Position numbers and translations under genes: made by a program. Of a stretch of DNA of 64,000 nucleotides, positions 1 to 64,000 are shown in pieces (position 1 is the first letter of the stretch; every line of letters starts with the position of its first letter). The notes below the pieces were generated by a model that was given only the letters and a program-made list of their open reading frames with translations, was not told the origin of the DNA and did not search any database. This stretch comes from Xestospongia muta (Eukaryota; Porifera; Demospongiae; Haplosclerida; Petrosiidae): NCBI GenBank assembly GCA_963693285.1, contig OY848918.1, forward strand, positions 20,471,484 to 20,535,483. Reading direction: 5' to 3'.

Positions 1-1126
1 ATCAGGTAAAGATAACTATGATAGTCACTAAGTCATATGTCCAGCCAGTGTCATTGTTTGATGGCTGGTACATGTTGTAAATAGAGTCTCTTTATTTCCC
101 TAATCAAGAGTATGTTTATATGATATAATTTCCTTAATAATTATTGATACTATATCTCAACAAATACATACTGTGAATAATAAATGAACATACTTAAAAC
201 TGCTTGACAAAAGAAATTTTGCCAATAACAACCAACTGACAAAGTAGGGCATTATACAGAATGTGATCTCTATAATAAGATATATACCTTATATTACGTA
301 GCTATCATGAGTGTATCTCTAATTTGTTCATATTTTCTACACTTATCACATTAGTCCCAGCTTATATCCTGATTACCTCAAGAATACATTTATGGCTTGT
401 AGAGTACATCCTTTTGCTTGATAAGCACTATTTTACTGACATATAGTATACACTTACATGATCTATTTTACATATGAGAGGTGTCTAAAGCTATAAATGT
501 TGTAAAATTATGATTTATATACAGTTCTAATTACAAAACATGATCTCAGTGTCTACATGACAATTAATGAAAATTACATGTTTTTGGAGTTAAGTTTTAA
601 ATATGATGTTTTCAATCCAACTTGACTGAATACCCACCAATATCACCTCATCAAGTGTTAGCTTTCTCAGTAGTCTTTAAAAGTTACAAACATTGCTGTA
701 AATGGACACATATGTAATTAATATTGTCTTTATAACAGTAAATAGACACATTACTTGCTGTGTTTGTCAGAGGTAAACATACAAGGATTAATTTCTATAA
801 ATCATATATGTCAATAGTATCAAATATTTACTCCACTACAATCTAGTGATGTGTCCATTACAGTCTCAATTTAATCAACTTCCATTACAATATTGGATCA
901 TTTCAACATTATCATTACTACTTGTAGAAATGTAAAAATCATTAGTTATTTACATTCAATTTTAATTGACCATTATCATAACCTCATCACAATTGTTTTA
1001 GAGTATTAACCACTCTATACACATTAGTAATAACATAATTTTACCTATCCTTTCTATTGTATCATTAGATATAGCTTTATATTATAAAGTGAATTGATCA
1101 TAAATACCAACATATCCTTTATGTAG
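1..1126. other. Upstream intron of the first ankyrin gene, no exon recognised
   Basis: AT-rich sequence without an ORF of note. It ends in a clean 3' splice site (atgtag) before the ankyrin exon at 1127, so it is most simply an intron of the gene entering from the left. Positions about 395-815 are repeated near the right edge of the window (about 63437-63860). Confidence 0.6.
395..815 (+). repeat. Left copy of a 420-bp direct repeat shared with the right edge
   Basis: About 420 bases starting at 'ggcttgtagagtacatcc' match 63437-63860 in the same orientation with a few percent of substitutions and small indels. Both copies lie in non-coding DNA next to ankyrin exons, so this is probably a conserved intron segment of paralogous genes rather than a mobile element. 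Confidence 0.85.
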
Positions 1127-4100
1127 CACAAGAGAACTCCTCTTCACTGTGCTGCTTACTTTGGCCATTCTGATATAGCTCATATACTAATTAAAGCTGG
1201 TGCATCACTGGATCCCATTGACAATGTGAGTATTTCCATTAATTAAATATGTTGTCATTACTATATATGACTGTATTTTGTATGTTATTTGTTATTAATA
1301 CATGTAATTATGTAGATGTTTGTGGTTTAATCATCTCCTATAAGTTATTATATGGACACTCCTAAAATAACTACAAAGACAAAAGTGATTATTGTAGTAG
1401 CTATAATTAACATAAAATGACACAGTACCTGAAAAAGTACAGTACCAATTTATTTCCTTAAAAGGCAACACCTACTTTAAATTAAATTAACAATGAAATG
1501 GAAATAAATAGGCTCTTTCAAAGTAATAGTGAATTCTCTTGTTTTTATAGTTTTCCATACAATTTCTTGTAGGATCAAGAATGCTTTTTATAATCTGGAT
1601 ACCCCTATTTGCTGTTAAAGCTTTAAAAGACTAATGTGACTTCAAAAGTTCATCACAAAAACAAAGCCTTGTACAACGCAAAATTGTTTCCTTTGATAGA
1701 ACGCTTTGTGTTGCAACCTTAAAATATCTCATATAGCTGTAGCTATCATAAGTTAGTAATAAATAGTCAAATTATATGCTACTCAAGACTGCTTGCATAT
1801 GAAAGACAATGCTCCCAAAAGTGTGAAACAAGAAAAAAGCGTGATTAGATAAACATGATGAATGTTGAATAGGCTTATTGCAAAATTATGGGTTAGTCTT
1901 GAGAGGTAAGCAATGGGGGTGGCCTCACATTTTCCTGTTTACAGAGTCTTAAGGCTGGTTTATATAAGAAGCGTTTCAATGCGTAGTGTTTGCGAAGGCG
2001 TTAACTGCGTTGCATAGGGCTACATACTGAATGTTCATATAAACGTCACGCACACACGTGGGGTTGTTTAATTTGACCCACCCACCGAAAACAGAGAAAA
2101 TGGCTGAGCTGTGTTGCTCCTTGCTCTGCTGAATAGACGAGGAAAAAGGAGACAGAGACGTATAAGAACAATGTGGGTGCGCTCTATATTTATCCAGCAT
2201 TCGCAACAAGGTGAATTTCACCATCTCCTCCAGGAAATGCGCCTTACAGACACGGAATCTCATTTTTGTTACCTTACAATGTCTAAGGAAACATTTGACT
2301 TATTATTGGCCAAGGTAATATATTTTTCAGACAATGTAATGTTATACTTACTCATATTGTGTTATAAGGTTGAACCATGGTTAGCTCGTAGCCGGCACTG
2401 TAGTAGTCACTCTGTGAGAACTGAAATAACTCTTGCCAAAAGATTGGCGATTATTCTTCGATTTCTGGCAACAGGAAATTCACAGGTAAGAAGCTTTGTA
2501 TTTGTTGATATGAAAACACTTGCCCATACTTGACAATGGAAAAGCTCCATAAAACTCACCCTTAGTCTCCTACACTCTGCTCTTAGGCATTTAGATTATT
2601 TATCTTTTCCACAGGTATCTTTGTCTTTTAGTTTTCGAATTGGGAGACACAGTTTATAAGATTTTGCAGGAAACCTGTGATGCTATTTGAAATGTTATTC
2701 AGCCGGAATATGTAAAAACTCCATCAACAAAGGAAGAGTGGAAGGGTATTAGTACCCAGTTTCAGCGCCTCTGGAATTTACCGAATTGTATTGGTGCAAT
2801 CGATGGAAAGCACATATTAATACAAGCTCCAGTCAATTCTGGCTCTACCTATTTTAATTATAAATGTACAGTGTAAACTATTTTTATAAAGTTTTCCATT
2901 TATAGATTTTTTATAAAGTACTCATTCAATTATTTTATTGGCAGTCTGTGATGCTCATTATCGCTTTATTTTGGTGGATGTTGGGTATGCTGGTAGACAT
3001 AGTGATGGTGGTGTACTAAATAGTTCAGCTTTTGGACAAGCACTGGAGGCTAATGCCCTTAATGTACCAAGTGCTAGTCCACTACCTGGTACTACTCAAC
3101 CAGCGCTACCGTATGTGTTTGTAGGTGATGAAGCTTTCCCTCCAAAATTGAATATGATGAGACCATATCCGGGAAAAACCTTCCTGAATCAGAATTAGTG
3201 CAGAGCCAGAAGAATTTTCAGTTAGTTTTACAATCACAAAATTATTCAATGTCTCACAATGTATTTTATAATTACATCATATTATACTGAAATTAGGTAG
3301 TTCATTTGAAGGAAATTCAATGTCTGTTAGAAGTTGTTGTATATGCAACCTTGCCATTGCTTTTAGCCTTGGGTCGAGTCTTTTAAGGACAACTGCAAAC
3401 TGCTTACCAAAAACATTTTCTTCCGTGTTATGGGGTGGTCCTCGTTTCTTTTCAAAATCCTTCAGGCTTTTTAAAATAGCTTCATCTACATCATCCAAAT
3501 TTTTAACTTTCCGTTTTTTTCCTGGAGGGTGGGGAGTGTTGAATGGGGTTGATGGTAATTCACTAATGTCTTGTGAAATTTCTGGAGGATCATCAGTGGT
3601 ATTATTTGTATCACTGTAACAACAAAACAACATGATCACTTTAAAAAAAATCATACTATGGTTGATCTGCTGGTAACCCTGATGATTCGTTACTTTCAGA
3701 TGGCTGAAAAAAATTGGTTTGATATCTGAGTAAAACATTAATGTATTTCAGTGTCTGATCAGTGTTGAAAAGACTTATGGTTTGTGGCAAACTGAATCTT
3801 CTAGAAACAGCATGGTGTTGAAGTATGACCAACTTGATACATATGCTGGACCTTCTTCACCAGCCTTTTTTTGACTTTGTTAACTTCTCTCACGAACTTG
3901 TGTCGTAAATATTTCCACCTTTTTGAACACTCCTCTATAGAGAGATCTTTAACCTAGAAGTACAGCTATTATATATCATTACTTTTATATAACTGAAATA
4001 CCTGGTCACCAACAACCTTCAAAGCATTTTCTCGTCCTTTAGAATCTTTATAACTCTAGTTAGTGACTTGCCAAAGGCAGGAAAAAGAACGAACAGCTTC

Positions 4101-7100
4101 AATAATCTTCTCATCATCCACTTTATAACACGTGATTTTACTCGTGACTGACTGGTTTTGATTGGCCAGACGCATTGAATATTGAAACATTTGAAAGCAT
4201 CGTGTAAAGGCTCAGAGAAACATTCATCACGAATCTACCACTTAATCTTGCTTGGCAATTGAATAATACTATTACTTATTCAGTTTGAACTTCACAGACA
4301 TGTCAATCAGAGTGTAAAGTACCCAGTAAACGACAAAGCTTTTTTTCCCTTTGATTGAAGAGAAATGCCCGTTGACGTCTAAAGACGCGCGTACGCGTTG
4401 TCGTGTTATGTTTAGGCGATAGACACGTGTTATAGTACGTCGTTATTGCAAGCGAAAGCTCATGTTCTTTGTAAGCTGTCTTTATTTGCAGTCTCTACCA
4501 GTGCTACTCAGTTCCACTGACCTGTTCTTTCTGCTATTCATCTTGCTATTAGACCAATACTTATCAGTGTTACTGTACCTACTCATTTTTCTAATTGCTC
4601 AGCTGTCTCACTATTGCTCTAGTGACCTTCTTGGACCAGTACTTCTCAGTGCTATTTGCTGTTTACATTCATTTTCTTACTTAACAGAATTTCAATAGTT
4701 CGTACAACTTTCACAGGTGAGCAAAGTTAATGGTAGATATGAAACTAATGTAAGGAAAAACATGATAGATATTTAAAATGCATATATGCAGATTCTCGTA
4801 ATGGCCAGGCAATGTTCCAGAGATCAGTGATTGAATTTTTGGATCTTCCTAATGACGACATAGACATGGAAATGGAGGAAGAGTTTTATTTTGAAGGGAG
4901 CGATAATGAAGTTTCTGATCTTGAGAGGTTTGTAAGAATCACTGAACTGAATAATAAGAATAACTGAAACAAACAGGTATGCCAGCCTGTGTCTAAAGGA
5001 AAGGTATGATAACTGGGACAAAGTTACAATAGATGAACTGAAAGCATACTTTGGATTTATGATTCTGATGGGTATTGTTCAGTTACCATCTATCCATGAC
5101 TATTGGAGAACAAACAAAGCACTTCACTATCGCCCAATAGCCAACAGAATTTCTAGAACACGTTTTCTCCAGCTGCATCGATTTTTACACTTTTGAACAA
5201 TGAAATATTGCTTGCATATGGAGACAATAATTATAACAAAATTCAAAAGGTAAAACCCATACTCACATACCTATCTAACATTAGTGACAAACTCTTCACT
5301 CCTGGTCGTGACATTGCTATAGACGAGGCAATGGTAAAGTTTAAGGGAAGGTCAACCTTAAAACAATACTTACCTAAGAAACCGGTGAAGCGTGGTTTCA
5401 AGATATGGATGAGGGCTGATTCTGACTCAGGCTATGTCAGTAAATTCAAAGTGCAAGAGGGGAAAAATCGAATAAAGTTGAAAAGAGACTGGGGGGAAGT
5501 GTTGTTATGAGACTGACAGAGGAAATACATAAAAAATACCACCACATATATTTTGATAAATTTTTACGGGAGTAGAATTGATGTTGAATTTGTTGAGATG
5601 TGGTACATATAGTTGTGGAACTATGAGGTCAGATAGAAAAGCATTTCCCAGCACTTTAAAAACAATTGTAAAAAGAGGACTCCCAAACAGAGGGGACGTT
5701 GTTATAGCACAGAATAGTAACTTAGTGATGACAGTATGGCAAGATACCAAGGCTATATGTTGTCCATCAACAAACTCACACCCCAACACAATACAAACAA
5801 TTACAAGAAAGCAAAAGGATGGCTCAGTACTAAATGTTAACTGCCCTGAATCTATTGTATCCTACAATGCAAAAATGGTAGGAGTTGATCGAAATGATCA
5901 GTTACGAGGTTACTACAGCATTAAGTTAAAATCTCGTAAAAATTACATGTACCTTTTTTTGCTGCAGTCGACATCACAATTACCAATTCCTTTGTCCTCT
6001 CAAAGTTTTTCCCAGACTTAAGAAAAGCAAATGTGAAGGAGTGTAGGCTTGCTCTTGCAAATCTCCTAATTGGAGAGTATCACTCAAGAAAAAGGAGAGG
6101 CCGTCCAAGCCTTCAGCAACCAATAAAGCGCTTCTGCACTGCCCACTTTCCTGTAAAAGCTGAAAGAAAGGGGAATAGATGTTATTATTGTTACAATTAT
6201 TTAAACAGAAGAAGGGAAACAGTATGGCATTGTAAAGACTGTGACAAATTTTTGTGTCAAACTGGAAAGGATGATGACTGTTTCTATGTTTATCATACAA
6301 CAGTAGGACCAGCAGATAAGCAATAACTCAAGTATCTACAATTATATAATATGCTTATGTGCATGTTATAGTTTCCACTTATCTTTATCTTACGCACTTT
6401 ATCTTTGAATACCTGTATGAAAGTGAAAAAAATATGAAAGAAAAACTATTATGAAAGTACGTGTGATTAGTCAGCCGAACTTACCTGCTAAATTTGAGCA
6501 AATTTTAATACAGAAGCAAAAACATGCCATCACATCATTCTTGTAGTTTCCCTCAAGTTCGCAACCCTTTCACACCTCATATTTACAAATACTTATGGCA
6601 CAATTTTTGGTAATCCTTCTTTACATATTCTATACATTTCTAATTATTGCCCATCAACAATGCTCGACAACACTGGTTTTGTTGTAGTAGTACGCTCTTT
6701 TAAATAGGTTACTCCTATGAAATAGTATTAAAATACCTTCCACAAATACTAATAATCAACATTTTCACAATATAAACAAAAACTAAAGTGAAAAGAAAGG
6801 TGATCGTGAGGAGTCATGATAACTTTTTACATAGTGCATTTACTTGATAGAAATGATCGTCGTAAATGACAACGCGAAGAGTCCTCACATGTACTTTGGA
6901 ACTCCTAGAAGTAGTATAAACTTCAGCGATGACCCAATAACTCGAATAACACGCGAAAAAGGTCTCATCACCAGGAAAGGTCAAAACGCATCTTTGAAAC
7001 AAAATTAATTTGGTCTTACATATTTACATACTTGTAAAATTTAGGTTAGTAATAAATAGTCAAATTATATGTAACTCAAGACTGTTTGCATATGAAGGAC

Positions 7101-10100
7101 AATGCTCCCAAAAGTGTGAATCAAGAAATTCAATTATAACTGAAGAAAATGTAATCATCAGAAAATGCAAATTTCTTTTCTTTATCTAGGATGGCAATAC
7201 TCCATTGATGTTAGCATGTCTGGGAGGACACCAGTCAATAGCAATGACTCTATTAGAGAAAGGAGCTGATAGGCAATTAGCTAATAAAGTTAGTTAATGA
7301 ACAAAATACTTTGGATCACAGTAACAGTAACATCCCAAATCAGAATAAGGACAATGCATACACCTATTAATATTATAAAATAATTTAATTATAACAAACA
7401 ACTTATCATGTGTGAACAGTGAAGTTATACAAGCTTGTATTAGTGAATGAAACTTACAAAATATATTAACCATATATGTTTTATTATTAGAATGGAGAGA
7501 CAGCTTTGACAATAGCAGATAAAAAGGCTAAGGATGTACATAAAAAGCTTGTTGATGAAATTGATCATAACAGTAAGTATAACAATCTTGAAAATGATAA
7601 TGATTTTGAAGTTACTTTTGTTCCTTTAGACAAGGATATTTTATTGCAAGCTCTTGAAGAAGGCTATGTCATCTTAAAGATTATAAAATTGTTATTAGCT
7701 GGTCCTCCTGCTGTCGGTAAGACCTCTTTTAAACACCTACTCTTTAACTGGGAGCCACCACATCATCATCATAGTACAGCCATTGCTGATCGACCTATTA
7801 GAGCTGTTGAAAGAGTAGCCACTCTTGAGGGTGCAAATAGTTGGGAAATGATCACAACAGAAGAGCTTATGCAAATGTTAGCTGAAGACATTCATATTCA
7901 AGCAAAGGGTTCAAGGCCTATACTAGAAACCCAATCTTCAAGTACATCTAAAACAGCATCTTTAAACATCAAGAGTTTGGAAATGAAAGATACGCCACAA
8001 CCCACTAACCACTCCATAGCTCAAGATTTGCCATCACTCTCTTTAGATTCAAGTATTGAATATAATAACACAGATGTTATATTTCATTCGAAAGCAAATC
8101 TAGATCAAAGTTCAAAGACAAAGACAATGTCCAGTGAATACACACAGCCTAAGAAATTGGGCCATTTAGAACAGAAAAGAAAAGAAATGGTGAAAGTTGA
8201 AAATCAGTCCAATCAACCATTACAAGATTCTCAATCTGTTGAAAGTGATGTTGATGTTCCTAAGGTAGCTAAGAAGGAAAATATTCTACAACTCTCTAAA
8301 GATATTCTCACTGCAATGAGAAATGCAGGATCTCAACAGCTGTCCAAATCTACCTGGATATATGTACTTGATAGTGGTGGGCAGCCACAATTTGCCGATG
8401 TATCTAGAGCATTTGTACGTCGCAATACAGTCATTGTGATTGTACACAAATTGACAGATCGACTGTCAAGTAAGCCAATCTTTCAGTATTCTATTGATGG
8501 TAAGCCATTAACCCAACCTAAAGAGCTTAGAATGACCAATCTTCAGCTGATTACAACATACGTGCGTTCTATCTCATCAGCTAAACTAGCAGCAGTTGAT
8601 GGTGCAGAGAGTGAGTCATTGCCTACATTCCTCATCATTGGTACCTATGAAGACAAAATGAGAGGTCTGGGAAAGTTGTTTCGTGAGTCATTAAAGAAAA
8701 AGAATGCACAACTTATAGCAGCTTTGCAACAATACAAAGATCAATTGATATTCTATAATGAATCAGAGCAAGAGCTTATCTTCCCTGTTGATAATATGTG
8801 CCTGAAAAATCGTGAAGATCTCTCATGTCTTGTTAGAACATACGTTATTGGCCGTAAGAAAGCAGTTATAAAGAAGAAAGTCCCTATACGTTGGTATGTT
8901 TTGGAGTCTAATATTAAAGAAGAAGGAGAGAAAAATGATCATGGTATTGTATCTCAAACTCAATGTCAAGACATTGGTCAGACACTAGAAATGACTAAGA
9001 CTCAAATACAAGGAGCTATTGCATTTTTCAAATCTCTCTCTGTTTTTCTACACTTTAACACTTGCTCTCACCTTGTTTTTACAAATCCACAATATTTCTT
9101 AGATGCACTTTCCAATATCATTCGTATATCATTCGTTGATTTCCCACAAAAACTACTACAGAAGGGAAAGATTTTGCCACCAAATGCTCACCGCCGACTT
9201 CAAGAAGAAGGCTTGTTTACAATTGATCTTCTAGATCTCGTATCTATTCAATTTGCACCAGGTCTTTTTGAAAAAGCTGACCTATTACGCTTGCTATGTG
9301 ACCTCTGTATTGTACCTGAAGTACATCGTGATGAGTCCACATATTACTTTATTCCAACTGCTTTATCTCCTAAACATCTAACCACTAACAAAAAGAAAAT
9401 ATTTGCCAAAACATGTGATCCATTGGTTTTATCTTTTGAACATGGAGTTGTACCTCAGGTAAGAACAATATGAAACATTCAATCTGTCATATTTTTGTTT
9501 TCTTAGGGTTTATTTCCAGCTGCAGTTGTGGCATTGTTAAATCGTAAAGAACGTCCGTTCTTCACACTCGAGTGTCTTAATCCACAATTTCCTTGTCAAC
9601 TCAGATTTGCTGTTAAATTGCAGTCTTCCAAACCTCGTGGATCATTACTTTTAGTTGACACAATGCTATGGATGGAAATCTATTGGACTGGTGATCCAGC
9701 TGAATGCTCCACTCTTCGTTCTCTAGTTACTGTTGCCATTGACTCCTGTGCTGAACCTTTAGCTTATCGTCCATCTGCTCTGAAGTGTGATTCTGGCACT
9801 CTCTGTAACCTGAAACATCAAGCTCAACAAGATATGCCTCCTGTACATGTAGCACTTGTTACTGTTAACAAAAGAAAGGAAGTTAAAGTGTCTTGTACTA
9901 TACAAGACTTGCCACCAGTGGAGTTGAGTAAAATGTTTCAGCCATGGATGGAAGGATTTGGTGAGTCATTTTATTTTTAGAATCTTTTACTTTATTCAAC
10001 TTTTTATATATTTAGAGAAGGAAGATGTTAGTAAAGACAATAATAGTACCACTATTTTACAAGTACAACCTAAGTCAAGTTAGTTAATATCCATTCAATT

Positions 10101-11118
10101 TTAGCAAGAAATAGTCTTTATGTAAACTAAAAAGAAAGTCTGTTTTAATTGATTGTTTGTATTCACTCTAGACAATCAAGACACTGATATAGATATAAAA
10201 AGTACATCATCAGTACTGTCATTGGTACCTCCCAAAAGTGAAGGTATAATTAAGGAATGTTTTTGGAGTATATTCACCTCTTTTCACTTTTATTTGTTTT
10301 TTACTTCACAGCCAACAAACCAGAGAAACATATTCTACTTAGGTTTCTTTCTTCTGTTACTACAAAGTGGCAAGAGATTGGAAATTTACTTGGAGTTGAC
10401 TCTGATACTATTGAGATGTTGTATAATTGTAATATCTCCGACGAAATGAAGATGTCAAAAATGCTGCAGAGCTGGTTGGATAATGAGCCTACTCCAGTGA
10501 CATGGGATCATTTCATTAGTGTCATTGAGGGTCCTCTACAGATGAAATCACTTGCTATTGAAATCCGCCAATTCCTTGGTATTGAATCAGGTCAGTTATT
10601 CCATTAATTTCTAACAATAAATACTTTATAATTTTAACTGGTACATTAACAAATACTACTATTAAATAAAAGTAAATTGTATATAATTAAAATTTTAAGA
10701 ATATATTAATAAAATACTTAAAAGAGCCAATGACATCTCTGTTAGACTTTATGATGTAAAGGTTATATTTATTATTAAATCTTGTATTTCTAATGTAGAT
10801 GATCTCACTTGCATCCTAAAGAAGAAACCAAAGCTTGTAGAGCTCGTGAGTCTTTTGACAGATATTGAGTACGAGTGGGACAAGATAGGTATCGCTTTAG
10901 AAGTAGAAGATCGTGTCCTAGGTGGCTTAAATCGAAGTCATGATGATAACACAACAAAACTTATTACAGTCTTACGAAGTTGGATGGATACATTTCCATC
11001 AAGAAGTACCTGGGATGTTGTTCTTGCTGCAGTAGAAGGCCCAATTGTGAAACATCCCTCCACTGCTTTAAAGATTCGAAAGTTTTTAGCCAAACCAGAG
11101 GTCCAGTCAAAATATTAA
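1127..11118 (+). CDS. Ankyrin-Roc-COR-Death-Death protein (5' partial, multi-exon)
   Basis: Exons with consistent phase: 1127-1225, 7190-7288, 7491-9458, 9507-9960, 10016-10078, 10172-10243, 10312-10590 and 10799-11118 (stop TAA). The first two are exactly 99 bp, one ankyrin repeat each (TPLHCAA and TPLMLAC cores). The 7491 exon finishes the ankyrin stack and enters a Roc-type GTPase with P-loop GPPAVGKT (about 7701-7724), G3 DSGGQ (about 8370-8384) and a degenerate G4 (GTYEDK in place of NKxD). About 215 residues of Ser/Thr/Lys-rich linker separate P-loop and G3, far more than in Ras-like proteins. COR-like sequence follows (VPIRWYVLE to the KADLLRLLC region). Two Death domains are encoded at 10312-10590 and 10799-11118. 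The order resembles the C-terminal half of DAPK1-type proteins, which act in death and innate signalling; no kinase is in view. The 5' end lies outside the window. Confidence 0.85.
1752..1838 (+). repeat. Left copy of an 85-bp direct repeat flanking the intronic transposon block
   Basis: The stretch containing 'gacaatgctcccaaaagtgtg' minus its last base (about 1752-1838) recurs at about 7044-7127 in the same orientation, roughly 90 percent identical by eye. The Harbinger and piggyBac remnants lie between the two copies. Confidence 0.75.
2100..3220 (+). pseudogene. Harbinger (HARBI1-like, DDE) transposase relic
   Basis: A likely start ATG at 2100 is followed after a small frameshift by a basic N-terminus, then the helical region (LQEMRLTD, LRFLATGNSQ). 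The catalytic fold carries CIGAIDGKH (first acidic residue, near 2790-2810) and VDVGYAGRHSDGG (second, near 2970-3010), followed by LPYVFVGDEAF and MRPYPGK. The coding sequence is interrupted by AT-rich insertions or introns and by frame changes around 2330-2370, 2490-2640 and 2860-2945, and it stops at 3196. Only an RARRI relic remains of the segment that should carry the third catalytic Glu. Family recognition is confident; the gene is not functional. Confidence 0.85.
3280..4130 (-). pseudogene. MADF-BESS DNA-binding protein of the Harbinger element (relic)
   Basis: Read on the minus strand from about 4130, the sequence gives DEKIIEAVRSF, then after a one-base frame change NALKVVGDQ, then SIEECSKRWKYLRHKFVRE: a MADF (Myb/SANT-like) domain. 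An open stretch at 3277-3738 then gives a basic KKRKVK patch and a C-terminal FGKQFAVVLKRLDP motif like BESS. Harbinger elements usually need such a second protein to bring the transposase to its DNA ends. Frame changes near 4060 and between the two halves suggest it is dead. Confidence 0.7.
4193..4375. repeat. Fragment of the hairpin-ended dispersed repeat family
   Basis: Positions about 4203-4290 match 34920-35005 ('cacttaatcttgcttggcaa' is shared exactly), and about 4312-4372 match 49080-49145 (tgattgaagagaaat core). Only the inner part is present here; neither terminal hairpin is visible. It lies between the Harbinger and piggyBac relics. Confidence 0.7.
4812..6325 (+). pseudogene. piggyBac-type transposase (DDD) relic
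   Basis: Starting at ATG 4812 there is an acidic N-terminus, then across frame breaks ETNRYA (near 4966), an AYFGFMILMGIVQLPS helix, IDEAMVKFKGR with the first catalytic Asp, YLPKKPVKRG, VWQDTKA with the second Asp, and GVDRNDQLRGYYS with the third Asp. The C-terminus keeps a cysteine-rich zinc-binding domain (CYYCYNY, CKDCDKF). All expected domains are present in order, but there are at least four frame breaks (about 4960, 5195, 5480-5580 and 5955). TTAA flanks and terminal repeats were not identified. It is inserted in the same intron as the Harbinger element. Confidence 0.88.
6327..7189. other. Intron remainder, no gene
   Basis: AT-rich, no supported exon. It carries the right copy of the 85-bp direct repeat (about 7044-7127) and ends in the 3' splice site (tttatctag) before the second ankyrin exon. 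Confidence 0.6.
7044..7127 (+). repeat. Right copy of the 85-bp direct repeat flanking the transposon block
   Basis: It matches about 1752-1838 in direct orientation; the shared core includes 'ataaatagtcaaattatat' and 'caatgctcccaaaagtgtga'. Confidence 0.75.
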
Positions 11119-11592
11119 GTAAAATAGTGTTGTACACATGTACAATTTTAGTTTTAGCAGAACCCTTTTAGATTTTTTGAGAACAAATTTTACTTTGTAT
11201 TTTAATTGTTTTAGCTAAAATTTTCTTAATAGTTTGAAGTTACTACTTCTGACAATATTATTTTTGGTATGATTATTTAGAGTATTTTTTGAATAATTAG
11301 TTAACGTTATATGTATTGTTTTTTCTATTGTTATAATATTGTTATACCATATGAATATGTTTGTATAATGATTTGCTAAGTATATTGTATTGCGACTGTA
11401 TTTATCTATAACTGCTCTTGTAGATTTTTTTCACTTTTTCTTTTAAAAAAGGCTTTTTAAAGGGCACCTAACATGAAAAATTATTTTCCCTGAAAAAGTT
11501 GAAGCATTCGTAAGGCTTGCAATTTACTTCCTGTAATGAGCATGGCCTCCATGATGACGCGTTTTAGTCATTGAATGCTTGATATAGCCAAC
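11119..11592. other. 3' flank of the Roc-Death gene
   Basis: T-rich non-coding sequence, presumably the 3' UTR and intergenic space. No terminator or polyadenylation site can be assigned with confidence. From about 11528 it matches the flank of the second gene copy (about 30285). Confidence 0.5.
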
Positions 11593-12565
11593 ATGGGGAA
11601 AAGATGTACTGTGGCTAGATGCAGTAATAAATACATGGATGGTGTTTCCTTATTCAAATTCCCTTTAAGAAAGGAAATAAGAGAACAGTGGATTAAGCAA
11701 GTTAAGAGGAATAGAGCAGGCTGGACATATCCAAGTGACTACTCAGTTATGTGCAGCTGTCATTTCACTGATAAATGCTTTGAGACTTCCAAGTTTACTA
11801 GCCAAGGAGATGGGGTATACATTCAGAAGACAAAAACACCACACCTTGTAGCCTTCCACATACACTTGTACCTTTTTTATGCAGTACCTATAGTCATTCA
11901 AATAAAACAGAGGCAATAGCTGAGTATACTAGTTGGTTTGCATGATTGTAATCCAAGTAATAATATCATTATGTTGATGAAAATTAATTATAAATCTGAG
12001 TATTTAAATCCAGTGTAATTATCAGATGGGAAGGTTTTCCTTATAACTGTTACTGCACATGATGGTAGGATATTAATGTCCTTGCTCAATCATCCCCAAC
12101 ACAAACTGGTTAGTTGATGATATGCAGTGTGTCTGTATTGTCATAAACATATGAAGGTTACAATTTATAACAATATAGAAATCTTAATCTTGTATAGTTC
12201 TTTGTCCTTGGTTTCTTCACTGACCTGATAATTTAGCTGAAAAATGTCAATTTTATACCTTAAAAACAACTTCCCTCCCATTTTATAGCTGGCCAACAGC
12301 AATAGGTAATACATTTCAATCATAACTATAGTAAAAGTAGCAGCTGTCCTACATGTATTGTTTGATAATTACTGCTGATCAACTGTAAAAGAGTGATAGA
12401 TTTGTTAAGTAGAAAAAGTGAAAACTTATCTATTTGTATATGCATATTGCATAAAACTTTACTGTTGTTCTATAGTACATTAGTTGTTGTGCCTTAATAG
12501 CAAGACATGACACCTGCATTTACTCTCATGCTTAATAGTAATGTTCCTGGAACATATATTGTCAA
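11528..12565 (+). repeat. Flanking segment duplicated at 30285-31155
   Basis: Three separated blocks match the right copy in order: 11528-11575 with 30285-30335 (gcctccatgatgacgc core), 12300-12420 with 30335-30455 (agtaaaagtagcagctgtcc core), and 12519-12560 with 31115-31155 (gcttaatagtaatgttcc core). The right copy lacks the roughly 720 bases holding the THAP ORF. The segmental duplication of the Roc-Death gene therefore extends well past its stop codon. Confidence 0.75.
11593..11919 (+). CDS. THAP-type zinc-finger ORF, possibly a fragment
   Basis: The ATG at 11593 opens an ORF whose first 65 or so residues form a THAP domain: MGKRC, then CSNKY (Cys-x4-Cys), a basic loop with FKFPLRKE and the conserved Trp of REQWIKQV, YSVMCSCHF supplying the Cys-x2-His pair, and a weak PHLV match to the terminal AVPTF box. 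THAP domains bind DNA and occur in animal regulators and in P-type transposases. After the domain the ORF runs only about 35 unremarkable residues, so this may be a first exon or a transposon remnant. The region is absent from the duplicated flank near 30335. Confidence 0.7.
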   Translation: MGKRCTVARCSNKYMDGVSLFKFPLRKEIREQWIKQVKRNRAGWTYPSDYSVMCSCHFTDKCFETSKFTSQGDGVYIQKTKTPHLVAFHIHLYLFYAVPIVIQIKQRQ

Positions 12566-12949
12566 TTTAAGTGCAGATGGAAAGAAATAGTAAATGAAAT
12601 CTCTTGTTGTGTTTACTTGTTTATGCTATCACAATAATTGTAGTACAATTAATAGTTTAGGATATTTTGATGCCTCATAGTTCATTCATAAGTTTATATA
12701 GTGTTAATTCAATGGTATTAAATAATAAAAATTATTTTCACATTTTTATTTTGTTTTCTTTATTATATTGTACAGTACCTTGTACTCACACTGTAAAAAA
12801 ACTAGTGTACATTGTACACTTATATGTTAGCACACCGCTGGTGTCCCATTTTGAAAGGTGTGCTAATCACACTCGTTACCAACTTGGTGTCTTGAGCACA
12901 CTTCATGAGTGTACAGTACTCCAAACTTTTATTTACACATTTATCACAC

Positions 12950-15260
12950 AATGACATGATATTTTAAGGTAACAAAGTCAGTGGTCTTCTTATATATGGC
13001 AAGAACAGAATGATCAACTAAATCAGATTGCTTTACAAAAACAAAAGAAGGAGAGGTGTGATGACAGAATTCATAGCTATGAAAGTGGAAATTGAAACAG
13101 ATGGTATGAAGTAAATGATCATCAATAGAATTAGAGTACAAACAGGACAGTCTTTGATGATGGTTTGCCAGAGTTTGAGGTATGTTCTTGAAACATCGAA
13201 CTCGATGAGCAAGCTCTTTAAAGTAGTTATGTTTGCTCTCATATCTCATACACCAAAATCTAGTTAAAGGTCCACACCTTCAAAGAGATTATTAATCACA
13301 TATTTAAATACAACCATGTTGTGTTACCTGCTAATCCATTTAGGGTAGTGTAACATATAATGAAGTTTTGGAGTAATATTACAAGATGGGTAGAGCTGAG
13401 AAAAGGATAAATGGTGCTCCTCAATTAGAAATGCAAGATAAGCAATATCATCTTGTGACAACACTGGAGCAAAAAGTAGATCAATAATTTCAAGAAGTCG
13501 AAGAAAATTCTGCCACCTAATATCAGTCTCTGGGATGCTATCACCAATCATCAATGGCAAAAGTCGACATAAACACCACATTTGGGCAGCTGTGTTACAA
13601 TGATAATGCTATGAATACCTACATAGATTAGTACCTTTTGTTTAAGTGAATGATCCAATGAATGAAAGTCGTTGAAGAAATCACCGCAGGTTTATTTCGA
13701 GCATCCAAAGAAGAGTATGGAAAGTGTTGAATTTGGTAGTGTGCTTTTATTAATGTATTGTCCATACTTTTGTCTGCGCATCATCAGAAGTTGCCATACA
13801 GTGCCTACAAATTCGAAGAGCACCTGAAGGTGCTTTGTACCCTCCAAGTAAATGGGATGACAAATTGTCACCAGATGACAAAGATATTGTGCCCTTAAGA
13901 CACACAGTTTGTCCATTATTGACAACTGTGATGCCATCCTAAATTAATTTCAGATAACTTTATAAAAATGTAAGTTCATTTTACCTCTTCCAAAATTCGT
14001 AACTCCTTCATGAACGGCTCTAAAATGGTATCAATTCCATACTTATTAATAACAGTGGTCTTAGCAACTGCCAAAAGTTGTATTGATATCAACTGTGAAC
14101 GTAAATAAGGACTCAAATTACCAATGGTATAGTAGAAGAGGCCTACATGTATAAGAAATGTTTTTAATTAATACAGTAGATACAAACATACCAAGTTTAT
14201 GATGTTTGACTTTGGTTCCCAAAGGATTACAGACTTCAACATCATCATAATATATCATGACTTGTAAGGAATTTTTTTCCCGAGAGTACAATGGATGACA
14301 CAGAAAGTCTGATCCATCACAGTAGTCAGCCAGAAGTCCATCTGTACGTCTATGTCCACGCATGACCTAAGTGTATAATAGTAACAATGGAATAATACCA
14401 CAATGGCATGTGTGCATATGTACATGTATGTGTATGGTATACCTCTTCAAATACTAATGATTGCTTTAGTAAAGCATGAAGTGATTTGAGGAAAGGAATT
14501 TGGTACACACAATCATGAACAAATGTCAAAAATGGCCTGGATACATTATGGGCAAGAGCTATCCTTCTCCCAACCTTTTGTTTTGTTGGTTCCTACATTA
14601 TGTGGATACAGGATGGTGATTAATGATCCCATGGATACTGACCAAAAGATCAAGGTGGTCTTTGTAAAACTTTTCTTGTAGGTACTTTGACTCAAGCTGT
14701 GTAAATGGATAGAGTTTAAGAGGATCAGAAAACAGTTCCAGTAGTCCATTTATGTTTGTGAAGTTCAAACCATTTTCTTGTAAACATGTACTAACATCAT
14801 TCTGGAGATGAGAAATCACTTGCTGAATTATCAAAGTGAAGTCACACAAAAGCCCATCAATTGCTGTTTGAGATACTTTCCTGACTTCTTTTAACTTGAG
14901 AAGGAAAAGTGCCAATTGCTTCTTGTGACGTGATTGTTGTACACTAGTTGGTACTCCTGTCTCACACAAGGTAGTTGGTTCCTAATACATGTATTCAGTG
15001 TCATGAAGTGGGCTACTGGGATCTTGAGGAAGTGAAGTTACAGCTGCAGAAGGACCAATCATGTCTAAATCCTCACGATGTTTCCTGTAAAGATGCTTCT
15101 TGAAGGAATAAAAGTTGGAGTATGTTCTAGAACATCCTCGAATACCACAACAAACATGGAATCGTGGATCATGAGCGTGAGCTACTGCCATGTGCCTTAC
15201 TACTCCTTTCAAAGTTGGAGCAGCAGCACTGTAACATACCCAACACACACACTTGTTCAT
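12950..15260 (-). pseudogene. CACTA/EnSpm transposase relic
   Basis: The ATG at 15260 begins two C2H2-like fingers (CWVCYSAA...HMAVAH and CCGIRGCSRTY...HLYRKH). Successive exons give RTDGLLADYCDGSDF, YYDDVEVCNPLGTK, NKYGIDTILEPF, SGDNLSSHLLGGYK, a RICRHCM zinc motif, then TPKLHYMLHYPKW and MRYESKHNYFKELAHRV. This series is typical of animal CACTA transposases. Lesions: TAG at 14982-14984, a frame break near 14600, and TAA after the RICRHCM segment (about 13728). I judge it non-functional, although some breaks could be mis-assigned introns. Confidence 0.8.
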
Positions 15261-15384
15261 GATTCAACCTCCAAATAATGCACACTAAGATGTGACCACA
15301 CCTTTTATTAGCACGTGGTCGTGTTGAGAACGATGGTGAAAATTTGAGCTATCTGTTAGCAACACTAAATTATAGACCTTCAAG

Positions 15385-17299
15385 ATGAAAGTGGTGATGC
15401 TGTCCTACCTTGAAAGGAACAAAATCATTAAAATACCTGAAACTTTTGAGGGCAATGAACTGGAATATTTAGAGGAGGAGTTTCGAAAGAACTTTTCCTA
15501 CCAAGGAAACGTGTCCATTTGTATTTCTTTTCACAAATATGATGCTGATTGGGATGACTACATTGAGGTAGAAAAGGACACAGTAATAGAAAACAAGGAT
15601 AAGTTAAAGGTCATTGTGACCCCACAACTAATGACACCTGTCTCCAGTGCTGACTCTTCTGTGAATAATAACCTCAGTTCACTTCAAGTTTTCTCGTCCA
15701 CTCCATCAGGATCTAAGGGACTTGAACTTCATCCCAGAGTCTTGTCAGATGATTATTTACCTGTACGAAAGAGGCGACCTCAAGTACTAGATGATGTGAG
15801 TGATGATGAGTCTGCTGGAGGTTCTACACTCATTCTAGATTCTGAAGAAGCTGTGGATGAAGTCGAGGTCATTGTATCATCAAAGAAGCTGAAGGCTGTG
15901 AAAGAAGAAGATGATGCCATTCCTCTTCCTAATCCATTCCCTTTACCTAATCATTATCGTTCTGAAGTTGAGACTGCGCTGAAACTAGGTAGATTAAGTA
16001 ATGTCACAAGGCAGGCTTTTATAGCCAGAATAGCTTCATTAATGCTCAATTACAAAAGATATCCCAGCAGTGAGGATTATGCTAATGTTGGTCAGGCTAT
16101 TATAATGAAATATCCTTTTCTTAAGTCACCTGTTGGTTCTCCTGCCGTATGTTTTTATTTTTTAGTGTGTGTTTTTAAATGTTCTTAACTTTTAGGGTGC
16201 CATCATAACATCTCTGAAAATTTCTTTTAAAGAATTCTGAAGAGATAAGGGTAAGAAGAGGAGGCCACAATCTTCATTGCAACCTCGTTCTGAGAAGAAA
16301 AAAGTGCCTGGGAGCTCAGTTTTGTTATCACCTCCAATTGTTCAGTCAGGTTTGTTTATGTCAATTATTATGTGCTTAATACCTTTTACTGCAGGAGAGG
16401 ATGATGTATCTTTTTTGAGGAATGTGAAAGCACTACAAACAGAATACAAGAAGATGCGTCATAATCCACAGATTGTCGATGAACTAATGATATCAGCATT
16501 TCCAAAGCGCCGAGAAGATATCACTATGAACCCTTATGATCTCTGCACTTTATTTGAAAAATATCCATTTTTGAATGATACTAACCAGGTAATAAATAGT
16601 ACATATGTGTGATGTAATTACAGTAATTATTATAATGTTTATAGATAATGTTGGAGATGTCTAGGATTCTTTGTGATGTAAACTGGGCTAAGAAAGGACA
16701 GGTTACGTGGAATGAGACTATTAAGAAAATACTGGAACAAGCTAGTGTGGAGGTTACTCATAATAAACGACTGAGAGATAAACTAGATGAAGTAGGAGAA
16801 GAAGGTAAATTTATACTTTCACTGATTTGATGCAGAATATTAATTAACAGCTGATAAGTCCCTTTTATCAATTGTGGTGTTGACCTATTTGTTACCAGAT
16901 GTGAGAAGCAAACCAGACAGTGACAAAATTGTTTACTTTACAAATGTGAGTTACACATCACACTTAGTATCATCATGTTCTGTGTCTATTATGTAGGCCA
17001 CTACTAACCTGAACTCTATTATTGCAGAGAGGAAACAGCCTCAACCTTTTGTTCTCGTTACCGGAGACATCTGCTCACCTGACCAAGCTTTTCTTGTTGT
17101 TGATTGTCAGTTAGTTGGGGAAGTAGATATGAAAACTATCCCACTGAGTGTTTTGGCTGCGTACTTCGTATTCAATATTTGCTATATCAAAGGTTGCCAC
17201 AACATATTCTCTTATTTCGAAGTCATATTTCTCAATGCTAATTGTGACAGAGTTCCGTCATCTGTTAAATATTTCATGGCAGCCTTGAAAAATTTCTGA
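15385..17299 (+). pseudogene. CACTA accessory protein, SAMD3-like (nonsense-bearing)
   Basis: Exons read as 15385-16146, 16196-about 16350, about 16396-16588, 16645-16804, 16899-16945 and 16997-17299. The N-terminus has an acidic mid-region (DDVSDDESAGG), followed by a conserved block containing RQAFIARIASLMLNYKRYPS and YPFLKSP, then a second YPFLND block, and a C-terminal segment (PFVLVTGDICSP...FSYFEVIFL). This order matches the SAMD3-like companion ORFs of animal CACTA elements. An in-frame TGA lies at 16238-16240, with the same frame continuing beyond it, which suggests a nonsense change. It is transcribed divergently from the transposase. Confidence 0.75.
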
Positions 17300-17555
17300 C
17301 ACTAGTCATCTTTTTCTGACACTTTAATCATTTTTTCAGTTCTTTTTGTCATTTTCATTTCATATTTTGATAGTTATGAAATGTTAACTAAGTGTGTCAA
17401 ATACACTTTACAGTGCGTCTTCAGGACACTCTGTGCAGTGTACTCAGTACACCATGTAGTGTAAGTGTACATTGGACTCCAAAATAAGTGTCCGTATTGG
17501 GACAAGGCTCGGACACCATATTTGGTGTCCACAGTACACTTTACTTTTTACAGTG

Positions 17556-17921
17556 CAATCACCATCATGTCCAGTTAAAGGTACACAAAAATTGAAAAAA
17601 AATCTAGCAAAACTAGTCTGTCAGAAAATGATTAAACACCAACAGCACCTGTCCAAGGAGTGGCTGATGAGGTCCCTTTCCAAGATTTCTGTGGGTAAGT
17701 TATTTAGATGACAATACCATTTGACCACACCCAATTGACACACCCTCTTCAGGTTACTGAAATGCATAAAATGCATAAAATATATGTAGCATTAAACAAT
17801 ATAAACTAACAACAAAAAAACATAACAAACATCTCATAATGTATACACTTCTCTGATCCCCTTTAAATTGTAACACCAATTCTTTTACTTCTTTAAATTT
17901 TCTTATTCTTTCTTTTCTTTG
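17556..17921. other. Short gap between the CACTA element and the deaminase stop
   Basis: AT-rich; probably the 3' UTR of the minus-strand deaminase gene. An ORF at 17472-17711 crosses the transposon end and has no recognisable content. Confidence 0.5.
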
Positions 17922-19433
17922 TTAATTTTTCCTATAGAAGTTGTATAGATGAACAATGAATGTTGAATAATTTATATAGTTATACCTTTTCGGTAATGCT
18001 GCTTGTAGTATTTTTCGAGAAGCTTCATACATATTACCCTTTTTAGTGGTTTCACCTGCTTTATGATATATCACTTCTTTAATTCCAGACTGTACTATCA
18101 ATTTAGCACAGTCATTACAAGGATATTTAGTGACATAGAGAGTACAGTCTTTAACTGATGGAGTTCCTTTGCTGAGAATAGCATCATATTCAGCATGACA
18201 GACTAGAATATATTAAGTACATATGATTATAAAAATTACGTACTTACTATATGGGTCTCCTGAATGTGGATCTTTGATATTTTCAATTACTTTTTGAACA
18301 GCTCTGCGATCCATACCTTCTGGGTATCCACTAAAACCAACCGAAATAACCTGTTTGTTCTCTTCTGACACTATACAGGCTCCCTGCTAACAAAAATCAT
18401 TAGTGAATGTACATATTTTAAAACTAATGATTACTAACTGTACATTCTGGACGCCTTTCATGATTTCCTTGTTTCTTAGCAGACAGCATTGCTAATGACA
18501 TAAAGAATTGCTCCCAGGTAAGGACGAGTTCCTTCTCTGGTTTACTATAAGTAACATCTCTGCCTTTGGCGTTTTTTATTCTTTCTGACAATGAAATCTG
18601 AATATCATCCCCTGAAGCAGCTGTTACTGTTACCTGAGGCTCCGCTGGTGCTTCAAAATGGCTAAGTTGTAAAAATAACAAATGTATTATACCAATAAAG
18701 ATAAAATAGTGACCTGTAGCAAACTTTTTGTAAGCGAAACAACTCTGCTGCACGCTCTATGTCTAGCATTTTAGTTTTACTTCGTCGTATGATGAACATT
18801 CCATATTTAACATGAGATATCCCAGATTGTATAATAGCATGAGCACAGTCCTCATCAGGACGAATGGTCTGATAGATAGTGCATCCTTCTAAGTTTGGTA
18901 TAGCCCTGTTTGTAATAGCATTGACAGCTGCATGGACAACTGTTAGTATAATGATTGTTAAGAGTACCACAATCAATAAATAATTGTTAATTACCATATG
19001 GAAATTTATTGCCTAAATCAAGTTTTGATTCTGAGTAATTTGGACAACCTTTCCATGGAAAATGATGATCATTCTTTTTATCTTTCATATATGGCATAGA
19101 ATTGTATCCAATTCCTACAATAGTGTTATCAGGAGTTACAATACAAGCTCCAACCTATAGTGTTTTAAAGACATTCTACTTGACTGTATAATAATGACAT
19201 TATCTTACAGGAGTTCTAGGGTCTTTACTTCTGAGAGCAGCTAAACATGCAACACTCATAAAGTACTCATCCCAATCATGAAAGACTTGTCCACCAACTT
19301 GCTGCTTTATCTCCTTGTAATTGGCACTTCCGATATCTTTTTCCTTGATAGTGCCCTTTGATTTTTTTTCTTGTACTTCTTGGTCTTTAAGTTGATCTTC
19401 TATCCCTTTTGATTGACTTTGTGAAGAACCCAT
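17922..19433 (-). CDS. Double-domain cytidine/dCMP-type deaminase (CDADC1-like), intact
   Basis: Six exons (high to low): 19209-19433 with the ATG, 18995-19154, 18714-18939, 18439-18661, 18248-18383 and 17922-18202 with stop TAA. All junctions are GT-AG and in phase, giving 416 residues. The first domain starts at WDEYFMSVACLAALRSKDP and VGACIVTPDN, like dCMP deaminases, but its catalytic box is HAAVNAI (no Glu) and its second zinc motif is PDEDC (first Cys missing). The second domain keeps CHAEYDAI and PCNDC and should bind zinc and deaminate. CDADC1 has the same two-domain plan and acts on deoxycytidine nucleotides. The start lies in a Lys/Gln-rich leader (MGSSQSQSKG; the MGSS start could be N-myristoylated, inference). 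A broken copy lies at 23871-25900. Confidence 0.85.
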
Positions 19434-19549
19434 TATATTTTCCTTGTTTGTTTTAAAAGCATAAGAGAAACGTTAACGTGGTATATAGTCAAAAATATTC
19501 TCACTTTTATATCCTTTTTTATTAGTTGACCATATAACTGAGTGTATGA

Positions 19550-22500
19550 CACACCAATAAATGTGCTTAGTGAAATATAGTTACCTTTAATGTCTACCTT
19601 TAAGAGTTTATGATCAAAATAATAGATTTTTAACTTCTTATAGCCTTACTAATGATAGTCTTAACTTGATCTTCTCAGATAATAGTTTACTGAATAGCTC
19701 ACTGCTCACTGTGTATCTAATTTTATAATCACCTCATTCTATTTCTGCCTTGCCATCAATTATGACTGTCGTAGCATGTTACACTATGAATGTACTATAC
19801 TATGAATATAACTATTGCGTCCCTTACATTATGAATAATATAACAGTTACCTTGTTTGGCACTGTGTGTGTTAATGTTTGGCACATGAATATAAAATATT
19901 ATTCTATTAAATTATATATATATATATATATATGATACAATTAATGTATAAACTACCGTACACTAATGTACATTAATGACATTTACTGTCAACAACTGTC
20001 AGTTTTGAATTCTACCATTATGTTTATTTAGTACAATGAAAGTTTTGAATTCAAAATTCAAACTGAGGTAGTAACTATATATATTATTTGATGTAAAGAT
20101 GTAGTAGACTATATCTCTATAATGGTTTCTAATATGATATCTTTACTGCTGTCAGATAGTGTATATACTATGCAGGTATATCTACTTAATCACTTACAAT
20201 AAAGTAATAAAGTACAGGTGTTGTGCTATTATAAAGAGTAACTTTTAGTGTATTCATTTTGTTATCTACAACATCTGACTTCAACATGATTACTTAAAAG
20301 TAATACTACATAATAATTATATATATTAGTAAATACATGTAGTATAACATTTTGTAGCCTTACCAATAATAGCCTTTGGCTTTCTTCTGAAATTATAGTC
20401 AAAATGATAATAACCTAATCTACTCTTGCTCAATTCTGACTCTTTACTATTACACACTAACTGTACTATATTACACTATAGATATAACTAATAACAGTTA
20501 TCTTATTTGACACTATTTATATCAACAATAACTCAATAACCCTCCAAGTAATCCACTTATATCTTTTCTCTTTTCATTGAGTTTAGACTGTTTATCTGAG
20601 ACTTATATAACAACAAGTTAGATTTCTAATGATGTCAACCTGCCATTGTAGACAGCTTGGTGGGTTTTAGCTATGATTTACTATGTCTGTCTGGTTATTG
20701 TTGACTATATAAAATAAGAACTATTGTTTATTGATAGCAATGCATTGACTATTTGTCTTATATTATGAGTGTTTACTTACTATAAGTATTATAACTTTTC
20801 TGTTTATTAATACTTCAGACAAATCTCACTATACAATACAGGTATTATTTAGTAAAACTTTTGGTGCCTACCAATAAGAGTTTATGACCAAAAAGGATTC
20901 TTAAATTCTTATAGCTTTGCCAGCAATGATAGTATTGAATTGCTCTTCTCAGATAATAGCTCACTGCTTACTGTGAATCTAATTTTATAATCATCCCACT
21001 CTATTTCTGTCTCATCATCAACATGACTGTCATAGTATATTACACTATGAATGTAACTATACTATGAATGTAACTATTGGTCTATACTCCTACATAATGA
21101 ATAATGATAAGAGTTACCTTGTTTCCAATATTTACTATATGTGTGTTGATGTTTGGCACATGAATATATGTGTGTTAACTGTACTATAGATATAACTAAT
21201 AACAGTTGTCTCTTTTGACAATATTTATATTAACATTAATTTGCCACATGAATATTTTGGTAGAGTACACAGTACATTGTGTTAACATAGTGCATATATC
21301 AATATGTTAACTATTGTATGGTAGCTATTGACTTTTAGAACATCCTGGGATATGCCAACTACATCCAGGTGCCCTGAGTCAGCCTATGTCTTACATATGC
21401 TTAATAAGTAATACTACATAATAATTATATCTACCTATAAAGCATTACATTCATTTAAAGCCTTTCCAACAATGATCTTTGCCTTTCTTCTGATATTATA
21501 GTCAGAATAATATAGTTAACTATGCTTAATAATCTCCCATCTACTCTTACTTTATCAATTGTGACTCTCTAATATTATTTTATGGATACCACTAATAACC
21601 TATATAACAGTTTCTTTGTTTGACATCGTTAATATCAACATTAATTTATTTGGCTCATGAATATCTTGATAGAACATCATGTAAATATACCAATGTATTA
21701 ACTACTGTTCACTAGATAATGATATCTTAGGACATCCTAGGATATGCAAATTACATTCAGATGCCCTGGATCAGCCTATGTCTTTCTGAATACCTGGCAT
21801 GTGGCCCCTGTGTCTTAATTTTATTCAATTCAAAGGGATTATGTGATATTCACATTTTTCAGGATATCTTCTGACTACTAGACTATATGTGACCTGATTT
21901 CAGAAAAGGGACCATTTCTGTTAAAACATCTCAAAAACATGTAGTTGTTGTGTACACAGTCATACATTTTCAATTGATGTTTACTATACAAGATGCTCTT
22001 TTAGTGTATGAATTAAATGAACAATTTAAACATCTCAAAAACAGTTTTGCACATATTCAGTTGCTATGTATACACAACTTCAAATTTTCAATGGATGTTT
22101 ACTGAATTATATAATTATCTTAGTTAGAAAACTATTATTAGATAACTTGAATACAAAACTTAGTAAATGTCCTTTTTAAAAATGAATGAACTACTTAAAT
22201 GCAAGTGTTTTTATATAAATGTTTTGACATAAGTAGTCCCTTATTTTAAATCAGGTCACAATTTATTAGTGATAAATATATAGATAAGATTGTGAGTGAC
22301 TTATAGGAAACTTCTAAGAGATACAGGTCTACTATATGTTTTGATAATAATGATAGAATATACTTACTGTCAATAACACCTTTTAGTTTTCAATTTGATA
22401 TTTATTTAGTATAGTGAGGTTTTGAATTCAAAATTCAAACTCATGACTACATATATTATTAGATTTAATAATCTAGTAGACTATATCTCCATACTGTTGT

Positions 22501-23600
22501 CTACTATCATATCTCTATACTGTTATCATATAATGTATATACTATATAGAGTATATCTACTTAATCACTTACGATAAAGTACTGATATTATTATTGAGAT
22601 CAATTCTTAGCATACTTATTTTGTTGTCAGCAATGCCATTAAATAACCTAATTATTTTATAATGATTATTTAAAAGGTAACACTACATAATAATTGTATT
22701 TACTGTAAAATACATGTAGTATAACATTTTATATCCTTACCAATGATGGTCTTTGCCTCTCTTTTGAAATTATGGCCAAATAGTTCACTATAGTTTTATG
22801 ATCTACTCTTGCCTTGTTATAAATTCCGTCTCTCGACTATTACACCATGGATATAACTAACAACAATTATCTTGTTTGATATTATTTATGTTAACATTAA
22901 TTCAGCACATGAATATGTTGATAGAGTACATAGTACATTGTGTTAACATAGTACTTATATCAATGTATAAACTACTGTTTAATAGATAATGACATCCTGA
23001 TAGAACATCCTGGGATATGCCAACTACATCCAGGTACCCTGGATCAGCCTATGTCTTTTTGGACACCTGGCTTTTGCCCTCTATGGTGTAAGTATATTCC
23101 AAGAGATCATCAATTTATGACTGTTGTAGTATATTACACTATGAATGTAACTATACTATGAATATAACTATTGTGTCTATACTCCTACATTATGAATAAT
23201 GATAATAGTTTCATTGTTTGCACTTGGTACTATATGTGTGTTGATGTTTGGCACATGAACATATCGTATTGCTCTCCTATAATACTATAAATATGATACA
23301 ATTATTGTATAAACTACAATACAGTAATGTACACTAATAATAGAGTGTATTTACTGTCAACAACTGACAGTTTTGAATTCTACTCTATTTTGAATTCAAA
23401 ATTCAAACTTGGGATAGCCTATAACTACAAATATTATTAGATTTAATGATGTAGTAGACTATATCTCTACCCTGTTGTCTACTATAATATCTCTATACTA
23501 CTGTCATGTAGTGTATATACTATATAGAGTATATCTACTAAATGACTTCAATAAAGTACTGATATTGTGTTATTATAAAGTTCAACTGTTAATTAACTTT
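19550..23600. repeat. Gene-less block of diverged 1.1-1.4 kb repeats
   Basis: No supported exon in about 4 kb. Several landmarks recur in direct orientation: 'gtttggcacatgaatat'-like sequence near 19876, 21155 and 23250; 'gatatgccaactacatccag' near 21350 and 23012 with a variant near 21745; 'ttttgaattcaaaattcaaac' minus one base near 20040, 22420 and 23390; and a 'cctttggctttcttctg' module near 20375, 21475 and 22745. Unit boundaries drift, as in an old tandem array with internal deletions. The block lies exactly between the two deaminase copies. Confidence 0.7.
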
Positions 23601-23870
23601 TTCTTTTCGTAAGATTGCTTGAGCAGTACACTACATAATAATTATACTGTTATATACTGAATAAGATCACCATTGGGACCAATACTTTTGACTTTAAAGA
23701 AGTGGTCTTATTACCAAGGTGCCTCTTTAGAGTAACCAACTACCACCTTTCGTTTCAACATCACTTTTTTACTTCTTTAAATTGTCTTACTCTTTCTTCT
23801 TTCCTATAATTATTGTATATATAAATTTTAATATGTTAATGAGTAATATACTTTGAGGGAAGGTCAGGAG

Positions 23871-24640
23871 TTAGTATTCTTGAAAAGCTTGTTTAACTGT
23901 AATGTTTGCTTCACTTGTTTCTAGATCCATAGTGTTGTTTATTACAGAGATCATCCATTCTACTACATCTCTTACTGTTTCTTTATTAAGGTCTTTTTCC
24001 CTATAAAAGTTGTGTGTTTGAATATTGGTATGTTTATATGTACTATACTTTTGGGGGAACGCATCTTCTAGTATTTTTTTAAAAGCTTGTTTAACTGTAT
24101 TGTCTGTTTCACCTGCTTGTGGATCCTCAGCATCATTTATTCTAGTCATCATGAATCTCTTACTGTTTTCTTATTAAGGTCCTTTTCTCTATAAAAGTCA
24201 TGTGTTTTAATGTTAATATGTTTATAGGTATTATACCTTGAGGGCAGTGCACCTTCTAGTATTTTTTGAAAAGCTTGCTTAACCATGTCAATGTCTGTTT
24301 CACCTGCTCCATGATCCACATCAATATTTATTCCAGACATCATCAACTCTATTACATCTATTACTGTTTTGTCCCTATAAAAGTTATGTGCTTGAATGTT
24401 AATATGTTGAGAGGTATAGTATACTTTGGGTGGAGAGCAGCTTCTAGCTTTTTTGAAGAGCTTGTTTAACTGTTTCATCTGCTTCTGAATCCACAACATA
24501 GTTTGTTTCAAACTTCATCCATTCTATTACGTGTCTTACTGTGGGGCCCTTTTCCCTATAACAATTATGTGTTTGGATGTTAATACATTTATAAGTAGTA
24601 TACTTTGGAGGTAGAGCAGCAGCTAGTATTCTTCGAGAAG
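23871..24640 (-). repeat. Four-unit tandem array of the deaminase C-terminal tail
   Basis: A unit of about 181-190 bp occurs four times, with the NIQTHNFYREK-like anchor near 24553, 24372, 24187 and 23998. Each unit would encode about 60 residues with the order VKQAFQKIL, LPPKYTTYKHINIQTHN, YREK, VRDVIEWMMS, then an acidic linker (ETD or EAD). In the intact gene the matching tail is a single degenerate piece ending FYRKN. Open frames persist over most of the array (23871-24152, 24149-24511, 24444-24740) but shift between units. Confidence 0.8.
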
Positions 24641-25900
24641 CTTCATATATTTTACCCTTGTTAGTAGTAGTATTTTTTTCACCTTCTTTAACATACACAA
24701 CTTCCTTTATTCCAGACTGTACTATGACTTTAGCACACATGTTACAAGGGTATTTAGTGACATAGAGAGTACAGCCTTTAACTGATGGAGTTCCCTTACT
24801 GAGAATGGCATCATACTCAGCATGACAGACTAGAATATATTAAGTACTTATGATTACAAAAATTGCTTACTTACTGTATAGGTCTCCTGAATATTGATAT
24901 ATCATATTTTCAACTTTTTGTTTGAACAGCTCTGCGATCCATACTCTCTGGATATCCACTAAAACCAACTGAGATAACCTGTTTGTCATCTTCTGATACT
25001 GTACAGGCACCTTGCTGTCAAAAAACTATTAGTGACATGTACATTATTTAAAACTATAATGATTACTAACTGTACGTCATGGGCGTCTTTAATGACTTCC
25101 TTGTTTCTTAGCAGACAGCATTGCTAATGACATAAAGAATTGCTCCCAGGTAAGAAAGAGTTCCTTCTCTGGTTCACTAGAGGTAATATCTCTAGCTTTT
25201 TCAATTCTTTTTGATAATGAAATCAGAATTTCAGTATGTTCTACTGTTACCTGAGGCTCTCTTGGTGTTTCAAAACGGCTAAATTATATATATGATAAAA
25301 GTTCTATAATACCAATATATACTAAATAGTAACTTGTAGGAAACTTTTCCTAAACGAAGCAACTCTGCCGCACGCCTTATATTTAATTTTTTAATTATTT
25401 TAGGCTTTCTAGTGAACATTCCATATTTAACATGTGATATTCCAGATTGTATAATAGCATGAGCACAGTCCTCATCAGGACAATGTGTCAAGTAGATAGT
25501 GCATCCTTCTAAGTTTGGTATAGTCCTTTTTGCAATAGCATTGACAGCTGCATGAACAACTGTTAATATAATTGTTGTTAAAGTAATACAATGAACATCA
25601 ATTATTTACCATATGGATATTTTTTTTATAAATCATGTTTCTCTTTTTGGAACATTTAGCACATTTCCATGAAAAATGATCATCATTCTTTCAATCTTTT
25701 GTAAGTGGCATAGGATTGTATCCAATTGCTACAATAGTATTATTAGCAGTTACAATATAAGTTCCAACCTATAGGGTTTAAAGACATTTTACTTAACTGT
25801 ATAATAATGACAATATCTTACAGCAGTGCTAGAGTCTTTACTTCTGAGAGCAGCTAAACAGGCAACATTCATAAAGTATTCATCCCAATCATAAATGACT
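23871..25900 (-). pseudogene. Broken second copy of the deaminase gene
   Basis: All six exons of the intact gene can be matched in order, with introns in the same places. Lesions: exon 1 is cut off by the junction at about 25898; exon 2 (about 25612-25768) has an in-frame TGA; exon 4 ends with TAA and TGA where the intact gene has sense codons; exon 5 has frame breaks and stops. Exon 3 is open (25279-25491) and the last exon keeps the catalytic CHAEYDAI and PCNMC motifs (around 24740-24835). The 3' part is expanded into a tandem array. The truncated, frame-broken 5' half makes a functional full-length protein unlikely. Confidence 0.85.
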
Positions 25901-28900
25901 TATAGCAGCTTTGCAACAATACAAAGATCAATTGATATTCTATAATGAAACAGAGCAAGAGCTCATCTTCCCTGTTGATAATATGTGCCTAAAAATTGTC
26001 AAAATCTCTCATCTCTTGTTAGAACATACGTTATTGGCCGTAAGAAAGCAGTTATAAAGAAGAAAGTCCCTATTCGTTGGTATGTTTTGGAGTCTAATAT
26101 TAAAGAAGAAGGTGAGAAAGGTAATCATGGTATTGTATCTCAAACTCGATGTCAAGACATTGGTCAGACACTAGAAATGACTAAGACTCAAATACAAGGA
26201 GCTATTGCATTTTTCAAATCTCTCTCCGTTTTTCTACACTTTAACACTTGCTCTCACCTCGTTTTTACAAATCCACAATATTTCTTAGATGCACTTTCCA
26301 ATATCATTCGTATATCATTCGTTGATTTCCCACAAAAACTACTACAGAAAGGAAAGATTTTGCAACCAAATGCTCACCGCCGACTTCAAGAAGAAGGCTT
26401 GTTTACAATAGATCTTCTAGATCTCATATCTATTCAATTTGCACCAGGTCTTTTTGAAAAAGCTGACCTATTACGCTTGCTATGTGACCTCTGTACTGTA
26501 GCTAAAGTACATCGTGATGAATCCACATATTACTTTATTCCAACTGCTTTATCTCCTAAACAGCTAACCACTAACGAAAAGAAAAAAAATTGCCAAAACA
26601 TGTGATCCATTGGTTTTATCTTTTGAACATGGAGTTGTACCTCAGGTAAGAACAGTCTGAAACATTCATTCTGTCATAATTCTTGTTTCCTTAGGGTCTA
26701 TTTCCAGCTGCAGTTGTAACATTGTTAAATCGTAAAGAAAGTCCGTTCTTCACACTCGAGTGTCTTAATCCACAATTTCCTTGTCAACTCAGATTTGCTG
26801 TTAAATTGCAGTCTTCCAAACCTCGTGGATCATTACTTTTAGTTGACACAATGCTATGGATGGAAATCTATTGGACTGGTGATCCAGCTGAATGCTCCAC
26901 TCTGCGTTCTCTAGTTACTGCTGCCATTGACTCCTGTGCTGAACCTTTAGCTTATCATCCTTCTGCTCTGAAGTGTGATCCTGGCACTCTCTGTAACCTC
27001 AAACATCAAGCTCAACAAGATATGCCTCCTGTTCATGTAGCACTTGTTACTGTTAACAAAAGAAAGGAAGTTAAAGTGTCTTGTACTATACAAGACTTGC
27101 CACCAGTGGAGTTGAGTAAAATGTTTCAGCCATGGATGGAAGGATTTGGTGAGTCATTTTATTTTTAGAATCTTTTACTTTATTCAACTTTTTATATATT
27201 TAGAGAAGGAAGATGTTAGTAAAGACAATAATAGTACCCCTATTTTACAAGAGCAACCTAAGTCAAGTTAGTTAATATCCATTCAATTTTAGCTACAAAT
27301 AGTCTTTATGTAAACTAAAAAGGAAGTCTGTTTTAATTGACTGTTTATATTCACTCTAGACAATCAAGGCACTGATATAGATATAAAAAGTACATCATCA
27401 GTACTGCCGTTGGTACCTCCCAAAAGTGAAGGTATAATTAAGGAATGTTTTTGGAGCATATTAACTTCTTTTCACTTTTATTTGTTTTTTGACTTCTCAG
27501 CCAATAAACCAGAGAAACATATTCTACTTAGGTTTCTTTCTTCTGTTACTACAAAGTGGCAAGAGATTGGAAATTTACTTGGAGTTGACTCTGATACTAT
27601 TGAGATGTTGTATAATTGTAATATCTCCGACGAAATGAAGATGTCAAAAATGCTGCAGAGCTGGTTAGATAATGAGCCTACTCCAGTGACATGGGATCAT
27701 TTCATTAGTGTCATTGAGGGTGAGTCATTTTATTTTTTATACTATTTGACTTAATTTGATGTTTATTGACTTAGATAAGGAACATGTTAGTAAAGGCAAT
27801 GACAGTACCACTATTTTGCAAGAACAACCAAATTCAGGTTAGTTAATGCTCACTCAAATATATAGCAACAAATAGTTTTTAGAGTAAACTAAAGTTGTCA
27901 TCTGTTTTAATTGACTGTTCATATTCATTCTAGACAATAATGACACTGATATTGATATAGAATGTTCAACATCAGTACTGCCATCTTTACCTGCTAAAAT
28001 TGAAGGTATATGCTTTTCTTTTATATATTGCTATTAAATGTGATCTGAGAGAGATGAGTGTAGTAATAATGTCAATTATCCTTACTTAACACCACATTTA
28101 GTCAATAGTCATATAACATGTTGTATATGTATAAATAACATTTTGATGCATAAGCATAAGATCTGTATAACAGAGAATCAAAGATTGCTCCATGTTCCAC
28201 ACTTGTCTAAGGGAAGTTGATAGTATTAATATTGATTAAATTAAGAGGTGTGGCAAACGAGGCAATTGATCTGATATCTACATCGTCTTGATCTACTATT
28301 GCTAAGAGATCATGATTTTCTGTGAATTGTCTCTAGACATTAACACAATAAGAACAGAATGAATGGTAGTTCTGTGTATCTCTATGGTATTTAGCCTGTC
28401 ACTATACACATGACATACATAGCATCTTTAGTTTTAAGCACTTGAACACATCATGCAATTAATAGTTATATAATAATTAATATTAAGTTAGTGGCTTCAC
28501 ATGATGTTTTCAGTATTATTAATTATATTAATTACCCATAATAATGCTTCTTTACAATATGTTCTAATTTAGAGCATATTTATTTCATTACATTAATAGT
28601 ATTTTTACTTCACAGTCAACAAACCAGAGAAACGTATTCTACTTAGGTTTCTTTCTTCTGTTACTGCAAAATGGCAAGAGATTGGAGATCTACTTGGAGT
28701 TGACCCTAATACTATTGAGGGGTTTGTGTCATTCTAATTACTCTGACCAAGTGAAGATATCCAAGATGTTACAGAGCTGGTTGGATAATGAACCTAGTCC
28801 AGTGACATGGGGTAATGTTATTAGTATTCTAGATGGTCCTCTTCAGAAGAAATCAATTGCTATTGAAATCACTCAATTCCTTATCAAGGAATCAGGTATG

Positions 28901-29068
28901 TAATTAAAATATTACTACAATAATAATTATAGATGCTAGTACATGTACATATAATTTTATATGAAAATAACTATTTTTTGTAGTATAATGTCATTGCACT
29001 TTACTTTCCAAAGTTATAATTGGTAATATTATTATATTATAGATGATCCTGTTAGCAGTACTTCATAA
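25898..29068 (+). pseudogene. 5'-truncated, frameshifted copy of the Roc-COR-Death gene
   Basis: From 25898 the sequence follows 8707 onward of the left gene at about 97 percent identity by eye. Ankyrin exons, P-loop and G3 are missing. A one-base deletion (about 25989-25995) and a one-base insertion in an A-run (about 26580-26588) break the COR-like exon. Later exons are preserved: 26695-27148, 27204-27266, 27360-27431 and a Death-domain exon from 27501. That exon now meets a splice donor at 27720 (ATTGAGG then GTGAGT), after which the 63-bp, 72-bp and Death-domain exons occur a second time (about 27776-27838, 27934-28005, 28617-28895). The last Death domain has another frame break near 28718. 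The reading ends in a short exon at 29043-29068. It has no start of its own. Confidence 0.85.
27204..28895 (+). repeat. Tandem duplication of the linker-plus-Death-domain exon module
   Basis: The three-exon module (63-bp exon, 72-bp exon, Death-domain exon) appears twice in a row, at 27204-27720 and 27776-28895. The left gene has it once and then a different second Death domain. The second copy has diverged more and its last intron is expanded to about 600 bp. Confidence 0.75.
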
Positions 29069-31370
29069 TAGCTACTACAACTACATATACAAAGGTATGA
29101 TTAGAAACTTTAGTATGTAAACAAACGAAATATTTAAATTTATAATAGAAAATGGAAAGTTTCACTTGAAATAAATAAGAAATGATAATCTAATTATCAA
29201 TACAGTACATTGTGCATCATCTTTTCATTTACACAAATTTATAATCAATTATTATTTTAATATGTCATGATTTGTTCATTTCACAAAATGCTTTTTTGAC
29301 ATCAAGCACCATTTAGACTATTAAATAATTAACGAATATTTTTTTGGTTTTCTTTTTGTAGGTACACACATGAACAGATTTATTTTCCTATTGTTTTTTC
29401 ACTTTAATAACATTACTAATAAATCAAGAAAGTTTTTTTGACATTTTAATAATTTCCAAATTAATTTAGTAAATGTAATTATTTGGATTTAGTCAAATAT
29501 GTTATCAACAATATTTTTTTTATTTGATTGGAAGGTCTTAATTAAGTTAAAAGTATGCACTTCCAGTTCAAGCTGTGGACAGAGAGTACTGTATGACTAT
29601 AGCTTACACGGAAAATTATTTTCGAAACTTTTGAAAATGTCAAGTATCCTGTTATGTTTCTGATGTTTCCAAACTAAGGAAATATAAATATTTCTTTTAA
29701 TAGGAAAGTCATGTGAAGAGCAATTTTTTCAATACATAGAAACATTTGAAAACACCAAATTTTTATTTGCATTTACTGAAGGAAGTTTAAGTTTTCCATT
29801 GAATTTTATAACTATTTACAAATATAAACAATCAACAATATAAAATAATCACTAGAAAATGAAATACATGTTCTCAAAAACTTAAAGTAATGTTACATAT
29901 AAATCATAAATATAACTTTATCATATAAACAACTTAAACAATAAATGAGTACTTTGAATGACACAACACTTCATGGATATAATATACCATGTAACATGAC
30001 TATTAAAATATTTTGATTAATGACTCATAAAATAAATTATTGAATAATCACTCACATTGCAATTATTACTGAAAATAATATTCAGGATAACCAACTGACA
30101 TCAGTCTATCAGTTTTTCTTTATGTTGAGGTAGCTTTAGCATGACATGGAGTTATTTCAGATTTAGCCAGTATGATATTGTCAGTTTGGTTTTAACTAGT
30201 AGTAACTTTAGCACTAGCTTTAACACTGTTGTCTTTTGTTTCTTAAGAAACGCTAGCATTTATGAAAAAAACTGTCTTGGACTAATGGGCGTGGCCTCCA
30301 TGATGACGCCTTTTAGTCTTTGGATGTTTATACTTAAGGTAATACACTTCAATCATAGCTATAGTAAAAGTAGCAGCTGTCCTATATACATGTATTGTTT
30401 GATAATTACTACTGATCAACTGTAAAAGAGTGATATATTTGCTAAGTAGACAAAGTGACAGCTGTTCTCTATTCTAAACAGACAATGTAATTGAATTATT
30501 TTTCAATTTTAATAGCTGTTATCACATTTTAACGATCAGCATGGTATGTGTAGTTAACAGGAAAATGTGGTAGTTTTTCTAACTAACTATAATGATATTG
30601 ACACTTTTTCATATATTGTAATATGGTATGCATAAACTCTTTCATTGTTGACCAGATGTAATTATCACAATATATAAACTGACTAGCTGTTTGCCAGCTT
30701 TGTGCATTTGTCAACATTGGGAAGCTTGGCAACTCTTGCCTTGTTAAGTAATCTATTTTGCTTAATCTCCTCACCTGTTTGGATTAGGTACATAGTTAAT
30801 TATTATATATAATGTCTCAGAGTCAATTAATTTATGATAATTAATTTATGATCAAATACTTGTGAATATAATTACATTCCATGAATTTAATTTCAATATT
30901 TACATGTGGTTTGGTACTGTCTAGTTTGAGTATTCTAGTTACTATTATTATAAGTTTATTATATATGGAGCACATCATATTATGTATGGGATTATGGATT
31001 ATATATAATGTCTCTGAGTCAATCAACATACATATTGAATTTGTAGTTCCCATCACTAATAATCCACTTAATACAATATCTCTACCTTATGTTAATGATA
31101 CTACACAAGCTCCTAATCTCATGCTTAATAGTAATGTTCCTTGAACATATATTTCAAAAAAACTCGACAATATAGGCATTCATTATTATAAACATTGTTA
31201 TATAATGCTATACCTAGTTACAATTATAGTAATAATTTTAAAGATAGAGTTCAGTCATAATGATGGAAGTACAAACATGAGGTAATGGAGTCATATTGTT
31301 TAGAGAATGACAACCTATTTGAGGCAAGTTTGTCTTGATAACATGTGCAAGCTAAGATTGTATTTTTTAT

Positions 31371-31415
<45 letters not shown>

Positions 31416-33509
31416 GTTATGTATTAAACTATATCACTTATTACTGGCTATATAGATGTAGATGCTATTGGCTAGTGTAATTGCACCAACATAATACATG
31501 TCATCTGTCATTGTATGGCTTTACCATCAAAGGATGTAGTGTTATCATAAGGTCACACAAAACAGCAATATGAAGTGGACATGGTCTTATATGTATTTAT
31601 ATTAATATATACAAGTGAATATATTTAATGTATCATTTCAAAATGTGAAAATCAGTCAAACCAATGTTTTTATTTAATCAGGTTGTACATAGCAATTCTG
31701 TGTATTTAACATAACTACATTCCATAGTATAAGTTTATACTGTTACAATATAGAAGAATTAGTTACTGTATCATATATACAAGTAGATCATTGGTTGATT
31801 AGTGTGTCATCAACATTAATTCATTAAAGTTATCATACTAACTAAGTAATTATGTTTGTTAGCTATAGCATTGTTTTAATCTATAGTTTTATGTGAATAT
31901 GGAAAGAAATTTATTAAAATTGAGTCTGTTTCTTGTTTTTTGATCTACACATAAAAAAATATTCCAATTATGATAATAAGCATAGTCACACAGTTAGCAT
32001 GACAAACGTGAATGACAAAATTGTGATGTGCAACTACACTAGCCGATAGTTGCTATGTCTATGTAGCTGAAAGTAAATCATATATCATATTGTTGTTATT
32101 GATATTTCTATATGGAATGATTGCTTTGATATAAAAATTTGTAGAATATATATACTATAATATGATATATCTGGCAGTAGCTCATCTGACTTTATACATC
32201 ATAATGACACAGTAAGTTAAGTCTAGTAGAGATGAGTCTATGTATTAAATAATAGAGAAAGGTCATTTAATATTCTGAAATGAAGGAAGTCATATGAAAC
32301 TGAATAGTTACTGAAATCATTAAAATGAGCTAATGTACATTAGACTAATTGTATATGTCCTTTTGTCTCGTGAGTTATTTCATTGTTCTATTTTATATGA
32401 TATTAACAAATTAATTTCTGTCTCTTTTATATTCTTGTCAAGTTGACATTAGATACCATCATCAACATCATTGAGTCTTCACTTATAACATGTACCAAAG
32501 TTAATAGCAGTATTAACTCAACATTGTCATCTAATTCTTCACTGTCTACTTTAAAGTAGTCAATTCCACTGATATTATATGATGTTAGTGTGTTACTAGT
32601 TAGAAACTGATAAAAGTAGTGTAGTTAGTAGAACTAGAAAAGCTTTGACAAAATATGGAAATCAAGTATGCTTATAAACTATAGATATTGTTTTAGAGTA
32701 TCCCTTATATTGTCCTTTACAGCTAGGTTGATCAGTTATATAGTTTACTGTACTGGACATATACTAATTTATATATCCACTCCTTTTGTTAATGATAGAC
32801 AGTTTTCAGTACATAGTTATTGCTGTGTTCATTACTTACAGCCATTTTAAATACACATCAGTAAATAAAGCTAAGATAATAGTTAATAATCTGGAGAAAT
32901 CATTGTGTTTCCATATGATATCATTATAGGAATGTATATGTGTAAAGTAACTATGATCTCTTCTATAGCTTGTAACTGATAATACACTAGTACAAAGGAT
33001 AGAGATAAACTTAATGAAGAAGTACTTTGTCAATCTATAGAGGAGAAAAAGGAGGGTGCAGTCATTTAAAGGAAATCAACAATGTTATATGTGCTGTGAA
33101 AATGAACAACATTAAAGTAAAATTACACAACAATTTTAATATATATTGTTGTCAGTCATAATTACTATTTTTACTAATATCTCTTATAAAATCTTATACA
33201 TTTTATTTGGGAGTTACATATAATTATACTTGTACATCGTATTGTTATAATTAACCCTGAAATCGAAAGGGTTAAAAATTGACCACCTCATGGCGGGTAT
33301 GAAGCTTTGTTGAAATGCCCAGCTATTTACTTTATACTGGGACATAGAAGAGAATAGAATGTAGAGACCTTAGTTGATACAAATGAACACTTTAAGGTAG
33401 GTGTAATATATACAATATTGAACAACAAAAGTAGTCACAAGTTAGTTTGAGCCAGCTAGTTTATTACCTTTTTTATACATTTTAACTCTAGATGTAGCAA
33501 TGTAGTAGT
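29069..33509. other. Long gene-less interval
   Basis: AT-rich with only short random ORFs. Positions 30285-31155 match the flank of the left Roc-Death gene. A simple (AT) tract lies at 31373-31412. A short hairpin with arms TTAACCCT and AGGGTTAA occurs near 33250-33275. I see no gene. Confidence 0.6.
31373..31412. repeat. (AT)n microsatellite
   Basis: About 40 bases of uninterrupted alternating A and T. Confidence 0.95.
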
Positions 33510-34153
33510 TAGTCTCGCGTAGCCAGCCCCTCCTCCCTGCGGGAAGGGAGGGTCTGGTCAACTGTAAGTATAGCTCTCGTTCAGAAAACTACCGGATATC
33601 CGGTAGTCGATAAGTGGTTTTAAGAGGGAGGAGGGCAAACACCCACTTTGAAAATGCTGACTTAACAGAAGCACAATGCTGCGTGTAGTAACCCTCGCAG
33701 CCTTTTCAGTGCGTAGCTGTTGGAAAAGTCACAAACACATCACTCCCCAGAGATGAAAGGCATTATAGGTTCACCTTAATTGTAACTTCTAATCTAGTAG
33801 CAGAAGCTTGAATTGCAGCTTCTCGATTATCCATGACAGTTTGGACTTGCGAAGGTTATACTTTATTACAACTTTATTAATGAAAGCATAGGTTATTTGT
33901 AAACTTCATGGCAGAACAAAAGAGCCTTCTGAACTCATTTACGCTGAAAACGCACGGAAAAACTTGAAAGAACTACTACAGAGGTATCTGGCATTTGTTG
34001 AGTCAGCATTTTTAAAGTGGCTGTTTGCCCTCCTCCTTCTTAAAACCACTTATCGACTACCGGATATCCGGTAGTTTTCTGAACGAGAGCTATACTTACA
34101 GTTGACCAGACCCTCCTTTCCCGTAGGGGGGAGGGGCTGGCTACGCGAGACTA
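33510..34153. mobile_element. MITE with 153-bp terminal inverted repeats and 9-bp target duplication
   Basis: The left arm 33510-33662 and right arm 34001-34153 are inverted copies of one another, beginning TAGTCTCGCGTAGCCAGCCC. Both arms hold the palindrome ACCGGATATCCGGT. Flanks carry the same nine bases TGTAGTAGT (33501-33509 and 34154-34162). Long inverted repeats with a 9-bp duplication are typical of Mutator-like elements. The 338-bp centre has no ORF, so it is non-autonomous. Confidence 0.9.
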
Positions 34154-34239
34154 TGTAGTAGTGGCAATTGTATATGTGAGAGTGATGTGTCCACCCAGAA
34201 ATGTCAATGTGTTAAAGAAACTTATTTCTGGTGACACAA

Positions 34240-35925
34240 GGTTTAAAATTGTTGTAATAGTTATTTTTATTATATAGGAATGTGTCTGAGGCTATTACAA
34301 AGTGGGTGTGGTCTCAACCCAGATATAACAGAAAACCTTTAAGAAACAGTTTTTGCAGGTAACTTTGGTAATTAACCTCGCTGTGCGTGGGCGCATAGCG
34401 AGGGTACTGTAGTCTGTTTGTGTGTGTGTGTGTGTGTCTGTTACCAAGGTTGTTTTTTTGAACTGCTATAACTTGGCAACCGAAGCATTAGCAGCTACCA
34501 ACGTTTAGCAACGAATAGAACATGTGGACTTTACAACAGTAGTATCAAGAACATCGTCAAGGAAAACAGAAGCTTAAAACTCGCAAAAGAATTTTCAGGC
34601 TGCAGAGGTCAAGTGCCGTTTCTCGAAAAGTAAAACACTTAACGTGGAGATCTTTTAGTATGTTGTAAACAATCTCAGAGTAATACGGATCAGCAAGACA
34701 GAAGGCTGTTGGTTGAAGTAAATCTTAGAAAAGTTCTGAAAAATGTTTTGTGGTCTTGGAGCGAAGTAACGCATTCAGGAAACGTCTCCAAGCACTGAAA
34801 AGACTGCTACTAATAGATAATATATCGATTTATATTTGTACTACGGGACGTTTCCAAAGAACGTTTCATCTTCAAATTACAATAAATTTTATATATGAAA
34901 TATCGATACATTTTGAAGGGTCATGTAAAGACTCAGAGAAACTTTTCATCACGAAATTAGCACTTAATCTTGCTTGGCAATTAAATGATACTATCACTTA
35001 CTCAGTTACTGCTTCACAAACATGGCAAAGCTAGAAATCAAGCAACAATTAATGAGCATATACAGAATGACAAAAATTACCATTTTATAACCACACCTTC
35101 TGGAATGTTAATAAATTTTCTTGCAATAACATCATAGCTGGGCCTAAGCTGGCATAGAATTTATAAATAACTTAGAAACTACAGCGAGGTTTGGCACTTT
35201 AGTGCCTTTCATTTAAAGTTGGAAGTTGTCTGTAATGATCATTTTTATACTACAGGAATGTGGCTGGCTATTACAAAGTGGGTGTGGTCTCAGCCCAGAT
35301 ATAGCAGAAAACCTTTAAGAAACAGTTTTTGCAGGTAACTTTGGTAATTTAAAGTTGGAAGTTGTCTGTAATGGTCATTTTTATACTATAGGAATGTGGC
35401 TGGCTATTTAAAAGTGGGTGTGGTCTTAACCCAGATATAACAGAAAACCTTTAAGAAACAGTTTTTACAGGTAACTTTGGTAATTTGAAGTTTGAAGTTG
35501 TCTGTAATGGTCATTTTTATATTATAGGAATGTGGCTGGCTATTTAAAAGTGAGTGTGGTCTCAACCCAGATATAACAGAAAACCTTTAAGAAACAGTTT
35601 TTACAGTTAACTTTGGTAATTTAAAGTTTGAAGTTGTCTGTAATGGTCATTTTTATACTATAGGAATGTGGCTAAGGCTATTAAAAATTACGTGTGGTCT
35701 AAGTGGTCTTCACCCAGATATAACAGAAAGCGTTAAAGAAACAGTTGTTGCTGGTAACTTAAGGTTAAAACTTGTCTGTAATAATCATTTTCATAATATG
35801 GCAATGTGGCCAAAGCTATTACAAAGTGGGTGTGGTGTCTCCACCCAGATAAAGCAGGAAACCTATTAAGAAACAACTATTGCTAGTAACTTAAGGTTTG
35901 AAGTTGCCTGTAATAGTCCTCTTAG
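34240..35925. repeat. Tandem array of about 136-bp units with splice-like signals
   Basis: Six or so units share the order: 'ttgtctgtaatggtcatttt', 'tactatag', 'gaatgtggctggctatt', 'agtgggtgtggtct', 'cccagatataacagaaaacc', 'aagaaacagtttttgcag', 'gtaactttgg'. The first unit is split by an inserted hairpin-ended element (34374-35209); the last two are more diverged. Each unit has a pyrimidine tract plus AG and a gtaact donor-like site around a roughly 79-bp core, but no frame stays open across units. Confidence 0.8.
34374..35209 (+). mobile_element. Hairpin-ended dispersed element, copy A
   Basis: It begins with CCTCGCTGTGCG and CGCATAGCGAGG as arms of a terminal hairpin (34376-34403), followed by a (TG) run. 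It ends with ACAGCGAGG (35181-35189), the inverse of the start, and a second hairpin GGCACTTTAGTGCC. It splits a 136-bp tandem unit, so it inserted after the array formed. No ORF of known type. It resembles copy B at 48608 and the fragment at 4193. The class is unknown. Confidence 0.7.
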
Positions 35926-39686
<3,761 letters not shown>

Positions 39687-42600
39687 TCAAGATTCAAGAA
39701 GGTTTTGACTAGTAGTAGATGAAAGTGGCAAAACGGGACTGTCAGGAATAGGTTTAAAAGTGTAGTCATCAGCTTGTTCTCTGAGGACAGATGCAGGAGT
39801 TGACTAAAAAAACAAAGAAATGTGTACATGTTATTGCAGGATGGTTTCATAAGTAAGAATTTAATAAATGAACTGAGTTATTGATACCAAAACTATTTGC
39901 AGAGTCTATACTTTTATTAAAACATGTTCATTGTCTTTGAATTCAATAGTTATTTATAGAGTTCACAAATATGTAAGAGATGTTTAGGGCTTCCTTGCAC
40001 ACAGAAAATGTCAAGTAAAAATAATAGATTGGTAGTATTGTACATTTACAGTTACAGTAACTAATATTGGTATGTAGATATTATTTACTAACCTGTGACA
40101 CTCTTTTCTTTAGCTCTTGTAATTTATCCATTGGAACTGCTACAACATTGTTTGGATCTATTGAGAGATGTCTTTTTGCATGGACTTTAGCACGCCATGC
40201 ATTAGCAATGTTTGCTGAAGAATAATTAACAACAGCAGGATTACTAATGGATTCATGTCTGTCCTGATCATCTTCTTTACTACTTATTCGAGCCATAGCA
40301 TTCTCTACAATTGAAACTATACGTGGCTGGTTATCTTCTTTTAGTTTACTGGTTACTTTTGCAGAGACATCTTTAAATGTTAACCTGCGTTTTTTACTAT
40401 CAGTTTCACTAGAGTTTATAAGCTCTTCCGTTCTCTCTTTTACAACCTCTTGTGTAGCTTTGACATGTGAATTAAAGTCTTCTAGCCTTTCCTTAAGACT
40501 GGTCCTTCGAGTTGATGTTGGTGAGGCACTTTCTGTTTTTTTAATGTTGTCCAAAAGGTTAGGGAAATTTGTTCCAAATGTTTGAGTATGTTTTCCTGGT
40601 TTGTAAACCATGTGCTGTTGTCCTTCTTGTAGAAACAAACTCTTCACTATTTTTTGACCTCTTTGTGTTCTGAGATCATGTTGTTTTGAACGACTTATTT
40701 TGTGGATTCGTTTGTTATTTCTCTCTTGTTCTTCCGTCAAGTCTTCAATACTTTCAGTTTCATCTTCATCATGTATTGACTCTAATTCAATTGCTTCATC
40801 TGATTTGTTCTGAATATCTTCATCAGCAAAATTAGTATGTCGAATATCATCATGTAGTGACACTTGATCAGATATCTTTTTCTCTGCCAATGGACTTAAT
40901 TCAGTGGCCTTCAGTGACTCAATAAAGACATTATCTTGTGCTTGATCATATGATTGAAATAGTTCATCCTTCTCACTAGATTCCTCCTGATATTCATCAT
41001 CATTATCAAGTTCACCACATACATTACTCTCTTGTTCCAAGTCAGTAAATTGAGAATTTTTTTCATCTTCTGACATAAAGTCATTATCATTTGATCTGTT
41101 GAGGTAAAATAATAATACACTTAAAATCTGCAAAAAAGCTTTGTTATAATACTTATATGCATAAATTAATATATTAGTAGAGTAGTTATATAAAAGATAA
41201 TACATATGAGTGTGTACCTGATTAATCCTCTTATTTTATATTTAGTAGTAGTATGTCTTAACCAGTTACATGATACTGCTAATATCAAATACACTAAAGT
41301 CATAAAAAGGAGTACCTAGAGAATGTAAGTCACAATAATAAATAGGGTCTATGTTACAATTGAATTTGTGCTGGTCAATTAAAAAAGGACAATCATACCA
41401 GTATATTTGTGTATGACATAATCAAATAAAGATCACCAATGAACATTGATAAGGTAAATTTAATGTCTACTTTAAGTATAAGATATCCCTATAATGACCT
41501 TATAATACTTATATAATTATTATTAACTTACAGCTATATTCACATAAGGTCGAACATCATCAAAGTTATATGCCTGAAGGATATAATCACCAGATGAAAG
41601 ATAACACTCTACTTCTGATTCTCCTGTAGTACACTTTGCTTTAAAGCCAGTGAGAAGGAATGAAGCTGAGGCAGAGAAGCCATAATAGTTAGGATTAATA
41701 TAAAAGAGCCAACGATACCTATAACATTAATAGAATACAATTTATATGTATATCATTGTATAATGTTAACAATACTAAACTATTATGTCTTAACATAGTA
41801 CATCTGTACATTTGATAATATATAGATAGACTCACACCCAGGGAGTATCATCACGAGGAATAAAGAAACCACTTGTGAATCCTGCTACACTAGATATGAT
41901 GGGTGACAGACGAAATGCATATGAGGGTAAAGATAAGATAATAAAAATGAGAAGAGAAATCCAAGTTTGATTGAGAGCCATAGCTACAACAACTAGTTGA
42001 AGAAAGACAGTAGCACTCCAGTATGTCATATTAACAAGCTATAAATATAATAATAATTAGTCATGTTAAACAATAATAACTATGTTAGTGACTCAATTAT
42101 ATATTTTGTAAACTTTCTTACCAGTAGGTACAAAACAAGAGCACAAAGGACAACAGGTATGGTTGCCATGGTAACAAAACGAAAGAAGCCTTGACAGATT
42201 AGGTCATGTGATCTACCAGCGCCATCAGCTTTTTCAAACCCATACACCTATACAAAGTATTGTATCAATACATATACATTCATGTATATACATTTGGTTC
42301 AAAGGATCTATATATATACATTGTATAAGTAAGTTCATGTATGTATATTAGGTTGAATTGAATCACAAAGGCAACCATACACATACTTAATATAGATGCA
42401 TCATATCAAATTAACTTCCTGGAAATACATTATTTACATTATATATAGAGTAAGCATTATAAATTATGCTTCAACAACATGTACACTTGTTATTGAATCC
42501 TGTCATTACTTGTAATGCCTTCAGATAGTAGTTTTGTAGGACTGGGAACATAAACAAAGCACTAGCCACTGAATAGACACAAAATCCAGACATGATTAAA

Positions 42601-44216
42601 ATGGGAGTGTCCTGTTGAAAATAGACTGTTCCTAAAGCACAAAGGAAAAGATGTCATTGAACATTAAATTGATATATCTATTAAATAAAATGTTATACTT
42701 AAAATATCTAATTACAGTTAAAGTTTATACAGTCATTCACCTAACAATAGTCCGTAGGCAAAGAATATAATAGGTAAATATAACCCCCACACAATAGTAG
42801 TTCGTTTACTAGCTCTAGCCTCAAGAACAGACCAACGAGTGAACCAGTTTGCTTGAGGTTGTCGCCTATCCTTGTTTTTATTACTAGCATGAACGTTTCT
42901 GTGTGTGAGTATGTGTATGAGAGAAAAACGAGAGAAAGAAAGAGGAAAAGGAAAGTCTTAAAATGTATATACATAGCAATAATATCTTACAGAGGTAAAG
43001 TAGAGGAAGTTCTGATGTATAAAGGATTTTTTTGCTGTCTATCAAGAGTTTGTATAGACATACTTTCAAAGTCCTTTACACGAGCACATTTTATAGCCCA
43101 CTTTATTAAATCTTGTTCAGTTGAATTCTGAAAGGAAACAGTCACTATTATATATACATTTTCACATACAATCCCTCTATTTTTGAAGTAACAATGCATA
43201 TCAGTAGGCAGTGTAGATATCCTTGCAATTGTGTACTATATTACACTGAGTCTTATGGTTGTATTTTGTATTAGCATACCTGATAATGTTCTAATATGAT
43301 TTCTCTCATCCATGGTTTGCCCAACATATCCATAATGACATCTGTAGAACAATATTAATAACATTCTTCTATATAAAGTTGCTTTATTGATGTAAAAAAT
43401 TAATGCTATGATTATAAATTGTGATGTAGGTTTATGGCACAACAATTATATTAAGTAACATTAATATTGACAACAAAAGTAATGCAAGGCATACATAGAT
43501 TATTAAACAAGTGACATTATTACCTGCTGGGTTGTGTTCTTCAAGTTGAGGTAGTATGAGACCTCGTTTAAGAAATTCATTCATTAAAGCCTCAACAAAG
43601 AAACTGTATGCTTTCTGGGGTACTCCATGATAAGCTACATTACCATCACTGAGTAAAATCAGTTTATGAAACATGTAAAATATCTCAAATCGTGGCTGAT
43701 GTATTGTGAGAACAACAGTTCTATTGGAATAAGCAAGACGGTTTAAGTGACTGAGCAGTTCAATTGATGCAGTAGCATCAAGACCTATGATAAATAAATA
43801 TATATTATAATAATATTACATATTACATATTGTATATGGACCTATTTATAAAAGGACTGCTGAAATTCCTTAGATAACCTGTAAATATCAGGTTAGCTAT
43901 ATATAATATACTACAACACATAAATTTATTAATATGATTATGAAGTAAAGTTATTAACTATTGACAATTAATTCTTTGTTAATTATATTCATGGAGTTTA
44001 TTTACATTTCCTGTATCAACTAATAACATTTATATTTTTTGTAACAATTAATGACATTAATTTGTACTGGTTATGTAACAAGGAAAGTGTCACCTCAACA
44101 TTAATACACTTAACAAGTGTGCCAATATTGCTATGCTGTTAATTTAAAATAAAATAAAATTTTATGATACATCTATTAATTATATGTGAATTAACATGTA
44201 TATACTTGGGGTTAAC

Positions 44217-44255
<39 letters not shown>

Positions 44256-47200
44256 TATTATAATCTATAATTTACATGTACATACATGTCTATAAGGAGG
44301 AATACTTGTCTTTGTTATAATATATCTTACCTGATGTTGGTTCATCTAAAAAGATGACCTTAGGCATTGTGAGTAGTTGTAATGCAATCACTAATCTCCT
44401 TTTTTGTCCACCACTAAGTCCAGGTCCAGAAGCCCCACCTACTTTTGTGTCTTGGACTGAATGGAGACCAGTCTAAAGAAAACAATGACATTCAGAAGTA
44501 CATGTAATGTATATTATATTGTACAGGTACTGTATGTATATATAAATTAACACTTGAATGAATTGAAACTTAACAATTCATACATGCAAATACACACCAT
44601 GAACATGAAGTCTATATTTTATATGTATATACATGTTGATAATTCCATTATACTATATGTGTTGTACATGTATAATTATATAATATACCACTTCCATAAC
44701 TTGTTCTACTCTCTCAAATTTCTGTCTCCAAGTCATTTTATCAGGTAATTTCATGTGAGCAGCCAAAGTTAAGTTCTCTCTACAAATTAGTGTTCATTAT
44801 AATGTCATCTCAAGTTACATACTCACCTAACAGTAAGTTCTTCATAATAAGGTGTGGCTAACTGTAAAACATATCCAGTGTTAGCTATATACTTTTGTCG
44901 TACTTTATCCAATGAATGTCCATTAACATATATCTCACCCTATAGACATACATGTACAATATTAAGTATCTTTTAAACAGTTAATTACTGATATGTTGCC
45001 AGTTTTTCGTCTTCCAGTAAGCAAATCTAAAAATGTTGTCTTCCCACATCCTAAAAAATGTAACAATCATATGATGTTATATAAGAATTGATAAATAAAA
45101 TCATGTAATAAGTCCATAACATAACATTGATATTGCTATATACCACATACATGTACATGACATGATGGTAACATTAAAGTCAAATAATAAACATGCATTT
45201 TGTCATGTGATAGTCACCTGATGGTCCCATGATACAAACAAGTTCTCCTGGATTAAAATAGAGTGATATTCCATGTAGAATCTCGTTATGTACTCGACCA
45301 CACCCACGATAACCAGGAATAGGTTAAGTCTATAGAGGAATATCACATATACATGTATATACACAGACTACTTGTCATATATATGTAGTATTTGGAACAC
45401 TTGTACATGTATGTACATGTATGTTTAAGGTTTACCTGAGCTTCAAATTTATTATCAGTGTTATCATAACTAAAATAACTTGGCCGCTTTGACACTAAAC
45501 CTGAAGTCACTGATATATCCATCTAATAGAATAAAAGCATGTATATATGTATGTGTACATTTTACTCAATAGGATTAGTGACATATACATGTAATATAGA
45601 ATGTTATTATATATGTATGTTTTTTCATTCTGTACCTTATCGGTTTCTTGTGATATTTCAGTATGTGATGGCTGTACACTTTCTTCAAAACAAGATACAG
45701 ATTTCAAATGTAGTGTAGACGGGTTATCAGATGTATTAAGCTACAAAATGTCACATATTATGTACAAAACAATAAAGTAATCAGACTCTCTATACTGGTA
45801 TTTTTCTTAAGTACTGTACTATAACACTGCAGTTCAGTCCAATATGGTAGAGAACAGTATGTATCATTAGAAGTAAGTACTCTTACAATACCTTTAATGT
45901 ATATACTTTCATAATCTTCTACAGTACTACTTACTTTAAATAAGCATTTGCTTTTGTGAGCAGAAGGGATGGAGCCTACGCCAAATTTAGTTCTGCTACC
46001 AAGTTTTGTTACAGAGCCTTTGCTATCTTTAAGCATCCATGCTTTAGATGTACTATGTTCACTTTGAGAGGATACTTTACTCTCATTATGACTTAAAGAC
46101 ACTGGAACATGTTCAAAATCAAATACTATATATAATGAAATATAGTTGTTATCAATGTACATGTTGCACATGTAACTGTACATGTTGTACATGTGAATAT
46201 ACTGTTATTATAATTGACATAAAAATGTACATATCTAAAAAGCAAAGCAATCATCATTACTACATCATGATACATGACTACATCTACATACTTATATGTC
46301 ACTGTCATTACAATATACAGTGTACATGTACATTATAACACACACTATAGACAGTATGAGTACATACCAACAGAGGGTGTGGTGACAGGATCACCTTTTT
46401 GACATGGCTCCTCATCTTCATTCTCTTCAATAACCTCCTCATCAATTATTGATGGTTGAGATGGACGACGAAAGTTTTTCAAGACATTTGGTGTAGCTAT
46501 TTAAGGAATATACTTATCATGTGACTACTATATAATGATCACATGACTTACATGTGCTAGAACAAGGTCTTAAGAGGAACTGAGCAGTCCAATCTGTAGG
46601 TCCACGTATTGTGCTTTTTGATTTCCTATGATACATAGCACTATGAGACCTATTAAACGCTAAAGAAGAAAAGACATTTGTTAATAAAATCTATGAACTG
46701 TTAGTCCACATATCCATCTATTTATCTGTGTATCTCTTGTTGTCAATCTGTCTGTTCATTTATTAATATGTCTGTAGTCTATCTCTATATATGCCATTAA
46801 TCTATCCATCCATCCATATAATCATTTGGTTTAATAGGTGCATTGTTTTCTATTTCATCTTCAGATTCTTGAATATTATCCTCTAAAACAAAAGATACAG
46901 TGGTAGTATCTGTTTTCTCATCTTTTTCCTTCTTAGGATAAATGTCAACACTGTACTTTAAATCAATACAAGCAACAGAGACAGCCTCTTCTAAACCACA
47001 TACTGGAAACTACAGAAGACAAAAATTGCACATATTTGTACTTGTATACATGTATTACTAAAACATGTACAGTATATATGACATATACATGTAAATGTAC
47101 TAGCAAATAATGCAATAGTCAATATTTTATGATACAATAAGCATGACAAAAACCAAAACAGGAAAATTTTTAAAATAATAATTATTAATCTGATAGAGGG

Positions 47201-49686
47201 TCATACCTGTGGGACACCAATCTGTTTCTTCTCTTCTAAAGACACTCGTTCCAAGTACAAGCGTTGTCGAACAAATAAGATAATTTCCCAGATATAAAAT
47301 ATGATCTAAAGACAGAAACAGACTGACTACTAATAATGACAATATAAAGAAGTGATATCAATACATTATACAAATTATGTACATGAACAACCACATGTAC
47401 AGTTGTGAATTAAAGTTAACAATATAACAGTCACTTAATACATGTAGATTTCATTGGTAACAATAAAAATGCAATACAAACACCTTCTCACAAATTCCAA
47501 CCAAACATCTCTCTTCCTTTTCATATACTTTCCTTCCCATATCACATCACTATTAGTACTATTATATGTCATATTAAATAGACTTACCTTTACAATAATA
47601 GAAAAGACAGTAATTGAGACAACAACAACAATGACACTGATTTTAACCCAATCATAATCTAACTCTCCCTTAATAGAACTGAAGTCTAACTTATCAGGAC
47701 AGAATTGGTTACAATGAATTGAATAACAAGTATCTCTGAATTCTAAGTTATCCGCAATATATTGACATCTGTACCACATGGAAATAGCATCTTGGATAGT
47801 CAAAGCCTAAAGTAGAAGACATGAGCAATAGAGCAAAATGATTGTTGAAGCCTGGCTAATCTACTTAATACTATTTAGTAGGGATACTTGTGCTGTAATG
47901 ACTAGTGATTCAGTATATTGCTTAATCAGCAATTTCACTCCATGCTTTTTTTTCTCCGGTCTGTATATAGCAAACATTATTTATTTTTATATGTCGGCCT
48001 CGCTTGCTCTCTGTTGTGTTCTCTAAGTAGCATACTATATTGTCTAACTTGTCTTTCTACCTCTTTTTTATTTCTCATTCTCATTTTTACTTGCTTCTCC
48101 AAGATATACTCTATTATCTCTTCACAATCTCTGTCTCCAGTTATGCTCTGTAGCTAAGGCACTTTTTCTCACAACATAGACTATTATTACATCAATATTC
48201 TTTTCAATACAACATATGTAGTTTGTATTGTACATTTATAAACTTTTAAACAGCATTAATTCTATTACTAAAGCACGGCGGCAATATTCTTAACTCAGTT
48301 ATAATTGAGATGTGACAATTTGATTTAACACATTCCAATTGCATTCAATTAGTGACATATATATGTGTTGTACATCTTAGGAACTTACATCAGCTGGATT
48401 ACATGATTTTGTATTAGCCACCTGTTCACTTGATGTGCTTCCAGAAAAGTAATATGAAGACCACACCCCACTTTTTATAGTATGACTATATTAAGAATAG
48501 ATAGTTTATTTATATTAATATGAATAACTTTTACTATTATTACATTGATCCTGTTTCCATCATATAATTAATCAAATATTATTATTATTACTATTGTTAT
48601 TAATTAATCTCGCTGTGCGTGGGTGCATAGCTAGGGGTTACTGTAGTCTGTCAGTGTTGTCTGTATGTGTGTCTGTTGTCCGGGCAAATGGCTTTGAGCT
48701 GCTTTAATTCGGCAAACAGGCACTGGTAGCCACCAAACTATAGTGGTTGGTAGCAAAACGTATGTACTTTTTAAGAATACTGCCAAAAAAGCGTCAAACG
48801 AACAAAAAGCTTTAAAAGTCTGAAAAACATTTGAAAAAAAGCACAGCTTTCAGTGAAGACTCGAGAATTCAATAAAAACCTCTTGCATACAGTTTATGAC
48901 ATGTGTGAGAAGTTTTGCAAAATTACCTCTTTGGAAAGTTATGATAGTTTTACTAACTTTTGGCAGTTTTCTTTGTAGATACATTGAGTGCGAACTAAAA
49001 ATACCAGCACCATAGCTGTCATTGGAGAATCACTAACTTTTACTAAGAAGTTGGAAAGCATTGGACCTTTTGTCAATTAGCGTGCAAAGTACCCAGTAGA
49101 CCCAGCGCATTTTAAAAGCTTTTCTCCCTCTGATTGAAGAGAAATTCTGAGTCATCAATAGTCATCTTGCGCATCACGTGAGATATACTTGTCTGGATAC
49201 GTCATTAGAGAATGCTAAAAACAATAAAGAAATTTGCTTGGTAGTGCCTTATGGTCAATTAGTTTACAAATTGGCCATTAAGTTGACTATTTTCAGAGTA
49301 AAGCTGAGTCATTAATAATTAACCATACTTTTAAGCTTGTGGAATGTTAAGTGTACATGCACTCTGCACTCTGCTGTATAGATCTACACTGCTCACCACA
49401 GCCAGTTTAAGCACTTTAGTGCATTATTATAAGATATATTACGTGAGATATTCTTGTCTGGTATACGTCACTTGAGAATGCTAAAAACAATAAAGAATTT
49501 TCTTGGTAGTGCCATATGGTCAATTAGTTCACAAATTGGCCAGTAAGTTGACTATTGTCGGAGTAAAGCTGAGCCATTAATAATTAACCATACTTTTAAG
49601 CTTGTGGAATGTTAAGTGTACATGCACTCTGTACTCTGCTGTATAGATCTACACTGCCCACCACAGCGAGGCAAAGCACTTAAGTG

Positions 49687-49748
<62 letters not shown>

Positions 49749-51318
49749 GGTAGCTATAACAGGCAAAATTCATGAAGCTCATACTTGTACATACAAATAT
49801 ATGTGTAAAAAATAATGGTGCATATATAGATTCTATGTACATGTACATGCACTAGAACATTAGGTAAATAATATTAAGACAAAAGTAGTAGAATTCAATC
49901 TAATTACTATAATAATTAATGGAGCAGTATACAATACTATGAAAATATCACAATTATATAATAATTTATAATCTAACTTACATAAACGACCCCCTCAAAT
50001 TGCCAATATCTTGTGTTATTTCTTCATTTGATATACCAGACAAAATCCCATCAGAATCAAATAGACTTGAAGTAGCAAAATAAATATGTTGCAAACACTC
50101 AGTCACTATAAAACTTAATAATGGTACAGTTTTTGATATAGCAATACTAGAATTCATGACGCCTCCATATTCAGCTACTATGAACAGAAACTCTAATCCT
50201 AAACTTGGTTGTATGCTATCTCCCTGGTACTGTCCTGGAATTACGCTATTAGCAATGCTGTCTGCTAGGAGGTATACATCATAAAGGCTAAAGAGTGTTA
50301 TAATGGGTATTTCACCTCTTGGGAAGTAATCTGGGCTAGATAATACACAGTAGATACTGAGGCAACATGGGGAGCCTTGGGTTGTATCAGAGCACTGAGG
50401 ACTAGTTGAGATGATAGTAAGTAAATCCTTTGTTGATTTGATGTTGGTAGGTATGTTCATTGTATCATCTTCATCCTTAACTGTGCCATTAAATCTACGA
50501 TAAATATTGTTACGAAAGTTAACAAACCATGATGAGTCAGCGATTATACTTATATCGGTTATATTATTGAGCTTTTCGTAAACCCATTTTGCATTGTTGA
50601 CCACACCTAGACCTCCTGCACTGGAGCCAGCAAGAATCAGATCTGTGGCATCAGACAACCCATTAACCATTAGTTCATTAATAATGCTACGAAATATGAC
50701 TGATCCTCTGAACGTGAATTGCAAAGTTGGACTTTCTGGTTTGTAAACTTTGTCTAAGAAGTCTGACTGAGGGTTACCTGATTCATTGATATTAGGTACT
50801 TCTCTGGTATCATTTCCAAGCCACATATCACTGCTGCAGTAAGGGATAATGACATGATTATAATCATAAAATGAAGGGTTATTCTCCTTCTTTGAGTCCA
50901 CAATATCTCTACCTACTATGTTCTTTAGTACTTCATTATCTTTAATAAACGTGCTCATGGAAGTCATGTATGGATTAAGCCTGACACTCAAATTTCTGTT
51001 TTTAGTAGCAGTCCAAGCCACAGTGAGGTTGAATTGAGGATAAAAATTGTCTAATAGTGTTTCTTGGCTAGTAGCAAACTCTTTTCTAACTTTAGAATTT
51101 AAGAATCGTCTGTTACAAGTTTCTGGTGAGTAGCAAAGTCCACCACTTTCCAGAAAGACCAGCCATTTACTGGAGGAATTTGTTTTCTCTATGAAATACC
51201 CTGGTCTGGAAAAGTCGTTGCAAAGAGCTGCTTTATCTCGGACAGTGGTCCACGTCAAGGCTGCCTCAGTTATGAAGAGAGGCAGGAATAAATAGAAAGT
51301 TAAGACATTGTAAGTCAT
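39687..51318 (-). CDS. Notum/pectin-acetylesterase-like ectodomain fused to an ABCG transporter
   Basis: Exons (high to low): 49982-51318, 48389-48485, 47588-47806, 47207-47305, about 46860-47009 (3' edge unresolved), 46552-46659, 46368-46496, 45935-46125, 45636-45740, 45436-45522, 45218-45329, 44989-45050, 44827-44939, 44689-44779, 44331-44472, 43524-43784, 43280-43341, 42991-43127, 42741-42898, 42510-42631, 42122-42247, 41836-42038, 41532-41718, 41218-41315, 40093-41095, 39687-39803. All other junctions are GT-AG and in phase. The start ATG 51318 gives a signal peptide. The hydrolase has GSSAGG (nucleophile Ser), LYDVYLL (candidate Asp), CLQHI (candidate His) and a Notum-like HCNQFCP end. 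A membrane helix follows ([17 protein letters not shown]), then the ATPase: [39 protein letters not shown] membrane helices include [11 protein letters not shown]. The roughly 370-residue tail is charged. An in-frame TAA lies at 45324-45326. About 1,800 residues. Confidence 0.8.
44219..44255. repeat. (TA)n microsatellite in a transporter intron
   Basis: About 37 bases of alternating T and A between the exons 43524-43784 and 44331-44472. Confidence 0.95.
48608..49748 (+). mobile_element. Hairpin-ended dispersed element, copy B, with internal 265-bp duplication and ATT tail
   Basis: It starts CTCGCTGTGCGTGGG with a GCATAGCTAGGG counterpart, like copy A, then a TG-rich run. Its 3' half is duplicated in tandem: 'gtgagatat' near 49178 recurs near 49443 and 'gatctacactgc' near 49380 recurs near 49647 (265-bp period). 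The first unit ends in CACAGCCAG plus GCACTTTAGTGC, the second in CACAGCGAGG plus the hairpin GCACTTAAGTGC, followed by about 60 bases of ATT repeat. It lies in the intron between the first two exons of the transporter gene. Confidence 0.7.
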
Positions 51319-52044
51319 TTCGTGTCTTGATAGCAAAACGGAGAGCAACAATTAATACAAGCTTCCTGTTTGCTTTGGCTGCTGTTAGCAGCCACTGTTA
51401 TAGAGCTTTATACAACGTATGTTTCAGTCAACACCCAGTCATATTTAGAATACTTAAATAATTCTTATAAATCAAATAGTTATTAACAATGAATATTGAA
51501 TAACTACATTCAAAAATATAATTTTCTATTCTTATAATAAAGAAAATTCTGATCATTATATTGTAGTATATACAAGTAGATTGATATATTGATAAGTGTG
51601 TAATTATACTAATTATCTCTACTTTAATCTATCTTAATATGAAACTAAACAATTAAGATTGAATTATGGTACATATATTAATGTTAATAGCTAGAACTAT
51701 AGTGTGAACTAGTGGATATACTGTGTATGTATCAAGTACAAGAACTATATTATACTTCACATTGATATTAGAAGAGAAGGTAACATCTATGTTAATATTA
51801 AGGTCTTGCATATAATAATTAGCAGTTAATGTTTAAGTTTTACTTGATATTTTTGTCAGAAAAGTATAGACACTGAATGCTTTCTTTACTTACTACAGGA
51901 GTTGCCGACTTACTTTTATCTTGTATTGATGATACATACTCTCTTATCTGTGTCTGTGAATAACTTTTATTGGTTTGGTGTAGAAAATGGAGATGTTGTA
52001 TTTGATCATGTCTTGTGTACCTTTAACTGGAGATAGATAGATAA

Positions 52045-52109
<65 letters not shown>

Positions 52110-52110
52110 G

Positions 52111-52178
<68 letters not shown>

Positions 52179-55100
52179 GCACTTTCACAAATATTGTAAT
52201 GAATAACACCAAATATATAGCTGGAAGAATAATTAGGTTCAATACAACACAACTTAAGAAAATTTACTTTACTCTCTATAGTAAAAGGTGATATATATAT
52301 TACTACTGAATAAATAAGGGAGGCAATGAAACTGTGAGAGAAACACTCAAAATTATTCTGATCCATTCACTTGCTGGTATTCATTACATGCTTTATTTTA
52401 TATATTATTGGTTTGTTTTTAATATGACATTGTCAGATATCTACAAGATTAGAAAACTATACTGGTCACAATCAGTCTAGCATTACTGACCCTTATTTTT
52501 TAACTATAAGTGAAGGATCAGAATCACACTAGGTGAAAGTATACATTGATCACCCAAAACCACACAGGTCTACAACCTCCAATGTTTTTCATTTCCATGC
52601 AATTAAGGAACGCTGTGTTATGAGAAGTTGTACAAACGTCTCAATAGGCATTTTAACAGACTATAGACAAACAAAAAGTGAAGTTTCTGTACACAATATG
52701 AATTTTGAGTAAATTACTGCCATTTTGCTGACTCAAAGTGTTGGTGTTCTGTATCAGTTTGCCTCAAGCATCCAATTATTATAAATTATGTTAATATTGT
52801 TCCTTTAGGACACAAATATGTTTACTCACTTGACCAAAATCAATTTCTCTTAGACAACATCTCACCTGACATTCTCCAAAGATATTATAGTTTGAGTGGT
52901 TTATACTATAGATTCATTTTTTTCAGCACTCCTAAAAATAATGAGGGTAATCAATAGTTTGACAACCATCTTCATCTTTATATTAAGAAACACACTATAC
53001 ATTTTATATGAATTTTTAGTAGCTATATCAAATTATCTAAACACTGTCATTGATTGTCACTGACTGGACACTTTCAATTTCTTTGGATACTGTATAATAG
53101 CTGGTACATACAATGTCTAATTATCCATGAAAAATATCCATGATGTCTTTAAATTCTTTTCTAATGATAGTTGTATTTCTTATTGGATATATGAAATTAA
53201 TACTTCAACTTAGTATTATCTTAAAGATTAACTCTACTTAACTAATATTATAGCTTAATGTTAAGTGACATTAATATTACTGCCAATTCACAAGTAATAA
53301 TAAAATCTATTTGAAAATATTCTAAATCATTTGCTGTGTGAATTGGTATTGTTTATTTAAGTAGCTAATAATGATTGGACAATAAATTTAAAGAGAATGA
53401 CAGAGAGAGATTTAAGTAATACAGCATTTATAGGTAATAAAATGTCATTTTCTGTGGAGTACCCTTAGAAACAAGGAAGATTAAATGTTGCCTGCTAAAA
53501 AAACCACAACTTTTTGTGAATGTTTGAATGGTTGAAACAAATCAATGTTCAGACAAAAGGAAAAGTTATAGAGTAATGAGTGGAAAGACCTCCTAGATAG
53601 ACAAGAACTCTTTCCGTTATTTCCCATCAAAGGTATCTTCAGATACATTGATTTTTAAAGTCTGGTACGTAACTGTTCATATTTTTGAGCAATTGATTGT
53701 GAATACAACTTTTTCAGAGCTTAGATATCCTTTGTACGACAATAGAGCTGTCATGGATGAAAGTATGTAGTTGATCCACCTGTTCAAACTTCTTTCATTA
53801 GTAAATTTAACACTGTATTCATTCCCTTTCATGACGATGATTTTGATAACTAATGTAAAAACTAATACTTTGCTCTATCTCTATTAGTAATTATGCAATT
53901 GTCTACTTTGTACAATATGGAACATTTTGAAAAACTAAATAATTATTTTAATATATATATACATAACTTCTGTAACTATAGCTCAACATCTGTATAATAT
54001 CTTAAAGTTCATGTCATCATATTGGATGTACTTCATATTTCACCAAGTTACAATTATAATGTCAATATAATAAACAAAAGGTGGTTTTGTTAAACGATTT
54101 CCTGATTTGTACCTGCTATAAAATGCTCTTATCAGATATGAGAACAATTTACAAAGAACAGCATGTAAGATGGCATGAAAAAGTATGAAAAGTGCCAATC
54201 AAAAAATAAAATTTAGAGTCCAAATGATGATTTGTCAGTTAGTTTATACCTTTACCTGAAATAGAAATTTTGTTTTAAAAGAGCTTTTACCAAGACTTAG
54301 TAAAAACGAAAAAGACCTGTTATACGGTATTTGCACGGTCAGCATGCCAAGTAACCAAAGTTTATAACCAGCTTGTACACTCAAGTGTACCGTTAAGTTA
54401 AGAAGCAGTTAACTCACTTATTTTGAGCTGTAATAAAGCCAGTATAGAGGTAAATGTACTATGTACTATGTAAGCAGATCCTCATATTATTCCTCAAATA
54501 CAGTTACACAATTCTATATGTATCTATAATCTAGCATCTATAGTTGTTACTAATAATATCATTAAACTAACTACTATGATTGAGATCTAGTCTTGGGACA
54601 ATAACAATAGATAGGTTAATTCATCTTATTACCAATTCAAAGACCTTCAAGTTGTCATAGCTACAAAACATAACAACACAGCTATATATCATCAACTGTC
54701 TTATTTTCCTTGAGATGATCTACCTCTTCCATTCATGACAAGCTAATCAAAAGTCATCCCAAAAGTCATGAGATTCTATTTCAAAGTATAAATGGGAAAC
54801 CACAAGACTGAGGGTATGGATGAATTCTTAATTATCAAGGAAATCAGTCTTATAATTTTAATATGATTACTGGTCATAATAATGTATGGTACATATAATA
54901 TATGTACTTATTTGTATTACTATTTTATTTTACAAACATGTGAATATATAATTGTATTGTAAGTACATGTACATTCTTATATATTTTAAAAAGTCCAGTT
55001 TATCATAACTTAAGTATATATTGATCACTAATTTAACAAGTCATCACATATAATGTCACATTGAGTACTTCATTATGTCATGAGTTGTTTCTTGAGTTAA

Positions 55101-55570
55101 CTTAAAACTGGACCTAATAGATAAATAAATAGATGACTAGATTAACAGCAGATAAAATGGACAAAAAAATGAATAAAAGAATTAATCTATGTTTATAAAA
55201 ATGTACCAATAAATACTAAAATGGTATCTAACACACAATCAAATTTCAACCAGGCACTTGCGTATAAATCATTGCTATGCTGCCATATATTGCCTTCTTG
55301 GATAAGACAGATGTGTAATAACCAATTCTACAGAAGTGTTTGTTCGAAATTTGTTTGCACGTTAGGTACTATTTTCATATTTATTGTCACAAATATACAT
55401 ATACTAAATGATACCAATAGACAAATAGATGAAATAGGTAAATGGATTACAATATCTTTGTAAACTGTATATATCTTAAAAGTACCAGTACTTTCTCAGT
55501 ATTAGTAGTATAACTAGTACATTGTGACTTCCTGTTAATAAATACTGCCAGAAAGGATCAAGTGCACAGC
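51319..55570. other. Long gene-less interval upstream of the fusion gene
   Basis: AT-rich. The part next to 51318 should hold the promoter and 5' UTR of the minus-strand fusion gene, but no core element can be named. An (AG) microsatellite lies at 52047-52175. No other gene is supported. Confidence 0.5.
52047..52175. repeat. (AG)n microsatellite
   Basis: About 130 bases of nearly pure AG; the Ser/Leu-rich minus-strand ORFs over it are artefacts. Confidence 0.97.
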
Positions 55571-55830
55571 TTGTATACTCACTTGTTCACAAGTGCGTCC
55601 ACTTAGTGCACAATTTTAGAAATTGGAAGTGTCCAACGAGAGGGAAACTTTTGGAAATGAACAATTGTGCACAGTAGGAGTGCACATCATTGTTCACTAC
55701 AAGTGTCCTAGATTGTGCACTGATTGCACACCCATCAATAGTATTAATTATTATTCATTGTTCACAACATTCATTAACTGATAATATTAATTATTAATTA
55801 TTATTCATTGTTCACAACAATCATTTACTG
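55570..55830. repeat. Cluster of GTGCAC and GTTCAC motifs, possible transposon end
   Basis: Within about 170 bases the motif GTGCAC or TGTGCAC appears at least six times in both orientations together with TTGTTCAC. A direct repeat 'attattcattgttcacaac' follows, near 55750 and 55800. Such clusters resemble sub-terminal binding sites of a DNA transposon. It abuts the 3' end of the minus-strand gene at 55825. Confidence 0.45.
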
Positions 55831-56610
55831 AAGTAACTGGTCACTATTTACAGTCCAGGCAGGATGGTTGGAAGGAACAGGTAACTTGGAAGGTGATCCA
55901 ATCTTCCTGATTTTTTTCGGCATAAAGGTTCCCTCTTTTCTGACTTTTTCTTGATAACGTTTGTCAAGACGTTGAAGAAATTCATACAGTTCTATACAAG
56001 TGTTAAAAATACACATGACAAAAATATCAATTTCATACTTGTAGACTGCCCAGGGTAATTCATGTACAATTAACTCGTCAGAACCCTCATCATCAGACTC
56101 TTCCATCATGTAGTCAACTGTCAATTGATCCCAATACTTCCTCTCACTCTCCATTACAACAACAGATCTATTTTCAAATTTCTATTTAAAGTCACATAAA
56201 TAGCACCAAAATTTAAACTTACTCTTCTTCTACGCTGCTTGTATCTCTTTACTCTGGCTTTCTTTGTTGCTAACTCTTCATGGTTCTCTCTATCTTCATC
56301 CTTCGACTGTCTTCTCAATGCTTCATACTTTCTTTTGACAACAACTACACAAAGTGTCTAAAAATATCATGATATTAATAGCCAAACCTGTCACATTCTC
56401 AGCATCATCTTTAACCTCATTTCCTTGACATAGTTCATTTTCAATGACTCCCCTTACTTTTGAATTATGTTCTGACTTTAAACTGGAAAATTCAGGCATT
56501 CATAATTCAAAGGAATTACAATTGTTTACCTTTCCTCAGCTCTAAAGCCTTCGTCTAAACTGTCATGAACAGCTGCCACTTTTTTCTGTAATGAAAAAAT
56601 CAGTATTGTA
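55825..56610 (-). CDS. Small unidentified acidic/basic protein, multi-exon
   Basis: I do not recognise it firmly. On the minus strand, plausible exons are about 56530-56590 (KKVAAVHDSLDEGFRAEER), about 56388-56490 (SEHNSKVRGVIENELCQGNE), about 56226-56350 (basic, KRKYEALRRQSKDEDRE to KRYKQRRRR), then an open stretch 55825-56154 starting MESERKYWDQLTVDYMMEES. It has an acidic DEGSDE patch and a basic C-terminus (MPKKIRKIGSPSKLP). The 'W-x2-LTVDYM-x2-ES' plus 'LQRLDKRY' layout recalls small proteins repeated in invertebrate genomes and often linked to DNA transposons. The neighbouring GTGCAC cluster fits that idea. It may be a gene or a transposon ORF. Confidence 0.45.
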
Positions 56611-56659
56611 TGTATGATACTCAAATAACCATCTTACTGTCTAACATCTTGTAACTTTG

Positions 56660-58979
56660 ACTTTACTTTATCACAATATATGAGTATATCAAAGTTATGG
56701 ACCCAATAACATTAAAAATAAGATGCAGTCAAAACAATTATGAGACTGCATGATGTACCTAGCAGTACAATTAATTGGCCATTCTAACATGGACAGTACA
56801 ACCTTCTGTTAGATGACAAATTGGGTCAATTAATTGCTTCTAAAATGTTTGGTAGTTAATATTTAGTGTATATAAAAACATTTCTCAAGAGAATGGAAAC
56901 TGATTCATTAAGTTTGATAAGATTTTCTCAGAAAACCAAAGATAAAACTTTATTTCAACTAATTCCTGCTATACTACAGTATACATGTATGTAATAGTTT
57001 CATTAGGATATGAATACTATGTCAGTTCCACCCACAAACTGTACACAATATATGAATATCAGTAGATAATGAAATATTGAGTTACAATAACATATGAATA
57101 TATTTTAGTTCCACCTCCTAATATTGTACAACACCATTATTATTATACATGTCACTGACATCTTTACATTCTAGAATTTATAAACATTTTGTGAAATAAA
57201 TCCACAAGCTGTACATTATGATGCCAATCTGTTTTTCCATAATACAATTTAAGTAGGTGTGGCCTGGAGAGACAAGTATTCAAAACACTTTACTGCTATA
57301 TTATATTGACATTAAACTGTATACCTTGTAGGTCTACTGTTAGTGTACATACTTCAGATAATACTACAGTCACTATAAGTGTAGGTGTAGTTCTAGTTAC
57401 AGATATTTATAATTGGAAAATTTAAAAATTATTTTAATAATACTACTGTTATTATAAGTGAATATAATTTATTATGTGAGGAGAATTAATGATGTTAGAT
57501 GTGTCAATTAGTCATGCCCAATACAAAGCACTTGTCATATCAATAATAATATTTATTGTTGTTATGTACATCAGTAGTTACTTTATGTAACTTGTCTATT
57601 GCTATAAAAGTCTCATATCATTAAAAGAGTGTGAAAAAGATGTATCAATATTTAAAGATATGTACCATGTGGTCTAAAATAATCCTAGGAGATTCTGATA
57701 TACTTTATGTACTAGTTGGAAAACCTGAGAATTTTTATCAATGACGAATATTAGTAATTGGACTTCTTATGAAAGATTGAAATATAACTATCACTATCCA
57801 GTTACCATCACATCACATGAAGTGATTATCATGTGACAGTCATATGATAATAGACGTGAACTATGTAAAAATCATAAACAACAATAATGCCAATCACAGG
57901 ACTACAGATATTGTATGATTTTCACGTGATATATAAGGTATAGGAATTCCAGAAACCATAACAGCTAAGTTAAACAATCAAAATGGGGTACTAGCTGAAT
58001 AGACAAAATTTGTAAGTAATCAGTCACAGTCAAATAACAATTACCTTGATAAATTATTACCAAAGAATAAACTAGGTTTATGTAAATGAGACTTTTATTA
58101 ATTTCATTTGACTGGTAATATCTCATAGAATAATATGTGTGGAGTGACTTTGGATTTTATTAATATTATGATCAGCAATATGTATCAACATAACACTCAC
58201 TGTTGAAGATAAACAATTTATTAGTTGTTAATTGTGTATATTGTTTAATTATGTGGGGTTATCTCATGTCCTCACTCTCAAAAGTCAAACACAACAATAC
58301 AATTGAACAACATTAAATGAACATACCCACATATATGATATTACAGTTGACGAAGTAACTTACTAGGTTATAGGTCAATAACACAGTTGTATTCAATGTT
58401 TGTCTACTGAGTCATAGATTGTCATTGATATCACTGCCACTGAGAAAACTATTCAAATATAATGACTCAGTAACATAAATAAATACTGACCTGATTGAAT
58501 AAGTAATATAGTCAAACGAGTCCTTAAAAATTTATATTTGTCTTGTCAAGTTAAACAGTGCATGGTTAAAATCTCAAAAGGGAAAATCGCCTACATACTG
58601 ATTAGTGGGCGTGGTACATAGTTGCCATTAACAACCCTCAAACAAACGCAGTTACATCTGAAAACAAGAACAGGTTAGTATATTACTTTTGATATTGTAT
58701 TCTACTACTTAAATATTACATATTATTAGTATCCAATGATATCATATAGTGCACAGTACATACATAGTGTGAGTGTATATCTATTACATATAGTTGTAGT
58801 TAGTAGACAGACAGTATATTCTATCTTACTATAATTAAGGTATAGTTAATTTAGTTAGTAGAGTTTCCTCATTCCATGTGTAGTATATAGCTATTACTAT
58901 CTATGTCACCTAATTCCTGTATTATCTGTAGACACCTTACACAGGAACAGTTACCATCTAAGGACATATACTCTTCAAA
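56660..58979. other. Gene-less interval with the 5' flank of the right ankyrin gene
   Basis: AT-rich, no supported exon. The last 350 bases should hold the promoter and untranslated first exon of the gene starting at 58980; 'gaaaacaagaacaggttagt' near 58660 could be a 5' UTR exon with its donor. Confidence 0.45.
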
Positions 58980-61680
58980 ATGTCTCAGAAAGATCTAGTA
59001 AGTGTATAATCTTTCTATTACTATGTCATTATCCCTATATATCACTGTAATAGTAACTAAACTCACATATCAGTGTTATTGTGTAGATAGAATATCTTTC
59101 TAAAAGATGGTCTTTTAGTTATAAGGGCTGATCTGTATACTCACTATACTACACTACATGATACATGTTGTCTTTATAATAGAACGTACAGCTGTATTTG
59201 GCAGCTAGAGATGGAAACATTGAAGTAGTCAAATCTACTATTGAACAAGGTGCTGATGTAAACTATCATAAACCAGACGGGGTAAGTTACTAGTTCTCAA
59301 TATTTAAGTATATATCTCAACAGTAAAGCCTATTTGTCATATACAGTGTGTTTTTTAAATAAGTCTAAGATCCAATAATTATCATATCACTACACACTGT
59401 ATCATCATTATAGTATGATGTTGGTTGAGCTATAATACCTGAGATGGTCTAGTCTCGTCCCCAGACCTACTCACAAGCTAAAATAGGTCTGATCACATGA
59501 GTTGATTTTTGTGACCCCTACTTTAGCTTGTGAGTAGGTCTGGGGATGAGACTAGTGATGGTCTAAATTTAATATCACAAATCTCTGTGTGATTTTAGTC
59601 AATAGTGTAAGAGTTTTTTCATTTTCTGTGTTATCTCCTAATAATAAAAAATGTTAATATTATACTGACATGATGTGTACATTTGTTGATCTAATAACAA
59701 TGTTACTGAATTATTCTAACAGACCCAGTCTATATCTATCATATAACACAAACTTATGAAGGACAATATTTTTATGAGTTAACTTTTAATATAGCATTTG
59801 CAAAATAGATTTTCTGGAATTATTACAAGATTTTTTGCCATGCTCATATTTACTCACTCACTGTCCTCATAACTTTACAATCTGCCAGAATGCTAATGAA
59901 ACTCTGATAAGTATAGTTTTTTAAAGTATCAAACAGAAACCTTGATTCTGATTGTATCAACAAGTTGTATACATACATACCTAACTATGGTCTATTTTTA
60001 TAAAGAGTCCTTAGGTTTATTGTATTCCAGCATTTAAATTTGAGAAAACATTAGTACACACAATTAGTTATAACATTAGAGAGATTGTGGTAACATATAG
60101 GAAATGGTAAGTTTAGTAAAATGTTCTTCATTTGCCAAACGTTTTTCTCCAGCATTTTAATTAAAGACATGACAATAGGCAGAACAATTCATTGTTATTT
60201 AAATTTGCCAAAGTTTATTTTATATCTATATGATCTCCTTCCACAATTACCTATTACAGGTGTTACATTTAGCTGTGTATTGCCACATAAACAAATGTAT
60301 TTGCTTGTTTACAATTTATATAATAACAATATTCATAACCTACTAATAAATTGATTAATAATATTATGACAATGAATAAGATTAAGTTTGTAATTTTAAT
60401 AACAAGAGTGGCCTTTTATATTCAGAGGTTAAACCAGTATGTTGTATATTTTATGATTACAAGCAAAACATATAATGCTAACATATCCACAGACTAATAA
60501 ATGAAATGTTGGTACAGTAAATAATGTTAGAAGTCTCTTAGCAAGAGAGGTATTATAGTTAATAAAAGACTAGTATGGTGATCTTGTCCCTTTGCTTAGA
60601 GAGGATTAGTCTGGAGACAAAACCATGTAAGACTTGTATAGAAGGAATGTGTTTATGGATAGAGCATACTTAGAACTAAACATCTGTTAAGAGAGTTAAA
60701 AAATAGAAATGCTGTTGTGATATGCACTGATTTGTGGTAATGATCTTTCAAATAGAAGCACAGATGACATTTGGCTGTACGAGTTCAATATGTGCTAGTC
60801 CTTTGAACTTTCGTCTCTAAGTGAAGGGACAGACTGTTATTAGACAGCTAAATGACTATGAATGTTTTGATATTCTAACTAGAGATCTTATCAGTAGACA
60901 CAGCTTAGAGTCCTTAATATAATAATAGTTTCATTCACTTTCTAATTTAGTGACAGGTCTGGAGCACAAATTCATTGGTATTTCACTCATCAGAATAAAT
61001 TGCTATACACATGTCACACATATATATTAACTGTGGGTTCACCAAAATCAGGTTACTTTTGAATAATTTGCAAAATCATTTTTTGAAATGGTTTCTTGTA
61101 CATACAGCATTTTTTTTAAAGATATTTAGTTTGATCTTACTTATACACAGAGTTTAAACCAGTGTATTATGTGTATTATATTTACTAGCAAAACATATAT
61201 TATTAACATATCCACAGAGTAACTATGTAATTGTAAATAATGTTCATAATATGTTTTAATAAGTAATGTAGTGTTTATAAGGACTCCATAACTTAAAATA
61301 ATTTCAAGTTATTAAAGTAGTCCAATAATGACTATTAATACTTTCATAGTATTATAATGTTAATTTATGTTGTACTAATGTAATTATAGGTTCACTGACT
61401 TCTTTGTAATATCATCTATTAGAAATAACTAATATTTTATTAATATACTAATACTACTGTTACTATTGTGATATTGTATGTACTCTTTAAAATTTTGTAT
61501 TGTTATTTAATAAATAATTAATAGGTAGATCTTGTAACTGTCATTTCTTAATAACAAACATTATCATCTACTATTATATAGCTTTATGAGAGACCACTGA
61601 TTGCTGCATCTGCTTTTGGACGCACTGATGTTGTGTCTCTTCTTCTTCAAAAAGAAGCAGACCCAAATTGCACTACTAAT
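58980..61680 (+). CDS. Ankyrin-repeat gene, 5' end (3' partial)
   Basis: The ATG at 58980 opens a six-codon exon (MSQKDL, donor GTAAGT at 58998). It is followed by two in-phase ankyrin exons of exactly 99 bp each: 59183-59281 (LYLAARDGNIEVVKSTIEQG, ending before donor GTAAGT) and 61582-61680 (PLIAASAFGRTDVVSLLLQK). Exon size, phase and consensus match the ankyrin exons of the left gene. The following intron contains the 420-bp repeat found next to the left gene's ankyrin exon. It is therefore probably a paralogue of the Roc-Death gene whose later exons lie beyond the window; only the ankyrin part is seen. Confidence 0.75.
59450..59554. mobile_element. 105-bp fold-back MITE with 9-bp target duplication
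   Basis: The ends are inverted copies of about 37 bases starting TAGTCTCGTCCCCAGACCTA (left) and its inverse with one difference (right). Flanking nonamers GAGATGGTC (59441-59449) and GTGATGGTC (59555-59563) differ at one base. The first bases and the duplication length match the larger MITE at 33510. It lies in the intron after the first ankyrin exon. Confidence 0.85.
59564..61581. other. Intron of the right ankyrin gene, no gene inside
   Basis: AT-rich; only short ORFs without recognisable content. Confidence 0.55.
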
Positions 61681-61902
61681 GTGAGTGTTCATAGGTAGTA
61701 ACAATACTGTTGTAATGTATATATGTATACATTGTATATGTAAGTATACACATGTGAGTTTATTAAGTTAATTAAATCCTTTATTTATGGAAGGCTCTAT
61801 ACGGACCCACACCAAATTTCATTGCAAAATGCGGAAGGCTCTTTTAGGTACCTTGAGCTGTTATAAAAACGTTCACTTTTTTGGATCGAATTATCTTTCA
61901 AA

Positions 61903-62441
61903 ATGGCTCATTTTCTAAGTTCCAATGATCCTGATGTATTGCTACAATTGATGGAGGAAATAGATAGTGACTTTAGTGATGATGATTTTGATGGTTTTAT
62001 AGATGAAAATAAAAAAAAAGATGATGATTGTTTTACTCATGATGAAACTAGTAATGCTACTACAATTTTCTCATCTTCTGGTACCACCACTTCTCTAACT
62101 CCTCCTACTAATTCTGCTGATACTAGTGTTACAACTAATAGTATTCCTCAGTATCAAAAGAAATTGGACCAACCAGTAAATTGTCTACAGCAGAACCAGT
62201 AATATATTTTGAGCATCTATGGACAAACATTCTACATAACGAAATACTAAAACAAACTAACCTCTATGGTCAACAGTACTTTAAATCTCATGTGGACTAT
62301 CTTCGTGTACACCCCAGAGCTTTTCTTTATACTTTTCTTGTTTTGTTAGCAATATTCCTAAAATTTTTAAAATTTAAATCTCAATTTACTAGCATCTTAA
62401 TATTTCATCACACTAACTACATTATGAGTATTATAAACTGA
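61903..62441 (+). pseudogene. N-terminal fragment of a piggyBac-like transposase
   Basis: The ATG at 61903 opens 99 codons with an acidic DSDFSDDDFDGF patch and a Ser/Thr-rich linker. After a frame change at about 62181-62205 the sequence gives PVIYFEHLW, then ILKQTNLYGQQYF, resembling the ETNRYA-type motif that opens the conserved part of piggyBac transposases (compare 4966 in this window). The match then fades and none of the catalytic Asp motifs is present. It is probably a truncated relic within the right ankyrin gene's intron. Medium-low confidence in the family. Confidence 0.5.
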
Positions 62442-63385
62442 ACACACTAATATGTCTGTACATCAGTACTATGTCCATACTGACATTATATACAGCATAC
62501 ATGAATGTGTTACATTGACTTGAGCTAATGAGTGTGAAGTGCTTATATGGGTTCCCCATACAAACAAATGAGAGTCAATATGTCTAAGTAGACAAAACTA
62601 CCTTAAACAAAATACATTACATTTTGTCCAAATCATTCACACACACTCTAGAACCTTGAAATGTTACCTCTTTTATGATAGTATACTGCAGCGTACTAGC
62701 AAATCTCCTTGTCCAGGATCAATAGCTTTGAATTATTACTAAGTTAAAAACATAAATTTTAAGGTTATCAGACAACTGTTATAACTTAACATGTTTTTGA
62801 ATTCAAATTTTGAAGATTAAATGAATCTTATAATCTTCAAATAAATTCATTAACTACAATGACCGTGAATATTATTTATTACAACGCAACCTGCTCTAAA
62901 GAAGCCATAAACATTTGTCCATGTCTATGGATACCTTTGTGTATTCTGTATAATAAATTAAACATGTATTGAAATATAAATGTCAATAGAATCTCTCCTT
63001 ATACTGTGAGCATTTTATGATGATAGCACATGTAATGTTACAAGGAAATATGTGTCGCAAAACTATTCTAGTTTTGTTATAGCAATTGAAAAAGACTAGA
63101 CTGTCAGTCTACTCTTTGTACATGATCTGTTAGTACATGTAACATGGACACTGTTATACTAATAGTAACACGTGGTGTACAAATTGCGTGCTTTGAATTT
63201 GAAAGCCATGATACAAGGCTACCACTAGTACAAAGAGATTTGGGATACTAAATTTGGAGAACAACTTGAGTGCTAGAGAGAAACGAATTGGCAGCTGCAA
63301 TCAAAGTTGATGGTACAGATTGTGCTAAAGGGCCATGAGGATCGGTAGGTTGTTCTTTTCCCTCTTAAAGTATCGAAATAAGCCT
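62442..63385. other. Intron sequence, nothing recognised
   Basis: AT-rich and without a supported ORF, RNA gene or repeat; it lies between the piggyBac-like fragment and the short GTAGAGTACAT array. Confidence 0.5.
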
Positions 63386-63455
63386 TGTAGAGTACATCCT
63401 TTTTGTAGAGTACATCCTTGTAGAGTACATTCTTAAGGCTTGTAGAGTACATCCT
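63386..63455. repeat. Short tandem repeat of GTAGAGTACATCCTT
   Basis: Four imperfect copies of a roughly 15-base unit, three adjoining and the fourth being the start of the 420-bp repeat. The left-edge copy of the repeat has only one. Confidence 0.8.
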
Positions 63456-63860
63456 TTTGCTTGATAAGCACTATTTTACTCACATATAGTATACACTTAC
63501 ATGATCTATTTTACATATGAGAGGTGTCTTAAGCTATAAAAGTTGGGAAATTTTGATTTATCTACAGTTCTAATCACAAAACATGATCTCAGTGTCTACA
63601 TGACAATAATGAACAATTACATTTTTTGGAGTTAAGTTTTAAATATGATGGTTTCAATCCAACTTGACTGAATACCCACCAATATCACCTCATCAAGTTT
63701 TAGCTCTCTCAGTAGTCTTTAAAAGATACAAACATTGCTGTAAAGGGACACATATGTAATTAATATAGTCTTTATAACAGTAAATACACTCATTACTTGC
63801 TGTGTTTGTCAGAGGTAAACATACAAGTATTAATTTCTTTAAATCACATATGTCAATACT
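63437..63860 (+). repeat. Right copy of the 420-bp direct repeat shared with the left edge
   Basis: It matches about 395-815 in the same orientation with scattered substitutions and a few one- or two-base indels. It lies in the intron after ankyrin exon 61582-61680. Confidence 0.85.
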
Positions 63861-64000
63861 ATAAAGGATACAATGTAGTCATAATTACATAGATACAAGC
63901 TTTCAATGTAGTACAAATACAAGATCACCTAATCAGTAATTAGTGTGTATAACCATACTGTGATACAATTTAAAGTAGTAGTCAACAATGTGACATAGTG

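Follow-up and report, generated by a model that had tools for sequence, protein, structure and literature searches.

A Notum-type hydrolase joined to an ABCG half-transporter in a gene family of sponges and other non-bilaterian animals

Results and Discussion

The 64,000-nucleotide stretch of Xestospongia muta DNA analyzed here, hereafter the window, includes a minus-strand gene that belongs to a family in which a pectin acetylesterase (PAE)/Notum-type hydrolase, a single membrane helix and an ABCG half-transporter follow one another in one chain. Computation directly yielded the chain with its domains and catalytic motifs, the paralogues in the same genome, and the occurrence of this architecture in several non-bilaterian animals; it also revealed two lesions in the window copy. 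As a whole, the family can be considered to consist of single chains with an extracellular or lumenal Notum/PAE serine hydrolase, one helix and a White/ABCG half-transporter that carry out an export-and-cut reaction on an esterified lipid, a reading that we judge to stand at about even chances of being correct.

Organization of the gene in the window

The window gene has 25 exons that run from 51318 to 39687 (Table 1), as determined by reading all frames and by alignment with two close paralogues from the same genome, par188 (locus C2:18.84M) and par189 (C2:18.96M), which were used for exon placement. Exon 1 is a single long open frame of 445 codons that was matched by the Pfam PAE profile PF03283 (E-value 4.8e-37, 128.3 bits against a cut-off of 26.6) and that includes the catalytic triad Ser233, Asp347, and His411. 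The proposal of the earlier note that splice phases link the hydrolase to the transporter was borne out, as phase-0 GT-AG introns join exons 3, 4, and 5, and so was its reading of a Notum-like cysteine end and a single membrane helix, both of which lie in exon 3. The signal peptide that it had also proposed stood in part: a hydropathy scan flagged a hydrophobic N terminus in four of six proteins, and left it unflagged in par188 and in the Ephydatia protein P0001. The same scan supported the single helix of par188, found four transporter segments rather than six, and placed one false segment within the hydrolase.

Table 1. Exons and lesions of the fusion gene in the window.
Feature	Position	Strand	Content
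Exon 1	49982..51318	-	Likely signal peptide (hydrophobic N terminus), then almost the whole PAE/Notum-type alpha/beta hydrolase
Exon 2	48389..48485	-	End of the hydrolase domain; AG/GT in window, par188, and par189
Exon 3	47588..47806	-	Notum-like cysteine end and single membrane helix
Exon 4	47207..47305	-	Juxtamembrane segment; phase 0 on both sides, AG/GT
Exon 5	46826..47009	-	First beta strand of the ABCG ATPase and start of the cytosolic insert
Exons 6-10	45436..46659	-	Linker on the cytosolic side, forming an insert behind beta strand 1; AG/GT in window, par188, and par189
Exons 6-10 singly	46659-46552, 46496-46368, 46125-45935, 45740-45636, 45522-45436	-	
Exon 11	45218..45329	-	Start of the ATPase core, as far as GPS of Walker A
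Exons 12-18	42991..45050	-	Remaining ATPase: Walker A GCGKTT, LSGGQ, LDEPTSGLD, TIHQPR
Exons 19-23	41532..42898	-	ABC2 membrane domain
Exon 24	40093..41127	-	Last hydrophobic segment, then a long, charged tail in the cytosol; open frame 384 aa long
Exon 25	39687..39803	-	C-terminal end; stop codon 39689-39687
Lesion 1	46824..46825	-	Exon-5 donor AT in window; GT in par188 and par189
Lesion 2	45324..45326	-	In-frame TAA, codon 854, second codon of exon 11

The transporter half has the organization of the ABCG/White half-transporters, the ATPase preceding the ABC2_membrane domain (par188) and the fold being of the ABCG type. The ABCG alignment of the Geodia homologue begins at the beta strand encoded by exon 5. 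TIGR00955 was the best NCBIfam match of P0138, P0009, and P0012, at 264-314 bits, which does not reach the curated cut-off of 736. The whole-length structure of the Geodia protein P0002 (pLDDT 58.5, pTM 0.45) was dropped as a guide to domain placement; fold comparison of this protein gave good coverage at residues 526-1187 only.

Intron 1 of the window gene contains a 224-base direct repeat (49218-49441 and 49483-49706, 89% identical, spacing 265), perhaps a mobile element, and par188 has different DNA across much of this intron. Elsewhere in the window there are a CT microsatellite, about 180 bases long, on the downstream side of the fusion gene (38560-38739), and on the plus strand two near-copies of one protein, one of them partial (7491-9473 and 25982-26605), with a weak, sub-threshold match to COR-A (Roc-COR).

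Lesions in the window copy

Two lesions, neither of which is mentioned in the earlier note, affect the window copy (Table 1). Past the lost donor of exon 5 the frame reaches a stop shortly after, and in the window copy there is no GT between that donor and the next stop. Exon 11 begins with ACT TAA where par188 and par189 have ACT CAA; codon 854 is therefore a stop. If splicing is standard, the product would end after the hydrolase, the membrane helix, and a short tail, with 654 amino acids when exon 5 is read through. Most likely, then, to judge from the sequence, the window copy no longer makes the fusion and would make at most a membrane-tethered hydrolase. The earlier note had presented this locus as one gene for a Notum-like hydrolase and an ABCG transporter; its domain order, coordinates, strand, and ends hold, and for the family a Notum-type hydrolase tethered to a complete ABCG half-transporter is supported, but a working single gene was not confirmed for this copy, given the AT donor and the TAA.

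The copy could still be functional if both lesions were assembly errors, represented a rare allele, or were bypassed by cryptic splicing. In favor of this, dN/dS between the window and par188 is still low in the hydrolase (0.28) and the ABC portion (0.21), the linker and tail having values of 0.48 and 0.56, and an in-phase AG within the sequence AACGAG of exon 11 is a candidate acceptor that could skip the TAA. We find a functional copy improbable, however, since the lesions are two and separate from each other, the stop behind the lost donor has no GT before it, and the close paralogue par189 is likewise damaged. Because dN/dS is still low, any decay of the window copy is recent.

Paralogues in the same genome

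A search of the genome with the PF03283 profile produced 19 matches that were grouped into eight loci. At six of them tblastn matched the window exons for the membrane helix, the ATPase, and the membrane domain downstream of the PAE match and with their order unchanged; these are the window gene, par188, par189, the tandem pair at C2:13.82M and C2:13.83M (par138A and par138B, collectively par138A/B), and C2:15.13M (par15). The PAE regions of the tandem pair are about 50% identical to that of the window and exon 2 was matched in both, while par15 is the most distant (36% identity), with no tblastn match to exon 2 and the tail undetected. The domain searches called for in the earlier note found PAE in window exon 1 and, in par188, PAE together with ABC_tran (residues 871-1026, E-value 1e-28) and ABC2_membrane (1203-1401, E-value 1.8e-11). 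The par188 frame is open across 1,942 codons with AG and GT at the internal exon ends and a far C-terminal end that is not fixed; its exon limits were initially carried over from the window gene, and its own protein served as query in the later check, which is therefore partly circular. The third close copy, par189, lacks 40 bases in exon 19 and a single base in each of exons 1 and 24.

The ratio dN/dS between par188 and par138A was 0.14 in the hydrolase and 0.09 in ATPase exons 12-16, with dS saturated, and between par138A and par138B it was 0.43 in the hydrolase and 0.14 in the ATPase. In the hydrolase exons the members of the tandem pair hardly differ (dS 0.04), and in ATPase exons 12-16 they have diverged (dS 0.51), a pattern that gene conversion of one half could have left. 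Their linkers allow more than one reading: par138A has 20 open GT-AG paths, the longest with 72 codons from exon 5, and par138B has five, of which those printed lack part of beta strand 1.

The remaining two PAE loci, C5:3.65M and C5:3.9M, encode pectin acetylesterases that we take to be plant-type and carry the motif GCSAGG; tblastn over the 12.5 and 15.0 kb around them (about 8 and 10 kb of it downstream) detected no window ABC exon. A genome search with PF01061 gave five matches and none at the fusion loci, where tblastn did detect the membrane domain; the blank is probably due to the splitting of this domain into short exons. Matches to the wnt family were found at three loci of this genome (contigs C8, C11, and C13).

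Distribution among animals

In precomputed Pfam lists, in a search covering 5.8 billion proteins, at least 39 protein clusters pair PAE with an ABC domain. Database hits with both numbered 16 of 49, 13 of 98, and 33 of the best 120 of 175 in overlapping sets, about 8,000 candidates having been scored in each search. The recurrence of the exon order at six loci and these clusters indicate that the fusion is more than a chance event. PAE, ABC_tran, and ABC2_membrane are all listed in 16 of the 39 clusters, and many others are short predictions, about 580-830 amino acids long, that end in or near the ATPase; when 15 clusters were rescanned with Pfam, PAE and ABC_tran passed in all 15 and ABC2_membrane in seven. 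The clusters do not correspond to 39 genes, as P0001, P0003, P0013, and P0015 are all Ephydatia models and P0143 and P0144 are two isoforms.

The sponges in which the fusion was found are Ephydatia muelleri, Geodia barretti, Oopsacas minuta (P0009, a full-length fusion), Oscarella lobularis, Corticium candelabrum, and the source of scpid protein P0014, presumably a Sycon (class Calcarea). The other named animals are the ctenophore Bolinopsis microptera, whose model ends within the membrane domain, and the stony corals Oculina patagonica, Montipora capricornis, and Porites evermanni, the last without an ABC2_membrane match. The check suggested in the earlier note, a search for the architecture in other sponges and choanoflagellates, thus recovered it in other sponges and also in a ctenophore and corals; no fusion from a named choanoflagellate, bilaterian, or placozoan was among the matches listed from the approximately 8,000 candidates scored per search. 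P0001, P0002, and P0004 are among the closest database matches to the fusions of this genome. A very divergent protein of 1128 amino acids, P0148, has PAE and ABC_tran above the cut-offs and a sub-threshold ABC2_membrane match (22.6 against 26.9 bits), and on account of these domains the fusion may extend beyond the named animal groups.

The databases label some members by their ABC half, such as ABC transporter G family member 8 (Geodia) and member 22 (P0014), which may be the reason why the hydrolase has been overlooked. In agreement with the earlier note, which knew of no described protein of this kind, a multi-term full-text search, with coverage of few subscription journals and preprints, returned no paper on a pairing of Notum or pectinacetylesterase with ABC or ABCG, nor on sponge or ctenophore ABCG fusions.

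Catalytic and ATPase motifs

Motifs were aligned for 30 of the 39 clusters (P0005, P0007, P0008, P0010, P0011, P0013, P0015, P0144, and P0150 were left out). The Ser-Asp-His triad is present in 28 of the 30 database rows as well as in the window, par188, par138A/B, and par15. All 12 rows from named animals have a complete triad, and nine of them also have intact Walker A, LSGGQ, Walker B, and H-loop motifs; the ATPase motifs of Porites are interrupted, perhaps in a broken gene model. A second coral form, Oculina P0141 and Montipora P0143, keeps the triad and has lost LSGGQ (NLTELQ and NLTKLQ instead), and the divergent fusions P0156 and P0157 have the whole triad replaced and keep the ATPase motifs. 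To judge from these residues, there may be lineages in which hydrolysis and transport are not coupled. The fold search with the window hydrolase printed Notum in all 50 rows.

PMC8172013 gives the catalytic residues of Notum and reports that the amide of Trp128 contributes to the oxyanion hole and that its side chain makes contact with inhibitor. A tryptophan occupies this place in all six Notum rows, in none of the 29 database fusion rows that cover it, and in none of the five rows from this genome.

Phylogeny of the PAE domain

The PAE tree has 40 rows and was rooted arbitrarily; it leaves several deep forks open, and long branches were flagged in it. Relative to the motif table, eight rows were dropped (near-duplicates, a fragment, and the X-containing window row), and six NOTUMs and one C5 PAE were added. 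The 12 bilaterian Notums group together (91/81; 100/98 when the long-branched C5 PAE is included) without any fusion row. A clade with weak support (81/83) unites 21 fusion rows, and within it the glass sponge and demosponge rows unite with par15, par188, and par138A/B (96/99), the coral rows with one another (100/99), and the homoscleromorph rows likewise (100/97). P0146, P0154, P0155, P0148, P0156, and P0157 fall outside this clade in an order that is not fixed, and the fusions may thus not be a single clade separate from Notum. The tree fits one old fusion that would have been inherited by the lineages that carry it. As the Notum group has fusion rows on several of its sides, it is even conceivable that the stand-alone Wnt deacylase Notum arose from a fused ancestor by loss of the pump.

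Comparison with known proteins and alternative interpretations

NOTUM, the palmitoleoyl-protein carboxylesterase, is secreted and stands alone (PMC8172013), whereas the fusions run on into a membrane helix and an ABCG portion. They also differ from NOTUM in the absence of Trp128 and in their place outside the NOTUM group of the tree. With respect to the half-transporters ABCG2, ABCG1, and TIGR00955, the fusions add an N-terminal ectodomain and a helix, so that a membrane span precedes the ATPase; they further differ from ABCG/White half-transporters in the insert after beta strand 1 and, in par188 and the window, in a long C-terminal tail. PF03283 is common to the fusions and the two C5 PAEs, and the GCSAGG and GGGWC motifs of the latter differ.

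Could neighboring genes have been wrongly joined, both in the earlier reading and by annotation pipelines? Linker conservation is poor and linker splicing in par138B and par15 is ambiguous, but the cysteine end and the membrane helix share exon 3, the predicted proteins P0051 and P0052 are unbroken from the hydrolase into Walker A, and the contigs of P0004 and P0005 (1464 and 1574 amino acids), with 4550 and 5377 bases, contain little besides the coding sequence, which suggests cDNA. Such a misjoin is hardly credible, and we reject it on the agreement of six loci and several animal lineages. An ectodomain that acts solely as a cap, binding or regulating for the transporter, would suit P0156 and P0157, in which the triad is gone; retention of the triad in the remaining 28 of the 30 database rows makes this very unlikely.

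The Notum-type fold and triad on which the earlier note had built a link to Wnt were recovered, and the connection to Wnt itself was weakened. If the protein were a membrane-tethered Wnt deacylase whose ABCG half regulates or exports something unrelated, the fold, the triad, and the three wnt loci of this genome would be accounted for. Against it, Oopsacas minuta has a full-length fusion, although its genome is reported to lack wntless, wnt, and dishevelled (PMC10280926, PMC5684314); Trp128 is replaced in every covering database row; and the bilaterian Notum group contains no fusion PAE. We therefore regard this reading as distinctly unlikely and disfavor Wnt deacylation as the core role; a side role in Wnt may exist in this genome, with its three loci. 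Somewhat less unlikely, and still doubtful, is a pectin-acetylesterase-like ectodomain that deacylates polysaccharides or glycolipids of food or symbionts, the pump handling the products. Membership in the PAE family speaks for it, and fusion-bearing animals include filter feeders and symbiont hosts. It is at odds with the unanimous Notum matches of the fold search and with motifs unlike those of both plant-type PAEs of the same genome, and animal ABCG proteins move mostly lipids and drugs.

Proposed function

The export-and-cut reading is the one that we prefer. The predicted topology, with its hydrophobic N terminus, one helix, and cytosolic ATPase, would put the hydrolase outside. By analogy with other half-size ABCG proteins the chain may form a dimer, in which two hydrolase domains would sit above the external opening of the pump. 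An esterified lipid, or a molecule resembling one, would be carried by the pump to the outer leaflet, where the hydrolase on its tether would cut the ester, the product being trapped or released. The substrate need not be Wnt, and ester hydrolysis may be coupled to lipid transport, as the earlier note proposed. More tentatively, and with more doubt than conviction, we propose that this is an ancient export-and-cut machine, already present in the animal ancestor or earlier, in which the ABCG pump presents an acyl-ester lipid to the Notum-type hydrolase for a Wnt-independent lipid task, and which was kept in sponges, ctenophores, and corals and lost or unseen in bilaterians.

The finding places the Notum family of enzymes, known for turning Wnt off, in one chain with a family of lipid pumps, and provides an easily scored gene architecture for the comparison of non-bilaterian animals. 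As the fusion is kept in an animal reported to be without Wnt, a Wnt-independent role of Notum-like hydrolases becomes testable.
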